Source: a virus
Virus record (IMG/VR): IMGVR_UViG_3300033182_000499
Span: 1-64,000 of that record
DNA length: 64,000 nt
Reading direction: 5' to 3' (one strand)
Shown: piece after piece, positions 1 to 64,000 of the stretch
Layout: the number at the start of each line of letters is the position of its first letter
Position numbering within the stretch: position 1 is the first letter of the stretch
The notes under the pieces: model-generated
The model's database searches: none
What the model was told of the DNA's origin: nothing
What the model saw: only the letters and a program-made list of their open reading frames with translations
Position numbers and translations under genes: made by a program

Positions 1-180
1 CATTAATAAAACCAAAGGCAGTAACGCGTCAAATATTCTACCCTTTTCTTGATACGGAACACTACCTAAGTATCTATACTTTTCCCAAAAGTTCTTTGGA
101 AAGAATACTGCTCTTATATCATTAAGATAGATATCTCGTAGGTGTACGTACTTGTATTTTTTACCTTTGAGTAGTTTCAT
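1..180 (-). CDS. Hypothetical protein, partial (C-terminus outside window)
   Basis: The open frame starts at an ATG at 178-180 and runs off the left edge with no stop, so only the first 60 residues are seen (starts MKLLKGKKYKYV). A good Shine-Dalgarno sequence (AGGAGGAAG) lies just upstream at about 183-191, which supports the start. The visible part is basic and aromatic (FFPKNFWEKYRYLG) and I do not recognise it. It follows the 182-residue gene at 196-744 by 15 bases, so the two are probably co-transcribed. Confidence 0.7.
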   Translation of the reverse strand, partial: MKLLKGKKYKYVHLRDIYLNDIRAVFFPKNFWEKYRYLGSVPYQEKGRIFDALLPLVLLM

Positions 181-195
181 TCTTCCTCCTTATAT

Positions 196-744
196 CTATT
201 GTAAATCATCAAGGTATGCTCGTTCAATATCTTGTTTGAGTTCACCTACCATATCGTGGATACTCTCTAAATAATCATCTTCTTCCCATATTCTTTCATA
301 GTCAATTTCCTCATCTAAATCTTCAATGTCATCATAATACAAATCATACACAAACGCACCCATTGGTTCATATGATTCATCTTCATAACTACCCAATAGG
401 TAACAATCTCTATGTAGAGACCCAAGTTTTTGAGCTAGTTTTTCAAAGAATCCCTGTGGAACATTCCACGCTGATTCTAAAACAAACTCTATACCATCAT
501 CATCAACAGTAATATAATCAAATCTAATCCATTTACTACCAAGAAGATTGTATCCCCAATCAACTGTCCACCAATTCTCTTCAGTAAATTCAGTATCGTA
601 TAGGTCATTAACTAAATCTAATACTCTTAGTGTTGTATTGTAATATTTAGATTCTTTATCTACATCACAAAACTGTAAGATGTAGTCGTTTACTTCTTTG
701 TTTGTATTTTTTACCTCTACAAAGGATGTCATTATATTTGCCAT
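196..744 (-). CDS. Hypothetical acidic protein (182 aa)
   Basis: This frame is intact and lies one base after the 746-1336 gene, in the same operon. The product is strongly acidic, with a C-terminal third rich in Asp/Glu/Tyr (for example DLDEEIDYERIWEEDDYLES). It has no signal peptide or membrane segment, so it is probably a soluble cytoplasmic protein. Acidic small proteins are common among phage host-takeover genes, but no family is recognised and no function is claimed. Confidence 0.65.
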   Translation of the reverse strand: MANIMTSFVEVKNTNKEVNDYILQFCDVDKESKYYNTTLRVLDLVNDLYDTEFTEENWWTVDWGYNLLGSKWIRFDYITVDDDGIEFVLESAWNVPQGFFEKLAQKLGSLHRDCYLLGSYEDESYEPMGAFVYDLYYDDIEDLDEEIDYERIWEEDDYLESIHDMVGELKQDIERAYLDDLQ

Positions 745-745
745 T

Positions 746-1336
746 TTATTGTACCTGTATTTTATATGGTGTTCCTAAATAATTCACATCACACGTTGTC
801 CATAGTTGGTGAGACATACTAATGTTTATCTCTCCACTATACGGTTGATTGATACCAACCCCTTTCCAACCTGTGATGTTGTTTTGTTTTGAATATTTTT
901 CAGTCCAAGTAAGGGATGAATAATCAATCTTACTACTTTCAAACATCAATAAGTAATAAATCTTGCTTCCTTGTTTCCAATCTTTTTTATTCCTCATCAA
1001 CATCACATAGTAATCATAGTGATTTTGTGAGATAAAGTCAATTTTCTCTTCAATTGTCTTGTGTTTGGTGGTTCGGTGTCCGTTCCATTTGACGGTATTG
1101 TTTTTGGGGTTGTAATCACCACTCTTTAATTGTAGACGGGAACCTTTAGAAAATAAGGAGTTGTTTTCACTCACCACATCAGCACCGACACTATGACCAC
1201 CACCTTCCCATTCAGAATTAAATGAGTTGATGGTTTGGTCAAAGATGTCTTCCCACAACTCCGCTTTCAACGGAAAACGATATAAGTTGTGGTGTTGGGT
1301 GATTTTGTGTTCTAGTTGTTGTAACAGTTGTGTCAT
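746..1336 (-). CDS. Hypothetical protein, possible PD-(D/E)XK-type nuclease (196 aa)
   Basis: First gene after the TTGACA/TATATT promoter at 1370-1398, preceded by the leader CAACCCCTACT. Residues about 48-75 read GAD-V-V, a loop, then LQLKSG, which has the spacing of the D...(E/Q)xK core of some PD-(D/E)XK nucleases. The rest of the protein is rich in Trp and Tyr. The match is by eye only; the catalytic acid would be Gln instead of Glu, so a non-nuclease hypothetical is equally possible. It shares the operon with the 182-residue acidic protein. Confidence 0.55.
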   Translation of the reverse strand: MTQLLQQLEHKITQHHNLYRFPLKAELWEDIFDQTINSFNSEWEGGGHSVGADVVSENNSLFSKGSRLQLKSGDYNPKNNTVKWNGHRTTKHKTIEEKIDFISQNHYDYYVMLMRNKKDWKQGSKIYYLLMFESSKIDYSSLTWTEKYSKQNNITGWKGVGINQPYSGEINISMSHQLWTTCDVNYLGTPYKIQVQ

Positions 1337-1369
1337 AGTAGGGGTTGTTTGTTTTCACATTCTACTATC

Positions 1370-1398
1370 AATATACAACAGTTTTTTATCAATGTCAA
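1370..1398 (-). promoter_or_regulatory. Sigma70-type promoter (TTGACA-N17-TATATT)
   Basis: Reading the minus strand, TTGACA lies at 1393-1398 and TATATT at 1370-1375 with exactly 17 bases between. The start codon at 1336 is about 33 bases downstream of the -10 box. The same arrangement occurs at 4500-4528 and 46582-46610, so this is probably the early (host RNA polymerase) promoter class. Confidence 0.7.
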
Positions 1399-1415
1399 CC
1401 AATATTTTTCATTAG

Positions 1416-1787
1416 TTACGCTCGGTCAACGGAAGTGGCGAGGACTTCAAAGTTGCCGTACTTTCTCCACTCTTCGTTTGGTCTTCCAATGTCCAACCAA
1501 AACTGTCCATACTTACTAGTGGTATTGGAGTATTCGGTCATCTCACCTTCCATATACACATAGTCATACGCGAGGTCTTCACCCAAGATTTCTTTGTTGG
1601 TTTCGTTTTCACAAAAATCGTGAATCTCCCATACATTATCTTCAAAATAATGTAGTAGGTCTTCGTGAGTTTCCCCCTCGTAAGGTGGTTCGCATTGACG
1701 TAGTTTTTCTACATCAACTTCTATGGGTTCAGTCGCTTCCCAAGCGGTGTATCGTTCACACTTTCGGATGTATAGTTTTTCACTCAT
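1416..1787 (-). CDS. Hypothetical acidic protein (123 aa)
   Basis: Intact frame upstream of the 1370-1398 promoter, overlapping the preceding 68-residue membrane-protein gene by 8 bases. The product is acidic with many Glu, Tyr and Trp and begins MSEKLYIRKCERYTAWE. There is no signal peptide, membrane segment or recognisable motif. The position suggests a small accessory gene of the early region; function unknown. Confidence 0.6.
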   Translation of the reverse strand: MSEKLYIRKCERYTAWEATEPIEVDVEKLRQCEPPYEGETHEDLLHYFEDNVWEIHDFCENETNKEILGEDLAYDYVYMEGEMTEYSNTTSKYGQFWLDIGRPNEEWRKYGNFEVLATSVDRA

Positions 1788-1986
1788 ATTGTTTCCATTG
1801 TTTGTATTCTAGGTTGGTCACCCCCACCCACAGTAGTGTTGCTACCGATGGTAAGATGATGGATTGTTGTTGTAACAGTAGTAGTATGGTAGCTAGTAGT
1901 GATGATAGACATACACCAAGGGCTAACATAAATACGTATTTTTGTGGTATCATTGGATTTTGGTTAGTCTGAAAATTTTCCCTCAC
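1780..1986 (-). CDS. Small two-helix membrane protein (68 aa or shorter)
   Basis: Contains two hydrophobic stretches, about residues 17-40 (FMLALGVCLSSLLATILLLL) and 45-57 (IILPSVATLLWVGV), so it is likely an inner-membrane protein. The long form uses a GTG start at 1984-1986; an internal ATG (MIPQKYVF, residue 12) gives a 57-residue product and may be the true start, because no clear ribosome site precedes the GTG. It overlaps the next gene by 8 bases. No family recognised. Confidence 0.5.
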   Translation of the reverse strand: MRENFQTNQNPMIPQKYVFMLALGVCLSSLLATILLLLQQQSIILPSVATLLWVGVTNLEYKQWKQYE

Positions 1987-2015
1987 GAAAAAAAAGAGAG
2001 GGTAGAAATTATTGT

Positions 2016-2267
2016 CTATACTTCATTTGATAGATTGACAATACTATCTATCATATCTTGTTTCTTCATAGAGTTAGGTAGAGTTTTGTTATATTTCATC
2101 AACGCATACTCTTGAAGTTCTTTCTTAGTCATTCCACTAATATTGTCAGTTGTGTCCGTTGTAGTATCTTCTACAACCTCAACTTCGTTTTGTATATCTC
2201 TACGATTAAAGTAAAGAGCTACAATTACACTTAAAATTACTAATCCTACGATTAATCCGTATTCCAT
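2016..2267 (-). CDS. Membrane-anchored protein with SAP/Rho-N-like tail (83 aa)
   Basis: Residues 4-21 form one N-terminal membrane helix (LIVGLVILSVIVALYF) followed by basic residues, an acidic Thr-rich linker, and a C-terminal helix-extended-helix of about 35 residues (TKKELQEYALMKYN ... KKQDMIDSI). That tail resembles the SAP/LEM/Rho N-terminal fold used for nucleic-acid binding. The likely topology is N-out, C-in, tethering a DNA- or RNA-binding tail to the membrane. The role is inferred only from this layout. Confidence 0.6.
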   Translation of the reverse strand: MEYGLIVGLVILSVIVALYFNRRDIQNEVEVVEDTTTDTTDNISGMTKKELQEYALMKYNKTLPNSMKKQDMIDSIVNLSNEV

Positions 2268-2296
2268 TGTTTTGTTTTTTAGTTGTGATTTATATA

Positions 2297-2325
2297 AAGT
2301 TAAATAAAAGATGTAAGATAGTCAA
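2297..2325 (-). promoter_or_regulatory. Possible promoter (TTGACT, weak -10)
   Basis: On the minus strand TTGACT lies at 2320-2325 and, 17 bases on, TAACTT at 2297-2302, running into an AT-rich TATATAA stretch. It would drive the membrane-protein gene starting at 2267. The -35 is good but the -10 is weak compared with the other promoters of this class. Confidence 0.35.
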
Positions 2326-2330
2326 GTTTT

Positions 2331-3230
2331 TTACTCATACCACTTGGACAACCAACGGTCATACATATAGTCTATCCATAGTTCGTAACCGTGTTGATTG
2401 GGATGGTAAATCTTACCTACCGATATTGGTTGTGTTTGAGAACATTCCCAGTAAGATACTTCATCATTATACGTACCATTTTCTCTTTCATATCGGTCTA
2501 CATAGGTGTGTAAATCTTCTTCACCATAAGTAAGGTATATGTCGGTATCTATCTCAAGTTTGTCATTAAATTTAGGTGTAACATAAGGTTCAAACAAATC
2601 AAAGAAATGAATGTTAAATCCTTTCATTTTAGCGTAATCACTATAAAACATATAATTTGTTTGAGCAATTCGTTCATACCCTATTTCATCAAATGTATAA
2701 ACTAACCACTTCTTCAAAAAGTTATATGTAAACTCTTTTTCATCATCATTAAAAAATTGGTGGGTTGCACCATCAACACTAAATTTATCTTCTACCGATA
2801 TTCTCTCAAATGCGACAGGTGTATTCATCAACGGATTTGTTGGGTATAACATTCGTTGTCTTTGTACATTGTGGTGATGTTGAAATGCCATTTTCATTGA
2901 TGTCACAGAATCTCTATATTTAGAAGTAAACCCAAATAAAACCAAGTCAGTGTTTTTAAATGTAGATATTATGTTATTTAACTCCTGAAACTGTTCGTAA
3001 TTACCACTACCCTGTGTCGCGTAGTTTATGATAGGTATGGTTGGAAAATACTTTCTTAGTGATTTCTCCCAAGAGTTTTTCTTTCTCCATTGTCTTAGTT
3101 CGGTGTGTTCTTCGGGTGTAAATGGTTCACCACAAGGGTCTAATTTAGATATTAAGTCGGGTGAGTAAGTACCTTGACCTTCTACGAATGAATCACCAAA
3201 TAGTATGATTCTTTCTATTTTCTTTTTCAT
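2331..3230 (-). CDS. SGNH/GDSL-type hydrolase-like protein (299 aa)
   Basis: The N-terminus carries the GDS block of SGNH hydrolases (ILFGDSFVEG, Ser at about residue 14), a Gly block II (YATQGSGNYEQF) and a C-terminal HPNQHGYELW block where the catalytic His is expected. SGNH enzymes hydrolyse esters, often acetyl groups on glycans. Length fits the family. It overlaps the ParB-like gene by 4 bases. A second protein of the same type lies at 4529-5500. A role in modifying surface glycans is inference. Confidence 0.65.
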   Translation of the reverse strand: MKKKIERIILFGDSFVEGQGTYSPDLISKLDPCGEPFTPEEHTELRQWRKKNSWEKSLRKYFPTIPIINYATQGSGNYEQFQELNNIISTFKNTDLVLFGFTSKYRDSVTSMKMAFQHHHNVQRQRMLYPTNPLMNTPVAFERISVEDKFSVDGATHQFFNDDEKEFTYNFLKKWLVYTFDEIGYERIAQTNYMFYSDYAKMKGFNIHFFDLFEPYVTPKFNDKLEIDTDIYLTYGEEDLHTYVDRYERENGTYNDEVSYWECSQTQPISVGKIYHPNQHGYELWIDYMYDRWLSKWYE

Positions 3231-3604
3231 ATGGTTGCAAATATAACTTTTGGGTGTCTACCCAATATTTTACTTATAACTAATTTCTTATCACCTTCTA
3301 ACAAATAATACTTGTCAATGTCATAACTAACAATGATAGGTTTTTTCTGTACTTTACCAAATAACATTTCCATAAACAATCTCCTCCACTTTAAGGTCTT
3401 TGGTAATTTATCGTATTCACCTTTTTTGACATCCTTAGACTTTGTATTTTCTAATCGTTGCCAAATATGGTCATTAAGAGTTATCACCTTACCCATTTGG
3501 ATACTGTTATGAATCTGTGTCTTCTTTATCTCACGGCCCCATTTATTCAGGGATTCATAAACACTTTGTAACTTTTCAGGATTATATGTTACTTGAGATA
3601 CCAT
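3227..3604 (-). CDS. ParB/sulfiredoxin-fold-like protein (125 aa)
   Basis: The C-terminal half (PIIVSYDIDKYYLLEGDKKLVISKILG) follows the strand-turn-helix pattern of ParB N-terminal domains, in which a conserved G-H-R-R loop follows a 'v.dG.Yvl' strand. Here the loop reads EGDKK, so the usual His and Arg are missing. Family members act in DNA binding or CTP hydrolysis, but the altered loop makes activity uncertain. An AT-rich AATAAATAT copy of the late-promoter motif lies just upstream. Confidence 0.5.
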   Translation of the reverse strand: MVSQVTYNPEKLQSVYESLNKWGREIKKTQIHNSIQMGKVITLNDHIWQRLENTKSKDVKKGEYDKLPKTLKWRRLFMEMLFGKVQKKPIIVSYDIDKYYLLEGDKKLVISKILGRHPKVIFATI

Positions 3605-3643
3605 AATGATATAGTAATAAATATTAAATTATACCCAATAAAA

Positions 3644-3739
3644 CTACTTTTCGGGGCTTAATAATATCATAACTGTTAATATCACCAATATAAATAAAAC
3701 AAGTGGTATTGCTACCACAAGTTTTATCAAATCAAACAA
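3644..3739 (-). CDS. Tiny membrane protein (31 aa, TTG start)
   Basis: Too short for routine gene calling. After a TTG at 3737-3739 the frame reads FDLIKLVVAIPLVLFILVI and continues LTVMILLSPEK before TAG, which is one clean membrane helix with a charged end. It begins five bases after the upstream gene stops. The non-ATG start and lack of a strong ribosome site keep confidence low. Confidence 0.35.
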   Translation of the reverse strand: MFDLIKLVVAIPLVLFILVILTVMILLSPEK

Positions 3740-3743
3740 TATG

Positions 3744-3980
3744 TTAAACGTCTTTGACAAACCGAACACCACGACTGTAATGTTTAGTTATTAACCGTTC
3801 CATCTTCTGGCGTTGTTTGTATTCCTCACGGGTTTCATCTTCTAACCGTTTAGGGCCAAACAACATATCACCGATTTTAACCGTATCATCACCCTCCATC
3901 ATCTTTCGGGTTCTTTCAAGGTATTCGGCTACCATTTCCTGTTCTAGTGTCTGTTCTTCTGTTTGTGGGTTTTGTTCCAT
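3744..3980 (-). CDS. Hypothetical charged protein (78 aa)
   Basis: Intact frame directly after the deoxyribonucleotidase gene (one base apart). The product is helical and highly charged (for example EYLERTRKMMEGDD, EEYKQRQKMERLITKHY) with no membrane segment or known motif. Probably a small soluble protein translated with its neighbour; function unknown. Confidence 0.6.
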   Translation of the reverse strand: MEQNPQTEEQTLEQEMVAEYLERTRKMMEGDDTVKIGDMLFGPKRLEDETREEYKQRQKMERLITKHYSRGVRFVKDV

Positions 3981-3981
3981 A

Positions 3982-4464
3982 TTAGAGTAGTTTGTTTAAT
4001 ATTGATTCCCAAGTTGGGTATTCATTCATTCGTTTTTCTTCACAATTCCAACCGAATTGTAAAAGTTCTCCTTTGAACTCACCCGCACCGTTCTTGATTC
4101 TATCGTCAATGAGATAGTCACCCATCAACAAATCTTTTCGGTGAGTGATAAACATTCTTTTGTGAAAGATACGACCAAAGTGTTCTTCAATCCAAAATCT
4201 TTTATCCATATTACTCATTGGGTTTCCCCACGGAGCAGCGGTAGCGATGAATAATTCATACTTACCACTTTCGTGTAGTTTGTGAATAGCGTCAATAGCA
4301 CCCTCAATAGGTGGTGGGTTACGGAAGATACCTTGGATGTGGTCGGGATTGTTTTTGTAACGTTCTTTTAGATGTGGGTTGTAGTAGAAGAACTCTTCAA
4401 ACGCACTCTCTAAATTAACCAACACACCATCCATATCTATGTAAACTATCTTTTTTTGACTCAT
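3982..4464 (-). CDS. 5'(3')-deoxyribonucleotidase, HAD superfamily
   Basis: HAD phosphatase with the motif I aspartates in VYIDMDGVLVN, a Thr motif in LFIATAAPWG, and the acidic motif in GDYLIDDR. These match phage and bacterial 5'(3')-deoxyribonucleotidases, which remove phosphate from dNMPs and help balance nucleotide pools. The frame can start at 4488, but that is only about 12 bases from the -10 box of the promoter at 4500-4528; the Met at 4462-4464 (MSQKKIVYI) leaves a normal leader and begins right before the first strand, so I use it. Confidence 0.8.
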   Translation of the reverse strand: MSQKKIVYIDMDGVLVNLESAFEEFFYYNPHLKERYKNNPDHIQGIFRNPPPIEGAIDAIHKLHESGKYELFIATAAPWGNPMSNMDKRFWIEEHFGRIFHKRMFITHRKDLLMGDYLIDDRIKNGAGEFKGELLQFGWNCEEKRMNEYPTWESILNKLL

Positions 4465-4499
4465 TTTGTTTTTGTTAGTTATCATCACTAATGAGTTAT

Positions 4500-4528
4500 A
4501 ATATAGTAATTTCTTAAACCAATGTCAA
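4500..4528 (-). promoter_or_regulatory. Sigma70-type promoter (TTGACA-N17-TATATT)
   Basis: Minus strand TTGACA at 4523-4528 and TATATT at 4500-4505, 17 bases apart. It sits immediately after the stop codon of the 4529-5500 gene and ahead of the deoxyribonucleotidase gene, so it can start a new transcript inside the operon. Confidence 0.7.
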
Positions 4529-5500
4529 CTAAAACCAACCTTTTTCTTTAAGATTTTTATGTATTACATCTGTGATGAGTTCCATACCCGTAGGGCCTGC
4601 GTGTCCTCCATCTGTATTCCAATCCGTACCGTGGTCTTTAAACTGATATAAACTCCATAATACTACATCATCAATTTTATACTTACTGTCAATGGAGTCA
4701 AACATCCAACCTGCTCTTATATTTTTAAAGTCATAAACTTTTTCTTCAAGTGGGTCATCAGTCTCCATTGACCAAAACTTCTTAACATATTCAAATTCAT
4801 CATCTGTATCATAATAATGTGTAAAGTTTAATTTGTATGATAAAAACGGCGAATAACCATCAACCATAATATGGTCAATATTCATATGTTTTAGAAATGT
4901 ATGAAAACTTGAAATCTCCATAGCCCAATATGCCATAAGTTCTTCAAACTGTTCATCTATATATGGTGGGTATGTATTTTCATCACCCAATCTCCACTTG
5001 TGTCTAGAATTTGGATAGTGTTTGTGTTCGGGGAATTGTAGTAACTGTGACCACGTAGTTTCGTCATCCCCAACCACCCCTCGGTTATACAAAAATGTAC
5101 AATTTTGGTGTTCATCTCTATTTGTATCACTTGGTGGATATCCAAACTTTTCATAATCATCTACACCCATAACACAAAAGTCGTGTAGTTGTAAGTACTT
5201 CATATTATACTTCTCCCACACATCAGTTCGGTACATAGGTAAATGTTCAAAGTCAATTAAACGTTGTAATGTTGACTTTTGTAATATAAAGAAACACTCA
5301 TCTAGTATATCTTTGTTATTTACAATAAAAGAATTAGTAGATGTTCTTAATTTAGTCCAACCTGACCCTGGCGTTGCTAGATTTATAAGTTCTAAACCAA
5401 GTCGTTCTGCTAATTTAACAGGCCACGTCTTATCTATTCTACAATTTTCACCCCACGTTTGTGAGTCTCCATTGGTAACTAAATATTTATATTTTTTCAT
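4529..5500 (-). CDS. SGNH-hydrolase-like protein, second copy type (323 aa)
   Basis: Begins MKKYKYLVTNGDSQTWG: the GDS block carries the likely nucleophile Ser near residue 13. A block II-like ATPGSGWTKL follows, and near the C-terminus GGHAGPTGMELI holds the candidate catalytic His. Similar proteins are common beside sugar genes in large phages. It overlaps the methyltransferase gene upstream by 4 bases. The substrate cannot be read from sequence. Confidence 0.6.
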   Translation of the reverse strand: MKKYKYLVTNGDSQTWGENCRIDKTWPVKLAERLGLELINLATPGSGWTKLRTSTNSFIVNNKDILDECFFILQKSTLQRLIDFEHLPMYRTDVWEKYNMKYLQLHDFCVMGVDDYEKFGYPPSDTNRDEHQNCTFLYNRGVVGDDETTWSQLLQFPEHKHYPNSRHKWRLGDENTYPPYIDEQFEELMAYWAMEISSFHTFLKHMNIDHIMVDGYSPFLSYKLNFTHYYDTDDEFEYVKKFWSMETDDPLEEKVYDFKNIRAGWMFDSIDSKYKIDDVVLWSLYQFKDHGTDWNTDGGHAGPTGMELITDVIHKNLKEKGWF

Positions 5501-6279
5501 CGTTTAATATGATATACTTTATCGTGGGATGGTATAACAATATAATCCCCCTTTAAGAATTCGTGAGTTGCTTTGATAACACCCACGTGTATGTTGTGTC
5601 CATCATCAAATGTATGAGTATCTCTTTCCAACAAAGAATTATCCAAATTACCAATATCATATTTATCATAAACCCCATACCCACCTGAAAAGTCATCTAA
5701 TACAATTATACCACCTTTTTTAAGTTTCTTATAACCGTGTTCTATGTCTGATTTAACTATGTTGTATTCGTGTCCTCCGTCAATGAATACCATATCATAA
5801 TATTCATCCTCCAATGTAGGTAATACTTCACGAGAGTCACCCTCAAATACAGTAATAATGTCATCTACTTCAAATTTTTTAGCCTCATTCCAAAGGTGTT
5901 CTCTCCATATAGGTGCGTTCTCTTCTCGGTAATACCACTCTTCCTCCTCATCAACAGTTAAATTTCCTTTGAACCAATCCACTACGTGTAACTCACCATT
6001 TATCATTGGTAGTTTCAATACCTTAGCAATCTCTACCGCGTCTCCACCCTGTGCGCATCCAACTTGTAACACTTTCGGTTTTGGTTCTTCAAATCCATTA
6101 TAATTAGGGAATGTAGCTTTCATATGTGTATAGACAAACATAGAAATCCACGGGAATGGTAAGTTCCAATCGTGTGGAATGAACGTGTCTTCTTTTCCTT
6201 TACGAACAAACCAAGGGCTAAAATCTAAAGGGGTAAGAGTCTTGTAATAATCATCCTTTACCACACTTACACCCCTCAC
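5497..6279 (-). CDS. Class I SAM-dependent methyltransferase (260 aa)
   Basis: Rossmann-type methyltransferase: the SAM loop is VLQVGCAQGGDAVEIA, the acidic second strand is LHVVDWF, and FIDGGHEYNIVKSDIE plus GGIIVLDD match the Methyltransf_24 group, which often acts on sugars or small molecules. It precedes an SGNH-like gene with a 4-base overlap, so it may take part in surface-glycan modification. The acceptor is unknown. Confidence 0.75.
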   Translation of the reverse strand: MRGVSVVKDDYYKTLTPLDFSPWFVRKGKEDTFIPHDWNLPFPWISMFVYTHMKATFPNYNGFEEPKPKVLQVGCAQGGDAVEIAKVLKLPMINGELHVVDWFKGNLTVDEEEEWYYREENAPIWREHLWNEAKKFEVDDIITVFEGDSREVLPTLEDEYYDMVFIDGGHEYNIVKSDIEHGYKKLKKGGIIVLDDFSGGYGVYDKYDIGNLDNSLLERDTHTFDDGHNIHVGVIKATHEFLKGDYIVIPSHDKVYHIKR

Positions 6280-6330
6280 ACTTACATTTCTTTGGTTTTG
6301 GTTTTCTAAATAAAGATAGTATGTATTTTA

Positions 6331-6489
6331 TCATATTCCTAAATTGTTTTCAATGTCTTCGTTTGTTATGTCAATGTCAACGTCAATTGACTTTCTCAAA
6401 CTACGTATCAATTCTGTGGTGTAGTAGATACTAACACCCAATAACATTGTCCCTAATGCTACTAGTTTTGTTTTTGTTTTCTTTAACAT
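6331..6489 (-). CDS. Small membrane protein (52 aa)
   Basis: Too short for routine calling. ATG at 6487-6489 is preceded by a strong ribosome site (GGGGGAAG) that lies in the end of the upstream small gene. The product starts MLKKTKTKLVALGTMLLGVS, a basic N-terminus and one membrane helix, then an acidic tail (DVDIDITNEDIENN). The stop-start spacing of one base shows tight coupling to 6491-6643. Function unknown. Confidence 0.65.
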   Translation of the reverse strand: MLKKTKTKLVALGTMLLGVSIYYTTELIRSLRKSIDVDIDITNEDIENNLGI

Positions 6490-6490
6490 A

Positions 6491-6643
6491 TCACTTCCCC
6501 CTTTTATTGTTTTTCCATTCTAAATATCCTTCATCCTCATATTTGTTTCGGTATTTGGAGTAGTTTTTACGTTCTCTTTGTTTTTTGGGTTTGTGTTTTG
6601 ACTTTTCATCATCCCACGTTAGTTTATTTTTTATATCTCCCAT
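6491..6643 (-). CDS. Small basic protein (50 aa)
   Basis: Open frame MGDIKNKLTWDDEKSKHKPKK continuing to KNNKRGK, rich in Lys, Arg and Tyr with no membrane segment. It starts five bases after the IMPDH-like gene stops and ends one base before the next small gene starts, so it is embedded in a compact operon. A nucleic-acid-binding role is possible from charge alone. Confidence 0.55.
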   Translation of the reverse strand: MGDIKNKLTWDDEKSKHKPKKQRERKNYSKYRNKYEDEGYLEWKNNKRGK

Positions 6644-6648
6644 TCTTT

Positions 6649-7722
6649 TTATCCAAGCAAATGAGGTCTACCCTCTACTTTTCCAGCCTCCGTTATTTTT
6701 ATTAGTTGTGATTTGGATTGAAACTCTAATATATTACACGAACCTGAATACGATAGTGCAGAACGTACACCATCATTTAGTCCATTTATTATAAACTTTA
6801 CACCACCTTTGTATGGTATTATAGTACTTTCTCCTTCTACGTTTCTTTTTTGTTGTTGGTGGGTCACTTTGGTTTCCAACGACGCACTACCTCTATATCG
6901 TTTATACAAGTGATTACCTTTCTCAATGATTTCGCCGGGTGCTTCTTGTGTCCCTGCTATCAACGAACCCAACATCACGGTGTCTGCTCCTACTGCCAAT
7001 GCTTTCGCAATATCCCCACTTGAACGAATACCACCGTCAGCCATTACAGGAATATCAAACTCTTGTGCAACTCTAACCACATCACTAATAGATGTTATGT
7101 TAGGTACTCCGTGTCCTGTCTGTACTCGGGTCGTACATAATGAACCCCCACCAATACCAACTCGTAATCCATCAACTCCCCATTGGATTAAATCCTCTGC
7201 GGCCTTTGACGTTGCGATATTACCACCGATTATATCAAACGGTCTGTCAGGGTGTTTTGACCTAAACCTTTTTAGTTTTTCTATCATCGCTTTGACGTTC
7301 CTGTGGTGTCCGTGTGCTACGTCAATCACCAACACATTACACCCCGCGAGTATCAACTCTTCTGCTCTATAATAACCTTCCATACCTACACCAACGGCGG
7401 CCATAATAGGTTTGGTTGTATCACCCCATACAGCACTTATATCACCATTAGTGTCTTGATATAAAAATCGTTGTAATTCTACTACTTCATCACATTGTTC
7501 TTCTATGAGCATAAATCTATGGATACAACCAACCCCACCCATTGATGCCATTTTCTTAGCCATCACTACATCACACACCGTGTCCATTGGTGATGCGACA
7601 TAAGGTATTTTGATGTTGTAGTTACGAGATAGTCTTGTTTCTAAATTGACGTGTCCCCTTGTTTGTATATCACTATACTGTGGAACTAACATCACATCAT
7701 CGTAAGTATATGTTTCTCTCAT
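6649..7722 (-). CDS. IMP dehydrogenase / GMP reductase family enzyme (357 aa, no CBS domains)
   Basis: TIM-barrel purine enzyme with N-terminal TYDDVMLVPQYSD and SPMDTV, the nucleotide loop GIGGGSLCTTR with catalytic Cys196, the phosphate-binding MADGGIR and MLGSLIAGT, and a flap-side KRYRGSASLE plus PYKGGV. IMPDH makes XMP from IMP; GMP reductase makes IMP from GMP. The paired CBS domains of ordinary IMPDH are absent, giving the short length of GMP reductase, while YRG looks more like IMPDH. It is followed by small genes and preceded by thioredoxin (4-base overlap), suggesting a nucleotide-metabolism operon. Which reaction it runs cannot be decided here. Confidence 0.8.
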   Translation of the reverse strand: MRETYTYDDVMLVPQYSDIQTRGHVNLETRLSRNYNIKIPYVASPMDTVCDVVMAKKMASMGGVGCIHRFMLIEEQCDEVVELQRFLYQDTNGDISAVWGDTTKPIMAAVGVGMEGYYRAEELILAGCNVLVIDVAHGHHRNVKAMIEKLKRFRSKHPDRPFDIIGGNIATSKAAEDLIQWGVDGLRVGIGGGSLCTTRVQTGHGVPNITSISDVVRVAQEFDIPVMADGGIRSSGDIAKALAVGADTVMLGSLIAGTQEAPGEIIEKGNHLYKRYRGSASLETKVTHQQQKRNVEGESTIIPYKGGVKFIINGLNDGVRSALSYSGSCNILEFQSKSQLIKITEAGKVEGRPHLLG

Positions 7723-7976
7723 TGTTGTAGTAAATGTCTTTTAACTTCTCCTTTTGGTACTGTCCCACTAAATCTACTCAACTCTTGTCCGTTCTCTTCC
7801 ACAACACAAGTGGGAACTGAACGAATGCCGTATTGAGATGCTAGTTGTTGGTTCTCATCAACATCAATGAATTGAATGTTGAATCCTTCGTTTGATAATT
7901 CCTGCATTATAGGTTTGAACATTTTACAAGGCCCACACCAAACGGCTGAGAAGTATTTTATTTGTCTGTTACTCAT
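7719..7976 (-). CDS. Thioredoxin
   Basis: Short thioredoxin fold with the active site WCGPC near residue 14, cis-Pro region VPTCVV and the usual central acidic strand (IQFIDVDEN). Thioredoxin gives electrons to ribonucleotide reductase and other disulfide enzymes. At 85 residues it is shorter than E. coli thioredoxin because the N-terminal strand is missing, as in many phage versions. It overlaps both neighbours by 4 bases. Confidence 0.85.
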   Translation of the reverse strand: MSNRQIKYFSAVWCGPCKMFKPIMQELSNEGFNIQFIDVDENQQLASQYGIRSVPTCVVEENGQELSRFSGTVPKGEVKRHLLQQ

Positions 7977-9274
7977 ATGTATATTTTTTCTATGTAGTCG
8001 TTTTTATTAAATGTTATATTGTCTCCAAAAATCCATCTACCGTAATCTTCTACCAAGTTGTTGTCCTCAATGGTAAGTTCATACAATAGGTTTTGGTTGT
8101 GTATAAGTCTTTCTTTAAGGTCTAAATAAATTTGGTGAAAGTCAAGTTTTGATAGTCTTTTTAGTTCTTCTACTATGAAATTAACTTTCTTAACTATTAA
8201 CTCATTATTTAAACTGTATATGGTATGTGGGTCTGTGTTCACATCTATTTTCTGTGAATAATCAAATGTATCATAATCGTGATTTACTATGTCATCAAAA
8301 ACATCAAAACCTAATTCACGTAAATCACTTACTATGCCAGTATAACCTAATATTATTGGAATCTGTAAATTATAAAATGGTTTGACTGACTTTTCAGTCA
8401 TAAATGGTAACAAGTCGTGTGTTGTTTCAGTAACAATATCAATGTAACTATCCGATAACATTTTATTAACCGTAAATCGGTGTTCAACTATGTCATTATC
8501 TATTTCTAAATGATAATTCTTGTATCGTATAACTTCATCAAATATACCAAAATTAACCTCACCACCATCCCCCGTCAAATTAGAAACAAAACCCAATTCG
8601 GTCAGGTTATTAGTTACTAGTTTATTAACTAAAAAAGACCTATGAATTTTAAATTGATTATTTAAACAAGTAAATAATTTACTTTTTTGAGTAGTAGACC
8701 ATTGTTTTCCTTTTATTATTATATTCGCGGGAATGATAGACTGACCTGTTGGATTTATTTTTGTAAAATTAATACTTCGTTGGTAGTCTAAATGTATTGT
8801 ATGGTTGTATTTAGAACAGAATGTTCTAGGCCCTGCAAATGGGTATTTGTAAAACTGAATTTCGGGGTATTTTTCTTCCAACCCTTTATAGTCTTTTAGT
8901 GGTGATATAAGTTTCAGTTTATCATAGTTTACTATATCAATATTATGATATTCTAATAAACTATAAACCTCCGAACCCTCGCCTAATAAATCTATAATAA
9001 ATGTATCACACGAGAGGTTAAACTCTTTGATGTTAATAATATTATAAACAGATTCTATAACTCTTAGAGTAAATCCGTGAATTACGATGTAATCAAAATG
9101 TCTACCATAAAATTCAGATTTTTCCGATGTTGGGTGTAAGGAGGTTAAGTTAGAATCTATTATGTTTAACCCTGTAAAGGTAAAACCCTGTAAATTATTG
9201 CCGGGTTCAATACATAATATTGACTTGTCTTTTATTTTACTTTGTAATAAATCGTAACTTTCTAGGTAGTTCAC
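7973..9274 (-). CDS. Glycosyltransferase-like phage protein (433 aa)
   Basis: The C-terminal half contains VTETTHDLLPFMTEKSVKPF, then PIILGYTGIVSDLRELGFDV and a DYDTF motif. A 'TEK..KP ... G..G....L.ELGF..F' pattern recurs in phage proteins related to GT10/GT-B-type glycosyltransferases. The N-terminal half is not recognised. The gene overlaps thioredoxin by 4 bases. Assignment to sugar transfer rests on this pattern only. Confidence 0.5.
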   Translation of the reverse strand: MNYLESYDLLQSKIKDKSILCIEPGNNLQGFTFTGLNIIDSNLTSLHPTSEKSEFYGRHFDYIVIHGFTLRVIESVYNIINIKEFNLSCDTFIIDLLGEGSEVYSLLEYHNIDIVNYDKLKLISPLKDYKGLEEKYPEIQFYKYPFAGPRTFCSKYNHTIHLDYQRSINFTKINPTGQSIIPANIIIKGKQWSTTQKSKLFTCLNNQFKIHRSFLVNKLVTNNLTELGFVSNLTGDGGEVNFGIFDEVIRYKNYHLEIDNDIVEHRFTVNKMLSDSYIDIVTETTHDLLPFMTEKSVKPFYNLQIPIILGYTGIVSDLRELGFDVFDDIVNHDYDTFDYSQKIDVNTDPHTIYSLNNELIVKKVNFIVEELKRLSKLDFHQIYLDLKERLIHNQNLLYELTIEDNNLVEDYGRWIFGDNITFNKNDYIEKIYI

Positions 9275-9495
9275 TTCTTTCTAATAAGAGAGGCTGTGTT
9301 CATTTTTTGAGATAGATGATTGAGGTATCTATCTCGGTGATGTGGTTGTAAATCTGTCTCGTGTACACCTCTACCATTTTCTATCAGATGTGATACTTCA
9401 AATCTACGTAAGAAATCCTTTTCATAAGTCAACGTGACTTGGTAAGTAATCTTAGTGCCAGGTACTGAAAAATGATATTTTGCTGATTGTTCCAT
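9271..9495 (-). CDS. Hypothetical protein (74 aa)
   Basis: Small basic soluble protein (MEQSAKYHFSVPGTKITYQV) with predicted strand-rich N-terminus and a helical C-terminus rich in His and Arg. It overlaps the next gene by 4 bases and follows the HNH gene by 5 bases. No recognised motif. Confidence 0.6.
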   Translation of the reverse strand: MEQSAKYHFSVPGTKITYQVTLTYEKDFLRRFEVSHLIENGRGVHETDLQPHHRDRYLNHLSQKMNTASLIRKK

Positions 9496-9500
9496 ATATG

Positions 9501-10109
9501 TTATTTGTTAAATTGTTTAAACAGTTCGTCTACTTCTTCGTCTTTCTTTTTCTCCTCAAAAAAGTCTTCCCTTGATATTTTTTTCATATCAAAGTCTTCA
9601 TACTCAAACTCACTATACCTATCATAATCATCATTACGGGCTTGGTTGAGATAGTCAGGTGTCCAATATCTTCGTTTCTTTATACCAATCAATTCTCTAC
9701 CTATGTCAACATAAAAACAATTATAACAGATGAGTTGTATGTTCTCCAATTTATGATTTTTTCTATTATTATCCAAAAAATGAAGTAATAGTGGTGACCT
9801 ACCATCAATTCGTTTTCGTTCATAACCACATACCTCACAACAGTCTTTCTTATATCCATACTTTACTAACTGTCTAGCAAATGTCTTTAGGTTCCAATGG
9901 GGTCGTTCACCATTTAATATAGGGTCAAGTGAATGTTTTTGGGTATTCTTGGTCATACCCTTACCACCCTTATTTAGTAAGTTCTCAAATACACCGTGAT
10001 ACTCTGCCCACTTCTTGTATGTTTTGTATGATACTTTAAGATAACGAGCGGCCTGTGCAGCCGATTTACTATTGGCCTGTGCCGCTAGTATTTCTGATTT
10101 TAATAACAT
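9501..10109 (-). CDS. HNH homing endonuclease-like protein (202 aa)
   Basis: Residues about 5-35 form a helix-turn-helix (SAAQAARYLKVSYKTYKKWA). The HNH core follows: CCEVCGYERK, LLLHFLDNNRKNHKLENIQL and ICYNC, giving two zinc Cys pairs and the His-Asn centre. Proteins of this build act as homing endonucleases in T4-like phages. It is a free-standing gene between small operon members. A bulk role in DNA packaging or recombination is less likely given the DNA-recognition helix. Confidence 0.8.
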   Translation of the reverse strand: MLLKSEILAAQANSKSAAQAARYLKVSYKTYKKWAEYHGVFENLLNKGGKGMTKNTQKHSLDPILNGERPHWNLKTFARQLVKYGYKKDCCEVCGYERKRIDGRSPLLLHFLDNNRKNHKLENIQLICYNCFYVDIGRELIGIKKRRYWTPDYLNQARNDDYDRYSEFEYEDFDMKKISREDFFEEKKKDEEVDELFKQFNK

Positions 10110-10111
10110 TT

Positions 10112-10294
10112 TTACTTCTTATACGGAAACATTTGATTTAGTTGTTCTTTTCTCTTACTACACCCACAATCTTCTATACCCATTGCTTGTGTAGTTTTTT
10201 CTACAACCGTTTTGATGCCTGTGGTTGTTGTAATTTTCTCCACAGTATCACCCAACCCTTGTTGGTTTTTTATTAAGTCTTTTAACTTTATCAT
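10112..10294 (-). CDS. Small hypothetical protein with capsid-targeting-like start (60 aa)
   Basis: Begins MIKLKDLIKNQQG, close to the start of the proteins at 19933 and 22217 (KLKDIL/V). It also has a CGCSKRK motif, a possible metal or redox site. An ATATTTATA late-promoter motif lies 14 bases upstream (10309-10317). It is the last minus-strand gene before the divergent plus-strand lipoprotein. Function unknown. Confidence 0.6.
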   Translation of the reverse strand: MIKLKDLIKNQQGLGDTVEKITTTTGIKTVVEKTTQAMGIEDCGCSKRKEQLNQMFPYKK

Positions 10295-10308
10295 AGTCCT
10301 TATTTTAT

Positions 10309-10317
10309 TATAAATAT
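10309..10317 (-). promoter_or_regulatory. Late-promoter-like ATATTTATA motif (minus strand)
   Basis: Exact ATATTTATA on the minus strand, 14 bases before the start of the 60-residue gene. It is back to back with the plus-strand copy at 10328-10336. Confidence 0.5.
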
Positions 10318-10327
10318 AAGTTAGGTG

Positions 10328-10336
10328 TTATTTATA
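10328..10336 (+). promoter_or_regulatory. Late-promoter-like TTATTTATA motif (plus strand)
   Basis: TTATTTATATAA on the plus strand, 19 bases before the ATG of the only plus-strand gene. The motif changes strand together with the gene, which argues that it is a directional promoter element rather than simple AT-richness. Confidence 0.55.
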
Positions 10337-10355
10337 TAAAAGTAAAGTTTATACG

Positions 10356-11066
10356 ATGAAACGATATATTTTATTATTGGTTATGTTAGTCCCACTAATT
10401 GGGTGTGATTCACAACGGGTCAAAGACTTGTTTAGAGATGAAGAACGAGAACAACAGTTAGAGGACAGTATATCGGTTATACTTGAGGATATGGAATACG
10501 CCATTGATTTGATTGATAATCTCTATACGATGATTGATAGTTTAGAAGACATCAAACGAAAACCTATTATGGTAGAAAAGATTGTAGAACGAGTTGATAC
10601 AATTAGACTAACCCAAGGTGGATTTAATGTTGATAAACTGTATAACATTCCCATTGACAATACTGAACGATATGTGGGGAGTGTGTTTAATATCAAGGGT
10701 GTCACAGAGTTTAAGTGGGACTTCTTAAACAATGAACCTTTAGCCGCCACCACAACCATAACAGACTTTCAGTTACGACTAAATGTTAGAACACGGATTA
10801 AACCTATCCAAACAGGATTAGAAGTAGAGTCAATACCCCTATCCCCAAATATAATGATTACCAACAACACCGATAATGTGATAGATAAAACAAACTACTT
10901 TAAGGAAATACCATCCAAGATTTCTATTGGAATAATTGGTGGTTATGGTTTTACTCACCAAGGTGCGACTCCGTTTATTGGTATAGGAATCAATTACAGT
11001 TTGTTAGAAACAGGTGACGCGATTAGAAGATTAAAAGGTAAAATTCCTCAAAACAGGAAGCGATAG
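10356..11066 (+). CDS. Outer-membrane lipoprotein, DUF6808-like (236 aa)
   Basis: The only convincing plus-strand gene. It has a lipoprotein signal with lipobox LIGC (Cys17), then a charged coiled-coil stretch of about residues 20-70, a strand-rich middle, and a C-terminal Gly-rich part (KISIGIIGGYGFTHQG, FIGIGINYSLL). The layout resembles DUF6808 proteins of Bacteroidota phages. Its place near the endolysin and holin-like genes allows a spanin-type role in outer-membrane disruption, but that is inference. Its 3' end overlaps the convergent 11023-11526 gene by 44 bases. Confidence 0.75.
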   Translation: MKRYILLLVMLVPLIGCDSQRVKDLFRDEEREQQLEDSISVILEDMEYAIDLIDNLYTMIDSLEDIKRKPIMVEKIVERVDTIRLTQGGFNVDKLYNIPIDNTERYVGSVFNIKGVTEFKWDFLNNEPLAATTTITDFQLRLNVRTRIKPIQTGLEVESIPLSPNIMITNNTDNVIDKTNYFKEIPSKISIGIIGGYGFTHQGATPFIGIGINYSLLETGDAIRRLKGKIPQNRKR

Positions 11067-11526
11067 CCTTTTTCACCAAGTTCATCAACAGACTGTTTGC
11101 GAAATCTACTTCACTCTCCTCCACCGATAAAAAGTTAGACCGTATTTCTTTATCTATCTCTACCTCGGTATGTAACTTTTGTATTATGTTATAGTCTTTG
11201 TGATAGAATACGATTTCCATTTCTAGTCCAACGGTTTCTGTCTTTGACTTCATTGTAGCAAATGTAATCTCGGTATTAGGTCGTATGTAGTTTATGAATA
11301 CGGGATAGACATATATGTCAGCCTCATCCTTATCGTCCGTTAAACGTAAAGTTTGGTAGTCTGCGTACTCTTGTATGTACTCTTCCATAACCACCACCGT
11401 TGTTTTCTTTAACAATGGATTACCGAATATCTCAATAGGAGTTTCGTTTGTTGGTTCCCCCACCCAAATCAGTAATATGGAAAGTAGTGTTAGAATAAAA
11501 CTCTCCCCCCTAACAGTAGCCCCCAA
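11023..11526 (-). CDS. Envelope-associated hypothetical protein (167 aa)
   Basis: An N-terminal hydrophobic stretch (FILTLLSILLIWVGE) looks like a signal or anchor. The rest alternates strands and helices with a DEADIYVYP motif and a long helix at the end (NSLLMNLVKKAIASCFEEF). The 'ADxxV.p......Y' layout is reminiscent of LptE- or CsgG-type small periplasmic domains, but I cannot assign it. It overlaps the start of its upstream barrel gene by 37 bases and the plus-strand lipoprotein by 44 bases. Confidence 0.55.
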   Translation of the reverse strand: MGATVRGESFILTLLSILLIWVGEPTNETPIEIFGNPLLKKTTVVVMEEYIQEYADYQTLRLTDDKDEADIYVYPVFINYIRPNTEITFATMKSKTETVGLEMEIVFYHKDYNIIQKLHTEVEIDKEIRSNFLSVEESEVDFANSLLMNLVKKAIASCFEEFYLLIF

Positions 11527-12425
11527 TGGTCTGATGTATTCATATTTGTTTTAAGACTATTGGTATACGTCAAGTTCATACCAAAGGTGTCTGTTAATTT
11601 ATACCCTACATTTACAAATGGTTTTATAGTCATATAGTCCTCAAACCAATAATCCAATGTAAATACTTTTCGTCTGTATGTATAACTTAATACTAAATTG
11701 GTTGATAGTTTTAATGTTTTGTTATTCACAAATGATTTAGTATGTCCGACAATAAGGGAGTTGTCTTGGAAAGGGTAGTCGTTTAGACTACCAAATGTAA
11801 CAGAATGTAAAGTGAAGTAAGAACCAAACACCCCGACATTACCCAATATACCAACCGATGTATTTGCAATCACATCATTTTGTAACACCATCAGGTTGGC
11901 GTTCACCATCGTCTTTGTTGTAGAGTTGAGTGGTGTTATTTTGTAGTAACCAATATTACCATTGATATTACTACTCGCGTTCAACATAAACCCGTTGGAT
12001 GTATTGGTAAGTAGATTGGATTTATTGTATCCTCCTGTTAGTCCAACTATATTACCATTGTAGTATGATAGGTCAGATGCTAAAATTACGATGGGTTGGG
12101 ATATGTCTATGTCACCTGTTTCAGATGAACTTTTTGCATTACTAGTAACCAAGTCCGTGATTTCGGCACACGGGTAATACTCTTTCCACTTTCGGTATAT
12201 ACTTCCCAACCAATCAATGTGTTCGTTTTGTAAAACTTGTTCGGGTGTGAATGTTTGACTATATCCAAAAAAAGCAAAAGTGGTATTAGAGTTTATGTCT
12301 ATTGGTAATTTTACTCGTTGTAGAACATCGGAACATACCTCTCTATATGAATAGTTTAATACAAACTGTTGAGAGTATAATTCTGTCGGTATGATTATAA
12401 ATAATATGAGGTATAACCATTTCAC
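11490..12425 (-). CDS. Outer-membrane beta-barrel protein (311 aa)
   Basis: GTG start at 12423-12425, then a signal peptide (LYLILFIIIPTELYSQ). From about residue 130 on, alternating polar/hydrophobic strands follow each other (GNIGYYKITP, GVFGSYFTLHSV, KLSTNLVLSYTYRRKV, FGMNLTYTNSL) and the chain ends GGRVLF with a terminal Phe, typical of outer-membrane barrels. It follows the GIY-YIG gene with a GTGA overlap and belongs to the same block as CsgG. It could form an export or receptor-altering pore. Confidence 0.65.
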   Translation of the reverse strand: MKWLYLILFIIIPTELYSQQFVLNYSYREVCSDVLQRVKLPIDINSNTTFAFFGYSQTFTPEQVLQNEHIDWLGSIYRKWKEYYPCAEITDLVTSNAKSSSETGDIDISQPIVILASDLSYYNGNIVGLTGGYNKSNLLTNTSNGFMLNASSNINGNIGYYKITPLNSTTKTMVNANLMVLQNDVIANTSVGILGNVGVFGSYFTLHSVTFGSLNDYPFQDNSLIVGHTKSFVNNKTLKLSTNLVLSYTYRRKVFTLDYWFEDYMTIKPFVNVGYKLTDTFGMNLTYTNSLKTNMNTSDHWGLLLGGRVLF

Positions 12426-13171
12426 TTTATGTAGTATTTGTTTATTCTATATCGGGTTATACCTGTTTCATTTACTGCATCTCTCACACTATTATACGTT
12501 ACACCATCAATGGTTACTTTAATACTATTAGTGGGTTGATTACCTAACATCTTTAATCGCAATTGTTCTTTCCGTTCAGATGTAAATGCTTTACTTATGG
12601 CCTTGGCTCGTTTCCTTACAAACTCCTTACTTTGTTTAATACCTTTTAGTTTGTTCTTGTTAGATTTACTTATCTTTCTTTTAGTTTCCTCTGAATGAGA
12701 CCAACCTGTACCACGAGTTGCTATTCCTTTTTTAGACTCTGATATTTTTTTTCTTTCTTCTTTTGTTTTTACCCGTCCCTTGAGTCCTTCTGATATTTTT
12801 TTTCTATCTTCTTTGGTAAATACATAAGGATTTTCTCTCTTTGTCTTTCTTATCTTCTCTTTTGACTTTTCTGACAACCTACCTGAAAAATGTGATGTTT
12901 TAGTGTAAATACTATTTAACCCTTCTTCTATTGAGTTATACTTTTCTTGGTAATATCGTTCTCTTTTATTTAGTTGTGTCTCATCACATTCTTCTATAAC
13001 CTCAAATGTATGCTCGTCAAGTCCGTATTTCTTAAATGAATTATACAAGTGAGTATTTCTATTATCATTTATATAATCGTGTTTATGTCTATACCATCTT
13101 CGTTCTATGTCAATACTTTGACCTATGTAGATTTTACCGTTTGGGTTTGTTATTTTGTATATTCCTGTCAT
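12422..13171 (-). CDS. GIY-YIG homing endonuclease (249 aa)
   Basis: The N-terminal catalytic domain has GIYKI and YIGQS with the conserved Arg in RRWYRHK and a Glu near FEVIEECDE. It is followed by repeated NUMOD3-type DNA-binding motifs (KEKIRKTKRE, RKKISEGLKG, RKKISESKKG, KRKISKSNKN) and an end module like NUMOD1 (GVTYNSVRDAVNETGI). This is a mobile selfish gene. It sits between CsgG and the barrel gene, with a double RNA hairpin just ahead of its start. Confidence 0.9.
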   Translation of the reverse strand: MTGIYKITNPNGKIYIGQSIDIERRWYRHKHDYINDNRNTHLYNSFKKYGLDEHTFEVIEECDETQLNKRERYYQEKYNSIEEGLNSIYTKTSHFSGRLSEKSKEKIRKTKRENPYVFTKEDRKKISEGLKGRVKTKEERKKISESKKGIATRGTGWSHSEETKRKISKSNKNKLKGIKQSKEFVRKRAKAISKAFTSERKEQLRLKMLGNQPTNSIKVTIDGVTYNSVRDAVNETGITRYRINKYYIK

Positions 13172-13186
13172 TTCTTTAATCCAAAA

Positions 13187-13282
13187 AAACCCATATAGTT
13201 TCAGCGGTTGCGGTCGCCTACTCCTATATGGGTTTCTAATCTAAAAATCTTATGTATGTAGTCCGCAACTCCTACATATATA
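13187..13282 (-). ncRNA. Tandem hairpins with complementary loops (possible kissing-loop element)
   Basis: Between CsgG and the endonuclease gene. Stem A pairs 13187-13198 with 13224-13235 (12 perfect base pairs, loop 25 nt) and is followed on the minus strand by a T run, so it could act as a terminator. Stem B pairs 13251-13261 with 13272-13282 (11 positions, one mismatch, loop 10 nt). Seven loop-A bases (13207-13213) are the perfect complement of seven loop-B bases (13263-13269), so the loops could kiss. A late-promoter motif (13279-13287) overlaps stem B. Confidence 0.6.
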
Positions 13283-13311
13283 AATATAACCAAGAGTGAA
13301 AAAACAAATGG

Positions 13312-14010
13312 TTATTCGGGTTTCGCTAACCAACCGCGGCGTTGGGCTCTTTGGATAAGATTTACTGTGGCAGTTTCTAATGCTTTTTGAGTACTCATTC
13401 CAACAGTTGATTGGTCAAAATCAGCGTCAGGTGTATCAAAAAATCCTAATCCAATTTGAGATGTTTTACCCAATCCTGATGCAATTAAGAACTCACCTGT
13501 TTCAACACTAACAAGTCTTATCTGAAATCCTACAATTGTAGTGTTTTTAGTCATAGTGTTAAACTTATCCACTACCTCTTCTTTTGAGGTACTGAATTCG
13601 TATAATTCTGCATAGCAAAAATACTTCGGTAATACCAAACCACCTGTTTTAAGTTCGGTTCCATCAACTGCAAGTCCCGCGTCTGATAGTTCCCACTTAT
13701 CAACCATTTGATTTAGTATATCATCTTTTTCTTCTGTATAACGGAAGTATCCTGTTTCCTCAAAGTTTTCTAGGATACGGTTAGTCAAACCTAATCCCAC
13801 TCGTTTCTCTCCAAGTTCAGGGTATTGGTCTATGATTTCTTTGGTGATAGATAAGTTTGCCAACTGAATTGGGGTTCTCTCACCTGTGAAATATTCTACA
13901 TCATAAACGGATTTTTGTGTCTCAAACCCTGCCTCATAACTCTCAACCATAACTTGAGAAGAACAAGAACTAATTAGTAGTGTGATAATTAGAAATAATA
14001 GTTTCTTCAT
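13312..14010 (-). CDS. CsgG-like curli secretion lipoprotein (232 aa)
   Basis: Lipoprotein signal with Cys16 in LISSC. The mature part follows the CsgG pattern: GLGLTNRILENFEETGYFR, a helix with ILNQMVDKWELSDAG, an 'itef' strand YCYAELYEF-like segment, VGFQIRLVSVETGEFLIASG and the C-terminal helix ATVNLIQRA. CsgG forms the nine-fold outer-membrane channel that exports curli subunits. Neighbours are an outer-membrane barrel and a secreted T9SS-type protein, so the phage seems to carry an envelope-export module. Which cargo passes is unknown; no curlin repeat gene is visible. Confidence 0.7.
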   Translation of the reverse strand: MKKLLFLIITLLISSCSSQVMVESYEAGFETQKSVYDVEYFTGERTPIQLANLSITKEIIDQYPELGEKRVGLGLTNRILENFEETGYFRYTEEKDDILNQMVDKWELSDAGLAVDGTELKTGGLVLPKYFCYAELYEFSTSKEEVVDKFNTMTKNTTIVGFQIRLVSVETGEFLIASGLGKTSQIGLGFFDTPDADFDQSTVGMSTQKALETATVNLIQRAQRRGWLAKPE

Positions 14011-14348
14011 TAGCTGTCCTTTTTATATTTTAGAAGTCTGTTAGTAGCCTTTGGTTCTTCAACTTTTACAGTTTCAGGTTCAGCCTTAACTTCTTTAATT
14101 ATAGTTTGAGTTGGTGCAGCCTGTGGTATAGTTAGGTTAATGGTCGGGCCTTCTACACTTACACTTTGATTGTTGTTTTGTGCAGGTGCTTCTACGGCAG
14201 ACTCTTCGTCTTCTATACCTATGAATGACTTTACCTCATCCATAAACATAGTTCCTATACCTGTTAGTAACACACCAGCTCCTGTGGCTATTTGTGCTTT
14301 GAGGTTGGATAATAACCCACCCTTTTGTTCTTGTTGTTCTTCACTCAT
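14010..14348 (-). CDS. Membrane-associated hypothetical protein (112 aa)
   Basis: An amphipathic Gly-rich N-terminal helix (QIATGAGVLLTGIGTMF) is followed by an acidic hinge, a Pro/Asn/Gln-rich linker and a Lys-rich C-terminus. The frame ends where CsgG begins (one-base overlap) and overlaps the 40-residue gene upstream by 8 bases. No family recognised. Confidence 0.6.
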   Translation of the reverse strand: MSEEQQEQKGGLLSNLKAQIATGAGVLLTGIGTMFMDEVKSFIGIEDEESAVEAPAQNNNQSVSVEGPTINLTIPQAAPTQTIIKEVKAEPETVKVEEPKATNRLLKYKKDS

Positions 14349-14463
14349 CTTTGTTTCCTTTAAGTTTGTCTTTGATTTGTAGTATTAGTATTGTTAAATT
14401 CCAAAGTATAGTGGGTAAGAATATCAAACCCATTATACCTAGTAATAAATATAAGATTTCCAT
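14341..14463 (-). CDS. Small membrane protein (40 aa)
   Basis: Too short for routine calling. The frame starts at ATG 14461-14463 and reads MEILYLLLGIMGLIFLPTIL, then WNLTILILQIKDKLKGNKDE: one or two membrane helices and a basic tail. It overlaps the next gene by 8 bases and starts two bases after the previous one stops, so it fits the operon precisely. With the next gene it could make up a holin/antiholin-type pair, which is speculation. Confidence 0.6.
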   Translation of the reverse strand: MEILYLLLGIMGLIFLPTILWNLTILILQIKDKLKGNKDE

Positions 14464-14465
14464 TT

Positions 14466-14810
14466 TTAACTATTGCCACTTTCTAGTTTCCTTTTGGCTA
14501 ATAACATCTCAGGTGTGTCATCTTCCTCATCCATCTTAGCCACAAGCATCTTATCTTTATCTGTATCTGAAAACCAATAATCTATAATCTTTCCGTAACT
14601 ACCAATGAATGCACCCAAGAGTAATAAGAGTAATTCTTTCCACTCACCGGCTACTTCAGTTCCAATATGGATAGATGCTACAATACCAATAGATAATATC
14701 ACAAATGTGTATAATACGATAGATGTAATCATCCACCGTCTATTCATCATTGAGTTTAGTAGGTCTCTAAATCCTGTGTTTTCTTGTTCTTGTTCGTTTT
14801 GTTCTACCAT
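14466..14810 (-). CDS. Two-helix membrane protein, holin-like (114 aa)
   Basis: Two hydrophobic helices, about residues 26-46 (MITSIVLYTFVILSIGIVAS) and 56-75 (WKELLLLLLGAFIGSYGKI), with charged N- and C-termini. Size and topology fit a class II holin, and the endolysin gene lies 2 kb upstream. It overlaps the stop of the T9SS-type protein gene by one base. Other roles of a small membrane protein cannot be excluded. Confidence 0.6.
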   Translation of the reverse strand: MVEQNEQEQENTGFRDLLNSMMNRRWMITSIVLYTFVILSIGIVASIHIGTEVAGEWKELLLLLLGAFIGSYGKIIDYWFSDTDKDKMLVAKMDEEDDTPEMLLAKRKLESGNS

Positions 14811-16750
14811 TACTTTATTAGTGTTAGTTTTTTGGTTTCTACACCTCTCTCGGTGGTTAGTCTGTAAAGATATACACCCGATGAAAGGTTTTGTGCATTA
14901 AACTTCACAGTATAAGTTCCTGTGTTATTAAATCCTTTATACACATTCTCAATAAGTCGTCCGTGAATATCATAAACATCTATTGATACTCGTTGTGGGT
15001 TGATGATTGAGAAACTAATGTTGGTTTCAGGGTTAAATGGATTTGGATAGTTTTGGTCTAACTTAAATCCTTTTGGAAAATCACCCTCATCAATTACAGG
15101 AGAAATTACGTGTAAATAAACCTTACCGTTTATTACTTCGGTTGTAAAGTCATCACCTAATCTGTCACCTGTATTAAAGTTGTCACCAAATCTAATAGGA
15201 GTTTCACCAACACCTGTTACTTCTTTTGCTTTAAACTTAAACTGTATGATAGTTTCCATACTGTCTGTGCGAATTGGGAAATTACCCGTACTCGCGTCCA
15301 ATCCACCATACTTTACATTACCCAAACTATCACTATTAAAGTATAACTGCCACGCGTTTGGTAAATAAGGAGTGGATGCTTCTATAAATTGTAATACCTT
15401 GGGGTCATAGTCTAATTCAAAGTTAAACGAATGTACGTCCTTTTCGGTAGTATTCATTGTTAGGTCTACCAAAAACTCATCACCCGTTGATACTTGTTGG
15501 TCGGGTAGTTGTGCGATAATATCAGTAGATACTACACGTGGAACCATTATCTTCGGTAAAGCACCCTGTGGTGGAGTAGAACCACCCAATGATGTTAGGT
15601 TCACATCGCCCATTATCACTACATAAAAGTTTTCTTCGGTGTCTGTAATACCATTGTATGCGTTTAAGTCGTATGTCCAATTAGTTTCCTGCGGAGATAT
15701 ACCAAGTGGGCCAGTCCCTACACCTGTTACTACGGTAGTACTATCCCCTTTGAGGTATTTAATTTGTTCGGGTTTGATAATCATTACATCTCTATACCCA
15801 CCCGCACCTAAAGTACTCCAATTAGTATACGCACCTGAATTGTAACCATACATTACATAAGAGTCAGCAATTGTAGATGTGTGTGAGTGGTTTACATCAC
15901 TAGCCAATCGTTGATATGCGTTGAGGGCTATTTTGTTGTTTGCGTATAGAAGTTGTTTGTATGAGTCTGCGGTAGAAAGGGCGTTGTCACTATCTATGGT
16001 TTCAGTCTTAAACAAAAAATCAATGTCAGTAGTACTGTTGTTTATAGCACCATAGTAATGTTCGTAATATACCATCTCGTAGTAACCTGTTGATGTTGTC
16101 TTTGTTGGATTACCACCCAATACAGTTGTAATCAATGAATTACCACGGTATAGCTGATACTCTAAATTCTGTATACCTTTATTGGTTCCATAGTCCACAA
16201 CATAACCACTATACTTTCGGTGTGGTATGTTTACTGCCCCACCGTGAGAGTATGTCCCAATAGATATATCACTTCCGTTTGAGTTGGAACCTACCGCAGA
16301 ATATCCAGCAAATGTAAATGCTGTTATGTTTTGTTCGTTTGAGTAAAGAAGTTTGGCAGCAATATTACTCATTTTAAGAGTTACAATGGCGGTGTCAGGG
16401 AATGATGTTACAGTTGAACTCCCTGTGTATACAATACTAACCAATACCTCATCATTGGTTTGGTCTTCGTTATACGACATTGTATAGTTGTTTGATAAAT
16501 TACTTTTAATAGTATATAGACTGTCAAAAGTATCACCATCGTATGCTACCTTAAACTGAACTGAAGTTACATATCCTGTGTATGAACTTCCGTCAAAGTA
16601 AATCTCTACGTTTGTTGTGTCATTGAATGGTGAAGTGTCGTATTCGTCAGTCAGTACCAACCAAGGTGAACTCCCACCATTACCCGTTGTTTGTCCAAAT
16701 ACTAGTACAGGACATACTAGTAGTAAGAATAGTGTGAAAAGTTTTTTCAT
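14810..16750 (-). CDS. Secreted protein with dockerin-like, cohesin-like and T9SS sorting domains (646 aa)
   Basis: Signal peptide about residues 1-19 (LFLLLVCPVLVFGQ). A dockerin-like EF-loop region lies near residues 270-310 (ASDVNHSHTSTIADSYVMYG), a cohesin-like beta domain about 420-545 (FLVDLTMNT, FNFELDYDPKVLQFIEA), and a type A T9SS C-terminal domain about 565-646 (LDQNYPNPFNPETNISFSI ... GVYLYRLTT ... KKLTLIK). In bacteria the last domain sends proteins through the type IX secretion system. A phage gene with it implies export by the host machinery to the cell surface. Neighbouring CsgG and barrel genes support an envelope-remodelling block. Confidence 0.85.
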   Translation of the reverse strand: MKKLFTLFLLLVCPVLVFGQTTGNGGSSPWLVLTDEYDTSPFNDTTNVEIYFDGSSYTGYVTSVQFKVAYDGDTFDSLYTIKSNLSNNYTMSYNEDQTNDEVLVSIVYTGSSTVTSFPDTAIVTLKMSNIAAKLLYSNEQNITAFTFAGYSAVGSNSNGSDISIGTYSHGGAVNIPHRKYSGYVVDYGTNKGIQNLEYQLYRGNSLITTVLGGNPTKTTSTGYYEMVYYEHYYGAINNSTTDIDFLFKTETIDSDNALSTADSYKQLLYANNKIALNAYQRLASDVNHSHTSTIADSYVMYGYNSGAYTNWSTLGAGGYRDVMIIKPEQIKYLKGDSTTVVTGVGTGPLGISPQETNWTYDLNAYNGITDTEENFYVVIMGDVNLTSLGGSTPPQGALPKIMVPRVVSTDIIAQLPDQQVSTGDEFLVDLTMNTTEKDVHSFNFELDYDPKVLQFIEASTPYLPNAWQLYFNSDSLGNVKYGGLDASTGNFPIRTDSMETIIQFKFKAKEVTGVGETPIRFGDNFNTGDRLGDDFTTEVINGKVYLHVISPVIDEGDFPKGFKLDQNYPNPFNPETNISFSIINPQRVSIDVYDIHGRLIENVYKGFNNTGTYTVKFNAQNLSSGVYLYRLTTERGVETKKLTLIK

Positions 16751-16799
16751 TTTCTCCCAATTTATTAGTGTTATACGCCAATATGGGAAAACCTTTTAA

Positions 16800-16808
16800 T
16801 ATAAATAT
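16800..16808 (-). promoter_or_regulatory. Late-promoter-like ATATTTATA motif
   Basis: Exact motif on the minus strand 49 bases before the T9SS-type protein gene (start 16750). A second near-copy (ATATTTATT) follows at 16814-16822. The remaining bases of this 114-base gap hold no reading frame. Confidence 0.45.
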
Positions 16809-16864
16809 AACCTAATAAATATCGGTTGTATTAAATAATGAGATGTTTATATGAATTTATGGAT

Positions 16865-17542
16865 TTATGAGATACTTTCTATGAAGTTGTCCCAATTAAA
16901 ACCATTGCCAGGGTCTGTTTTACCTTTTCTCTCACCACGTACATCATCACCTGATACATCACTATGTCTAACAACATCTTTGGGTTCTATGTTGTATGTT
17001 TCCATCCACTTACGAGTAAGTGCAACTGCGGCATCAAACTGTTCTGATGTATAACAACCTTCTTCTTGTATTTTCTTACTAAACCCACCAAAATCGTTGT
17101 TTCCCGACACCAATAACTCAAACCCTATAAAGTATCCATTTAGGTTTTCTAACCCGTTATGAACGGATTTTCCTGCGTGTGCAGCCTTTTGGGTGGTTGG
17201 GATTACATCTTCTATGGTTCCATCGGGGTGAACAAGGGCGTGAATACCTAGTCCTAGTTTATCTAATAATTCTCTTGCGGTGATTTCTTCACCTTCCCAA
17301 TCAATCAATTCAGTCATTGAGTGAACTACAATACCAACAGGTGATAGGTCATCCATAGAACAACCAAACATCTGTTTCCAAGTTCCCGGCCCTACTAAAC
17401 CATCAGCATCTACACCATTCTCGGCTTGCCACTTCTTTACATTCTCTTCGGTTCCACTACCAAAAATACCATCGGGGTGTTCCCCTACTTTGTATTGTAT
17501 TTTTTTTACTGCAGGGCCTTGACTTCCTTTTTTGATAATCAT
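16865..17542 (-). CDS. Endolysin: peptidoglycan-binding domain plus amidase_2 (225 aa)
   Basis: Residues 1-60 are a PG_binding_1 domain (GPAVKKIQYKVG, DGIFGSGTEENVKKWQ, GLVGPGTWK). The remainder is an N-acetylmuramoyl-L-alanine amidase: VVHSMT supplies the first zinc His, HALVHPDGTIE and AAHAGKS shape the active site, and RHSDVSG ... KTDPG supplies the second His and the Asp ligand. It cleaves peptidoglycan at lysis. There is no signal peptide, so it needs a holin; candidates are at 14466 and 23410. Confidence 0.9.
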   Translation of the reverse strand: MIIKKGSQGPAVKKIQYKVGEHPDGIFGSGTEENVKKWQAENGVDADGLVGPGTWKQMFGCSMDDLSPVGIVVHSMTELIDWEGEEITARELLDKLGLGIHALVHPDGTIEDVIPTTQKAAHAGKSVHNGLENLNGYFIGFELLVSGNNDFGGFSKKIQEEGCYTSEQFDAAVALTRKWMETYNIEPKDVVRHSDVSGDDVRGERKGKTDPGNGFNWDNFIESIS

Positions 17543-17552
17543 TTAATCTCTC

Positions 17553-18413
17553 CTAAAATATTTCTGATTTAATTACTTTGGGTATATTGTTTTTCATCCA
17601 ACTGTATAAAGTTTTCTTCCAAACAGATTCGGGTAAGATTCCTTTACCCTGTGGTTTAATTGGTAAATATAAAAAGTCTTTTACAACGGTTTTACTTCCT
17701 GAAAACTTTGGTGATACTTTCATATCATTACCTTTGTCGTCTTGGAAATTTACAGTATGTTCTTGGTTGTTTAATATTACATCAATTCTACCGTTGAGAT
17801 ATTTAGAGATAGGTTTTGACAAAATACCGTGCATTGTTGTAGCCGCACCTTTGTGAGTTGTTAACATAATGTCATCGGGAACTACTCGTTCTCTACTTTG
17901 ATTACGTTGGACTGCTAGATGGTAGTTGGTAAGAACCCACGTTAAATTAATGTCTTTTGGTTGATATCCAGCGTTTATCAAATCAGGTAATACATCTCGT
18001 ATATCACCCATATCTTTTAGTGTAACGTCAAATATAATATTGGGTAGTCTACCTTTTTCTGCTTGAGACAACATTAGTGATAATGTCTTGTCTTTTACAC
18101 CTAACTTTTTAACGAACATATGAAGTTTGTAAACATCATCAGGGTCTTTTAAGTTTAACCCACGAACTTCAGGGTATTTCTTTTTTAAATCGTCCAACTT
18201 CATAAAAGACTTTTTCCACTCATCAACATCTCTAATCTTAAATGAAGCAGAGTCTACAAAGTTTTTGATTGCGAACCCTTTACCCGAACCAGCGCCACCT
18301 GCCATAAACACGATTTGTCCGTATGGTGCACGGTTTCCATAAGTGATTAGTTTTTCATCTAATCGTTGTAGTGTTTCGTTTACTAACTCTTGTATTCGTT
18401 GTCTTAAACTCAT
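17553..18413 (-). CDS. Zeta-toxin/kinase-like P-loop ATPase (286 aa)
   Basis: Walker A GGAGSGKGFAIKN lies near residue 37, followed by RDVDEWK and NIIFDVTLKD and a helical lid-like RNQSRERVVPDD. This is the build of zeta-toxin/AAA_33 kinases, which phosphorylate small molecules or nucleotides. The first residues MSLRQRIQELVNET resemble the capsid-targeting-like starts of its neighbours. It overlaps the nuclease gene by 4 bases. Substrate unknown. Confidence 0.65.
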   Translation of the reverse strand: MSLRQRIQELVNETLQRLDEKLITYGNRAPYGQIVFMAGGAGSGKGFAIKNFVDSASFKIRDVDEWKKSFMKLDDLKKKYPEVRGLNLKDPDDVYKLHMFVKKLGVKDKTLSLMLSQAEKGRLPNIIFDVTLKDMGDIRDVLPDLINAGYQPKDINLTWVLTNYHLAVQRNQSRERVVPDDIMLTTHKGAATTMHGILSKPISKYLNGRIDVILNNQEHTVNFQDDKGNDMKVSPKFSGSKTVVKDFLYLPIKPQGKGILPESVWKKTLYSWMKNNIPKVIKSEIF

Positions 18414-18979
18414 TTTACTAAATAATCAATCCAATCGGTTCCACGTGTATCTTCATTTGGAAATAAGAATTCAACTTCTTTGTCGTCCCATTTGATAATC
18501 TTTCTAAATGCAAATGGAATAGTAGCACCTGTTGGTAATACATCACTCTCATTTGTAAATATTACTTCTATTCTTACACTTACTTCATAAAAGTTAGCAA
18601 GGTTTCTTTCAAACCCTTCTAATCTATTCCAAATACCTCGGTTAAGAGATTCGTGTTGTAGTGCGGAGTTGAGGTAAGTGAATGTCTTTTTTAACATTTC
18701 TTTATCACAGTTAAATGCGGCTGCGGGAGCGAGGTGTCCTTTATCCCATACATTGTCTTTGTAGTCTTCATCGTCTGAAGTGTGGATTCCGTCTTCTTCG
18801 TAGAAATCCATACCACCACGGTCAGCATCTCCGTTAGGACAAAGTACGGTGTACTCTACCCATAATGGTTGTTCTAACTCTTCGGAATACTCTACGGTAA
18901 AGATGTCAGTTTCTATAACCTTTTGAGCAAATAGGTTGAGGGGTAAAAGAGTTAGTAGTAGTAATAGTAGTTTTTTCAT
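18410..18979 (-). CDS. Secreted DNA/RNA non-specific endonuclease (NUC family, 189 aa)
   Basis: Signal peptide about residues 1-19 (LLLLLLTLLPLNLFAQ). The NUC core is clear: WDKGHLAPAAAF (DRGH motif with Lys for Arg), then NSALQ and LNRGIWNRLEG carrying the Asn and Glu that hold magnesium. Such enzymes degrade DNA and RNA in the periplasm or outside the cell. Export by a phage gene suggests scavenging of nucleic acid or blocking of competing phage DNA; both are inference. It overlaps the next gene by one base. Confidence 0.8.
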   Translation of the reverse strand: MKKLLLLLLTLLPLNLFAQKVIETDIFTVEYSEELEQPLWVEYTVLCPNGDADRGGMDFYEEDGIHTSDDEDYKDNVWDKGHLAPAAAFNCDKEMLKKTFTYLNSALQHESLNRGIWNRLEGFERNLANFYEVSVRIEVIFTNESDVLPTGATIPFAFRKIIKWDDKEVEFLFPNEDTRGTDWIDYLVK

Positions 18980-19338
18980 TATGATAGATGTTTTAATTTA
19001 TAGTGTGTTGAGGAAACCAATGCTTCAATGTCATCATAGACATTAACTAACATACCATCTTGTGGTAAGTTCTCTCTTTCTTTTTGTACGAAGTCAAGTA
19101 GTTTAGCGAAGTAAGAAGTTGTATCTTCATCACCACTTAATCCTTTAATGTTGGTTGTAAATCCAAACTCCACAATACCATACTTACCTTGGTAGTTTTC
19201 TGCTAACGTATCAATTAAGTCAACAATACCTTCATAGTATTCTTGTAACGCGAGATGTTGTGCAAAACTCTTGGTTTGTAAGTGATACACGTGTGATTGT
19301 ATCTGTGATGAAAATAATAATTCTAAAAACTTCTTCAT
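18979..19338 (-). CDS. Dps/ferritin-like phage protein, DUF5856-like (119 aa)
   Basis: The sequence FLELLFSSQIQSHVYHLQT followed by SFAQHLALQEYYEGIVDLID and YQGKYG follows the helical pattern of Dps-like (DUF5856) phage proteins, where His and Asp/Glu pairs bind metal. The longest frame begins at 19401, but that would overlap the preceding gene by 50 bases; the Met at 19336-19338 (MKKFLELLF) starts the conserved region and is used. DNA protection or iron binding is inferred from the family. Confidence 0.6.
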   Translation of the reverse strand: MKKFLELLFSSQIQSHVYHLQTKSFAQHLALQEYYEGIVDLIDTLAENYQGKYGIVEFGFTTNIKGLSGDEDTTSYFAKLLDFVQKERENLPQDGMLVNVYDDIEALVSSTHYKLKHLS

Positions 19339-19351
19339 TATTATTTTAAGT

Positions 19352-19879
19352 TTATAGTTGGACGTGTAATCTTTTTGTAACTTTTTGTTGGATATATTCA
19401 ATTACGTCATCCTTCTCAAAACCTTCCTCAATAAGTTCTCTACCGATAAATACTAATGTTTTTAGGGATTCATCCATTTTTTTATAAGAATGTAATCCAT
19501 CCATTCTTTTCATTTCACTATTAGATAATCTTTCGTTTACTGATTTTTTACTATTAGTAGGCACCAAATCCATCAATCGTATCTCGTTTGACTCTTTCAC
19601 TTCCGTGTTTTCTGCCATATTAGTTACAACGTGTCTTACGGTTTTACTATCCATATAGTGTTTTACAGCACCAATGTAATCAGCGATTTTAGTAAGTTTA
19701 GATTGAACCCACGCAGGTAAGTTAGTTGAGTCATCAATCATATTCATAATCTCAACTGAATACTTCATAGTCTTTAACATCTGTGATTTTGCCATCTCAC
19801 CTTCGTGGTCAGGTTCGTCCATTTGGTATTTTTGAACTTGAGTAAGTGCTTCTTCTAATTGTTTTAGTTCGTTTTTCAT
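19352..19879 (-). CDS. Conserved phage helical protein (175 aa)
   Basis: Contains a long helical block EGEMAKSQMLKTMKYSVEIM and LPAWVQSKLTKIADYIGAV, a pattern seen in many T4-like and marine phage proteins of unknown role, often beside head genes. The C-terminus is basic. It lies 25 bases behind a late-promoter motif (19905-19913) and is probably expressed late. Confidence 0.65.
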   Translation of the reverse strand: MKNELKQLEEALTQVQKYQMDEPDHEGEMAKSQMLKTMKYSVEIMNMIDDSTNLPAWVQSKLTKIADYIGAVKHYMDSKTVRHVVTNMAENTEVKESNEIRLMDLVPTNSKKSVNERLSNSEMKRMDGLHSYKKMDESLKTLVFIGRELIEEGFEKDDVIEYIQQKVTKRLHVQL

Positions 19880-19904
19880 AATGATGTGTTAGTTAGTTTC
19901 TTGA

Positions 19905-19913
19905 TATAAATAT
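19905..19913 (-). promoter_or_regulatory. Late-promoter-like ATATTTATA motif
   Basis: Exact motif on the minus strand, 25 bases before the ATG at 19879. Confidence 0.5.
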
Positions 19914-19932
19914 AATTTTAATTACGTTTTAT

Positions 19933-20907
19933 TTACTTTATCATCTTAAACGCAACATTTACCATTTTAGGTAAAGAAAGTTTCCCAAACTTATCTTTGT
20001 TGGATTTATTTATCGCGTCATAGACTTGAGTAACTGCAGATGCTGAATACAAATCTACTCTCATCATCTTACCACTTACAGGGTCTTTGATTTTTTTGTT
20101 TTGTTGGTCTTTAACAATACTTCGTAATTGAGAAATTACTTCAGGTTCTTTTGCTTCATTGACTGATTCAGGTAATCCAAATTTTACAGTATGTTTAAAT
20201 GATGGTTTTTTAGAATCCACATCAATAATCACATCACCACTATGTGATTTAATTTTTTTCAATAGTTGTAGTATCGCCTCTTTCTTTTTGTTTAAAGATT
20301 TGGCACCTCTACCAATAATATTAGGATTACTCATACTTGCTTTGTAAATCAGTCCTGGCAAATCTTCACTATTTAAATCCAAGTTACGAATAAATTTATC
20401 TATGTCACTATTCTTGTATTTAATTTCTCTACCACCATACGTGATTAGAGTTACTGATTTTGCTTCTTCTAAACTTTCCTCAACAGTCCCTGCAAGTTTC
20501 TCAATTACATCAATATGTCCTTGGATGTATGAGTGTTCAGTTTTTAGTCCCATCATATTAGCCATTGCCATAATTTGGTGTTGTAAGTTTTTAGCCATCA
20601 ACACATCTTCTTCAGTAGCAGACTTCATTTCTTCTACAAGGTGTTTCTCCATATAGAATAAAACGTCTTGTAGTCTAGCAGTTCTTTCTGCTAAATCCAT
20701 ATCAACACCCTTACTCTCTATGTCTTTGTATAACACCGAAGCGCCTGGGCATATATCATAATGTCGGGTTTGGTAATTACCCACCATTATTTCTTGTGGG
20801 TCTTGTGTTTCATCTTCTTGTATTGGTTGAAACGCGGTGTGGTATGGGTTAGATACTACCTGTCCCATTGGATATGAAAACTCTTTTACAATGTCCTTTA
20901 ATTTCAT
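19933..20907 (-). CDS. Possible internal head protein (324 aa)
   Basis: Starts MKLKDIVKEFSYPMG, a short amphipathic helix ending in Glu shared in style with several neighbours and with the capsid-targeting sequence of T4 internal proteins (cut after hydrophobic-X-Glu). The middle has a helical block (LMAKNLQHQIMAMANMM) and the C-terminus is Lys-rich with YSASAVTQVYDAI. It overlaps the next gene by 4 bases. Packaging into the head is inference from the N-terminus and basic composition. Confidence 0.55.
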   Translation of the reverse strand: MKLKDIVKEFSYPMGQVVSNPYHTAFQPIQEDETQDPQEIMVGNYQTRHYDICPGASVLYKDIESKGVDMDLAERTARLQDVLFYMEKHLVEEMKSATEEDVLMAKNLQHQIMAMANMMGLKTEHSYIQGHIDVIEKLAGTVEESLEEAKSVTLITYGGREIKYKNSDIDKFIRNLDLNSEDLPGLIYKASMSNPNIIGRGAKSLNKKKEAILQLLKKIKSHSGDVIIDVDSKKPSFKHTVKFGLPESVNEAKEPEVISQLRSIVKDQQNKKIKDPVSGKMMRVDLYSASAVTQVYDAINKSNKDKFGKLSLPKMVNVAFKMIK

Positions 20908-21731
20908 TTTAGTATTCCGTCTAAGTTAAATGCGTCTGCAATTGCTTTTCTAAACTCTAATAAGTCATCATCATCTAATTTTCTAAATACCGAACTTTGT
21001 AGTTGTCTAATTACTTTTTGTGCGGCCTCATAACCTTTTGAGTCAAAGTTTGGTCTGTATCTTTCGTTTACCATATCCACTTGATAGATTAAATCACCGT
21101 GACTTTTCTTACTCACATAATCTTTCATATCAGGTGTCAATGTCAATGAAGTATCCGTTTGATTTACAATCTCAGGTGAGTTTGGTCGTAGAGATTGTTT
21201 TTTCATATATCGTTGTTTTGCGGCTTTACTACGAAAAGTAACTTTTATATTTTTTCCTTCTTCCAATCCTTCAGCAACTATCCAACCTTTTCTTTTGTAT
21301 TTATCAAAGTCTTTTTTGTTTATCACAATAACCTTACCATCCTTTACAATCAACATCTCTTTCTTTGGGTCTCGTAGTTGTCTGTCTCGTTGGAATTCTT
21401 CAAGTGATTCTTTCTTTGGACATTTCTTCCACCCACCACCTGCTCCTTTGTATTGTTTTGCCGCCCACGCATTAGCGTATGCAGATGGGTAGACATCAAA
21501 CTTCTTCTTGGCTTGTCCTTTGTAGTAACTCCATTTAGATGGATTGGTAGGGCAATTCTCTTCCAAGAATAGTTCTATTTCGTTTAATACTTCTTCGTTT
21601 ACAGGTTTGGACATTGTTGTTTCTCCTCGTTGTCGTTTTTTTCGTCCAGCACAATGTGCCTTTTGACTGAAACCCTTGGGGTTATTACAGTCTATTGATT
21701 TCTTATATGATTTACTCCACTTCTCGTTCAT
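20904..21731 (-). CDS. DUF5872-like basic phage protein (275 aa)
   Basis: The N-terminus reads WSKSYKKSIDCNNPKGFSQK then HCAGRKKR, followed by TNPSKWSYYKGQAKKKFDVY and PSAYANAWAAKQYKGAGGGW, a motif repeated across phages and giant viruses (DUF5872). The protein is very basic, with a Cys/His-rich first part that could bind DNA or zinc. Such proteins are often found with head or DNA-packaging genes. Function unknown. Confidence 0.65.
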   Translation of the reverse strand: MNEKWSKSYKKSIDCNNPKGFSQKAHCAGRKKRQRGETTMSKPVNEEVLNEIELFLEENCPTNPSKWSYYKGQAKKKFDVYPSAYANAWAAKQYKGAGGGWKKCPKKESLEEFQRDRQLRDPKKEMLIVKDGKVIVINKKDFDKYKRKGWIVAEGLEEGKNIKVTFRSKAAKQRYMKKQSLRPNSPEIVNQTDTSLTLTPDMKDYVSKKSHGDLIYQVDMVNERYRPNFDSKGYEAAQKVIRQLQSSVFRKLDDDDLLEFRKAIADAFNLDGILK

Positions 21732-21825
21732 CTTTTGATAAATACTTCATCTCTTTAAGAATCTGTTTTAGATTCTTTATCTCTTCTTTGATGATTTGTC
21801 GTAATTCTTCTTTGGTTATTTTCAT
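21712..21825 (-). CDS. Small helical protein (37 aa)
   Basis: Too short for routine calling. ATG at 21823-21825 forms an ATGA overlap with the stop of the DUF5710 gene. The product MKITKEELRQIIKEEIKNLK continues to a Glu-rich end and is a pure charged helix, much like the N-terminal segment of its larger neighbours. It overlaps the following gene by 20 bases. It may be a free-standing targeting or scaffold-like peptide. Confidence 0.5.
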   Translation of the reverse strand: MKITKEELRQIIKEEIKNLKQILKEMKYLSKDEREVE

Positions 21826-22220
21826 TTCTTTATATACTGTCTAAATTTTTTGTCAGTTCCTGATTCATCATAGTATTTTGACAAATCACCTAATCGTGTA
21901 TTCGTTTTACTAGCAAGTAAATACCATTGTTTTCTTTGTTTATCCCATCTAGCACCATAATACTTCTTAAACTCATCTTTCATAGAATATGGAATGTTGA
22001 AATATATTTTCATCTCACCATATTTCATTAAACTATCTTTATACCTAGCATATGGATGTTGATTAGCACGTCTTTCTCTTTCTCTATCAGCCGCCACAAC
22101 TGCGTCAAATGTTTTCTTATCTATCAACCCGGCTCTATAATCTCTTAAATAATCGTAATACTCTTCGTTTATAGATTCATTGATAAGTTTTTGTATATGT
22201 GATTTAGTTACGTTCATCAA
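21822..22220 (-). CDS. DUF5710-domain protein (132 aa)
   Basis: The C-terminal 65 residues carry MKIYFNIPYSMKDEFKKYYG then ARWDKQRKQWYL, the DUF5710 signature found in phage and mobile-element DNA proteins. The N-terminus NVTKSHIQKLINESINEE is another targeting-like helix. It starts inside the last bases of the next gene (ATGA-type overlap). A DNA-related role is likely from the domain but not proven. Confidence 0.65.
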   Translation of the reverse strand: MMNVTKSHIQKLINESINEEYYDYLRDYRAGLIDKKTFDAVVAADRERERRANQHPYARYKDSLMKYGEMKIYFNIPYSMKDEFKKYYGARWDKQRKQWYLLASKTNTRLGDLSKYYDESGTDKKFRQYIKK

Positions 22221-22783
22221 GCTCCTGTTTTAGAAAATGTTGGCTTTTGTCCTTTCTTTGTTTCACCACCTTTTTTAGCATCTCCCGCTTTCTTTTGGTC
22301 TTTTCGTTTTCTTCTCACAAACGCCGCCCTACCTTTTGGGCCTAACTTTGCAGCCTTTTCCTTTGACAAACAAGCGGCGTATGGGTCACCTTCTTTACCA
22401 TCACCACACTTACCTAACTTTTGACCATCACTACCGTATCTATCCCAACCCCCACCTGTTGATGAACCCGTTTTACCTTTACCAAACCACTTTCTTAAAT
22501 CCTCAAATGCTTTATCAACCTTTACTTTATACCAACCACCGCCGGGTGTTCTAAATATTCTTGCTGGTATATGAAGTATTCCATCTTTTGGTAGTTTGGA
22601 ATAGTATTTTTTATCTATATGAAGAACCTTTACAATAAAAGCATTCTTTTTATTATCGGCTCCCATTAAAATAACTTCAACGGGAACTTTCTTACCATCT
22701 ATTTTAAGACTACCACCATACACATCACCTTTGGTGAAAGATTCATTCACAACTTCGTGTAGTATGTCTTTTAATTTAATCAT
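22217..22783 (-). CDS. Basic phage protein with Cys/Lys-rich tail (188 aa)
   Basis: Begins MIKLKDILHEVVNES, the same style of leader as 10112 and 19933. A beta-rich domain follows (PVEVILMGADNKKNAFIVKV) and then a flexible tail with GSDGQKLGKCGDGKEGDPY, AACLSKEKAAK and FVRRKRKDQKK. The Cys-containing, strongly basic tail recurs in phage proteins near head genes. Likely DNA-binding; role unknown. A near-copy of the late motif (ATATTTATC) lies at 22801-22809. Confidence 0.6.
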   Translation of the reverse strand: MIKLKDILHEVVNESFTKGDVYGGSLKIDGKKVPVEVILMGADNKKNAFIVKVLHIDKKYYSKLPKDGILHIPARIFRTPGGGWYKVKVDKAFEDLRKWFGKGKTGSSTGGGWDRYGSDGQKLGKCGDGKEGDPYAACLSKEKAAKLGPKGRAAFVRRKRKDQKKAGDAKKGGETKKGQKPTFSKTGA

Positions 22784-22828
22784 AGTTTTACCGATATATA
22801 GATAAATATAAAAACAAACAGGTTTTAT

Positions 22829-23410
22829 TTAACTCATTTTTGCAAGTTGAGTCTTTATAATAACATCGGGATAATCCCGTTTGAGTTGGTTTACTGCGTC
22901 TATATTTTTGGGTGAATCATCAATAAAGAATATATCATCATACCCACCCTTTATCATTTTCTCTATATAGTTTTTCTTTTTGATTGGGTTTCCGTCAGCA
23001 AGTCCAACCATCTGTACCCCTGATGTAATACCAATACTCTTTAAGTATTGTGCTACGGGTTTGATAGATGCACGTGCGGTAAGTATAACAACCTTTCGGT
23101 CACCACTTGACTTTACCAATCGTTGTAACACTTTATTGTATTTCTTTATACCCTGTGGTGATATTAGTTTATCAAAGTCACTAAAGTCAAACTTATCACC
23201 TTTCTTTGGGTTGTATAGGGCGAATTGAGCAGGAGTGAGTGAAAACTCTTTTCCTGTTTGTTGGTTGGTTACGTATATCTTGGACTTTGTTTGTACGATT
23301 GTATCGTCAAAGTCTAACACACGTAACTTTTTACCTTCTACGATTTTCTTGTATCCCGACCCAAAGGGTGAGGATTTACCATCGTGTTTGTCTATAACAT
23401 TTTCATTCAT
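22829..23410 (-). CDS. HAD-family phosphatase (193 aa)
   Basis: Motif I VLDFDDTIVQT, motif II VVILTARAS and motif IV FFIDDSPKNIDAV mark a HAD hydrolase. The distance between motifs and the TAR sequence recall the phosphatase half of polynucleotide kinase/phosphatase enzymes, but no kinase domain is attached. It may repair DNA or RNA 3' ends or act on nucleotides. It shares one base with the next gene's start. Confidence 0.7.
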   Translation of the reverse strand: MNENVIDKHDGKSSPFGSGYKKIVEGKKLRVLDFDDTIVQTKSKIYVTNQQTGKEFSLTPAQFALYNPKKGDKFDFSDFDKLISPQGIKKYNKVLQRLVKSSGDRKVVILTARASIKPVAQYLKSIGITSGVQMVGLADGNPIKKKNYIEKMIKGGYDDIFFIDDSPKNIDAVNQLKRDYPDVIIKTQLAKMS

Positions 23411-23640
23411 CAGTCTTTTTTACCACCTAATACTTTTCCGGCTTCGGCAATCCCAAATGAACCTAATACTATAATTACAAATGAGTTGAAGATGGTGTCA
23501 CTAATTACTAGGTCTTGTCCTAGTATACCTGTCACCACATCAGCACTAGCAAATATAGCCATTACTGCGAAAGCACCAAAACCTACAATAGATTTTTCAT
23601 TGAAATCATTATCATCTTTGAATATATCCTTAAACGACAT
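23410..23640 (-). CDS. Two-helix membrane protein, holin-like (76 aa)
   Basis: Hydrophobic helices at about residues 18-38 (SIVGFGAFAVMAIFASADVV) and 49-67 (FNSFVIIVLGSFGIAEAGKV), with a charged N-terminus and a Lys-rich end. This is the size and topology of a small holin. RBS GAGGA precedes the ATG. The late motif at 23673-23681 lies 32 bases upstream. A second candidate holin is at 14466. Confidence 0.6.
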   Translation of the reverse strand: MSFKDIFKDDNDFNEKSIVGFGAFAVMAIFASADVVTGILGQDLVISDTIFNSFVIIVLGSFGIAEAGKVLGGKKD

Positions 23641-23672
23641 TTTATTTTCCTCTATAAGTTACGAAAGTTTCT

Positions 23673-23681
23673 TATAAATAT
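23673..23681 (-). promoter_or_regulatory. Late-promoter-like ATATTTATA motif
   Basis: Exact motif on the minus strand, 32 bases before the holin-like gene; the spacer also contains that gene's ribosome site. Confidence 0.5.
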
Positions 23682-23702
23682 CAAGTCGTAAGATAAAAAA
23701 AG

Positions 23703-23885
23703 TTATTCCTTTTCTTTTAACTTTTTGAGGGTCTGTTCTATCTCTTGTCGTTTCTCTATGGTGTTTTCTAATTTACTTATTTTTTCTATATCATCAACCG
23801 CGTTAATCAAAACGGTATTGATGTCACCAAGTGCGTCCACAATTTTCTTTACTTGTTCTTTAATAGAATCTATTTGTTCTTTCAT
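23703..23885 (-). CDS. Coiled-coil protein (60 aa)
   Basis: Almost entirely heptad helix (SIKEQVKKIVDALGDINTVL, IEKISKLENTIEKRQEI) with no membrane segment. It overlaps the C-terminal codons of the glycosyltransferase gene by 26 bases. Possibly an oligomerising scaffold or regulator; unknown. Confidence 0.55.
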   Translation of the reverse strand: MKEQIDSIKEQVKKIVDALGDINTVLINAVDDIEKISKLENTIEKRQEIEQTLKKLKEKE

Positions 23886-25038
23886 TTGGTATGTGTATTA
23901 AATCGTTTACAGTATCTGTTATGTTATTTATAAGTATTTCAAGTCCAAACAATCTAAACTCACCGACATCACCACTATCCTTTATTATGTAGTTGAGATT
24001 TTCAATAACACCAAGAGTCTGTCGGTCTAAGTCATTACCATCAAGTTTAACTACTATATCTTCTTGTAAGTCTGTGTTAAACTTTTCAGTCAAGTCAAAC
24101 ATTGTTTTGGGTTGTGTCTGTTCAATAAATCTATCCAACTGTTCTTTGTCTATGTCTGTCTGTATAGTATTGAACCACGGTTCTAGTATTGATAATAACT
24201 TAGTGTTTGAGTTTTTCAATACCAAAGTCTTCCTGTATACAGGTGGTATGATTGGGTGTTGGTAGTTATCATTCTTTATCCAACTACCCCACTTTCTAAT
24301 GTAATTCAGTCTAGCACGTTCCTCAACAATAGGGAAATAGTCATCATTCTTTCCTATCTCCTCTGTCCAACGGTGTCCTCTACACGTCAAATGATATACG
24401 AAACTATCTCTACTCTGTATTAGTTCATACCCTTGTAATATCCATCGTTGGAATATATCACTATCCTCGTATGGGAATGGATGAAATAATGGGTCGTGTC
24501 CACCAATTCGTTGGAAGTCTTCTCGGTATAGAATCCAAGGTGCGAACATACCTTTGGTAGTTTCATCTTTGTGTTGTTGTTGGTGTTCTACTACAAACTC
24601 TTCAAACCCATCTATGTTGAGAGTATCAAAGTCCATACCAAAATCTTGTATAATCTTCTCATTACCCTCGGGGTGTAATGGTGGTTCAATTCTAGTAGCA
24701 CACACTACTTTACCCTTCTCTAAATGTTTCAGTAAGTTTTCTAAATAGTTAGGGCCTACTATCATATCTGCGTGGAGTATACCTACTATATCATTCTTAG
24801 CCATATCAACACCCACATCATACAATATAGTGTGTCCTAACTTTTTGTTAGTTGTATAGTTGACTAAGTTTTTGTCTTCAAGTGAGGTCATCCAATCCCA
24901 CGTCCCATCGGTAGAACAATCGTCTAACAATATAACCTCTACATCTTTGTAAAACTTTCTAATAGATGTGTATGCGTTTTTAAGATGTTTAAGATTATTG
25001 GAAGTGGGAATAACTAAAGTTACGTTACTGTAATCCAT
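23860..25038 (-). CDS. Family 2 glycosyltransferase with extra C-terminal region (392 aa)
   Basis: GT-A fold: TLVIPTSNNLKHLKNAY start, acidic VILLDDCSTDGTWDWM for UDP binding, and LHADMIVGPNYL as the DxD-type metal site. The acceptor region (FHPFPYEDSDIFQRWI) fits GT2. About 120 C-terminal residues are not part of the core domain. First gene of the sugar cluster in the low-coordinate direction, overlapping the next glycosyltransferase gene by 14 bases. Confidence 0.8.
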   Translation of the reverse strand: MDYSNVTLVIPTSNNLKHLKNAYTSIRKFYKDVEVILLDDCSTDGTWDWMTSLEDKNLVNYTTNKKLGHTILYDVGVDMAKNDIVGILHADMIVGPNYLENLLKHLEKGKVVCATRIEPPLHPEGNEKIIQDFGMDFDTLNIDGFEEFVVEHQQQHKDETTKGMFAPWILYREDFQRIGGHDPLFHPFPYEDSDIFQRWILQGYELIQSRDSFVYHLTCRGHRWTEEIGKNDDYFPIVEERARLNYIRKWGSWIKNDNYQHPIIPPVYRKTLVLKNSNTKLLSILEPWFNTIQTDIDKEQLDRFIEQTQPKTMFDLTEKFNTDLQEDIVVKLDGNDLDRQTLGVIENLNYIIKDSGDVGEFRLFGLEILINNITDTVNDLIHIPNERTNRFY

Positions 25039-25891
25039 TTATCATTCCGTATTGGTCAAAGGTTGGTAGTGAACCCCACTTTGATACCCATTTCTGTTGA
25101 TTGTTTCTTTCTGCGGTTCGTTGTCTTTCCGATGATTTACCATCGTTTTCTTCCAATCGGTGTGAACCTCTTGCACCAAAGTGCCATACCAATGATTTAC
25201 TTGGTAGGATAAATCTAAATCCACTTTGTAACATCCGTAAAAATAAATCCATATCATCCCAAGACGCGGGTGAGAATCGTGGGTCGTTTCCACCAATCTC
25301 ATCCCAATGTTCTTTCTTAATCAGCCCACTAACTCCCTCACCCTTTGGAATCTCTACATCATTGATAGTAGTAAACTCTTTAGCAAACTTATCAAAAGAG
25401 TCAGAATTAAAATCATAGTGATACGCACCAAATGCGTCTTTGGGAACCACTATTGTGCCAGGTCTACTTTGTGAGTTAGGAAACATCTGTGGTTCTACTC
25501 TGTGTGAGTTTACCCATAGTTTTTCATTTGGATATTTGTTGTGAGTATCCATCAGAGCTTTGTCCCAATTTGGAGTTACATAGAAATCTGAATGAAGGAA
25601 CATAATGTATTCGGTTTCTACTCTATCGGCACAAAAATTCATTGAGCCCCCAATTCCCTTAACAGTTTCACCTAATATAGTTTTATCTATAAAATAAGTT
25701 AATCCATATCTGTCTGTATTCTCTATCAACCATTCATCAGTCCCATCATCACAATTTTCAGCGTGAATAATAAAAGGAGCATCCTTATAATAAGAATTTT
25801 TACGGACACTCTCTACTGCAATCTTTAAGTAATTTAAATTATTATAAGTACCAATACAAAATGTAAATGGTGATTTTTCATTTATTTTCAT
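25025..25891 (-). CDS. Family 2 glycosyltransferase (288 aa)
   Basis: GT2 motifs: FCIGTYNNLNYLKIAVESVR, AENCDDGTDEWL and FLHSDFYVTPNWD (the DxD region), plus SPASWDDMDLFLRM. It starts in an ATGA overlap with the HNH gene. The first codons are repeated at 26656-26688, so the endonuclease gene appears to have been inserted at the original start of this gene. Confidence 0.8.
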   Translation of the reverse strand: MKINEKSPFTFCIGTYNNLNYLKIAVESVRKNSYYKDAPFIIHAENCDDGTDEWLIENTDRYGLTYFIDKTILGETVKGIGGSMNFCADRVETEYIMFLHSDFYVTPNWDKALMDTHNKYPNEKLWVNSHRVEPQMFPNSQSRPGTIVVPKDAFGAYHYDFNSDSFDKFAKEFTTINDVEIPKGEGVSGLIKKEHWDEIGGNDPRFSPASWDDMDLFLRMLQSGFRFILPSKSLVWHFGARGSHRLEENDGKSSERQRTAERNNQQKWVSKWGSLPTFDQYGMINGLQ

Positions 25892-26604
25892 AAATTATTA
25901 GGCCCTCTACCTAATTTATACCCATTATCTAAATATTCATTTAATTTATCGGGTGAAACATATACTCTATCTCCCGTTGTTGGGTTATGAATAGCTCGTT
26001 TTCCATAGTTAGGATTACCTTTCCCCTTTCTACTACCACCCCAACTGTGCGAAGACTTGAATTTATATAAACCCTTAACCCAACCTTTTTTTATATATTC
26101 ATCTAATTCTGAATGATTTATGTATTTTTTTATTCGTGTGTTTGGTTTATGTATTCCAATTTTTCCTTTTGTTGGTGATTGGTTTGGTGTTCCATATTTC
26201 CAACCTTTACTTAATAAAAGAGTCAACATATCACCTTTAACAAATCTTTTTTCATTAGTTTTTGGATTATATATATGTTTTCTATCCACCTGTGACTCTC
26301 TCATATGAATAGCACGTTCTTCTTTTAAGTATCCATATATTCTGCTTGATGGATAATATCTACTCTGTCCATCCGACTCTCTAATCATAGCCCAAAGAGC
26401 ATTAACTCTACTACTTGTTTTTTCTTGTTTATACAACAACAAATGAGCAAAAAAATGTTCTCGGGCCGTCAACTCCACCAAATTATCAGGGTCATTAGAA
26501 CCACCTTCACTTACAGGTATTATATGGTGTCTTTCTACATAACCATTTAATTTTCTATTTTTAGCTCTACTTATCAAATTATTATATATTTTATTATAAT
26601 TCAT
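25888..26604 (-). CDS. HNH homing endonuclease (238 aa)
   Basis: HNH domain at residues 20-55: YVERHHIIPVSEGGSNDPDN and LVELTAREHFFAHLLLYKQ. The remaining 180 residues hold repeated DNA-binding modules each around a (H/Y)NP.T sequence and a GW/GYKLG turn. It is a mobile gene, placed exactly between two glycosyltransferase genes and overlapping the second by ATGA. A duplicated stretch of that second gene lies upstream. Confidence 0.85.
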   Translation of the reverse strand: MNYNKIYNNLISRAKNRKLNGYVERHHIIPVSEGGSNDPDNLVELTAREHFFAHLLLYKQEKTSSRVNALWAMIRESDGQSRYYPSSRIYGYLKEERAIHMRESQVDRKHIYNPKTNEKRFVKGDMLTLLLSKGWKYGTPNQSPTKGKIGIHKPNTRIKKYINHSELDEYIKKGWVKGLYKFKSSHSWGGSRKGKGNPNYGKRAIHNPTTGDRVYVSPDKLNEYLDNGYKLGRGPNNL

Positions 26605-26655
26605 AATTCATTCCTCCAATAATAAATAGTGGTAGAATGAACTTTTTATTATAAA

Positions 26656-26688
26656 TTATTTACAAAATGTAAGTGGTGATTTAGACAT
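26656..26688 (-). pseudogene. Relic of the 5' end of the downstream glycosyltransferase gene
   Basis: A 10-codon frame (MSKSPLTFCK, then stop) matches the start of the 25025-25891 protein (NEKSPFTFC). At DNA level 26661-26682 equals 25855-25876 in 21 of 22 bases. Its ATG overlaps the stop of the upstream gene (ATGTCTAA), as an operon gene start would. It is best read as the original gene start, cut off by the HNH insertion. Confidence 0.65.
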
Positions 26689-27388
26689 AATTTTGTTTTA
26701 TATGATTCCACGTTTGTTCCATAACAGATAGACGTTCGTGGTGTGGTATTCCGTTATACTGCCAAACATATCCTGTTTCTAAAAATATACCATTCATCAG
26801 TATTTCTTTTTTCATCATATGTCCAAGTCCATAGGGTAATGGTGCAAACTCTAAATCAACATTCTCTTGTCTTACAAAGAAGTTAAATGGTGTTTGGTCA
26901 AATCCTTTCTTCAATGTTTCGTATTGTCTATTGTTTATTTCTTCTTTGTTGTCTTCGTGGAATTGAATAAACTTCTTAAACAAATCTCTATGTGATTTAT
27001 CAAACTTCATAAATCCTGTTGTAAAGTAGTCCCACCAATCAAACTGAACATCGGGGAACATATCTTGATAACCCTTCATACCATTCCACATCCACTCAAC
27101 TGAACCAAAATCTTTTACCGCGTACAACTTTGATTCATTGAACTCGTCAAAGAAGTTAGGTGTTTTCCAGCTAACCATCGCATCTGCATCTACATACACA
27201 TACTCATCGTACTCGGGGTATCTTTCCATTACCGTATAACGTTCCCAATGAGGAGCCATATTTTCGTGTGATGGTGTATCTATTACTTTGAAGTCAATAC
27301 CATACTTTTTACAGTACCAATCCCAAGTTCGTCTTGAGTAGTCTTGAACATCAAAGTTTATTGCAACTATGTATATAAGTCTTTTCAT
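26681..27388 (-). CDS. Glycosyltransferase, GT-A type with DxD (235 aa)
   Basis: Contains YVYVDADAMV, a DxD metal-binding motif of GT8-like/GT-A transferases, and C-terminal GLGHMMKKEI and YNGIPHHERLS. The frame could begin at 27406, but the Met at 27386-27388 (MKRLIYIVAI) forms a TAATG junction with the preceding gene and begins the first strand, so it is preferred. Substrate unknown. Confidence 0.7.
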   Translation of the reverse strand: MKRLIYIVAINFDVQDYSRRTWDWYCKKYGIDFKVIDTPSHENMAPHWERYTVMERYPEYDEYVYVDADAMVSWKTPNFFDEFNESKLYAVKDFGSVEWMWNGMKGYQDMFPDVQFDWWDYFTTGFMKFDKSHRDLFKKFIQFHEDNKEEINNRQYETLKKGFDQTPFNFFVRQENVDLEFAPLPYGLGHMMKKEILMNGIFLETGYVWQYNGIPHHERLSVMEQTWNHIKQNYV

Positions 27389-27927
27389 TATAACTTTACT
27401 ATCCAACTATTATCTCTAAATTTTCTGTCAATATCACCTAGTGTTTTTACCACGGCTCGTCTAACAGGTGTATGTTGCCAGTCGTGTCCTGATATAAACA
27501 TTCCTTCTTTTATAATCTGTTTGTAATTATTGATGTCTTCCATAACTGCAGATTCACCGTGATTACCGTCAATATAAACCAAATCAACTTTAATGTTATT
27601 GTCTAAAAAATAAGTTATAGCCTCTGACGATTTCATTTTTAATTTAACAATTTTTTCTTCAAATGGTTTGATTCTCTCATCAAATGCAGTTTCTACTTCA
27701 TTCATATCACATCTTGAAACTCTATCGGCTTTATCATAACCACTCACCCACGGGTCTACACAATATATTTTTTTCACTTGGTCGTGTTGTGCAAATATAG
27801 AAGTACTTTCTCCCTGAAAACACCCAATCTCTACCATTACAATGTCGTCTAGTTTAGTATGCTCTACCAAGTCAAATAGACCTTTTGATTCTGCAATACT
27901 TTGTCTCATTTTAAATAGTTTTTCCAT
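27388..27927 (-). CDS. Class I SAM-dependent methyltransferase (179 aa)
   Basis: MVEIGCFQGESTSIFAQ is the SAM loop, IYCVDPW the acidic strand, and LVYIDGNHGESAVMEDI with FISGHDWQHTPVRRAV the catalytic side of Methyltransf_24 enzymes. It lies within the sugar cluster between glycosyltransferases, so an O-methyltransferase on a glycan is plausible. Its stop overlaps the start of 26681-27388. Confidence 0.75.
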   Translation of the reverse strand: MEKLFKMRQSIAESKGLFDLVEHTKLDDIVMVEIGCFQGESTSIFAQHDQVKKIYCVDPWVSGYDKADRVSRCDMNEVETAFDERIKPFEEKIVKLKMKSSEAITYFLDNNIKVDLVYIDGNHGESAVMEDINNYKQIIKEGMFISGHDWQHTPVRRAVVKTLGDIDRKFRDNSWIVKL

Positions 27928-27931
27928 ATTC

Positions 27932-28789
27932 CTATCTAATTAGTTTCTCATTTCCATTATTATAATTCATATAGTCTATTTTAGAATAATCATAATTCTC
28001 TATTCTATAATTAGTCCACCGACCAGCATATGGTCTTCTAGTATTTATACAACCGGCAATCATATCAATACCACCACCAACATCTAAATAAACTGAATGT
28101 TTATAGTCTGTAAATTTGTGTAGTATTCCATTTTTTGAATGACCCATACCCACTAAAAATATATCAGAGTTAGAGTTTTCTAATTGTGGTTTGATAATGT
28201 TTTCAAGTGAGTCAATATCATCTGCCGCAAACTTTTGTGGTATGTAAATATAGTCATTGAAATAATCTAAACCTAAATAGTCTTTATATTCTTCTCTTTT
28301 TAATAATTCCTCTATTAACTTTAACTTGGGCTCAGCCCCAATCAAACCAATTCTACCCTTGAATGTTTTTAACAACCATTTGTTTCCAACTAAACCATAA
28401 CCAAACTCTGCGGGATAGTCAATGTCTCTTTGTATTACTTCTTTAAAATAGTTTCTGTTTTCGGGGTATATTTCACAGGTATAGTAATCACATAATTGTG
28501 CATTTTTTATGTGAGTATCCATATCTAATTCGTGATAAGACTTACTTATTGCACGATTTCCCGGCTTTGCACTACCAACAGGTATTTGTTTTAAAAACCT
28601 GTAATCCCCGTCACCAAACTTATAAAAAGTGGCTGATTCTTTGTTGTCTACTAGTTGTACTATTTTACTTTTAAAGTTTTCTAACTCTTCTTGAAATTTA
28701 GGATAGGTATTTGGATTATGAAAACACGAGTGTCCATCTAAATTATCAGTTCCTTCTATTTTATATATTTCTTGATACATACCACTCAC
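27932..28789 (-). CDS. GT-D fold glycosyltransferase-like protein (285 aa)
   Basis: Residues about 47-60 (ATFYKFGDGDYRFL) match the F-x-R/K-F-G-D-G-E signature of DUF1792/GT-D enzymes, and VGMGHSKNGILHKF followed by YLDVGGGIDMIAG fits the nucleotide-sugar end of that fold. The last acidic residue is Asp rather than Glu. The frame overlaps the epimerase gene by 29 bases. Confidence 0.6.
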   Translation of the reverse strand: MSGMYQEIYKIEGTDNLDGHSCFHNPNTYPKFQEELENFKSKIVQLVDNKESATFYKFGDGDYRFLKQIPVGSAKPGNRAISKSYHELDMDTHIKNAQLCDYYTCEIYPENRNYFKEVIQRDIDYPAEFGYGLVGNKWLLKTFKGRIGLIGAEPKLKLIEELLKREEYKDYLGLDYFNDYIYIPQKFAADDIDSLENIIKPQLENSNSDIFLVGMGHSKNGILHKFTDYKHSVYLDVGGGIDMIAGCINTRRPYAGRWTNYRIENYDYSKIDYMNYNNGNEKLIR

Positions 28790-29657
28790 AAGTTTTTTTT
28801 ATACCCTCATCAATAGGTGTAAAGTTAAAAGATTTATTTAATATACTTTTTAATTTTGTATTATCACAATACTTGTTCACAACCCCCATATTTTTTTGAT
28901 TACCCCATACCACTTCACCATCATAATTTAAATGTTTTACTATAATGGCTACAAGGGTTTTTATATCTATAACCTCACCCGATGAAACAATTGTCGGGTC
29001 TAATTCTTTACTTTCTATAATGTTTTTAAATATGGTATTTAAATCATCCACATAAACAAAGTCTCTTTTAGGTGAACCATCACCATAAATTTCAAATGGT
29101 TTGTTTTTTGTTTTTGCGTCAAAACACTTATAGATTAAATTAGAAACAACCGTACTTTTTTCGTTAAAATAATTGTGAGGGCCATAAACATTACCAAGTA
29201 TGACTGACTTGTAATTCAAACCATATTGTTTTTGATAAGATTTAACAAGAGATACATTTACTTTTTTACTGAATGAATAACCATATGTGTTATCATCAAC
29301 ATCTCCTTGAAAAAAATAATCTTCTATATAAGGTGTTTGTGTGTTTGCTGGGAATGATGTGGTTGATGAAATCATCAATAAGTTTTTAACACCCAATTCT
29401 TTACAAACTTCAATTACATTCATATCCATAGTAATATTGTGTCGTAAAAAATCACTGTGATTATTCTTTAAGTCCATAAACCCTGTGTGTAACGCGGCAC
29501 AGTGAATTACTGTATCAGGTTTATGTTTTTTTATTATGTCATATGTTTGTTTGTAATCAAGTAAGTCTGCGTCTTTCCTTGGTATTTTAACATCTACATT
29601 TAAGTTTTTTGCAATAAAACCACTACCACCTGTTACTAAACTTTTACCCTGAAACAT
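28761..29657 (-). CDS. NAD-dependent epimerase, GDP-L-fucose synthase-like (298 aa)
   Basis: Short-chain dehydrogenase fold: SLVTGGSGFIAKNL for NAD, VIHCAALHTG, MISSTTSFP and catalytic YGYSFSKK (Tyr-x3-Lys). The DADLLD strand and the 'P.E..F..G' region resemble GDP-4-keto-6-deoxymannose epimerase/reductase (fucose synthase). No GDP-mannose dehydratase is visible, so the substrate could come from the host. It overlaps the fusion gene upstream by 14 bases. Confidence 0.7.
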   Translation of the reverse strand: MFQGKSLVTGGSGFIAKNLNVDVKIPRKDADLLDYKQTYDIIKKHKPDTVIHCAALHTGFMDLKNNHSDFLRHNITMDMNVIEVCKELGVKNLLMISSTTSFPANTQTPYIEDYFFQGDVDDNTYGYSFSKKVNVSLVKSYQKQYGLNYKSVILGNVYGPHNYFNEKSTVVSNLIYKCFDAKTKNKPFEIYGDGSPKRDFVYVDDLNTIFKNIIESKELDPTIVSSGEVIDIKTLVAIIVKHLNYDGEVVWGNQKNMGVVNKYCDNTKLKSILNKSFNFTPIDEGIKKTCEWYVSRNI

Positions 29658-31221
29658 AATCTTTGATGTAATCAGTTAAGTTTTTAGTTGGAACCCACCC
29701 AAGAATGTCTTTTGCAAGGGTGTCTTCACACAAAGTTGTTTCTGCTTCGCCGGGTTTATTTTCTTCATACACGATATTGTCATATTCAAACATATCAGCT
29801 ACTTCTTTTATTGAATAATTTACACCTCTACCCAACTCAAACAAATAACCCCACGCGTGTTTATCTTGAATCAAAATAAGTGCATCTACAATATCATCTA
29901 TATGTGTAAAATCTCTTCGTTTTGTTCCATCGCCATATATAGTAATAGGTTCTCCATCTTCTATGGCTTTTTCCCACTTACCAATCACCGTACAATAACC
30001 ACCTTCCTTTAAATGGTGTGGGCCATATACATTATAAAAACGAGTAATTGTTGCATTTAGTCCATAATGTTCTTGACACAACTGTACAATCTCTTCGGAT
30101 ACATCTTTTGAAAAAGTGTATGGATTTTTAAATTTACCCGAATGATGAGAACTTGAACCAGCAAATTGTAATGGAATATTATTCTTTGCACAATAGAGTG
30201 CAAGTTTATAAGTTGCAACTGAGTTGGAGTTAAAGTATTCAAGTGGTAAATTAAATGATGGTTGTATTCTTGCAATCGCAGCGAGGTGATATACTAAATC
30301 AAAATTACCGTATGTTGAGTAATCATCTATATCACATATATCTTTCTCAATGTAAGTCACTCCTTCTTGGTGATTTTCTTTTAATCCTGTATAATAATTG
30401 TCTATACTAGTTACATTGTGTCCTTCTTCTACTAAACGTTTTACTAAATTTGTACCAACAAATCCTGCACCGCCTGTTACTAGTATGTTTTTTTTCACTT
30501 TTATTTCCTCACCTTTTAAGTTAATATATTTATATCTTTTTTCATCTGTAACTACCCAATCACTTTTCTTATCATTTGGTATTAATTCACCAAACCACGG
30601 ATAATAAATTGTTTTTGCGTCAGACAAATAAGCCGCCCACCAACTGAATGTACTACTAGATAATAATATGTTTTTGGATGACATTATATATCTAAATTGT
30701 TCTATTGGAGACTCCTTTATGAAGTTATCAATATATGGATTTAATTTTTCAAAGTAAACATCATCAAACGAATCTGTACATAATGTTATTTTTTTGTATT
30801 GAGGATTGTTTTTAATGAAGTCAATATAAAATTCAACATCAGGACACAACTTAGTTGGCCAACCATTCCAACCACGTCTAATAGTTAGTACGAGTTCATC
30901 TGAATCATCAAAATCTTTTTCAAGTTTTGGTAAATACAACCATTCTTTAATGTTTTCTTTATAAGGTCTTAAATATCTATACTTACAAAAATAACCATTT
31001 AAATAAACATTACTGTTTTCATCAATGGGTGGTAATATATGAGTTTGAATGACTTTTACAGAATTAACCCCCACATTACCATCAACTTCTTGTTTTGTAT
31101 TCTCAAAACCATCTATTGGTTTTACTTGTAATTTTAATCCGTATTTTTCTGCAATACTTCTAGCAACACAATACTGCCATAAATTATTACCTAATGTACC
31201 AATGTAATTTACTTTAACCAT
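29644..31221 (-). CDS. Fusion: GT11-type fucosyltransferase plus NAD epimerase (525 aa)
   Basis: Residues 1-235 match family 11 (alpha-1,2-fucosyl) transferases: VNYIGTLGNNLWQYCVAR, LTIRRGWNGWPT in the place of the HxRRGD loop, and ILLSSSTFSWWAAYLSDA. Residues about 243-525 are a complete UDP-sugar epimerase (ILVTGGAGFVGTNLVKRL, YTFSKDVSEE, YGPHHLKEGG, RRDFTHIDD). The two enzymes are usually separate, so a single chain may couple sugar making and transfer. Neighbouring fucose-synthase-like gene agrees with a deoxysugar product. Confidence 0.75.
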   Translation of the reverse strand: MVKVNYIGTLGNNLWQYCVARSIAEKYGLKLQVKPIDGFENTKQEVDGNVGVNSVKVIQTHILPPIDENSNVYLNGYFCKYRYLRPYKENIKEWLYLPKLEKDFDDSDELVLTIRRGWNGWPTKLCPDVEFYIDFIKNNPQYKKITLCTDSFDDVYFEKLNPYIDNFIKESPIEQFRYIMSSKNILLSSSTFSWWAAYLSDAKTIYYPWFGELIPNDKKSDWVVTDEKRYKYINLKGEEIKVKKNILVTGGAGFVGTNLVKRLVEEGHNVTSIDNYYTGLKENHQEGVTYIEKDICDIDDYSTYGNFDLVYHLAAIARIQPSFNLPLEYFNSNSVATYKLALYCAKNNIPLQFAGSSSHHSGKFKNPYTFSKDVSEEIVQLCQEHYGLNATITRFYNVYGPHHLKEGGYCTVIGKWEKAIEDGEPITIYGDGTKRRDFTHIDDIVDALILIQDKHAWGYLFELGRGVNYSIKEVADMFEYDNIVYEENKPGEAETTLCEDTLAKDILGWVPTKNLTDYIKDYVSG

Positions 31222-31228
31222 AGTCCTA

Positions 31229-32368
31229 TTAAACTACGTATGGATATCCTTTGAAAAATTCGTTGACCCAATAAATGACATAATCTATATCTTCTTCTGT
31301 CATTGCAGGGTGAACGGGTAGTGATACTAAACGTAACCACTCTTCGTCTGCAATCAAGAAATCTCTATCTTGATGAGTCATATGTTTCTGTATAATCTCA
31401 TACTTATGTAATGGTTTGAAGTGTACAGACGTGTGTATTTTTTTAGATGCCAAGTAATCAATTAGTGTGTCTCGTAAAACTGCCGGTACTTTAGCACAAT
31501 AGTATTGTACTGTTTCAGAATGTGGTGGTCTTTCTACAAAAACAGTTAATTCTTTATTATACCTTTCTTGTATATGTCTTCTTTTTTCAAGATTACTTGG
31601 TAGTTTTTTCATCTGTTCCAAACACATAGCCGCGGTCAAGTCAATCATATAACACTTGTAACCAATCTTATCAACTTCGTAATCCCAAGTATAACCTGGC
31701 TTTCCTGTTATCTTATCATTTTTATTGACTCGTGAATATGTAGATGAAACACCAAACCAAGTCATCTCTTTAAGTTTGTGATATAATTTTTCGTCATTCA
31801 ATGTAATCATACCACCATCACCACACGGCATTGTTTTTACAGCTTGAAACGACCAAACAGCTACATCACCCTTTGTACCTGCACCTGGCGTATAACAACT
31901 ATGTGCACAATCTTCTATAATAAAACCATCATAAAAATCACGTATCTCATCAATTGGTGCAGGAACACCCGCTTGATTAACTGCAATAAGTACGTCTGAT
32001 TCAGGTTTTAAGTGTTTTTTAACATCATCGGGGTTCATACACATTGTATATGGGTCAACGTCAACTACATTAGTTGTACAGTCATTCCATAGTGGTATCA
32101 TAGCAGTCGCCATAAATGATATTGTAGGGTTAATTACATCTCTGTTTTTTATACCCAACGCTTTCATTACTAAGTCTTGTCCTGCAGAATTACTAGTTAC
32201 TGCAACGGCGTATTTTGCACCTACCATTTTTGCAAATTCTTTTTCAAATTGACTTACTTTTGGGCCGTTTCCCCACCAACCACTTTCAATTACTTCTCTT
32301 AGTGCTTCTACCTCTTCATCACCACCTTGTGGTCGTAACACAGGTAACATATTTTTTCTTATTTCCAT
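31229..32368 (-). CDS. DegT/DnrJ/EryC1/StrS-type sugar aminotransferase (379 aa)
   Basis: PLP enzyme: GSARGQDL-type N-terminus reads SNSAGQDLVMKAL, NPTISFMATA, EDCAHSCYTPGAG with the Asp-x-x-His, and SFQAVKTMPCGDGG carrying the PLP Lys. Such enzymes place an amino group on 4-keto sugars. With the epimerases next door it would yield an amino-deoxysugar for a surface glycan. Length is typical. Confidence 0.85.
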   Translation of the reverse strand: MEIRKNMLPVLRPQGGDEEVEALREVIESGWWGNGPKVSQFEKEFAKMVGAKYAVAVTSNSAGQDLVMKALGIKNRDVINPTISFMATAMIPLWNDCTTNVVDVDPYTMCMNPDDVKKHLKPESDVLIAVNQAGVPAPIDEIRDFYDGFIIEDCAHSCYTPGAGTKGDVAVWSFQAVKTMPCGDGGMITLNDEKLYHKLKEMTWFGVSSTYSRVNKNDKITGKPGYTWDYEVDKIGYKCYMIDLTAAMCLEQMKKLPSNLEKRRHIQERYNKELTVFVERPPHSETVQYYCAKVPAVLRDTLIDYLASKKIHTSVHFKPLHKYEIIQKHMTHQDRDFLIADEEWLRLVSLPVHPAMTEEDIDYVIYWVNEFFKGYPYVV

Positions 32369-32369
32369 A

Positions 32370-33356
32370 TTAGTCTAGTTTATTGTAAAAGTTAACAAAT
32401 TCATTAAATAGTTCATCAACGGATGAGTTGTATATTTCACTATTATGGTACTTGTCAAATATACTTACGTTTTTAAGATTGTCAGTTAAGTCCCTCTCCC
32501 AACCCAATTCTAATCTAAATCCTTCTTCTTTAGTTTGTTGAGTAAATGTTGGAGTGTTTACAAAAAATGGAACAACTGCGGCACCTGATGCACCATAAAT
32601 ACTACATTTTGTATTTTTAAGTATAGCGTATTGTTTTTCCAATGAGTCATCATCACCATCTATACTGAAGTCCATTAGGTTAGACTTTAAATCTGAAAGT
32701 TGTGGGTGATTTTCTAAACCCAATGAACCACCTCTACTTCCTTGTTTTTTTATGTCTAATGATATTACGTTTAAATTTAAATCTTCTATCAATCTACGAG
32801 TAAACAAAACCCAATTATCAGGATTCCAATCTAAATAACACTTATTTGTTTTTCTAGTTCGGGTTCTTGCCATCAAAAAAACAATATCATTATCATTGTT
32901 AAAATGATTTTCTATTTTTTCTTTTATTTCTTCTTCTATTTTTGAATCAATGTCAAAATGAATCCACTTTCCATATGGATAATCATCCAAACATCGTTGT
33001 CTAGTTATTGGTATATCTTTTGGTTTATGTACAACTATTTTTTCAAACCCTCTTGATTTCAAGTCCTGTATCACAGTAGACAAGTGTTCCATAAATACAG
33101 GTGGTATAATATCTTGACCATTAATATGTTCACCGTATGTAGCAGGATATTGTAATGTAGACTCAAGATGTTCGGGGTGTGGGATGTATTCATCTATAAA
33201 ATCTTTGTACGCAACACGTCTACCCCTAAATCCTAAGTGAACTGCATAATAATCTGAATATTTTTCTTCTTTTAATTTTCTACATTCAGAGTTCCACCAA
33301 CTCAATTCATAACTAAATTCACCTACCCACGGGCCAAATATTATAGCATTTTTCAT
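32370..33356 (-). CDS. Glycosyltransferase-like protein (328 aa)
   Basis: GT-B-like layout: FGPWVGEFSYELSWWN at the N-terminus, a central linker, VFLMARTRTRKTNK and a C-terminal nucleotide region with TKCSIYGASGAAVVPFFVNTP. The last motif resembles the sugar-nucleotide loop of GT9 or pyruvyl-transferase-like enzymes. Assignment is tentative; the gene lies between an aminotransferase and another transferase in one operon. Confidence 0.5.
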   Translation of the reverse strand: MKNAIIFGPWVGEFSYELSWWNSECRKLKEEKYSDYYAVHLGFRGRRVAYKDFIDEYIPHPEHLESTLQYPATYGEHINGQDIIPPVFMEHLSTVIQDLKSRGFEKIVVHKPKDIPITRQRCLDDYPYGKWIHFDIDSKIEEEIKEKIENHFNNDNDIVFLMARTRTRKTNKCYLDWNPDNWVLFTRRLIEDLNLNVISLDIKKQGSRGGSLGLENHPQLSDLKSNLMDFSIDGDDDSLEKQYAILKNTKCSIYGASGAAVVPFFVNTPTFTQQTKEEGFRLELGWERDLTDNLKNVSIFDKYHNSEIYNSSVDELFNEFVNFYNKLD

Positions 33357-34390
33357 AGTATACCTTTTTCTTTAAATAACTTTTCAGTATAATCAACTAA
33401 GTAATTGTTATGGTATTGTTCAATATATCTATTTTTTAGATTATTCACAAACTCATCTCTTATTTCATCAAAATTTTCTACTGCATATTCTATCTTTTCT
33501 CCTAAGTCAGAATAGTCGTGTTTACACGAAATATATGTTTCATCTTCAACATAAATATTAGGGTAAGTGTCAACGTGATTCATATTTGGTTTTATGAGTA
33601 GAGAACCTAATTGTGCAGATTCCAAGTCACGAGGTGCCATTTCCCCATAACCAAATGGTGCAAGTAATACTTTACTTTGTTGAATATAATTAAAATACAC
33701 ATTATTAGGAACTCTTCTACCTTTATATAGTTTAGCAACCATAAACGGTGAACATTTTATCTTATCTAATACAGGTTGTCGGTGTTCGTTATAATAGAAG
33801 TCTTGTGATGGTTTGATTTCAAACTCGTGACATTCAGGATGAGGGTGTTGAAACATAGCAGACACATCAAACAACTTATATATCTGTGAATAATCATACC
33901 ATTGTATGTCGGGAACACCAATCCAATTAGTACCTGATAAAACAATTCTGTCTTTATAGTCATCAAAGTTTTCGGGTTTGTAGTTTTGACCCTCAATCCC
34001 ATAGTCTTCACTTTTACCCCAATAGTACCTACCACCAACCCACTCCTCATTATACAAAGTTCGGTCTTTGAGTAGTGAATGTTTCATCATAAACAAAGCA
34101 TCACTTTCTTTGAATGTTTCAAATGAACCAATCAATGAGTGAGAGTCTTGACCATCAACTAATATGTATGGGCCTTTTATCTTTGATAGATAATCCAAAC
34201 CCATCTCTGTTGACTTTTCTATTGAACCTATTTTCTTATCTTGAAATAGTGAATGTCCAATTAAAGTTATATCATACTCGGTTGAGTCAGGTTGTACTAA
34301 CTGTATACCTCGTTCTAAAAACTGATGAAATGATTTAACATATGGATGAAATGTATGAAAATCTTTAGTAAGTATTCTTACTTTTAACAT
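33353..34390 (-). CDS. Exostosin/GT1-like glycosyltransferase (345 aa)
   Basis: The C-terminal half carries VYFNYIQQSKVLLAPFGYGE and APRDLESAQLGSLLIKPNMN, the pattern of GT-B transferases in which the Glu binds the nucleotide-sugar ribose. The N-terminal half has DITLIGHSLF and YILVDGQDS. It overlaps the preceding gene by 4 bases and its start follows the GroES stop by overlap of one base. Confidence 0.6.
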   Translation of the reverse strand: MLKVRILTKDFHTFHPYVKSFHQFLERGIQLVQPDSTEYDITLIGHSLFQDKKIGSIEKSTEMGLDYLSKIKGPYILVDGQDSHSLIGSFETFKESDALFMMKHSLLKDRTLYNEEWVGGRYYWGKSEDYGIEGQNYKPENFDDYKDRIVLSGTNWIGVPDIQWYDYSQIYKLFDVSAMFQHPHPECHEFEIKPSQDFYYNEHRQPVLDKIKCSPFMVAKLYKGRRVPNNVYFNYIQQSKVLLAPFGYGEMAPRDLESAQLGSLLIKPNMNHVDTYPNIYVEDETYISCKHDYSDLGEKIEYAVENFDEIRDEFVNNLKNRYIEQYHNNYLVDYTEKLFKEKGIL

Positions 34391-34692
34391 TACCGAACAA
34401 TACCAACCAATTGATGTTCGTTGAATAGAATATACTTTTCACCACCAAGGTCTAATTCATCGGTGGCTTTTGCCTTCTCATACACGACAGTATCACCGAC
34501 TTGAACAGTCATTGGTATTCGTTCACCGTTCTGTGACCATATACCTGTTCCAACAGATACTACTTCACCGTGAACTTTTTGACTCTTTACGATTGAGTCC
34601 GAAATGATAATTCCTGATTTTGTTGTTTGTTCTTGTACTTCAATTGGTTTGACCAATACACGGTCACCTAGTGGTTTGAATTTTCCTTCCAT
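34390..34692 (-). CDS. groES: Co-chaperonin GroES
   Basis: Complete GroES fold of 100 residues: FKPLGDRVLVKPIE, mobile loop KSGIIISD with the Ile-Ile-Ile that binds GroEL, and GDTVVYEKAKATDELDLGGE with KYILFNEHQLVGIV at the end. T4 encodes gp31 for the same purpose; here a true GroES sequence replaces it. It probably directs host GroEL to fold the capsid protein. It sits oddly inside the glycan cluster. Confidence 0.9.
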   Translation of the reverse strand: MEGKFKPLGDRVLVKPIEVQEQTTKSGIIISDSIVKSQKVHGEVVSVGTGIWSQNGERIPMTVQVGDTVVYEKAKATDELDLGGEKYILFNEHQLVGIVR

Positions 34693-34694
34693 AA

Positions 34695-35309
34695 TTATAA
34701 TGTGTTATAGTAACTGTTTTGTTTTTCTTGTCTGTCAATATTCTTGTGATGGTATAGTGATAGTTCTTCGTATGCGGGTAGTCGTGTAAATAACCTAAAC
34801 CCTACAATACTTTCGTGTACCTTACTAGTCCATTTAATTTGTTTTGAGTTTTTGTATATTCTACTTTGATAGTCAGGAAAGTTTATCCAACCTGATTGGT
34901 TTTGTGACCATCTCCATTTTTCTATGTGTTCGTTTGTAATACCACTAACAGTATTAACTCTTGGTACATAGTATAAGTCAACAGGTTGTTCCTCAATCAT
35001 AGAGTGTAAGTTTTCCATCAATAACTTATGTGGTACTTCGTCTGCGTCAATCTGAAAGATGTAATCATTTTTACAAAAGTCTGACAATTTGTTCTTCCAT
35101 TCTGCAAAGTGTCCTGTGAATGTATCTTTGTATACTCTAATACCACTAATGTGTTCTAAGTAAGTCAATACATCATCATCGTCTTTTGACTCATCAAACA
35201 AAACAACTATTTCATCTTGTTTTTGTTTATGTTCTAATAGAAATGGAATGAGTGTTTTAATTTCATCAAGTTCGTCACAAACTGTGACTGCGTAACTAAT
35301 ACTAATCAT
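34695..35309 (-). CDS. Family 2 glycosyltransferase, short form (204 aa)
   Basis: ISYAVTVCDELDEIKTLIPF then IVVLFDESKDDDDVL and FQIDADEVPH, the GT2 order seen in WaaE/KdtX-type LPS transferases; FPDYQSRIYKNSKQIKWTSK and VHE complete the acceptor side. It overlaps its upstream neighbour by 4 bases and ends two bases before GroES begins. Confidence 0.75.
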   Translation of the reverse strand: MISISYAVTVCDELDEIKTLIPFLLEHKQKQDEIVVLFDESKDDDDVLTYLEHISGIRVYKDTFTGHFAEWKNKLSDFCKNDYIFQIDADEVPHKLLMENLHSMIEEQPVDLYYVPRVNTVSGITNEHIEKWRWSQNQSGWINFPDYQSRIYKNSKQIKWTSKVHESIVGFRLFTRLPAYEELSLYHHKNIDRQEKQNSYYNTL

Positions 35310-35818
35310 AATTCGTTTGATTCATTATCGTTTAACTGTCTTTCGTTTATTTTTCTTTCTTCAAGTAGTTCATTATATGTTTCCACAATGTTATTCTCAT
35401 CATAAGGAATATACTTAATTGTTGTAATTTTGTCAAGTCTGAATGTTTTATATGGTCGTTCCCTCATTAATAACTTATCATTCTTTACTTTCGTATTGTA
35501 AAACGAAGTTCCTATCCTCACATTTGTTTTTAACAAACCTTTCCTTTCGGTGAGTCGTTTATATAAAACTTCAGGGTCTGTTTCTCTATTACTTTCTATA
35601 AAGTTTTCTGCAACATTACTAACAATTTTACTCAAGTCTAAACAATGAAGTAAATTATCAAGCCGTGGATGGAGTACTAATACATCATATTTCTTTATCC
35701 CATCACTACCTTTGTATGTAACTTCCACCAAAGAACCATAATCAACTTTACTTTTGGGTATGTTTCTTCTTTTACTTGTTATGTATTTTTGTCTGAGTAG
35801 TTGTTGGAATGAAGCCAT
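35306..35818 (-). CDS. Hypothetical phage protein (170 aa)
   Basis: Soluble, basic N-terminus (FQQLLRQKYITSKRR), strand-rich core with GSLVEVTYKG and VLVLHPRLDNLLHCLDLSKI and a helical acidic end. Similar small proteins sit near the glycosyltransferase or head genes in marine phages. No function can be assigned. Confidence 0.6.
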   Translation of the reverse strand: MASFQQLLRQKYITSKRRNIPKSKVDYGSLVEVTYKGSDGIKKYDVLVLHPRLDNLLHCLDLSKIVSNVAENFIESNRETDPEVLYKRLTERKGLLKTNVRIGTSFYNTKVKNDKLLMRERPYKTFRLDKITTIKYIPYDENNIVETYNELLEERKINERQLNDNESNEL

Positions 35819-37122
35819 TACTCAACCTTCTTTAACTTTGGTAGATTTGGTAAGTTCAACTGTATTTCTTTTGGAAACTCGGGGATATTACTGTCAATAA
35901 TCTCTCCAAGTTTTTCAGTCATTTTACTTAGTGTGAATCGTTTGTTTTTCTTTCTAAGTATTTCCGCGTTTTTCTTATACTTTTTGTAGTTCTTAAACAC
36001 TTCCTTAAATGCTTTTTTACCGTGGTTGGTGTCAACATATAACCATTTACTTTCAGGTATAATTACTTTATCCCATACTGCGGATTGATGTACGTTTTGT
36101 AATTGACCACCCAACAGGACTGCGTGTTCTTTGTCCAAGAAGTCCATATGACCACTCCACGCAGTAACAATCAATGGTTTACCCGTCTGTGTAAACTCTA
36201 GTAATGGTCTACCAAAACCTTCACCTTTGGTAAATGAAACCATAGCCTTTACCTTTGGATGGTTATATAAGTTATTCATTTCTTTGTCTGTTAAATCACC
36301 GTGTAATAAATAAATATTAGGTGTCTTACCTCCAACAGAGTTTTTTACCATCTTTATTTTTTCTACCATAGTTTCTCTGTCCAAAACAGAAAAGGTAGCA
36401 GATGATGTTTTGAGTATCAACGCGGGTTGGTCTGATGAAGTCTTGAATGATTCACAAAATGTCTTTATCATTGTAGCCACATCTTTTCTATCGTGTCCAA
36501 AATCACCCTTCAACCAATGACCTACGAATAGGAATGCAAAGTTTTCTTTAACTTTACTCAACTCATCAATCAACATCACATCTTCTACATCGTGTGTCTT
36601 GTTGGTAAAGATAGTTTCATCAAAACCTTCAAACAATACCTCAATAGGTTTTTGTATTTTAAGTTCTTGGTCTTGTCCTGTATTGTCGTCTTTCATCGTA
36701 TAGACCGATTGAATAAATGCTTCTCGGGCGTGGTCGGATGGAACAATATTCATATCCATTCGGTTCATACCTTGTATCCAATCAGATGAAACTGCACTTG
36801 TTTCAATCCCCGCAGTTATACCAACATTCCATTTACCCAATCGTTGAAACTCATTAGGAACTGTAACTTGAACCCATACATCGGGTTGTTTTGGTAGTTG
36901 TAATCTACCGCCCACAAAGTTAGCCATACTTGATTCTATCCATTGGTGAAACTCATTGTTTTCATCAAGGGCGTTCATTGGGGTGTTCCCCCACTTCTGT
37001 GATACAATCTGTATATCAAACTTGTCTAAATCTTTAAGTGAACGTAAGATGTCTCGTGCGTGGTCGCCATAACCACTTCTCGTTTTTACAGGAGCAGAAT
37101 ATACTAAAAATGGTTTACTCAT
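35818..37122 (-). CDS. Family 4 glycosyltransferase (434 aa)
   Basis: GT-B fold with N-terminal FLVYSAPVKTRSGYGDHARD, a central linker, INIVPSDHAREAF, IYLLHGDLTDKEMNNLYNHP and the C-terminal E-x7-E motif MVSFTKGEGFGRPLLEFTQT and GKPLIVTAWSGHMDFL. It overlaps the next GT4 gene by 4 bases. Two tandem GT4 enzymes suggest consecutive steps in glycan assembly. Confidence 0.85.
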   Translation of the reverse strand: MSKPFLVYSAPVKTRSGYGDHARDILRSLKDLDKFDIQIVSQKWGNTPMNALDENNEFHQWIESSMANFVGGRLQLPKQPDVWVQVTVPNEFQRLGKWNVGITAGIETSAVSSDWIQGMNRMDMNIVPSDHAREAFIQSVYTMKDDNTGQDQELKIQKPIEVLFEGFDETIFTNKTHDVEDVMLIDELSKVKENFAFLFVGHWLKGDFGHDRKDVATMIKTFCESFKTSSDQPALILKTSSATFSVLDRETMVEKIKMVKNSVGGKTPNIYLLHGDLTDKEMNNLYNHPKVKAMVSFTKGEGFGRPLLEFTQTGKPLIVTAWSGHMDFLDKEHAVLLGGQLQNVHQSAVWDKVIIPESKWLYVDTNHGKKAFKEVFKNYKKYKKNAEILRKKNKRFTLSKMTEKLGEIIDSNIPEFPKEIQLNLPNLPKLKKVE

Positions 37123-38525
37123 ATCTTATTTAACTCAAATCGTTTTCTTGGTTCAAAGTTTTCTATTTCTCTTGTCATTGATTCTTTGAAGATGTTACAC
37201 ATATTCTCTGCACTTAACCCACCTTCATTCATCAACCATTCACGTCCAACTAAACCTCTACGTTTTCTTTCTTCCCGTCCAAGTTCATATTGTCGTTTAA
37301 TTGTTTTTGTTACATCGTGATTGTCAACACGGTCATCGTAAATGTATGGTGTCGGGGGAGAACCTACTAAACTACGTGTTTTCGGCCATATAGGATTAGC
37401 CCACACACCCCAAACTATCGCATACTCCCACTCTCTCCAATCGTGTAGAGAACCAATCTCAACATAATCTTCAGGAGTTAAATAATCACCATCTGTTTTA
37501 AAACCACAATGGTCTTGCATACCACCTGTAACATTTACAATAATGGGAGTTCCTGCAGAAATACTTTCTGCGGTACTTAAACCAAATCCTTCGTTAGATG
37601 ATATTAGTATTGTAGTATCTGCGATATTATATAAACAGTTTATTTGTTGTTGTGTTATTTTGTCTGATGAGAATATAACATTTTGTTTGTATTCTGGCAT
37701 CAAATCTCTAACCACTCTTGGTAAGTCTGTACCATTACCGTCAACGGGTGTGGTGTGTAATACTAAATAACAATCATCTCTTTCTTCTTTTGGTAAGTCT
37801 AACAAAAAGTCACGGAAAGATATAATGATGTCGGAAGTCATCTTACGTCTAATGTTTCTCGCATTATAGAACAACACATACTTTGGGTCTTTACCATTGA
37901 ATAGTTGTTTCTTAAACTCAACCATCAACCCATAATCTTCATCTTCCTCTGTAATGGGTCGGTAGATGTCTGTGTCTATTCCGTGTGGTACATAATCCAC
38001 TTGAGTATCTTTTGGTTGATTCCATTGTGGTTGTTCGGTAGAACCCCATACTCGTTTTGTAATACCGTATGTTTGTTTAGATATACAACCAATCCAATCA
38101 CAACTCTCATAGTAATTTCTGTTGTATAGTGGGTCAGGTAAATCATCCCAAATATGATAGAAAAAGATAGGGATATTTTGTCGTATCTCGTGTTCCATAT
38201 TATACAACCATATCCATTGTCTTGGGTCGGTGAAGTGTAGGATTGCGTCAGGTTTTTCGTCATCCAATAACTTTCTTAATACATTTTCATCACCGTACCC
38301 ACTCCAAGGATAAATCTTTACTGATGCGTCTTTTATACCTGTTTGTTTTTGTGCATCCTCTGATAAGTCAAATACTTTTCCTTGGTCGGGATGTTTCACT
38401 GCGGCTCCTAACTGTACCCAATCAAATGTATCTACTGAACCTAACACAATGTGTTTTGATACAGTCCCAACACCACTAGGTAATCGTAAATCGTCAGAGA
38501 GCAAAAGAATCTTTTTCTTACTCAT
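37119..38525 (-). CDS. Family 4 glycosyltransferase (468 aa)
   Basis: GT-B enzyme starting KKILLLSDDLRLPSGVGTVS, with FFYHIWDDLPDP, IGCISKQTYGITK, VPHGIDTDIYRP and the retaining motif TTILISSNEGFGLSTAESIS then AGTPIIVNVTGGM. Typical length. It is the first gene of the sugar cluster in transcription order, 3 bases downstream of 38529-38735. Confidence 0.85.
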   Translation of the reverse strand: MSKKKILLLSDDLRLPSGVGTVSKHIVLGSVDTFDWVQLGAAVKHPDQGKVFDLSEDAQKQTGIKDASVKIYPWSGYGDENVLRKLLDDEKPDAILHFTDPRQWIWLYNMEHEIRQNIPIFFYHIWDDLPDPLYNRNYYESCDWIGCISKQTYGITKRVWGSTEQPQWNQPKDTQVDYVPHGIDTDIYRPITEEDEDYGLMVEFKKQLFNGKDPKYVLFYNARNIRRKMTSDIIISFRDFLLDLPKEERDDCYLVLHTTPVDGNGTDLPRVVRDLMPEYKQNVIFSSDKITQQQINCLYNIADTTILISSNEGFGLSTAESISAGTPIIVNVTGGMQDHCGFKTDGDYLTPEDYVEIGSLHDWREWEYAIVWGVWANPIWPKTRSLVGSPPTPYIYDDRVDNHDVTKTIKRQYELGREERKRRGLVGREWLMNEGGLSAENMCNIFKESMTREIENFEPRKRFELNKI

Positions 38526-38528
38526 CTA

Positions 38529-38735
38529 CTATAACGTTTTATTGTTGTGTTCTTCTTTTAATGTTTCTAACTTGTGAATCATTGCCTTGAACTCTTCATC
38601 GTTTTCATACAAGTATAGTGTTCTATTTACTAGTTTTTGTAAAGTAAACTCTGTGTCAAGACAGTCTTTTCTAAAACTAGAATATAACCCCTTTAATACT
38701 TTTACCGATGTCAATTTTAAGTCAACGTTTCTCAT
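38529..38735 (-). CDS. Small ribbon-helix-like protein (68 aa)
   Basis: Core sequence VDLKLTSVKVLKGLYSSFRK then EFTLQKLVNRTLYLYEND looks like a strand followed by two helices, as in CopG/Arc-type DNA binders. The frame can begin at 38753, but only 5 bases would separate it from the late-promoter motif at 38759-38767; the Met at 38733-38735 (MRNVDLKL) leaves a normal leader and starts the core, so it is chosen. Confidence 0.6.
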   Translation of the reverse strand: MRNVDLKLTSVKVLKGLYSSFRKDCLDTEFTLQKLVNRTLYLYENDEEFKAMIHKLETLKEEHNNKTL

Positions 38736-38758
38736 AACCTTTTGTATATACATATATA

Positions 38759-38767
38759 TATAAATAT
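38759..38767 (-). promoter_or_regulatory. Late-promoter-like ATATTTATA motif
   Basis: Exact motif on the minus strand, 23 bases before the chosen start of the 68-residue gene. It could drive that gene and the glycan cluster behind it. Confidence 0.5.
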
Positions 38768-39693
38768 CAATTCATAGCGAATTCACACAAGTTTCTTTGG
38801 TTAAATTCACAGAATCTACAATTAGACTTTGATGGTGTGGGTTCATATCCCTCTGTTCTTCGTTCTCCACTTTCATCAAACACTTTGTCCACAAACTCAT
38901 TAAAGTCATTGATTGCTCGGTTCATACTCACCTTCCCATCCGTTGGAATAAACCGTTGTAACCTTCGTGACATAGCAGGCCACTCGGGGTCTTCAGGTAT
39001 TTTTCGTTTAAGTATGATGTATTCAACATTTATTTTGTCCTGTGGAACATTTAACTTTTCACTCAAGTAGTTTTTATACAACAGATTTTGGTTGGTAAGT
39101 GATTTATCTTTCTTTTGCCAATCACCCCAACCTTTTGTTGATGTCTTTAAATCTATGATATAATATCTACCTGTTTTCTTATCTTTTAATAGTATATCAA
39201 TATAACCAATAAAAGACAAGTTTTCTTTAATATTCTCATTGAGTTTCATTTCTATGTCTACCAATTCTACACCCTTTAGTGAAAACCAATCACTTCGGTG
39301 TTTCTTTAGGTAGTTGATAATTTCTACGCCATCCTCATAGAACTCTACCATATTCTCTTTGGTGATACTATCATCTCGTTTCCAATCAGGTATTTTCTTT
39401 ACCTCATCATACATACGTTCTTTTAACAGTCTGTCAGTATCAAAGTCCACAAACTTCTTACCATCTCGTATGATATAATCTCTCACAGGTATACCATTGA
39501 CTTCTGCGTCTTTGGGTAGTTTTCTTTTGTTATACATTACATACAAGTAGGATTGTATAGTGTCGTGCATAGCAGTACCGAAACCGAGATGTATACTTAG
39601 TTTATCCTCTGCTATCTTATCAACGTACTTATATTTGTACGACAACGGACATTTCTTCCATAACTTGTATTGTGAATAACTAACTCTTTTCAA
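38767..39693 (-). CDS. PD-(D/E)XK exonuclease, RecB/Cas4-like (308 aa)
   Basis: Residues 1-45 (SYSQYKLWKKCPLSYKYKY ... FGTAMHDTIQSYL) give the RecB-family start with one Cys and the His. GYIDILLKD ... YYIIDLKTS supplies the catalytic Asp and D-x-K. The C-terminal CRFCEFNQRNLC gives three more Cys, so a four-Cys iron-sulfur cluster of Cas4/AddB type is likely. The enzyme would resect DNA ends in recombination or replication. It overlaps gp62 by 14 bases. Confidence 0.8.
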   Translation of the reverse strand: MKRVSYSQYKLWKKCPLSYKYKYVDKIAEDKLSIHLGFGTAMHDTIQSYLYVMYNKRKLPKDAEVNGIPVRDYIIRDGKKFVDFDTDRLLKERMYDEVKKIPDWKRDDSITKENMVEFYEDGVEIINYLKKHRSDWFSLKGVELVDIEMKLNENIKENLSFIGYIDILLKDKKTGRYYIIDLKTSTKGWGDWQKKDKSLTNQNLLYKNYLSEKLNVPQDKINVEYIILKRKIPEDPEWPAMSRRLQRFIPTDGKVSMNRAINDFNEFVDKVFDESGERRTEGYEPTPSKSNCRFCEFNQRNLCEFAMN

Positions 39694-40102
39694 AACGTTG
39701 TCCGTATAGTTTTTTTATCTGTTTGATTTGTTTTAACTGTTTGTTTGACTTGAGAGTATCGTAGTATTCAATGGCTTCTCTTTTACTAACCTTTAGATGT
39801 TCTGATAGAATATCTATATCTTCGTTACTCTTATCTTTCTTTCCTTTGAGATACTTGTTGTATATCTTTTTCTTTGGTACAACCTCTCTCATTACTCGTT
39901 CATACATCTCATCAGGTAATTTATAGTTTTGTATGTAAGAAACTAATTCAACATAATCTAACTCCATACTAAGAAATCTATTCAACATAAACTGTGAAAA
40001 TGATTTCTTATCACCTTCCGATAGATTACTCCAATAGTTCTCTTTTTTGAGATGAGTTAGTTGAGCAAAGTGGTCAGACAGAGATTTACTCTTCTCCATC
40101 AT
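39680..40102 (-). CDS. Clamp loader small subunit gp62-like (140 aa)
   Basis: All-helical protein with SLSDHFAQLTHLKKENYWSN and FSQFMLNRFLSMELDYVELV then ... LPDEMYERVMREVVPKKKIYN; the 'NR.LS...D.V' sequence and the final helix match T4-type gp62. Gene order with gp44 and gp45 is conserved (62-two small genes-44-45). gp62 joins four gp44 subunits to load the gp45 clamp. The start may be the second Met. Confidence 0.7.
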   Translation of the reverse strand: MMEKSKSLSDHFAQLTHLKKENYWSNLSEGDKKSFSQFMLNRFLSMELDYVELVSYIQNYKLPDEMYERVMREVVPKKKIYNKYLKGKKDKSNEDIDILSEHLKVSKREAIEYYDTLKSNKQLKQIKQIKKLYGQRFEKS

Positions 40103-40349
40103 CGTCTACTCTAAAACCTTTAGGTAGTACTTCTTTGAGTATTGTACCACAGTTTGCACACACAAATACTTCTGCGGGTACGATTTGGTCTTCAGGTGTT
40201 CCTGTTAGTAGTTTACTTATCTTCTTAAACATCATTGATGGTAGGAATAAGTCTTTGTCACAATTATCACAATTTACATCTTGTAAATCTTCAGGTTTAA
40301 TGTTTACTTGTGGTTGTCGTCCACCGTTAAGATTATGTATCTTAACCAT
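40086..40349 (-). CDS. Zinc-ribbon protein (87 aa)
   Basis: Two Cys pairs, VNCDNCDKDLF and VFVCANCGTILKE, about 40 residues apart form a zinc ribbon; the ends are acidic. Its place between gp62 and gp44 is shared with other T4-like marine phages where its role is unknown. It overlaps gp62's start by 17 bases and the next gene's stop by one. Confidence 0.65.
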   Translation of the reverse strand: MVKIHNLNGGRQPQVNIKPEDLQDVNCDNCDKDLFLPSMMFKKISKLLTGTPEDQIVPAEVFVCANCGTILKEVLPKGFRVDDDGEE

Positions 40350-40552
40350 TACTCTTCCTCATCTTCTATAAGTTCATAGTCAGTAGAATCATAAATAATT
40401 TTATCATTCACATAATCCCAATCTAAATCATACCTATATTTTTCAAAAAACTCTGCTTCGTTTTCCTTGTAAAGTTTTAGTTGTTCTTCGGTGAGTTCCG
40501 CATCTTCAACCAAAACGTCATCGTGATATGTTATTTTTCGTAGTTTTGCCAT
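40349..40552 (-). CDS. Acidic hypothetical protein (67 aa)
   Basis: Very acidic throughout (ELTEEQLKLYKENEAEFFEK, end DYELIEDEEE). No membrane part. It lies 4 bases after gp44 and shares one base with the zinc-ribbon gene. Possibly a DNA-mimic or partner protein; unknown. Confidence 0.6.
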   Translation of the reverse strand: MAKLRKITYHDDVLVEDAELTEEQLKLYKENEAEFFEKYRYDLDWDYVNDKIIYDSTDYELIEDEEE

Positions 40553-40556
40553 TTGT

Positions 40557-41474
40557 TTATCCTATTATATTTAATATTTGTATTAAACAAGCCATTGCGG
40601 TTATTTCTTTGTCAACTGCCATTATAGACTTTGAGTCAGAGTCTGATATGACTAATATGATTTGTTCCACATTACCTGTTCCGTATTCATCCACTCTTTT
40701 GTAAAGTAGTGAGTATAGGTTAGTGTAATCATTGGTTCCACTATCTAACATCATTTGTCGTATGGTAGTGAACTTATCTTTTTTACTCATACTACTTTTA
40801 AGTGTGTCAATGATTTTGTTTTCTAAATCATTACTATTGAGCAGGTCTGAACTAAGTTCTAACGTATCACCAACGACATTGGATTGTAAATCACCCATCA
40901 CTTTTCGTATGTCAGGGTAATTGGTCTCAATGATAGTTTTTAAGTCGTGTGGGTCAAACGATATACCCTCATCTTTTAGTATTTTAGCACACCGTATTGC
41001 AATATCTTTCATAGATGGTGGTTCAATCTTAAACGTTTGACATCTACTTTGTATAGCGGGTATGACTTTTTCAGGGTAATTACACGTGAGTATAAACCTT
41101 GTTCGGTCAGCGAATGTCTCCATCATATTACGGAGAGCGGCTTGGGATTCGGGAGTCAGGTAATCTGCCTCGTCCAATACCACTACTTTCCATTTACTGA
41201 ACCCAACGGTGGATGCAAAGTTCTTTATCTTGTTTCTAATAATATCAATACCACGTTCATCCGACGCGTTGATGTATATGTCATCACAGTCAATATTATT
41301 AACGAGTATTTTGGCCATTGTAGTTTTACCTGTTCCTGCTTTTCCGTGAAACAGTAAATGTGGGATTTCTCCCTTCTCAATGAAACTACCGAATCGTTGT
41401 TTCACTGTGTCACTTCCTACATACTCGTCAAGATTTTTAGGTCTGAACTTTTCTATCCACAGGTTTATACTCAT
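40557..41474 (-). CDS. Clamp loader large subunit gp44 (AAA+ ATPase)
   Basis: AAA+ ATPase of the RFC/gp44 type. Walker A is HGKAGTGKTTMAK (about residues 43-55), Walker B is VVLDEADYLTP, sensor 1 is LTCNYPEK and the arginine-finger SRC motif is QSRCQTF. The N-terminal WIEKFRPKNLDEYVG is the RFC box. It opens and loads the gp45 clamp. Length (305) is typical. Confidence 0.9.
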   Translation of the reverse strand: MSINLWIEKFRPKNLDEYVGSDTVKQRFGSFIEKGEIPHLLFHGKAGTGKTTMAKILVNNIDCDDIYINASDERGIDIIRNKIKNFASTVGFSKWKVVVLDEADYLTPESQAALRNMMETFADRTRFILTCNYPEKVIPAIQSRCQTFKIEPPSMKDIAIRCAKILKDEGISFDPHDLKTIIETNYPDIRKVMGDLQSNVVGDTLELSSDLLNSNDLENKIIDTLKSSMSKKDKFTTIRQMMLDSGTNDYTNLYSLLYKRVDEYGTGNVEQIILVISDSDSKSIMAVDKEITAMACLIQILNIIG

Positions 41475-41475
41475 T

Positions 41476-42171
41476 CTATGTCATCTCCACTAAAAAGTAT
41501 TCTGTTTCATAATCACCATCAACAAAGTTTAATTTAGCCAATCCTTCTGTTGAGATTTTTAGTGATGATGTACTAGCTCCTCTGTTTGCTAGTAATATAC
41601 CTTTTAGATATTCAGATGAGAAAGAGATTCCAACCACATCACCCTCACACGTAGCATCAACGTTCATTGAGATACGGTTAGTATTGATGTTAGAATAGTT
41701 TAGTACAATCTTTGACTTACCACCTTTACTCATAAAAGTAAATGTATCGGTGTCCGACAACGCACCCTTTGACTTTACAAACTTACTAACAAAGTCATCG
41801 TTTAAGGGAATCTCAATAGTAAAGTTAGGTAATTGTTTTAAGTCAGGTACAGGTGGAATAACCGATGGAGCAGCCAACATATAATTTACTTCTGTACTGT
41901 TGTCTGAAAACACAATGGAACTTTCACCTTCTGTAATTTCTACATTACTGTCCAAAACACTCAACAATGATTTAAGTTGTGAAGTAGTATAAATACCGAA
42001 CTCACCATTTGGGAACCCACTATCATTTACTTTTACTTCACCAAGGAGTGTTTTATCTTCCGAAATCATACGAACTGAAATGTCCGTGTCCGTTGATTTT
42101 ACCATTACTGATTCTATACTACCACCAAGAGAGTATCTGTTTATAAAACCATCAAGTTTATTCTTTTCCAT
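41476..42171 (-). CDS. Sliding clamp gp45 (231 aa)
   Basis: Strand-rich PCNA-like protein with repeated clamp strands (VKSTDTDISVRMISEDKTLL, EFGIYTTSQLKSLLSVLD, VVGISFSSEYLKGILLAN) and position directly upstream of gp44 with one base between. It forms the trimeric ring that holds the polymerase on DNA, and in T4-like phages also activates late transcription. Confidence 0.85.
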   Translation of the reverse strand: MEKNKLDGFINRYSLGGSIESVMVKSTDTDISVRMISEDKTLLGEVKVNDSGFPNGEFGIYTTSQLKSLLSVLDSNVEITEGESSIVFSDNSTEVNYMLAAPSVIPPVPDLKQLPNFTIEIPLNDDFVSKFVKSKGALSDTDTFTFMSKGGKSKIVLNYSNINTNRISMNVDATCEGDVVGISFSSEYLKGILLANRGASTSSLKISTEGLAKLNFVDGDYETEYFLVEMT

Positions 42172-42235
42172 TTATAACTATTTTGTATTATTGTTGTGTA
42201 TTAAAATTAGAGATTAAATCAGTAAACATCAAATA

Positions 42236-42430
42236 TTACTTCTTTTCCCAAAGTAGATGTTTCCAAGTATCACCCTTCACTATTTTTCTGATATTAGTTG
42301 TTGATACTTTATAATTTCTTGCAATAACTCGGATGTTCCTATGTCCTATACTCCAAAGTGTTCGTATTTGTTGTACGTCTCCACTTGAGAGTTTAGACAT
42401 TGGGTGTTGTTCTCCTAGTAATTTTGCCAT
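42236..42430 (-). CDS. Helix-turn-helix protein, possibly homing-endonuclease related (64 aa)
   Basis: The motif KLSSGDVQQIRTLW followed by RNIRVIARNYKVSTTNIRKI and VKGDTWKHLLW is the helix-turn-helix/NUMOD-like module seen at the ends of HNH homing endonucleases in phages. It shares a base with the polymerase C-terminal piece and lies just upstream of gp45. It may be a free module or a remnant of the same mobile element that marks the polymerase gene. Confidence 0.6.
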   Translation of the reverse strand: MAKLLGEQHPMSKLSSGDVQQIRTLWSIGHRNIRVIARNYKVSTTNIRKIVKGDTWKHLLWEKK

Positions 42431-43299
42431 TAGAAACTAAAAAATTGGTTTGCCTTTAAGTTGATGTTCTCAAAACTTTCCCAATCAAGGGCTTCGTAGA
42501 AATCAAGTATCTTCTTTCTTAACAGTCTATCAAACATTTTGTCGTAATCCGCATATGTGGATATAAAATCTATAACCTCTTGTGGGTCATCACTACCTTT
42601 GAGTGCCATAATGTCTAGGTTTAGTGGGTTTTGTTTAAGATACATCCACACAATCTTTTCACCATCGGTGATAGGTGGGATTTTATCTTCTAATCCCATT
42701 TCCTTTAAGAAGTTGTTGTAGTAAATGGCCGACTTGACGTGAGCAGGTGTACCTTTCTTTACATCACTCAACCCACCTCTAATTGAATATTTCTTTATAC
42801 CCTTTACACCTGTGGGTTTACCTACTTCCATAAATGGTCGTTTGGTTAGACTGTCTTTAAAGTCCAATAAATTACTATCCACCACATCTTTCTCAACACC
42901 ATTGAGTAAGTCCATCAACATACTCTTCATAAATGTCTTAAATGCCTTTGGAAAGTCAGACCTAACCACATCTAATCCTTTGTAATCAATATCATCTTTG
43001 GTTACACCGTTCTCCCAAATGATTTTCTGTACGTATCGTTTCTTGGAAATCCATATACCTCTACGTGCGATATTCTCTTGTTTAATCTCAAACCGATGTG
43101 AACCTTGTAGGTTAAACATACGTTTGGCCATTACGTCATAACTTTTGTTGATAAAGTTTTGTACTTCTTGTGCTACATCTGCAATCAAAGAACACATAAG
43201 TTCTTCATCGTCAACATCAATGTCAGGATTTTTGGCTCTAATTACAGGTATTGCCGATAAGAATGTAGAGTCGGTTAGGTGTCCGTGTATATAACCCAC
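42430..43299 (-). CDS. DNA polymerase gp43, C-terminal part (after motif C; 289 aa frame)
   Basis: From DSTFLSAIPVI the chain is a normal B-family palm/thumb: ARRGIWISKKRYVQ is the KKRY motif and the rest fits thumb helices. The recorded frame opens with a GTG at 43297-43299 and would read YIHGHLTDS, which has lost the first Asp of DTDS. The other frame just upstream gives VIYTDT; joining the two across five bases restores VIYTDTDS. The enzymatically needed reading is thus not the simple frame. See the recoding site at 43270-43323. Confidence 0.8.
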   Translation of the reverse strand: MGYIHGHLTDSTFLSAIPVIRAKNPDIDVDDEELMCSLIADVAQEVQNFINKSYDVMAKRMFNLQGSHRFEIKQENIARRGIWISKKRYVQKIIWENGVTKDDIDYKGLDVVRSDFPKAFKTFMKSMLMDLLNGVEKDVVDSNLLDFKDSLTKRPFMEVGKPTGVKGIKKYSIRGGLSDVKKGTPAHVKSAIYYNNFLKEMGLEDKIPPITDGEKIVWMYLKQNPLNLDIMALKGSDDPQEVIDFISTYADYDKMFDRLLRKKILDFYEALDWESFENINLKANQFFSF

Positions 43300-43323
43300 T
43301 CAAACGGATTACTTACACGGACA
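43270..43323 (-). promoter_or_regulatory. Candidate ribosome-bypass site in DNA polymerase motif C
   Basis: In mRNA order: codon ACC (43278-43280), stop UAA (43275-43277), second ACC (43273-43275), then GAC TCT. A hop from the first to the second ACC (+5) yields T-D-S and the consensus VIYTDTDS. Upstream, 43314-43323 and 43280-43289 form a perfect 10-base-pair stem (24-nt loop) that ends on the first base of the take-off codon. The short frame entering the site is 43275-43361 (MKIKKIKRVGG ... VIYTDT). Confidence 0.6.
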
Positions 43324-43341
43324 TTAGAGCCTCCAACTCTT

Positions 43342-43488
43342 TTAATCTTTTTTATTTTCATATACTTTTATATTATTACAATAATCAATTTCTACAAATT
43401 TACAATCAAGTTCTTTCATAATGTTTTCTCTTCTCAAAACATCTCTTTCACTTAAACTACCATCGTGGTTGAAGTTATGAGTTAGTTT
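43342..43488 (-). pseudogene. Relic ORF between the polymerase pieces (homing-endonuclease-like)
   Basis: A 48-codon frame without its own start, reading LTHNFNHDGSLSERDVLRRE then NIMKELDCKFVEIDYCNN. The 'RD..R..N......C..EI.Y' order recalls the C-terminal part of Vsr/EDxHD-like homing endonucleases. It is in another frame than either polymerase piece and fills the gap between them. Identification is by eye and uncertain. Confidence 0.4.
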
Positions 43489-45260
43489 TTATGAATGAAT
43501 CCTGAAATTATTTCATCTACTTCTTCTAATTCCTTACCGAATATGGTAATCGTTTCACCGTTCCGTTTAACGTTATACATCACTTCCTCAAATGCAAATA
43601 CAGTTCCTTCATCAGTTTCCAATTCTATTGAGTTTCCCAATAGTTTATTGTAGTAATGGTTTGCCATATCACTACTGAACTTGATGACTTCTTGACCTAC
43701 TGATGTTACTGCGAGGGCGTTGTCCACATCATACCATCTCCAACCTTTAAGTCCCAAACAACCATAGATTGAGTTGAGTAGTACCTTTTGGATTATCTGT
43801 CTACTTTTATAGTATTCGTATTGGGCATCATTACCCTCGTTACCATACTTTTTCATTAAGTTTTTAAACTCAACTCGTTGGTCAAACCACGTTCTCAATA
43901 TCTTTGGGATTATACCATCAATATCTGTTCGGTAAAGTATACCGTTTGAGGATATACTGAACTTGGTGTCGTTAAGAAACTCACCGAAACCTTCTTTATC
44001 AAAATCGTATACACCGTCATTGATAATCTCAACTTTAATATTTGTGAGTTTACCTGAACTATACTCTTTAAAATCCCAATCTAATACCTTACCTACCTTT
44101 GTTTCAGGTGATATGTTTAGACTCATAATGATTGATGGATACATAGAAGTCAAGTCCAAATCAAAGATGTAGTCGTAACGGCCGGGTTTGGGTTGTTTTA
44201 CATACGCACCCATAAACGTACCCTCACTATCAGTTCGGGGTGGTCGGTTATCTGCGACTTTATTACCGTTTCTACGTAAGTAACAAAGAATAGAACCTTC
44301 CAAAAACCTACTTGAAGAATAGATGTTCTCATATGGTACGTGTCCTACCGACGCAATACCTATACTCTGTTCTAAAAACTTGAGTTTGTTTTCTAAATCA
44401 ACAATCAACTTTACGTCAACCAAGTTGTATTCTATGAACTTCTCAATATCATTCTTTTTTAATTGGTCTAATGTACCCTCATACTCAACCTTACCTTGGC
44501 CTAACTCAAACTCACCAACATTGTCTAACCGATAAGATGATAATTGAGTATAGGTGAAGTTTTTGTAAATAGGTAAGTAGTCTAAACAACTAACCCCTGC
44601 GATAAAGTATCGTTCTTTTCTATTATTGTATTCCACAACCCCAATCGGTGATAAGTTGTTAGCAAATGTAGTACCCATCACTCGTTTGGCACGATTATAC
44701 AAATACGGTATATCAAAAAAGTCAATGTTCCAACCTGTAACTACTGTTGGTGCACACTCTCTCCACTTACTGAAAAACTTGTCTAACAACTCTTCTTCAG
44801 TATCACAACGGAATAGTTTGTAATCATCTGTAATTCGGTTCTCTACCTCGTTAAACTCATCAATGATATAAACTCCATACTCTTGTGTAGTTTCATCATA
44901 ATAAGCAACTGATGTGATAGGATTATTACCTTCATTGGGGTCAGGTAATTGACCTTCCATACTAACCTCAATATCAAAGTAAAATCTGTTTTGCCATTTG
45001 GCGGGTTCATCGGTATGACCATATAGTTCTACCAATAGTTGTGTATCATTAGGAACATCCTTTTCATACGCCTGTGGGGCATCGTGGTAGTATGTAGTCT
45101 TCTTACACTTTGTACCGTCCAACGAAGTATATTCACCGTATGGGTCAGGAACAAACGCAGTCTTTCTCCACTCAAATACCTGATGTCCTTTCTCGTCATC
45201 CCAAAGATGAACGTTGTAATGGTTGTAGTTTATCTGTTTAAGATATATGTTTTGGTACAT
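43482..45260 (-). CDS. DNA polymerase gp43, N-terminal part (exonuclease and palm to motif B; 592 aa)
   Basis: B-family polymerase. Exo I is YFDIEVSMEG, Exo II VTGWNIDFFDIPYLYNR, Exo III YNLVDVKLIVDL; motif A is FDLDLTSMYPSII and motif B KVLLNSIYGCLG. The frame stops (TAA 43482-43484) after ELEEVDEIISGFIHKN, before motif C. The rest of the enzyme continues at 43361 and below. A split gp43 is known in some T4-like phages with homing genes between the parts; here the break is close to the active site. Confidence 0.85.
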   Translation of the reverse strand: MYQNIYLKQINYNHYNVHLWDDEKGHQVFEWRKTAFVPDPYGEYTSLDGTKCKKTTYYHDAPQAYEKDVPNDTQLLVELYGHTDEPAKWQNRFYFDIEVSMEGQLPDPNEGNNPITSVAYYDETTQEYGVYIIDEFNEVENRITDDYKLFRCDTEEELLDKFFSKWRECAPTVVTGWNIDFFDIPYLYNRAKRVMGTTFANNLSPIGVVEYNNRKERYFIAGVSCLDYLPIYKNFTYTQLSSYRLDNVGEFELGQGKVEYEGTLDQLKKNDIEKFIEYNLVDVKLIVDLENKLKFLEQSIGIASVGHVPYENIYSSSRFLEGSILCYLRRNGNKVADNRPPRTDSEGTFMGAYVKQPKPGRYDYIFDLDLTSMYPSIIMSLNISPETKVGKVLDWDFKEYSSGKLTNIKVEIINDGVYDFDKEGFGEFLNDTKFSISSNGILYRTDIDGIIPKILRTWFDQRVEFKNLMKKYGNEGNDAQYEYYKSRQIIQKVLLNSIYGCLGLKGWRWYDVDNALAVTSVGQEVIKFSSDMANHYYNKLLGNSIELETDEGTVFAFEEVMYNVKRNGETITIFGKELEEVDEIISGFIHKN

Positions 45261-45282
45261 TAAAAAGGTCTAAAGTAACTTT

Positions 45283-45726
45283 TTATTTTGGTTGGTCTAT
45301 ACCTGACAATCTAGGTAATTTTACGGTAGAAATCAAATAATCAAATATTTCTTGTACTAGTTCATTTGGAACATAAGCCGCGTAAACATCATCAGGTTGA
45401 AAGGCGTGATAACCTATTTTGTTAAATATTTTGTGAGTAACTACAACAAAGTCATAACGATTATCAAGTTTCTCAATCGCCATTTCCCACGAATCATAAT
45501 CGTATGGGTTCTTTGAATTTATCTTTGGAGAACAAAAGTCATTTTCACTTGCATACAGATGTAAGATATAATCACCTATCTCAATAGAATCAAATGGTGA
45601 AGTTATTTCAAACTCCTCGTCTGCCCACATATCGTCATCTTCCACACCTTCCATAAGGGTGATATAGTTACGAAAATCAACCATATAATTCTCCGTTTGG
45701 TTCTCTTTATTATAATTATCATTCAT
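45283..45726 (-). CDS. Acidic hypothetical protein (147 aa)
   Basis: The longest frame begins at 45768, but those codons cross the terminator hairpin at 45740-45773; the Met at 45724-45726 (MNDNYNKENQ) follows it and is preferred. The product is acidic with DFRNYITLMEGVEDDD, a Tyr-rich strand region and a helical end. It lies 22 bases upstream of gp43. Function unknown. Confidence 0.6.
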   Translation of the reverse strand: MNDNYNKENQTENYMVDFRNYITLMEGVEDDDMWADEEFEITSPFDSIEIGDYILHLYASENDFCSPKINSKNPYDYDSWEMAIEKLDNRYDFVVVTHKIFNKIGYHAFQPDDVYAAYVPNELVQEIFDYLISTVKLPRLSGIDQPK

Positions 45727-45739
45727 AGAGTAAATGTAT

Positions 45740-45773
45740 AAAAAAAATGGGTGGAAAACAAATCCCACCCATT
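45740..45773 (-). terminator. Rho-independent terminator
   Basis: On the minus strand, AATGGGTGG (45765-45773 complement) pairs with CCACCCATT (45746-45754) as a 9-base-pair stem with a 10-nt loop, followed by a run of T. It closes the transcript of the metallopeptidase gene that stops at 45791. Confidence 0.75.
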
Positions 45774-45790
45774 AACCATAACTTGAAATA

Positions 45791-46171
45791 TCATACATAA
45801 TAAGTCAACAAAGCCTCTTCCATTTGTTGGTTCCATCTTTTAGGGTCAATCTCAATACCCAACTCGTTGGCGAGATTAAGACCACGGTTCCAAGCGTCAA
45901 CTTCATTCATAAACTGATACATCATAAACTCTTTAGGTTTCTCCATATCGTCAACATTCTTGTAGTGGTTAGGCCCATACTCACCCTCGGGTTGTAATGA
46001 ATGTCCGGCTTCGTGGAGTAGGGTAATTAACCCATTCTTTTCAAGATTGTAATTGTGATGAAGATAAATAGTTTTGGTTTCACCATTGTTTAGGAAAGCA
46101 GTGAAGTTAGATATCTCAACACTTACATCAATCTGTTTTAGGTAGTCAACTACTTTTTGATAATTTTTCAT
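45791..46171 (-). CDS. Zinc metallopeptidase-like protein, ImmA/IrrE type (126 aa)
   Basis: LITLLHEAGHSLQPEGEYG contains the HEAGH zinc motif and NEVDAWNRGL supplies the third ligand Glu. This short form resembles ImmA/IrrE (M78) peptidases, which cut repressors or stress regulators. It could inactivate a host regulator early in infection; that is inference. It shares an ATGA overlap with the small membrane gene upstream and is followed by a terminator. Confidence 0.7.
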   Translation of the reverse strand: MKNYQKVVDYLKQIDVSVEISNFTAFLNNGETKTIYLHHNYNLEKNGLITLLHEAGHSLQPEGEYGPNHYKNVDDMEKPKEFMMYQFMNEVDAWNRGLNLANELGIEIDPKRWNQQMEEALLTYYV

Positions 46172-46269
46172 AATGGTAAGGGTGAATCAATGTAAAAGTA
46201 AATTAGTGAAAGTATCAATAAGATACCTAAGTAAATCTTTTCTTTGGTGGTGATTTTATTTGATTTCAT
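46168..46269 (-). CDS. Tiny membrane protein (33 aa)
   Basis: Too short for routine calling. ATG at 46267-46269 follows the promoter at 46300-46328 and the conserved leader (CAACCCCTTACT). The product MKSNKITTKEKIYLGILLIL continues SLIYFYIDSPLPL: basic start and one membrane helix. It ends in an ATGA overlap with the peptidase gene. Confidence 0.6.
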   Translation of the reverse strand: MKSNKITTKEKIYLGILLILSLIYFYIDSPLPL

Positions 46270-46299
46270 AAGTAAGGGGTTGATTAACATTACATAAAT

Positions 46300-46328
46300 A
46301 AGATAATGATTCTGGCAATTAAAGTCAA
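46300..46328 (-). promoter_or_regulatory. Sigma70-type promoter (TTGACT-N17-TATCTT)
   Basis: Minus strand TTGACT at 46323-46328 and TATCTT at 46300-46305, 17 bases apart. The transcript leader contains ATGTAATGTTAATCAACCCC, also found behind the 46582-46610 promoter. Confidence 0.6.
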
Positions 46329-46549
46329 GAACCAATCAAAATATTTTTGATTCCTTTTAACATAAATAAGTCATCTTTTTTGTCTTTTTTGTTTCCCGTG
46401 ATTTGGGAAGCCAACCTTGCCACTTCCTGATATTTACGAGAAGTAGTAGTGTTAAACTCATTCTCAAATACAGAAGTAGATGAGGATGGAGTTGATAAGG
46501 TGGTTATTGATTGATAAGTGTTTGTTGAAGTTCTAAATACGTGGTTCAT
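46325..46549 (-). CDS. Ser/Thr-rich hypothetical protein (74 aa)
   Basis: First 40 residues are rich in Ser, Thr and Asn (STNTYQSITTLSTPSSSTSV), then a basic helix with KKDKKDDLFMLKGIKNI. It has its own promoter (46582-46610) and the conserved leader CAACCCCTTACT before its ATG. It stops within the next promoter. Unknown function. Confidence 0.55.
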   Translation of the reverse strand: MNHVFRTSTNTYQSITTLSTPSSSTSVFENEFNTTTSRKYQEVARLASQITGNKKDKKDDLFMLKGIKNILIGS

Positions 46550-46581
46550 AATAGTAAGGGGTTGGTTAACATTACATCTAT

Positions 46582-46610
46582 AATATAAAAAAAGGGATTA
46601 ACAATGTCAA
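46582..46610 (-). promoter_or_regulatory. Sigma70-type promoter (TTGACA-N17-TATATT)
   Basis: Minus strand TTGACA at 46605-46610 and TATATT at 46582-46587, spacer 17. The -35 and spacer lie inside the terminator hairpin of the upstream gene (46587-46618), so promoter and terminator share the same bases. Confidence 0.7.
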
Positions 46611-46618
46611 CCCCTTTT
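46587..46618 (-). terminator. Rho-independent terminator overlapping a promoter
   Basis: On the minus strand AAAAGGGGTTGAC pairs with GTTAATCCCTTTT in a 13-base-pair stem (two G-T pairs) with a 3-nt loop and further T on the 3' side. It ends the transcript of the 46641-46850 gene. Confidence 0.6.
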
Positions 46619-46640
46619 CCAAAAAAATATAAAGTTTTTT

Positions 46641-46850
46641 TTATCCAATCACTTCAATAACTCTACTTTGACGTGATTGTTTTACTGTGAAGTCACTATG
46701 TGGTGCAACTTCGTTTAGGTGTTCGGTTACTTTTGCTTCACTTTCAGTAACTGATTGAGCATCAACCAAGATAATTTCTCTTCGTTTCTTCTCTTTTCCA
46801 TTATTCAGTTCTTCAACGTATTCAACTGTAACTTCGTAGTAATTTACCAT
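46641..46850 (-). CDS. DUF4494-like protein (69 aa)
   Basis: YYEVTVEYVEELNNGKEKKR followed by EIILVDAQSVTESEAKVTEH resembles DUF4494, a family found in Bacteroidota and their phages. The product is small and soluble. It is followed by a terminator and precedes a promoter, so it ends an operon with the histone-like gene upstream. This family match also supports the host assignment. Confidence 0.6.
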   Translation of the reverse strand: MVNYYEVTVEYVEELNNGKEKKRREIILVDAQSVTESEAKVTEHLNEVAPHSDFTVKQSRQSRVIEVIG

Positions 46851-46867
46851 TGTCTTTTACTTTTTTG

Positions 46868-47038
46868 TTATTTGTTTTCTGCTACGGATGCCTTACGGTA
46901 TTCAGTAACAAGTTTTTTAAGTTCACCAACTGCTTTTCTAGCTCGTTGTTGAGAGGCCTTAGTGTCACCATTGTGTTCTTCCTCAAAGGTTTCCCATAGG
47001 TCTTTCATTTCTTGGTATAGTTCTTGTGCTGTTGCCAT
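46868..47038 (-). CDS. Histone H1/Hc1-like small protein (56 aa)
   Basis: Too short for routine calling. MATAQELYQEMKDLWETFEE then KASQQRARKAVGELKKLVTE and YRKASVAENK follow the helix pattern of Bacteroidota Hc1-type histone-like proteins ('t..RaRk.l.eLkkl...yRk'), though with fewer Lys. It would bind DNA. It lies 28 bases downstream of the helicase gene in the same operon. Confidence 0.55.
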   Translation of the reverse strand: MATAQELYQEMKDLWETFEEEHNGDTKASQQRARKAVGELKKLVTEYRKASVAENK

Positions 47039-47066
47039 TTTATATTGTTTTAGTTTATGTTATAGT

Positions 47067-48437
47067 TTATCCAAAATCGTTTGAAACAGTTGGTGTCTTT
47101 TTGTATAATTCATACTTTTGTTTTAACTGTTTCTTTTCGTAAGTTTGTTGTTCTTGTTCTACTTTTTTGTTGTCTGCAGGTGTGTCAAAGATGTGAAACT
47201 TACCAATGTTAGTATCCATTGATGCATTAAACGTCATACCGTCAGGCCCAAATCTGTTCTTTATAATATGAACTCTAGCTCTATTATTCAACTTATCAAC
47301 GTCTTTCCTAATTACACTCATAATAAAGTCAGCAGTCATAACCTTTTTGTATGAATCAGCAATACCCGAAGCACCAATCACATCACTACCCAATGAATCT
47401 CTATTGGTTTGTGTAGCAGTCCAAATTGGTATTCCTAACTTACCTGATATACCACGTAATTCTTCATAGATATTACCCATATCGTCATAACTATTCCCCG
47501 TGGATTTCTTACCACTATCCAATAAGTCTGCGTAGTCTAAAACAATTAGGTCAACTTTTTTGAGTTGAACCACTTTCTCAATAAATGCTTCTAGTCCGTG
47601 AGTAGATACTGAACGAGTAGGGAATTGTCTAATATCCAAATTACCCGGCACCTGTCCTAGTTTTTCTACCAATAAACTACTATCCTCTTGTAAGACCGAA
47701 AATGGTTTACCTGTTAGGATAGTGTCATATCGTCTAGCAACATAGTCATCACTCAACTCCAATGTGATATGTAATACATTGTGTCCGTGTGTAACTGCGT
47801 TGTATCCTATTTGACACAACACCCAAGTTTTACCAATACCACTTGGAGCGGCCACTACACCAATCTCCCCCGAACCCAAACCACCTGCGGTTATATCATC
47901 AATGGTTTTCATATACACAGGTGTGGCTTTTCTTACATTGTTTAATCTAGCCTCAACGTGGTCAACCCAATTGTGTCCAATCTCTTTACTCATCCCTGCT
48001 TTAAGTGCATCATCCACCAAGGTTTTAATCTCATCATACTCACCTCGTTTGAGTAAGTCGGTTGATTGTAGAATGGCTTTCTTTAACTTTTGATTCTTAC
48101 AGAAAGATTCAAATTGGTCTTTCACAAACTCTACGTCATCAAGTTTATCTGTGGTGTAGATTTCTTTGATTGACTTTTTAACACTTTCTTGGAACGAGGA
48201 TGATTGGATGGATTTAACACTAAGAGCCAATACATCCATCGTAATACATTTCTTATACTCTGTATAATATGTAATTACTTGTTCTACTACCCATTGGTGT
48301 TCTTCTCTCTCAAAATAACTTGACTCTACAATATCAAAGATGTCTTGTAAAAACTTTACATCGTGTATGAGAGAGTATATAACTTTTATTTGAAATGATT
48401 TACCAAACTCTGAGAGTTTATCTATGTATGCGACCAT
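47067..48437 (-). CDS. Replicative DNA helicase gp41 (456 aa)
   Basis: DnaB/gp41-type helicase: an N-terminal helical domain (about 1-150), then the RecA core with Walker A APSGIGKTWVL, DLIVLDYADLL as Walker B, ATQTNRDS and the H4-like HIIKNRFGPDG. It unwinds DNA at the fork and recruits the primase. It starts at the base where the flap nuclease stops. No intein is present. Confidence 0.85.
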   Translation of the reverse strand: MVAYIDKLSEFGKSFQIKVIYSLIHDVKFLQDIFDIVESSYFEREEHQWVVEQVITYYTEYKKCITMDVLALSVKSIQSSSFQESVKKSIKEIYTTDKLDDVEFVKDQFESFCKNQKLKKAILQSTDLLKRGEYDEIKTLVDDALKAGMSKEIGHNWVDHVEARLNNVRKATPVYMKTIDDITAGGLGSGEIGVVAAPSGIGKTWVLCQIGYNAVTHGHNVLHITLELSDDYVARRYDTILTGKPFSVLQEDSSLLVEKLGQVPGNLDIRQFPTRSVSTHGLEAFIEKVVQLKKVDLIVLDYADLLDSGKKSTGNSYDDMGNIYEELRGISGKLGIPIWTATQTNRDSLGSDVIGASGIADSYKKVMTADFIMSVIRKDVDKLNNRARVHIIKNRFGPDGMTFNASMDTNIGKFHIFDTPADNKKVEQEQQTYEKKQLKQKYELYKKTPTVSNDFG

Positions 48438-49429
48438 TATTTTTTAACGTTTATGAATGTCTTTGAAATCCAATCGGGAAAGTTATGGAATGCGTGGGAC
48501 AAACCATCTTTACTGAATCTAAGTAATAAACCCATCTTATTCAACTTTGGTGGGTCTTCGTTCATAAACGCTTGTATTTTAAGTTTTGCATTAGTGTTAA
48601 AGTCTAAAAGGTGTAAGTTCATCAATTGATTGTTTCGTTCTACTTTGTCAAACTCTTCAATCAATCGTCCGTATAGGGAATACGTGTCTTTGTTTTCTTC
48701 TGCGTATTCTTTTATTTCATCAAGTGTGTATTTCTTTTCTTCAGTCAAAAATGGAAACATCTTAGCCAATCGTTTTACTCCAAAACCTTTGACTCCATCA
48801 ATGTTGTCTGATTTATCACCATCTAGTATTCTATTGATAGTAATGTTATGTGGGTGTATTTTGTATTCTTCTAATACTCTGTCAATATCATACATTTTCT
48901 TTTTAGTTGGTGCCCATACATTTGTGTTATGATTCACCAATTGTAAAAAGTCTTTGTCTGAACTCATTATCACAGTTTCTTTGTCTTGTAAATAATTCAA
49001 ACAAATATAAGCAATAATATCATCAGCCTCTAAGTTATCAACTGCGATTACTTTGATAGGTAAGTAATCTAAGTAAGCACCAAGAGTGAGAAGCTGTCGT
49101 TTCATATTCTGTTCTCGTTCTTCGTCAGTATCAAAGTCAAAAAGTCTGTTCATCCTCATAGTCATCTTTCTACCTTTTTTATAGTCAGGAAAGATTTTCT
49201 TTCGTTTGGATGAACCACCCCTACCATCAAATACTACTATAACTTCCGTGGCTTCTGTATCTCGTATAACCGAACCTATTGACCTCAAAGAACCCACTAA
49301 CCCCCCGACAGGTTCTCCATTGTTGTCGGTGACGGGGTTAGTTGCGTAGGCTCTGAAAAATAAGTTTAGTCAAAGGCCATCAACAACAAGCACTTTCTCG
49401 TTATTGATGGCACCCTCCTTATTGCTCAT
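48437..49429 (-). CDS. 5'-3' exonuclease / RNase H (flap nuclease), with in-frame UGA
   Basis: Full frame begins at ATG 49427-49429 (MSNKEGAINNEKVLVVDGL), then a TGA at 49370-49372, then LNLFFRAYATNPVTDNNGEP and the normal enzyme: VIVVFDGRGGSS, YKKGRK, NLEADDIIAYI, SSDKDFLQL and GDKSDNIDGVKGFG, i.e. all metal sites of a FEN-type nuclease. Family members have VDGLN with no extra residues, so the TGA and one Leu codon are an insertion. It removes RNA primers. The reading without the first part starts only at 49297 and loses the first metal Asp. Confidence 0.8.
49367..49411 (-). promoter_or_regulatory. Candidate ribosome-bypass site in the flap nuclease gene
   Basis: In mRNA order: a 12-base-pair stem (49400-49411 with 49376-49387, one G-U pair, 12-nt loop) ends on GGC; next is CUU (49373-49375), UGA (49370-49372) and CUA (49367-49369), then AAC. 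A hop of the Leu tRNA from CUU to CUA gives D-G-L-N, the family consensus. The stem lies in the same position against the take-off codon as in the DNA polymerase site. Confidence 0.6.
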
Positions 49430-49464
49430 ATATTTTTATAATTTCGTTTAATGTTATAGTAGTA

Positions 49465-49489
49465 AAACACCCGAAGAACTCGGGTGTTT
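49465..49489 (-). terminator. Rho-independent terminator
   Basis: Minus strand AAACACCCGA pairs with TCGGGTGTTT (10 base pairs, 5-nt loop) followed by T. It closes the UvsX transcript ahead of the flap nuclease gene. Confidence 0.7.
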
Positions 49490-49510
49490 ACTTATTTTTA
49501 CAAAAGTGAA

Positions 49511-50629
49511 TTATCCTTCATCTTCTGTTTCTATTTCGGTATTGTCGTAATCTAATTCATTACTACGATACCTCATTATTGTTTCCTTACAGATTTGTTG
49601 ATACATACTTTCCCTCAATGTAGGGTTGTCTTCCAACAAGTCAGCAAAGTCTTTGGCTTGGAACTTGTATTCTTCAATGACTTCACCCGTTTCAGGGTCA
49701 ACATCATCGTAAGTATACCAAGCACCACCTTGACTAACCAACTTATGGTTTTTAAGTGTCTTCAACCAAGATGAATAGTCATCTATACCTCGGTCAAAGT
49801 ATATCTCAAAATCTGCTTCTCGTTGTGGAGGCCCTAGTCGGTTTTTGATTACCAATGCTCTAGTTTGAACACCAATAACACTATCACCGGCAGAAGACTT
49901 CTTCTTTATTTTACCAATTGATTTCAACCGTAATCTCACAGACGCGTGGAATTGTAGTGCTTTACCACCACTTGTTGTATATTTGTCTCCAAACATAACT
50001 CCAAGTTTCTCACGTAATTGGTTGGTGAATACTAAACATATTCGTTCCTTACCAATCATACCTGTAATCTTTCTCATAGACTTACTCATAATGAGAGCCT
50101 TTGCAGTTGCGTATCCATCTTTACCATAGTCAGTATCCATCTCAAGTTCTGTTGAGGCTGCGGCAACTGAATCAACTACGATAGTAACTAATCTGTTTTT
50201 ATCACTTCCTCTAACTTTTTCAACGATTACATCAATGGTTTCAAAGATACGTTCAACGGTGTCCACCGAAATGTAAAGTAACTTTTCTACATCTACCCCG
50301 ATTGCTCGTAAGTATTCTTGTGATACAGAGTTTTCAGTATCAATGTAAACAGCTACTCCACCTTTCTTTTGTGTGTTTGCCAATAAGTGAGCCGATACAA
50401 GTGATTTACCACTTTGTTCTAATCCTGTTATCTCGGTAATCCTACCAACAGGCACCCCACCGTGGGGTGTGTTGGAGATTGCTAAGTCTAACATAGATGA
50501 ACCCGTGGAAACCCACTCGTTAATATTTGAGGGTGAATCTTCCGCCACCCCCAAATTGTATGCTATCGTTTCACCTTTGTACTTCTTGTTAATACCATCC
50601 GCTAGGATGTCTATTAAGTCGTCTTTCAT
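49511..50629 (-). CDS. uvsX: RecA-like recombinase UvsX (372 aa)
   Basis: RecA core: Walker A ITGLEQSGKSLVSAH, Walker B VTIVVDSVAAAS, loop region YTTSGGKALQFHASVRLRL and LVFTNQLREKLG. It forms filaments on single-stranded DNA and drives strand exchange and recombination-dependent replication. RBS AAAGG lies before its ATG, 22 bases after gp32. Acidic C-terminal tail (YDNTEIETEDEG) is typical. Confidence 0.9.
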   Translation of the reverse strand: MKDDLIDILADGINKKYKGETIAYNLGVAEDSPSNINEWVSTGSSMLDLAISNTPHGGVPVGRITEITGLEQSGKSLVSAHLLANTQKKGGVAVYIDTENSVSQEYLRAIGVDVEKLLYISVDTVERIFETIDVIVEKVRGSDKNRLVTIVVDSVAAASTELEMDTDYGKDGYATAKALIMSKSMRKITGMIGKERICLVFTNQLREKLGVMFGDKYTTSGGKALQFHASVRLRLKSIGKIKKKSSAGDSVIGVQTRALVIKNRLGPPQREADFEIYFDRGIDDYSSWLKTLKNHKLVSQGGAWYTYDDVDPETGEVIEEYKFQAKDFADLLEDNPTLRESMYQQICKETIMRYRSNELDYDNTEIETEDEG

Positions 50630-50651
50630 ATTTACCTTTTAGTTTAGTTGT

Positions 50652-51440
50652 TTAACTAGAAAAAAGGTCATCAAACGCGGCTTCTACGTCACTAGATGCT
50701 TGAGTTGCAGTTGGTTGTGGTTTAGCCGTTTCACTTGGTTGTGAAGTAGACTGTGGTGTAGTCTGTGTTTGAGATGATGTATCTTCGGTAGAACTCTCAC
50801 CATTTAGATAAGCATTTAGTGCTTGTTCTAATTCAGAGTAAGACTGTGGTGTGTATAACTCTGTGATTGGTGTTTGTTGTTGGATGTATTCTTTGAGTCT
50901 AGAAACATCTTCCATTGCGTTGGTCTGATTTGGTTTTACACGGATAGTTGTTTTTGGATAACCCGTTTCAGGTTTCTCAAATTCAATAACAATATCACGT
51001 CCTGTTTCGGGATGTGTAATATCACCATAATCAGGGTCAGCAATATAACCTAGTAACTGTTCGTATACTTGTTTTCCGAATCCCCAATACTTGATTCCTT
51101 CACCTTCTTCACCACGAACTAATACAGGAACAAAGGTTCTCATCTTAGGTTCAAACTTTCTTGATTGAAGGAAAGATTCTCTGTCACCTGATTTTCGTAA
51201 GTTCATAGCAAACTCGTAAATCGGGTCATTATCACCAAAAGACATAGGGGAAACAAAGTTCTTACCACCAAAGTCGTAATGGAAATAAAGTTCAATGAAT
51301 GGGTTTTCAGGGTTCTCCTTATATGGGAGAATGCGAACCGTTTGGGAGCCAGGAGATGGTTTCCACAAAAGGTTTTGACGTGTGTTTTTGTTTTGTAACT
51401 TATCAAGTTTAGCCTTGATGGCGGATATATCTAACGACAT
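50652..51440 (-). CDS. Single-strand DNA-binding protein gp32-like (262 aa)
   Basis: The core reads LLWKPSPGSQTVRILPYKEN, FIELYFHYDFGGKNFVSPMS, VLVRGEEGEGIKYWGFGKQV and DITHPETGRDIVIEF, the oligonucleotide-binding strands of gp32-type proteins. The C-terminal 60 residues are Ser/Thr/Gln-rich and end in acidic DVEAAFDDLFSS, the tail that binds replication partners. A late-motif copy lies 53 bases upstream. Confidence 0.8.
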   Translation of the reverse strand: MSLDISAIKAKLDKLQNKNTRQNLLWKPSPGSQTVRILPYKENPENPFIELYFHYDFGGKNFVSPMSFGDNDPIYEFAMNLRKSGDRESFLQSRKFEPKMRTFVPVLVRGEEGEGIKYWGFGKQVYEQLLGYIADPDYGDITHPETGRDIVIEFEKPETGYPKTTIRVKPNQTNAMEDVSRLKEYIQQQTPITELYTPQSYSELEQALNAYLNGESSTEDTSSQTQTTPQSTSQPSETAKPQPTATQASSDVEAAFDDLFSS

Positions 51441-51493
51441 ATTTTTATCCTCACTTATTAATTGTTAATTGTTATTTGTTATTACTAATATAC

Positions 51494-51502
51494 TATAAAT
51501 AT
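51494..51502 (-). promoter_or_regulatory. Late-promoter-like ATATTTATA motif
   Basis: Exact motif on the minus strand (GATATTTATAG), 53 bases before gp32. RBS AGGA lies just ahead of that gene. Confidence 0.45.
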
Positions 51503-51510
51503 CAACGACA

Positions 51511-51897
51511 TCAAATTTCTTTGATGGTATCTAACTTGGTTGATACTTTACGTAAACCGTAATCATCGGTTAATAATAAGGAATTTTTATATTGATTCCA
51601 ATTTAAATCGTAACTGTGGTCATACACCCCAACTTCGTCTAGAATAGCTTGATTGACTGCGTTGATAGTGTAGAGTGTGTTTGTTTCTTTCTTTCGGTGA
51701 ACTAGTATGGTTCTACTTGGAGTGTCCACATAGTTCTTCTTCACCACGTTGTAAGTGAGGTATGCTTCTTTGGGGTTTCTTTTATTGACTAATACAAATA
51801 TTCGGTTATCACTCAATTCGTAAACTGACTTGATATTCTCTATTACATCGTCAATGTACTCGTAACCTGTGAATGTTAGTAGTAACTGTGTTTTCAT
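51511..51897 (-). CDS. Hypothetical protein (128 aa)
   Basis: Soluble strand/helix protein (LLTFTGYEYIDDVIENIKSV; RTILVHRKKETNTLYTINAV) with no recognised motif. It overlaps the 465-residue gene upstream by 4 bases and ends just before the gp32 promoter region. Confidence 0.6.
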   Translation of the reverse strand: MKTQLLLTFTGYEYIDDVIENIKSVYELSDNRIFVLVNKRNPKEAYLTYNVVKKNYVDTPSRTILVHRKKETNTLYTINAVNQAILDEVGVYDHSYDLNWNQYKNSLLLTDDYGLRKVSTKLDTIKEI

Positions 51898-53291
51898 TTT
51901 TTATTTATATTAAAAAATATCATTACAGGTGGTTTTTGATTTTCTGTTTTTATGTGTATTTCTAAATGTTGTGTTCCACCATCCATATCAATAACTAACT
52001 TTTTACCATTAAATTTTACTTTAAATGGTCTATTAGGATTACAATAATAGTCGGGCTCTAGTAAATTAACATCACCTGTTTTTTTATTTACTATCTGAGT
52101 ATAAACATCACTACCACAGCCGTGAACATCTTTCCACATTTTAAATAACTTTTCCTGTCCTTCATCTGTTTTTGTGAGCTGAACCATTGAATTTGAAAAT
52201 AGTTTTAAATACTCTTCTTTAAACTTGGCCTTTTTCTGTGTTTTTAATGTTTCGTCTGTTTCATTATTGTAATCATATGTTTCACGCAACTCACTTAATT
52301 TACCATCAACCGATGAATCACCTAAATACGTATTACCAGCAGTTACTACTCCTGAATTTTTCATATTTATTTGTCTCGGATTTGAATAAGCTTTTGATGA
52401 TATTTTCATAACATTTTTCGTACCATCTTCAGTCTCATATATTACAATTAAATCAGTTGGATTCACTTTAGGGTCAATCCCTAATTTATTTAAGGCTTTT
52501 TTACCAATACCACCCACTTGTTTAGATTGTAGAATCTTACTACCACTTGGGAGTGCCTGTTTTATTTGGTCTGCAGCTTTTTTATTTGATTCATCTAAAC
52601 TTTTATCATTACCACCTAACTCTTTTAAAGTTTCTCTACGACTATTGTATTCACTTATGTTGGTTTCAGATGGGTCTAAATAAGCAACAACACCTGCTTC
52701 ATTATGTTTACCACTCATATCGGCTAATGCTTTATCTCTTGAACTACCCCTCATAGGAACTTCAATACCCTCATCGGAAATAATTTCGTTCATAGCAACA
52801 GTTATTGCATTACCACTAGTCCCTGTTAAAAACTTATAAGGTATATTTGTCTGTGGTGTTAGGTATATTTTTTTACCACCAGCATGACCTTCAATCAAAT
52901 TGAACTCAGCAAGTGTTCGTACTGCCTCAACTTGCTGTTCATATGTTTCTGCGTTTAGAAAAAGATTCCAAGATTTATCTAAAATATCATATCTTTCCTT
53001 TGTAGTTTGGTCTGCATTTTCTACAAACTGTTTAGACTCTTCTAATTTCTTTTTACCGTTACGAACTGAAACCTTTGATAGTTTTTTCACTTCTTTTTTC
53101 TCACCATCAACGTCTCCTTCATACTCCCCTTTTTTTACTTTCTGTAAATCCTCTTCACTTGCATCTTTTTTAACAAGTGCTTGGGTTTTTGGGTTATGTG
53201 ATTTAACCGTATAGATGTTTCCTGAGTCTTTGTTTTTAACTATATCATCTTCAAATAACAAAGACGTAAATGTTTTATATAAATTGCGCAT
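51894..53291 (-). CDS. Large hypothetical protein, possible injected or nuclease-like (465 aa)
   Basis: Begins NLYKTFTSLLFEDD, a short amphipathic start like capsid-targeting peptides. The middle has NPTDLIVIYETEDG then NVMKISSKAYSN, a D-x(n)-K arrangement that could be a PD-(D/E)XK-like core, but the acidic residue before the Lys is missing. The end is strand-rich (PFKVKFNGKKLVIDMDGGTQ). Preceded by a late motif 22 bases upstream. Role uncertain. Confidence 0.5.
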   Translation of the reverse strand: MRNLYKTFTSLLFEDDIVKNKDSGNIYTVKSHNPKTQALVKKDASEEDLQKVKKGEYEGDVDGEKKEVKKLSKVSVRNGKKKLEESKQFVENADQTTKERYDILDKSWNLFLNAETYEQQVEAVRTLAEFNLIEGHAGGKKIYLTPQTNIPYKFLTGTSGNAITVAMNEIISDEGIEVPMRGSSRDKALADMSGKHNEAGVVAYLDPSETNISEYNSRRETLKELGGNDKSLDESNKKAADQIKQALPSGSKILQSKQVGGIGKKALNKLGIDPKVNPTDLIVIYETEDGTKNVMKISSKAYSNPRQINMKNSGVVTAGNTYLGDSSVDGKLSELRETYDYNNETDETLKTQKKAKFKEEYLKLFSNSMVQLTKTDEGQEKLFKMWKDVHGCGSDVYTQIVNKKTGDVNLLEPDYYCNPNRPFKVKFNGKKLVIDMDGGTQHLEIHIKTENQKPPVMIFFNINKK

Positions 53292-53313
53292 TGTTTGGTA
53301 AGTAAAATATAAC

Positions 53314-53322
53314 TATAAATAT
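53314..53322 (-). promoter_or_regulatory. Late-promoter-like ATATTTATA motif
   Basis: Exact motif on the minus strand, 22 bases before the 465-residue gene at 53291. Confidence 0.5.
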
Positions 53323-53324
53323 AC

Positions 53325-54086
53325 TTATACTACCTTTTTGTATGAATTAGGTAGATGTAATACTTTGGATAGTTTATCATCGGTTTGCATTCGTTCAAAC
53401 TTCTGTAATACACTATCTACTATTTGATGTCTGTGGTTTTCTTGTAGTCTAACTTTTCCTATCAAGTCATCCTCTTCCATACCGTTTAAGAAATACATAC
53501 CACTATCTTTTGGTTTTCGTAAGTCTATTTGGTTTAGGTCACCACAAATAACCATTTTGGAATGAATACCTATTCTACTAATAACCATCATCGTTTGTTC
53601 CATCGTTAGGTTTTGTGCTTCATCTACAATCACAAACGAATTGGTAAAGGTTCTACCTCTCATATAGGTTAGTGGGACAATTTCTACAATACCTGTATTC
53701 ATTAACTGCTCAAACATCTCCAAACTATTGGTTGTATGTGGGTTTTGTGATGTGTCTTTGAGAACTGTTTTCATACAACTATGAATTGGAGAAACCCAAG
53801 GGTCTAATTTCTCCTCAATACCACCCGGCAAAAAACCATTATCTTCGGTAGAAACCGTTGGACGTGTAATAACAATATTATCTATCTCCCTGTCTGCAAA
53901 TTTCTTCAGGGCTGAAAAACAACTGATAAGTGTTTTACCACTACCAGCTTTTCCACTCACAATCGTAAGTGTTTTATCTTCAATAAGTCTGTTCGTATAT
54001 CGTTGTTCTTTGTTTAACCTCCCTTCAAATTGATGTATTTGGTATTTAAGTTTTTTAAACTTCAACTGAGTTTGCGATGAACCCAT
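53325..54086 (-). CDS. PhoH-like ATPase (253 aa)
   Basis: PhoH family: Walker A TIVSGKAGSGKTLISCF, RPTVSTEDNGFLPGGIEEK, the Walker B FVIVDEAQNLTMEQTMMVI and GDLNQIDLR. PhoH proteins are RNA helicase/nuclease-like ATPases common in marine phages. A strong ribosome site (AGGAGGGAATGT) precedes its ATG. Basic N-terminus MGSSQTQLKFKKLKY. Confidence 0.85.
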   Translation of the reverse strand: MGSSQTQLKFKKLKYQIHQFEGRLNKEQRYTNRLIEDKTLTIVSGKAGSGKTLISCFSALKKFADREIDNIVITRPTVSTEDNGFLPGGIEEKLDPWVSPIHSCMKTVLKDTSQNPHTTNSLEMFEQLMNTGIVEIVPLTYMRGRTFTNSFVIVDEAQNLTMEQTMMVISRIGIHSKMVICGDLNQIDLRKPKDSGMYFLNGMEEDDLIGKVRLQENHRHQIVDSVLQKFERMQTDDKLSKVLHLPNSYKKVV

Positions 54087-54125
54087 ACATTCCCTCCTTA
54101 GTAAAATAAAAGAACATTAACTTTA

Positions 54126-55412
54126 TTATAAGTAGGATATATATTCCATATTTTTGTAATCATTACCCTGACTAATTGTCACAGTAAAATTACCCCATTC
54201 CAAAACTTTTTTTATCTCTTTAAGTATATTTATGTCCTCGTTTGGGTGGTAGTCAATTAGGAATGAGTCGTAGGTGTAGAGTATCAGTTTTGTTTGTTTT
54301 CCTGCCAATAACCTATTCAACTGTTTCATCTTTACATAGTTAATCTCTGTTTCCATACTCTGTAAAAAGTAATTGAATATCTTTTCTTTACCCATACCCT
54401 CTGTCAATATTTCACGTTTGAAAACAGGTGTTATTATTTTATCTTTACCTTCAAACGATTTAATCAACTCACTTGTCTTTTGGTAGAACGGAATGTTCAT
54501 CACATCGGTCATATCACCATACAAGTAGTAGAATGTGAGTTTCTTACTTTCTTCGTATTCTTCGGGTGTAAGTTGTTGTTTATTAAAGTATTGTTCCCCT
54601 AACCATTGGTGTATAGATTTGTCCGTAGGACGGTCTATCTTTAAGTAATTGGATATAATGGTCGGGTGGAATGCGGAGTAGTCGTAGAGGTAAAATTTAC
54701 CCCCCTCATAACGAGGTATGTATTTCTCTCGGGTGTCATCACTCTTATTCATTGCAGCGTAATTGATTCCACCAAATCTATTGGACGGTCTACCTGTGGT
54801 CGTGTATGGATTATACTGTGTGTATTCTAATCCATTGTCTTTATGGTAAATACCATTACTCTCTATCTGTTGTAATGTATGTAGTGTTGATTCATAGTTC
54901 TTATATTCTTTACTATCATTAACACCCCATATCTCTGTAAGTGTATGTGGTAGTCCATTATCCCACATCCATTTGTTTACCTCGTCAAACAGAATTGAGA
55001 TTGGTATGAGTGTGTTTATCTTACTAAACTTTCTCCACTTATTGTAATGTGATTGAAAAAAGTGTGGTTCTGTTATTTCTTTGTGAGAGAAGTAGAACAC
55101 TAATTGCATATCAAATAAGTTTCCATTGTCAGGGGTGTGGTTTAGGAAAGACTTTTTATCATAGACAAATAAGTTAGAGTCTTTCATTGTTTCCATCACC
55201 TGTGTTATAGTCAACTCATTAACTTGTTCACTATGATTGAGTGGAATAATACAACGTGTCCATCCTACATTATCACATACATATAACGCACTCAATTTTT
55301 GATTACAGGGATGAACTCGGTTGTCTTCATAGATAGGATACAATAGATAATTGTAACCCGATAGGGCGTCTTTTAACTCGTCTGTGGTATCTATTATGTG
55401 ATTATCTTTCAC
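54126..55412 (-). CDS. Family A DNA polymerase-like protein (428 aa)
   Basis: The C-terminal 280 residues follow PolA: TTTGRPSNRFGGINYAAMNK, motif A KFYLYDYSAFHPTIISNYL, motif B KKLTFYYLYGDMTDV (K-x3-F-x3-YG) and motif C LILYTYDSFLIDYHPNE. The usual motif C H-D-E is Y-D-S, which keeps one Asp. The N-terminal 140 residues do not look like a full 3'-5' exonuclease. The phage therefore carries a second polymerase-like enzyme besides gp43. Activity is not certain. Confidence 0.65.
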   Translation of the reverse strand: MKDNHIIDTTDELKDALSGYNYLLYPIYEDNRVHPCNQKLSALYVCDNVGWTRCIIPLNHSEQVNELTITQVMETMKDSNLFVYDKKSFLNHTPDNGNLFDMQLVFYFSHKEITEPHFFQSHYNKWRKFSKINTLIPISILFDEVNKWMWDNGLPHTLTEIWGVNDSKEYKNYESTLHTLQQIESNGIYHKDNGLEYTQYNPYTTTGRPSNRFGGINYAAMNKSDDTREKYIPRYEGGKFYLYDYSAFHPTIISNYLKIDRPTDKSIHQWLGEQYFNKQQLTPEEYEESKKLTFYYLYGDMTDVMNIPFYQKTSELIKSFEGKDKIITPVFKREILTEGMGKEKIFNYFLQSMETEINYVKMKQLNRLLAGKQTKLILYTYDSFLIDYHPNEDINILKEIKKVLEWGNFTVTISQGNDYKNMEYISYL

Positions 55413-55719
55413 CTTGGTATAGTTGAAGAGGATTTACTATTAACTTACGGATTCCTTTGATTTGTTGTTCTCCTAAATCAATTTGTCGTTGATTGTTGGT
55501 TCTAACAAAATCTTCCGTTCCTCTAATATACCAAGTTAAAATGACTTTTTCAAAATATGGATTGTTTCGGTATTTGGTATAGTCATTCTTTGTAACTTCT
55601 GCAAACTTTCCATCATAACGTTTGACAAAATAACGTTTTATTTTATCACCAACAAGTTGATAGTCTATTTGTTGTTCCACTATGGGTGGTAAGGTTTGTC
55701 GTGGGATGTTTATACTCAT
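55402..55719 (-). CDS. Small structural or accessory protein (105 aa)
   Basis: Soluble, basic, strand-rich (IPRQTLPPIVEQQIDYQLVG, YFVKRYDGKFAEVTKNDYTK). It overlaps the baseplate hub gene by 4 bases and the polymerase-like gene by 11, so it is the last gene of the tail operon. Possibly a small baseplate component; unassigned. Confidence 0.55.
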   Translation of the reverse strand: MSINIPRQTLPPIVEQQIDYQLVGDKIKRYFVKRYDGKFAEVTKNDYTKYRNNPYFEKVILTWYIRGTEDFVRTNNQRQIDLGEQQIKGIRKLIVNPLQLYQGER

Positions 55720-58088
55720 TGTTTATCCCTTATTCTAAATCGTGAGTTTATACTTGTAGTCCAACTAGTTGGTGTAAGTGAGTGAACAACATTCATTATA
55801 CAGAAGTCTCCACGTTTATCATATACATCAGGTAATCCATCTGTGTTAAAAAAAGTAAGTGGTCTAAATCCACCAAGACCTGGCATCACAATATCAACAC
55901 TTGATTCTAGTAATGGATTTACTCCTCCTAGTTTTGGTTTTTCATCTTCATCATTATCATCGTTCTGCACAGGGGTTACTCCCAATTGTTTTAACGCTAC
56001 TAAATAAGGTTCGTATGTAGACTGTATAGTTGTTACTTCTTTAGTATTATTTTTAATTTCTAATTCTGCTTGTTCTTTGACTGAACCACCTGTTCTTACT
56101 ACACCTATCTCGTCTGTTTTGGGTGTTAAATTATTTAGTTTGTCTTTTAGTTCAGATAAACTACCATTTAATGATAATAATGGTAAGTTTTTTTCAGGTT
56201 TGTTAGAAAATATACGGTCAACAACTTCTTCAATTGTTATTGTTGATTCTTTGTCTTTTTGTTCACCCTGTGGGTATTTTATATTGTTCTTTTTTGCTTC
56301 CTCTTCTAATTCTTTATTTCTATAATCCCATATTTCAATACCGTTTTCGTGTTTTTCAAATAATAGTAAGTTTAATTTTGTACTATTTGTGTTACTATCT
56401 GTTTGATTTATTGATTCAAAATAAATTTGGTCTCCAATAATTCCCTCTAACTTTAAGTCAAATGATATTTCATTGGTGACTGATTGTTTTTGGTTAAACT
56501 TAAATGTATACGTTTCTTTTCTAGCTGTTTCGGTAATGTTTCTACCTGAAAAACTAGCTATCTTTAACCCACTTTCATCTGATATAGGGACTAATTGCCA
56601 AATATCTGATGATGCATTTGTAATGTCGGATAAAATACTTTTTAACGTACTGTTTATATTGTAACGGTTTCCTACATAATTTCTTATCAATTGTTCAACT
56701 TCAATGTACACATTAAATACATCACCAATTGTTGGTTCATCATTCGTATTTATAAAATATGGTTTTACTGTATTAAAATCAACGACATAATCTCCCCTAG
56801 TTGTACCACCCTCACGTATTGTTTTACTATTAACTTGAATGGTTGATGGGTCTATTAATTCATCTGAGAGTGAGACTGTATTTTTTATGAGAAAGTCTAC
56901 TTCTTCTTTTGTAAAAATAAATTCACCAAAATCTGTTTTTTTTATCAATGAATAGTCAATCGTTTTTCTATTAAACCAAATAATATTTTTATTATTACTA
57001 ACTATGAATGGATTTATACGAATACGTTGACTAGTTATGGGTAATTGTTCTGTAAAGTTAAGGGTAATATATTCTATAAACCACCCCAACCTTAAATACT
57101 TTTTATTACCTTTATCTGTTGTTATGTTTATAACGTTTTGTTTTGGTCTAGTTCCCGTTTCTTGTGGTACAGGGCCTTCTCTAAGAAACCCCGCACTCTG
57201 AATACCTCCAATAGTTTCACTCAATTCCGTGTTTGATATGTAGTTACGTAATTCTTGTTCTTTGTCAATAACACAAACACCTTTATCAATAGTATCATCA
57301 GGGGAACCCATACGTGTTTTTGATATAGACCACAAATCAATGTTAACGTCAAAACCAAAATCACTATTTAGTTTAAAGTCAAAGTTATGTATTACACCTA
57401 CAACAAACTCAAAGTTACCTTCATTATCTAATACTTTTTGTTGTTGTTTGTTATAGAATTCTTCTAATGTTACTCGGTCATCATTTTCTTCTATATTCTT
57501 AATTTTTAATGAACTAACGAATTCTTTTTTGTCTGAATAAGAAAACAGTTCCTCGTTCATTGTCGTGTTCTTATCACTATACCCAAACTCAACAAACACC
57601 GTGTTGCCAGGGTGTAGTAAGAATGGTGTTAAAAACTCTAATTGTTCTTTACTATTAACAGTTAATTGTAAATTAGCAGTTGTATAAAATCCAGCACTTT
57701 CACCATTTTGTGCGGTAAAACTAGTTAGTCGGGGTGGTGGTACTTTTCTAGGATTTGGTACATATATTTTACGATTATTTTTTAAATCTTTACCTATCAC
57801 TTGACGAGTACTATATGTCTCATCAAAGTTACCACCAAGTTCTAATACGAAACAATCAACTTGTTTATTTTCTCGTTGTTGAGTTTCTGAAGTTTCTTTG
57901 TAGTTGCTTTGTTTGTATAACTTTTCTTCATTGGTGTATGTAACTTTCTGTAAACACGTCAACCGAACAAACGGAACTCTCCCAATCATCCTATTTTTGT
58001 CGGACTCTCGTTTAGTGAGTTCTTGTTTTACTGACTCATCTATCGGTTCATAATAGAACTGTTGGTCAGGTGAAAGTATGGTAATCAT
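55716..58088 (-). CDS. Baseplate hub-type structural protein (790 aa)
   Basis: A very large, strand-rich protein. The end has PGLGGFRPLTFFNTDGLPDV and YDKRGDFCIMNVVHSLTPTSW, a pattern common to hub proteins of T4-like and marine phages; earlier regions have the domain with VFVEFGYSDKNT. It lies downstream of the gp53-like gene in tail gene order. I infer a gp27/hub role; lysozyme domains are not visible. Confidence 0.65.
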   Translation of the reverse strand: MITILSPDQQFYYEPIDESVKQELTKRESDKNRMIGRVPFVRLTCLQKVTYTNEEKLYKQSNYKETSETQQRENKQVDCFVLELGGNFDETYSTRQVIGKDLKNNRKIYVPNPRKVPPPRLTSFTAQNGESAGFYTTANLQLTVNSKEQLEFLTPFLLHPGNTVFVEFGYSDKNTTMNEELFSYSDKKEFVSSLKIKNIEENDDRVTLEEFYNKQQQKVLDNEGNFEFVVGVIHNFDFKLNSDFGFDVNIDLWSISKTRMGSPDDTIDKGVCVIDKEQELRNYISNTELSETIGGIQSAGFLREGPVPQETGTRPKQNVINITTDKGNKKYLRLGWFIEYITLNFTEQLPITSQRIRINPFIVSNNKNIIWFNRKTIDYSLIKKTDFGEFIFTKEEVDFLIKNTVSLSDELIDPSTIQVNSKTIREGGTTRGDYVVDFNTVKPYFINTNDEPTIGDVFNVYIEVEQLIRNYVGNRYNINSTLKSILSDITNASSDIWQLVPISDESGLKIASFSGRNITETARKETYTFKFNQKQSVTNEISFDLKLEGIIGDQIYFESINQTDSNTNSTKLNLLLFEKHENGIEIWDYRNKELEEEAKKNNIKYPQGEQKDKESTITIEEVVDRIFSNKPEKNLPLLSLNGSLSELKDKLNNLTPKTDEIGVVRTGGSVKEQAELEIKNNTKEVTTIQSTYEPYLVALKQLGVTPVQNDDNDEDEKPKLGGVNPLLESSVDIVMPGLGGFRPLTFFNTDGLPDVYDKRGDFCIMNVVHSLTPTSWTTSINSRFRIRDKQ

Positions 58089-58381
58089 TAGTTAACTTCT
58101 TTTACTTTATTATACACAATATTTATGTCACTTGGTATTCTTAGGTATCTAACCCCTGTGGTGTATAAAGAATCTCCCGGCAGATTGTTGTATGATGCGA
58201 GTACCCACCATAGTGTTGAATCTCCAAAGATGTCGGATGCGAGTACATCTAATCTACTGTAATCATTTACTTCAATAACAGTATCATCTGTTCTTTCTTC
58301 AAAGTTAGGTATTACTAAACTTTGATATTGAAGTTTATTATCGTTTCTTCGTTTGGTATTTGTAAATCTTGTTCTACTCAT
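58088..58381 (-). CDS. Baseplate wedge gp53-like protein, LysM-like (97 aa)
   Basis: EVNDYSRLDVLASDIFGDST followed by LWWVLASYNNLPGDSLYTTG and RYLRIPSDINI is the LysM-like fold of gp53-type wedge proteins, used to hold the baseplate together. Short form. It shares its stop with the start of the hub gene by one base. Confidence 0.75.
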   Translation of the reverse strand: MSRTRFTNTKRRNDNKLQYQSLVIPNFEERTDDTVIEVNDYSRLDVLASDIFGDSTLWWVLASYNNLPGDSLYTTGVRYLRIPSDINIVYNKVKEVN

Positions 58382-58383
58382 AA

Positions 58384-59586
58384 TTATGCTATACCTGTAT
58401 CATTTGCATCAAAGTTGTCTAGTGAATCAGTATCACCAAAGAAACTTGGTAAATCGGGTTCTAGTACTGTATCATCAGGTTGTAATGCCTTTGGTCTTAA
58501 ACTATCAAATCGTCCACTAACTTGATACGCTCTGTTATTTACATATTGTCCTAATGTTTTTGATTGATATACGGGGTTTTCATCAGTTTCAAGTAAATTA
58601 CCTTGAACGTTGACAGTTACTATTGATGGTTTACTGTCTTGATATACAACATCATCAGCACCTGTTATTGATACGTTAGTCAAGAAAAATGGTTTTTCGT
58701 GTATGTAATCAGCAAGACTTAACTTTAATATGTTAGGTTCAATCATATTGTTGTTAGTATATTTGTGTGGGTAGGCCAAACTTGTCAACGTATTTAGTTT
58801 ACCATAAATAACATTGATGTCTCGTCTATTGTGTACTACTACGTCAAATGTAAATGATATATTACGAGTTACTCCTGAATATTGATAATATGGTTCTGCT
58901 CTACCAAAGTATTTTTGTTGTGTAAATTCAGGTGTTATTGTGTCTGCAAGTCCCGTGAAGTTCGCCATTCGGAACACAAGAGCTTTATTATTGTTTGTTA
59001 TATGAAATACAATCAAATGTCTTTTACCATTATCATCTTGTATCATATCTGCAATTTCAGACCTAGTTACTGTTATTTCCTTATTGACTTTATTAAAGTT
59101 TTCAGGGTATATCTTTGCCTTTCTATTAGGTCGTCTAGGATTAAATATACGATTAGCCACTACACCTGCACTTGGTATGGTATTTGCTATTCGTTGACGA
59201 GTACTACGGCCTATATTATCAAGTATGTCTTTTGGTTTAGGAATACCTCCCCCACCTAAAAATGAAAATATCTTTTTAACAATGTTCTTTTTGTTTTCTT
59301 CTTTTTGTATATCAGGGGGTGATGGTGGTTTAGGTACAGTCCAAATATCTACCTGTTGTTGTATTCGTGTTCTTTCGTCCGCAGACTCTGATTTAATTTT
59401 AACCCTACCAAGACGTTCCCACGTGTCTATCTGCGCTTGTATTTCTTGTTTTTCATTATCACTAAGACTGTCATAATTTTCTCTGATATATGTAACTTGT
59501 TCATCTAGTGTACCATCACTAATAGAATTTAAAAACTTGTCTAAGTTTTCTTTATAAATTTGTATTTGATTTTCTAAGTTACTCAT
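58384..59586 (-). CDS. Baseplate/tail-tube-associated structural protein (400 aa)
   Basis: Residues about 130-360 form a beta-rich domain with YSGVTRNISFTFDVVVHNRR, LTSLAYPHKYTNNNMIEPNI and FFLTNVSITGADDVVYQDSK. This is the type of protein that caps the tube on the baseplate (gp48/gp54-like position right after the tape measure). The N-terminal 110 residues are helical with Pro-rich linker. Exact T4 equivalent not established. Confidence 0.6.
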   Translation of the reverse strand: MSNLENQIQIYKENLDKFLNSISDGTLDEQVTYIRENYDSLSDNEKQEIQAQIDTWERLGRVKIKSESADERTRIQQQVDIWTVPKPPSPPDIQKEENKKNIVKKIFSFLGGGGIPKPKDILDNIGRSTRQRIANTIPSAGVVANRIFNPRRPNRKAKIYPENFNKVNKEITVTRSEIADMIQDDNGKRHLIVFHITNNNKALVFRMANFTGLADTITPEFTQQKYFGRAEPYYQYSGVTRNISFTFDVVVHNRRDINVIYGKLNTLTSLAYPHKYTNNNMIEPNILKLSLADYIHEKPFFLTNVSITGADDVVYQDSKPSIVTVNVQGNLLETDENPVYQSKTLGQYVNNRAYQVSGRFDSLRPKALQPDDTVLEPDLPSFFGDTDSLDNFDANDTGIA

Positions 59587-61274
59587 TATCGTCCATTATT
59601 TACTTGGCCAATGGCCATTCTCGTATTGAGTGTTTGTCCATCTATCATTACGTTAGTATTTTTTTGTTCAATTAATGTTAGAAGTCTTATCATTTCTTTT
59701 TCACGTAAATCTCTTTCGGTTTGACGTGCAGTCTGTTGGGTTGTATCACCTCGTTTCACAACAGGTATTCCGAACGCATTTGGTTCAATAGTAGTACTAC
59801 CATCAAATAAATCTCCAATAAAATCAACTGCGTTAGACAGGCTGTCAACTAATCTCGCAAACCTATCACTTTCCAAAAAGTCTATAACAACATTACCAAA
59901 CCTGTCTAATGCATCTTGAATACGGGGACTTGCAAATACTTGGAAGAATGCACCTTGTATTCTACGAGTGATTTGGTCTATTTTACCTAATGCAGTTTCT
60001 CGGGTTGCGGAGTCTATCTTTGCTTGTTGACCCAACTGTCTTCGTAAGTTAATTTCTTTTCTCAACTCTGCTACACTCAACCCCGTAGCTTCTGCAATTG
60101 CTTTTCGTTGGAAGAAGTTTAGTTTCTCAAATCCGCCAATGGCCTCAACTTGGTCTAGTGTACTATTCAACGCACCCACAATATCACCTTCAAATGCTAA
60201 CTGTCTAGCTTTTTGTAAGTTTATTTGTTGTCCGATGATAGCAGACGCCTTGAATTCTGCGGATATACTACTTTGTAACTCAAGTAATCCCTCTGCGAAC
60301 TTACTTACTTGTCCAATAGACAGTCCTAATTCATTGGCTTGTTTAGTTTGTTCAATAAGTGAATTAAGACCTATACCAAAACTACTTGTTACTTCATCAT
60401 AACTTTGTGCTAAATCTCTTGCTATTCTTGGCCCTAATCGTAAGTTACTAATGGTACTGTCTACTAATCCTGATGCGGTTTCAAATCCTACATTGTTTAA
60501 TTCAGAAATTATTTGTGTAAGTTTGGTCGCAACACCTGCACCAATTTGTAGTTTTTCACCAACTTGAGCTAAATTACCAATCAGTTTACCCGTCAATGGT
60601 ACACTCGGTGATATATTATCTATAAAGTCTGAAGCATATTCTCCTGCCAACTCAACATTACCACCAAGTAATGAAGCGTTTTCAGTTGCGTCTATTAAAG
60701 TTTTATTGAATGACCCATCTAGCACACCCGATGTTTTTACAAGAGATGCGGTTGCCTTATCTATTGAGTTAGCTACATCAAATAGTTTCTTACCCAATAA
60801 GACCACACCACCAATCAAACCACCTACGGCTAATCTACTAATACCTATCGCTTTTGTAATACGACCAAAACCTTTAAGTTGTTCACCAATCCCTTTTGTG
60901 AATGCTTGGGTAGTACTTATTTGTCCGGCGGCTTGTTGTCTTGCTATATTTGTTATATTCTCTTTATATACTTCTTGTGCTTTCTGTACTTTATTATTAT
61001 CAAAGATACGATTTAGTGGAAACTTTTGAGTTAAACTTACAAACTTATCAAAGGGTTTGGAGAACGTACTAACGTTTCTGTCGGCTTGGTCATATATCTC
61101 TTGGAACTCACCTTTTAGATTAGAAACAACCTCTGTGGCCTTTTCTGCATTCGCACCAAAATATTTCTTAGATGCCATCTGTTCGGCCTTTTCCATTAAA
61201 CTCTCAATCTCCTGAGATAAGTCAGCAGTAAGTTTAATGTTTTCTTGTAGTCGTCTTTGTTGTTCGTTAGCCAT
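59586..61274 (-). CDS. Tail length tape measure protein (562 aa)
   Basis: Long helical protein with coiled coils at the start, a central hydrophobic Gly-rich block (ISRLAVGGLIGGVVLLGKKL) and repetitive Ala/Leu/Ser helices; the end is rich in NTNVMIDGQTLNTRM. Position between tube/chaperone and baseplate genes is typical. It sets tail length and is expelled with the DNA. It starts 16 bases after a late motif. Confidence 0.8.
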   Translation of the reverse strand: MANEQQRRLQENIKLTADLSQEIESLMEKAEQMASKKYFGANAEKATEVVSNLKGEFQEIYDQADRNVSTFSKPFDKFVSLTQKFPLNRIFDNNKVQKAQEVYKENITNIARQQAAGQISTTQAFTKGIGEQLKGFGRITKAIGISRLAVGGLIGGVVLLGKKLFDVANSIDKATASLVKTSGVLDGSFNKTLIDATENASLLGGNVELAGEYASDFIDNISPSVPLTGKLIGNLAQVGEKLQIGAGVATKLTQIISELNNVGFETASGLVDSTISNLRLGPRIARDLAQSYDEVTSSFGIGLNSLIEQTKQANELGLSIGQVSKFAEGLLELQSSISAEFKASAIIGQQINLQKARQLAFEGDIVGALNSTLDQVEAIGGFEKLNFFQRKAIAEATGLSVAELRKEINLRRQLGQQAKIDSATRETALGKIDQITRRIQGAFFQVFASPRIQDALDRFGNVVIDFLESDRFARLVDSLSNAVDFIGDLFDGSTTIEPNAFGIPVVKRGDTTQQTARQTERDLREKEMIRLLTLIEQKNTNVMIDGQTLNTRMAIGQVNNGR

Positions 61275-61290
61275 AGTATATCTATTTTAT

Positions 61291-61299
61291 ATAAATATC
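61291..61299 (-). promoter_or_regulatory. Late-promoter-like ATATTTATA motif
   Basis: Exact motif (GGATATTTATATA) on the minus strand, 16 bases before the tape measure start and directly after the terminator at 61308-61330. Confidence 0.55.
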
Positions 61300-61307
61300 C
61301 ACCAACA

Positions 61308-61330
61308 AAAAAACCCACAGGGTTGTGGGT
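61308..61330 (-). terminator. Rho-independent terminator
   Basis: Minus strand ACCCACA pairs with TGTGGGT around a 3-nt loop, followed by seven T. It begins right after the stop codon of the chaperone extension frame and isolates the tape measure transcript. Confidence 0.8.
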
Positions 61331-61510
61331 CTATCTATTCTTTTTTAATTGTTGTTCTCGTTCAGACATCATCTTATTGTGTTCCGAAAAAATCATATTA
61401 CGTTCAGCTATACTCATATCCATAATATCAGAATACGTATAACCTTTACTACCTTGTAAAAAGTTAAATATGTTTATTCGTATGTCTATCCTATGCTTTG
61501 TAGGAAGGGT
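61331..61510 (-). CDS. Tail-chaperone extension reached by frameshift (59 aa frame)
   Basis: Open frame with no good start, overlapping the end of the 61491-62198 gene; it reads HRIDIRINIFNFLQGSKGYT then YSDIMDMSIAERNMIFSEHN and a Lys-rich end. A +1 (or -2) shift on the T7 run at 61511-61517 would join it to the upstream protein after INFF. A separate short gene from ATG 61421-61423 (30 aa) is the alternative. In many tailed phages the chaperone before the tape measure is made by exactly such a shift. Confidence 0.5.
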   Translation of the reverse strand, partial: TLPTKHRIDIRINIFNFLQGSKGYTYSDIMDMSIAERNMIFSEHNKMMSEREQQLKKNR

Positions 61511-62198
61511 AAAAAAAGTTAATCCCTATTGGGATTTCTACCTCCTCTCCCCCAATCTCTACACTCAAGTCAATGTCGGGGGTCACTAACTCTAGATACT
61601 GTCTAAGTGCTAAACTGTCAATGGCTAATAAATCTTCACTAACAAACTTTCTAATTTTACCCTCATCAGTCTCACCATCTAAATTAGCAATAACTTTAGA
61701 AAGTGTTAAAGTAAGTTCGTTTGTTGGTAGTCCTTTTTCTTCTAATACACTAACCTCGTCTGAAATCTCTTTTGACTCTTTAGAATTTAAGACTTTTAGT
61801 TTAACTCGTTTATCTGATTTAGATAATTTGTAATCAATGTAAGGTGAGTTTTCAAACAAGTCAGGTCGTCCTTTCTCTCCTATTTTAGTCAAGTCAATAG
61901 TATGTCTTTTTCCATTTACTTTAATATCATAGGTTGAACCATAACCTAATACTCTTGTTTGTAGTAATAAGGCTTGTTTGTCACCAACAGAAAGGTCATC
62001 TACATTTACACCTTTGGTTACAATAACAGATTCCAAAAGTTTGTCTAACATAATACCTTTCTGTATGTAAGACTGTGTGGTTAGGATGTCTTCATCCTTT
62101 GTAGTCATATAACGTATCTCAACCTCACCACTAGATAATGGTGAATCCTCGGGGTATAATCTCCCTTGGGATGGTAATGTAACAATTTCAGTAAGCAT
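61491..62198 (-). CDS. Tail assembly chaperone / gp26-like protein (235 aa)
   Basis: TEIVTLPSQGRLYPEDSPLS, GEVEIRYMTTKDEDILTTQS and GIMLDKLLESVIV form a pattern common to T4-like 'baseplate hub gp26' or tail-chaperone proteins. It lies between the tube and tape measure genes, where tail chaperones are normally found. It ends INFFYPSYKA, coded over a run of seven T. Role by position and pattern. Confidence 0.65.
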   Translation of the reverse strand: MLTEIVTLPSQGRLYPEDSPLSSGEVEIRYMTTKDEDILTTQSYIQKGIMLDKLLESVIVTKGVNVDDLSVGDKQALLLQTRVLGYGSTYDIKVNGKRHTIDLTKIGEKGRPDLFENSPYIDYKLSKSDKRVKLKVLNSKESKEISDEVSVLEEKGLPTNELTLTLSKVIANLDGETDEGKIRKFVSEDLLAIDSLALRQYLELVTPDIDLSVEIGGEEVEIPIGINFFYPSYKA

Positions 62199-62213
62199 AT
62201 AACGTTTTTATTT

Positions 62214-62693
62214 TTAGAATTGTAATTCTGCGTAGTCGTATGAAAGAGTAACAGTAATGTTTACTAAGTCATCAGAACCGTAGTTCAAATCACCGAAGTT
62301 AGCAGATTGGATAAACGCACCAACCAATTTCCATCGTTCTACGAAAGTCCCGTCAGGGCCTAATAGTTTTAATGTTACAGGTCTTTTGTAATCAGACTTG
62401 TAACCAGCAGTTCCTGTTCCAAACTCATAGTGTTGTCTAAACCACTCAATTACTTTCTGTGCACCTGATGGTACGATTGGGTCGTTAAATACCACGTCAA
62501 TAGTAGACCAAGAATATTTACCCGCAACATATCGTTTTGTATTGATATAGTCTATTTCTTTTCTAGTACTTTCAATAGATGGTCTTTGAGTAGACTGTAC
62601 AATGTACGAATCAATACCATCTATTTCTAATACAAACCTATGTTGTAGTTTTGGTTCGTAATCGTTGTATATTAGACTTTCTAATACTGCCAT
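62214..62693 (-). CDS. Tail tube protein gp19 (159 aa)
   Basis: Typical tube protein: KLQHRFVLEIDGIDSYIVQS, STRKEIDYINTKRYVAGKYS, the VERWKLVGAFIQSANFGDLN loop and a final strand VTLSYDYAELQF. It stacks as hexamer rings inside the sheath. It lies 41 bases after the sheath gene and 18 bases behind a late motif. Confidence 0.9.
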   Translation of the reverse strand: MAVLESLIYNDYEPKLQHRFVLEIDGIDSYIVQSTQRPSIESTRKEIDYINTKRYVAGKYSWSTIDVVFNDPIVPSGAQKVIEWFRQHYEFGTGTAGYKSDYKRPVTLKLLGPDGTFVERWKLVGAFIQSANFGDLNYGSDDLVNITVTLSYDYAELQF

Positions 62694-62711
62694 TAACTAT
62701 TCCTCTTTTAG

Positions 62712-62720
62712 TATAAATAT
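62712..62720 (-). promoter_or_regulatory. Late-promoter-like ATATTTATA motif
   Basis: Exact motif on the minus strand between the sheath stop and the tube start, 18 bases before the tube ATG; the RBS AGAGGA lies in between. Confidence 0.55.
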
Positions 62721-62734
62721 CTTTGTCTTAAAAA

Positions 62735-64000
62735 TTATTGTGGAAATTCAGCACCTGTTGGTAGTACGTTGAAGTCAAGTACTATGAACTCTGCTGCCCT
62801 TGCAGGTTGAATGAATATTTTACCAACTAATTGGTTTCTGTCAATCACTTCAGGAGTGTTTACTGTTTCATCAACTACAACTCGGTATGCGAATAATCCT
62901 TGTTCTTGTTGTACTTCGTCTAAGTATGGTTCAACCAATCCTAAGAATCTATCTCTTGTTTGACTTGTGTTTTGTTCAAACACTAGGAATCTTGAGGTGG
63001 ATGATACAAACTTCTTCAAGTTAATCAACAATCTACGTACATTAATTCGGTCAAGTGCGGATGATTTAACTTGTAGTGTTTTCTGTCCGTAAGCAACAAT
63101 ACCTTGGCCGGGGAATGATACGATTGGGTTTACCTTACCATTGTAAAGTTTATCCATATCTTCTCGTTTCAGTCTTTCGTATAAGTTGATTGCTTCGGTA
63201 ATACCACCACGGTTAAGTCCTGCGGGTGCGAACCATTCAGCGGCAATGCTATCGTTAAACGCATACACACCACTCATTACCACCGATGGGGGTACGAATA
63301 ATGGTTTGTTGGTACTTGAATCAATCACTTGAACCCAAGGATAGTATGTACCCATATAAGAAGTGTCATATAGTGAAGCATATTCAACTGCTGTGTCTTT
63401 ACTATCGTTAATCCAAGTCAAGTCAGCAATATAGAACGCGTCACTTCTGTCTTCTACAATTTCTTTTGCTCTACTGATTACAGATGAACCGTATGTTTGA
63501 GTAACGCCAGGGGTTACTAATACATTATAGTCATATTCAAGTGGGTTAGAGATAGCATTTAACGCTCTAATGAAAGCCACACTACCACTTGTGGTTGCAC
63601 TTGTCAAGTCAATACCACCAACGTTGGTTGCGGATGATACGTTTGTTCCTACATTAATTGGTTTGTTAGGAGTTCCTGCGTTGAATCCACCTTGGAAACC
63701 GATTGTAAATCTACGGTTAAATTGGAATGTAGATGATGTTGCAGAAGTAGCAAACATATCAGTCGGTAGGTTAAAGTCAGAACTTGACACTGCGGATGTA
63801 TAAACCGCGTCATCAATTGGAGCCAAATAATGTTTCCAATTTAATGAACTATCAAAGTTAGAACCGAAGTGAGTTTTAGTAGAACCCGTTACATCTCCAC
63901 CTGCAGTCAACAATGGGAATGCAGGTACTTTAGTTGTTAGTGGTTGTAAATATCCTCTAAATCCAGCAGGCACAACAGTAGTTGGTACTGTGTCGTATCC
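62735..64000 (-). CDS. Tail sheath protein, partial (N-terminus outside window)
   Basis: The frame is open to the right edge (GYDTVPTTVVPAGFRGYLQP at the edge), so the start is outside the window; the GTG at 63971-63973 is internal. The C-terminal part has GQGIVAYGQKTLQVKSSALD, INVRRLLINLKKFVSSTSRF and IQPARAAEFIVLDFNV, which are the conserved sheath core and end. It forms the contractile tail. At least 421 residues are visible. Confidence 0.9.
   Translation of the reverse strand, partial: GYDTVPTTVVPAGFRGYLQPLTTKVPAFPLLTAGGDVTGSTKTHFGSNFDSSLNWKHYLAPIDDAVYTSAVSSSDFNLPTDMFATSATSSTFQFNRRFTIGFQGGFNAGTPNKPINVGTNVSSATNVGGIDLTSATTSGSVAFIRALNAISNPLEYDYNVLVTPGVTQTYGSSVISRAKEIVEDRSDAFYIADLTWINDSKDTAVEYASLYDTSYMGTYYPWVQVIDSSTNKPLFVPPSVVMSGVYAFNDSIAAEWFAPAGLNRGGITEAINLYERLKREDMDKLYNGKVNPIVSFPGQGIVAYGQKTLQVKSSALDRINVRRLLINLKKFVSSTSRFLVFEQNTSQTRDRFLGLVEPYLDEVQQEQGLFAYRVVVDETVNTPEVIDRNQLVGKIFIQPARAAEFIVLDFNVLPTGAEFPQ

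Follow-up and report, generated by a model that had tools for sequence, protein, structure and literature searches.

Organization of the polB locus

The window, i.e., the whole stretch of 64,000 nucleotides of phage DNA analysed here, carries on its minus strand a B-family DNA polymerase gene (polB) which is split between motif B and motif C. The N-gene comes first, followed by the tail of a homing-endonuclease ORF and then by the C-gene. The features of the locus are listed below, with the source of each in brackets.

43482-45260, minus strand: polB N-gene, with 3'-5' exonuclease domain, motifs A and B, an intein-like module and TAA (ORF, Pfam)
43482-43640, minus strand: C-terminal module of the N-subunit, SIELETDEGTVFAFEEV..DEIISGFIHKN and stop, intein (Hint)-like (alignments)
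43302-43642, minus strand: insert relative to the unsplit sister L005, 341 nt in place of 17 nt (blastn)
43342-43488, minus strand: remnant tail of a homing-endonuclease ORF, ending ..SERDVLRRENIMKELDCKFVEIDYCNNIKVYENKKD and stop (aligned with the endonuclease C-termini of L097, L103, L121, L150 and L149)
42430-43361, minus strand: polB C-gene, from ATG at 43361 through MKIKKIKRVGGSNVRVSNPFEWVIYTDT, the gap and DSTFLSAIP.. to the stop at 42430 (Pfam DNA_pol_B, 1.8e-7)
43267-43340, minus strand: hairpin AGAGTTGG-AGG..TGTCCGTGTA-A-GTAATCCG(TTTGAG)TGGGTTAT-A-TACACGGACA-CCT-AA-CCGACTCT (folds, covariation, comparison of gapped and gap-less genes)
43278-43280, minus strand: putative take-off codon ACC, Thr of DTDS (sequence)
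43273-43277, minus strand: five-base gap TAACC (sequence; absent in the sister L005/L011, TAACY in lineages B-F)
43277-43275, minus strand: in-frame UAA (sequence)
43275-43273, minus strand: putative landing codon ACC, the end of the gap (sequence)
43270-43272, minus strand: putative resume codon GAC, catalytic Asp of DS (sequence; homology to the unsplit sisters of other lineages restarts at the boundary between gap and DS)

The N-gene was recognized by Pfam as DNA_pol_B_exo1 (5e-26) and DNA_pol_B (1.6e-25), and its product is 93% identical in amino acids to the unsplit sister L010/L011. In alignments, the module at its C-terminus was absent from unsplit sisters and present in other split polBs. 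The endonuclease tail lies in another frame and overlaps the ATG of the C-gene, which begins with MKIKKIK; a MKIKxI start is conserved among split polBs. The sister contigs L005, L006 and L011, 85% identical to the window, have a single intact polB without the gap. Outside the locus, a tail-sheath gene lies at 62738-63973, and positions 14813-16750 encode a large protein whose domains, Cohesin and Por secretion C-terminal sorting, suggest a host among the Bacteroidota for this T4-like phage.

The gap in motif C

On the minus strand, positions 43295-43261 read GTT ATA TAC ACG GAC ACC, then TAACC, then GAC TCT ACA TTC. Motif C of the window polB has the form ..VIYTDT-TAACC-DSTF.., with UAA directly after the Thr codon of DTDS. 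The initial annotation of this DNA had described a stop inside motif C and a skip of five bases that restores VIYTDTDSTF, and the minus-strand sequence bears out this description. The perfect 10-bp hairpin mentioned there was also found, formed by TGTCCGTGTA at 43323-43314 and TACACGGACA at 43289-43280, and it sits in a longer pairing from 43340 to 43267. When approximately 12 kb were compared with the 85% identical sister L011/L006, the five-base gap was the sole coding indel which did not net to a multiple of three. Since all other coding indels relative to the sister net to multiples of three, a general sequence error is unlikely.

Recurrence in other phage lineages

An alignment search with the C-part returned 80 relatives, of which 71 were unsplit, and the others included a group with the C frame reading ..LTDSVF or ..VTDSVF. 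This reading is the frame signature of the same insertion, and the LTDS frame was present in L089, L097, L103, L121, L127 and L138. A pattern search with free bases after TAA gave 13 viral matches; all 13 were polB, reading CY or TG, and all had MKIK-type starts and hairpins. In 257 Gb of genome contigs the same pattern matched twice, neither time in polB. The arrangement of a MKIKxI.. start, a hairpin, the gap and then DS[VI]F was found in at least seven lineages besides the window, with the following take-off codons and gaps.

Lineage A (the window): ACC, TAACC
Lineage B (L145/L146/L151): ACT, TAACT
Lineage C (L097): ACT, TAACT
Lineage D (L103/L138/L152/L153): ACC, TAACT
Lineage E (L121/L148): ACG, TAACT
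Lineage F (L149): ACG, TAACC
Lineage G (L150/L154): ACG, TAATG
Lineage H (L123): ACG, TAAATG

All eight lineages have ACN followed by TAA; TAA was built into one search pattern, and lineages A, B, C, D, E and H were also found without requiring it. Take-off and landing codons are identical in A, B and C, and they are synonymous Thr codons in D (ACC/ACT), E (ACG/ACT) and F (ACG/ACC); in G and H, the take-off codon is ACG and the landing position is ATG. The segments MKIK..YxDT and DS[VI]F.. rebuild motif C across two frames in A-G, and in H they are in frame with a stop between them. Gap length, UAA and landing ACY are all kept in six independently placed lineages. In the TAATG (L150/L154) and TAAATG (L123) variants, stop and start overlap or abut within motif C, and a switch from hopping to re-initiation is possible for these.

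All gapped loci are metagenomic contigs, and no phage isolate matching the DNA of the element was found. Several of the gapped lineages were found in two to four separate metagenome assemblies; because of this, assembly error cannot explain the gapped loci. The initial annotation had named a second complete polymerase gene elsewhere in the genome, together with a missing junction peptide, as evidence against its reading. We searched for such a gene and found one polB per gapped record, a contig of 174,750 bp included, with the C-part intact; in the record of the window, no polB other than the gap-bearing copy was found. The gap is real and recurrent, not a one-off. In the openly accessible literature we found no published account of a MKIK-hairpin-gap element in polB.

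The hairpin

For the segment 43340-43267, the folding energy was between -36.7 and -38.4 kcal/mol (z = -5.2), a value which none of 200 shuffles equalled, and when the downstream half was held fixed, none of 2000 shuffles was as good. The five bases TAACC lie inside this pairing. In all eight lineages, motif-C codons make up the 3' arm of the core, which extends to about the first base of the take-off codon; the 5' arm codes for V-x-V-D or similar. The two arms covary, with nine double-change cells vs 3.5 in shuffles and a score of 0.396 vs 0.247 (0 of 500 for each); the choice of arms was made by eye and went by complementarity, so that the percentage paired is biased upwards, but the arms also line up by the encoded peptide. 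The covariation was lost when the arm registers were slid.

The 58 nt ending at the take-off codon fold to between -17 and -26 kcal/mol in all eight gapped lineages. The same fold in 83 gap-less polBs, among them the split but gap-less L008 and L009, had a mean of -5.6 and a minimum of -11.2 kcal/mol. Since gap-less polBs fold weakly, including the split L008/L009, the hairpin goes with the gap and not with the split. L009 has a significant hairpin of its own, in which other bases pair and which is not the gap hairpin.

The cassette and its distribution

In a tree of 93 C-parts, the gapped genes occupied approximately eight places, mostly beside unsplit sisters, and this scatter argues that the element is mobile. 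DNA homology to close unsplit sisters stops close to where the motif B helix ends, and it restarts at the boundary between gap and DS. Between the polB halves, lineages C, D, E and G have a full-length endonuclease ORF; in F, the contig starts inside such an ORF, in the window (A) only the tail is left, and B has none. The endonuclease of L150 contains NUMOD3 repeats (Pfam, 6e-22). The C-terminal domain of the cassette endonuclease resembles EDxHD by eye, and searches of Pfam and PDB gave no match for this domain. A free-standing relative was found in L157 (LR756508.1, about 112400-113400), and partial relatives in Prevotella Lak megaphages. A similarity of the endonuclease tail to a Pelagibacter phage was rejected as a chance alignment, as was one of the module to the polB of Melnitz phage.

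The best PDB matches of an AF2 model of the L103 module homologue were inteins (Npu DnaE with prob 0.99, TMq 0.67 and E 0.24), where the query had 48 residues and the E-values of the structure search were above 0.1. The Pfam family Intein_splicing matched the module with E 0.043. As modelled, the module of the N-subunit is intein-like in fold. In alignments, the residues of a split intein were missing from both sides: the module is without the block A half (N-terminal nucleophile), and MKIK..YxDT is without HN. We infer a history in which an old arrangement of split intein and endonuclease lost splicing and became the present two-chain polymerase.

A split polB with no gap was found at L009:4124-6840 and, in an identical arrangement, in the contig L008. 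Its N-gene ends ..NMASTTA and overlaps the start of the C-gene as ATGA (MKITQIKKTESHTHDWVIYVDTDS). The gap is therefore not needed for the split itself.

The 484-kb phage LR756508.1 (L045, 260000-268500) has a polB split at the same place by approximately 3 kb of other genes. This polB contains inteins, of which one sits in motif C exactly between YTD and TDS and another lies in the N part; the clamp-loader gene of the same phage has an intein-like insert too.

Proposed translation across the gap

As read from the sequences, the gap in split polB is best explained, we hold with good confidence, by ribosomes that hop +5 from one Thr codon to a matched one. A hop from ACC to ACC over UAA, aided by the hairpin, had been proposed in the initial annotation and is favoured by the comparative data; its assumption of a single gp43 has to be given up, as the polymerase is two chains. 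For this reason, the junction peptide would lie in the small C-subunit which starts with MKIKKIK.

The course of events may be pictured as follows. A mobile homing-endonuclease cassette would have invaded polB and split it between motif B and motif C, leaving an N-subunit that ends in a small intein-like module and a C-subunit translated from its own ATG (MKIKKIK..). After 28 codons, the P site would be occupied by Thr-ACC and the A site by UAA. The peptidyl-tRNA-Thr would then release, the mRNA would slide by 5 nt, and the tRNA would re-pair with the ACC that ends the gap. With decoding restarted at GAC, VIYTDT would be joined to DSTF and motif C would be whole again; the expected peptide across the junction is ..VIYTDT-DSTFLSAIPVIR. 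In general, a +5 slide from ACN to ACY would restore the motif exactly and leave the peptidyl-tRNA-Thr on a Thr codon. The arms of the hairpin would be unpaired while the 3' arm is inside the ribosome, and their re-pairing behind it would pull the mRNA in the direction of the hop. The basic MKIKKIK segment would at that moment occupy the exit tunnel. Such a basic segment (MKIKxIKK) is conserved 19-28 residues before the take-off codon, and it is found in gap-less split polBs as well. Spontaneous short hops are inefficient, and the hop signals would therefore have to raise the efficiency greatly. Points against the hop are that in E and F the third base differs between take-off (ACG) and landing (ACU and ACC, respectively), that in G and H the landing codon is AUG, and that the split polB of L009 manages with no gap.

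Alternatively, the polymerase could consist of three pieces, if MKIK..YxDT ends at UAA and the C-chain restarts at or near the stop. We regard this as unlikely for the class as a whole. In G (TAATG) and H (TAAATG) an ATG stands exactly before GAT TCN. The C frame of the window could be entered at a GTG 24 nt upstream (MGYIHGHLTDSTF), but the product from this GTG would miss the first Asp of DTDS. In lineages B-F, neither ATG, GTG nor TTG was found in the open C frame before DS. Since the C-part has no start codon there, re-initiation fails in the TAACY lineages other than the window, and the C-part must be reached by ribosomes from the MKIK frame. The landing ACY retained in A-F would also be left unexplained. 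In G and H, re-initiation and the hop are equally possible, and this is the main uncertainty of the class.

It is improbable that the genome is dead or belongs to a minority and that its gap reflects a recent inactivating mutation, with the hairpin acting as a hotspot, or an assembly error. The sister L005/L011 is without the five bases, and inverted repeats promote template-switch indels; such an origin of TAACC was considered, and a clean template was not found. Plain mutation or assembly error was dropped once the alignment search had shown the same LTDS frame in other phages. Indeed, no fewer than seven other lineages share the gap, several separate assemblies contain it, and each record has one polB; all of this speaks against both, as does selection, and for the class as a whole this reading is already contradicted. 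In the branch of the window, nonsynonymous and synonymous counts were 12/54 for the N part and 7/25 for the C part, similar to the sister. Within lineage D, differences affect 69 of the 280 downstream codons but 0 of 71 nt around the element; of the stretches that are identical in L103 and L138, the longest has 101 nt and spans precisely the element from MKIK through hairpin and gap. Judged by sequence comparison, the C-parts of approximately 280 codons are under purifying selection.

Very little credence can be given to a -1 (or +2) ribosomal frameshift before the stop as the source of the C-part. The C frame is indeed -1 relative to the MKIK frame in A-G, but in C, A and F it is open for just 7-9 codons before DS, a canonical slippery heptamer was not seen by eye in that stretch, the product would be without YxDT, and lineage H (TAAATG) requires no frame change. 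We think just as little of a removal of the five bases from the RNA, be it through slippage of transcription from one ACY repeat to the other or through cutting at the hairpin site followed by ligation. Direct ACY repeats flank TA in most lineages and a strong hairpin adjoins the site, but G and H are without the direct repeat, UAA would then have no need to be kept, and we know of no system that takes out 5 nt of RNA in such a way. Hardly credible at all is a rejoining of the polymerase through the insert, acting as a self-splicing intron or as an active split intein. The intein-like predicted fold of the N-module and the inteins in the polB of the relative LR756508.1 might suggest it, but an Rfam search of 42900-44200 gave no match, the 5' side offers no VIYTDT copy for splicing to use, the module has neither the N-terminal nucleophile half nor the C-terminal His-Asn, and the stop codon would stay with intron and intein alike.

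The +5 hop remains our preferred reading. On the whole, we consider it likely that many phage polBs contain a mobile endonuclease cassette with a 5-nt stop-hop between the catalytic aspartates of motif C, that this hop, with a co-evolving hairpin as its driver, is the shortest programmed bypass known in nature, and that two lineages moved between hopping and stop-start re-initiation at this position. The gap probably persists since it breaks up the endonuclease target at the DTDS codons, which would confer immunity. This would suggest that phages can, quite generally, use endonuclease-linked bypass gaps to tolerate nucleases that cut essential genes. In practice, polB genes in such phage contigs are prone to be annotated as broken or truncated.

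Comparison with known systems

In fractured genes, the halves are parted by an EDxHD endonuclease ORF and carry split-intein segments. The split polBs resemble them by a similar endonuclease ORF between the halves and an intein-like segment on the N half; unlike in fractured genes, the polB halves would stay separate chains, because the intein-like part is without splicing residues. In the Aeromonas phages 25, 44RR and Aes007, gene 43 is split into 43A and 43B, in some with a homing endonuclease gene between them (PMC2988022). Common to these and to the window is a B-family phage polymerase made as two chains. The positions of the split differ, as 43B of Aes007 starts before motif B and the window is split between motifs B and C, and it is here that a module is found on the N-chain and a gap in the C-chain.

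As for hopping itself, synthetic stop-hops include +5 and +6 hops in reporter constructs, as cited from Weiss et al. (1987) in a later review (PMC5009743). In both cases a peptidyl-tRNA crosses, or in polB would cross, a stop to a matched codon a few bases further on; compared to the synthetic hops, the polB hop would occur in nature and be conserved, and an essential enzyme would depend on it. The byp elements in mitochondria of Magnusiomyces capitatus are longer inserts, said to be largely independent of mRNA context (PMC5009743). They are likewise bypassed inserts spread within coding genes, but the polB element differs by its fixed gap and conserved hairpin.

The closest system is gene 60 of T4, with a homing-endonuclease split, an early gap, a stop next to the take-off codon, an upstream stem-loop and a basic nascent peptide (PMC5009743, PMC11194080). 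Shared with the gene 60/mobA cassette are a homing endonuclease which splits an essential replication gene and an early gap, after approximately 20-46 codons; shared with gene 60 are the stop beside take-off, the upstream stem-loop and a basic nascent peptide (KKYK in T4, MKIKKIK here). The codons are matched as in gene 60, exactly in three polB lineages and synonymously in three, and re-pairing of the hairpin behind the ribosome would correspond in principle to the motor that the 5' stem-loop forms in gene 60. For the T4 cassette, the gap was proposed to protect the host gene copy from the endonuclease (PMC5009743), and the polB gap, which interrupts the most conserved codons of the target gene, would by analogy protect in the same way. 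The differences are as follows. The gap is 5 nt in polB vs 50 nt in gene 60, i.e., ten times shorter, and it lies in motif C of a polymerase instead of a topoisomerase gene. The nuclease is NUMOD3 with an EDxHD-like domain (EDxHD by eye) vs HNH in the mobA cassette. Unlike in T4, the 3' arm of the polB hairpin ends on the take-off codon, and the joint of the polB cassette appears intein-derived. Finally, the case of gene 60 was long unique, whereas the candidate bypass element of polB occurs in approximately eight phage lineages.

According to a major review, it has long been assumed that the gene 60 bypass has counterparts, perhaps shorter ones in which the codons match (PMC5009743). The polB gap is a strong candidate for such a counterpart, recurrent and with natural sequence variants. 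As a minimal system of 5 nt, it would allow one to examine how a ribosome is made to hop by the refolding of a hairpin, a stop codon and a nascent peptide.
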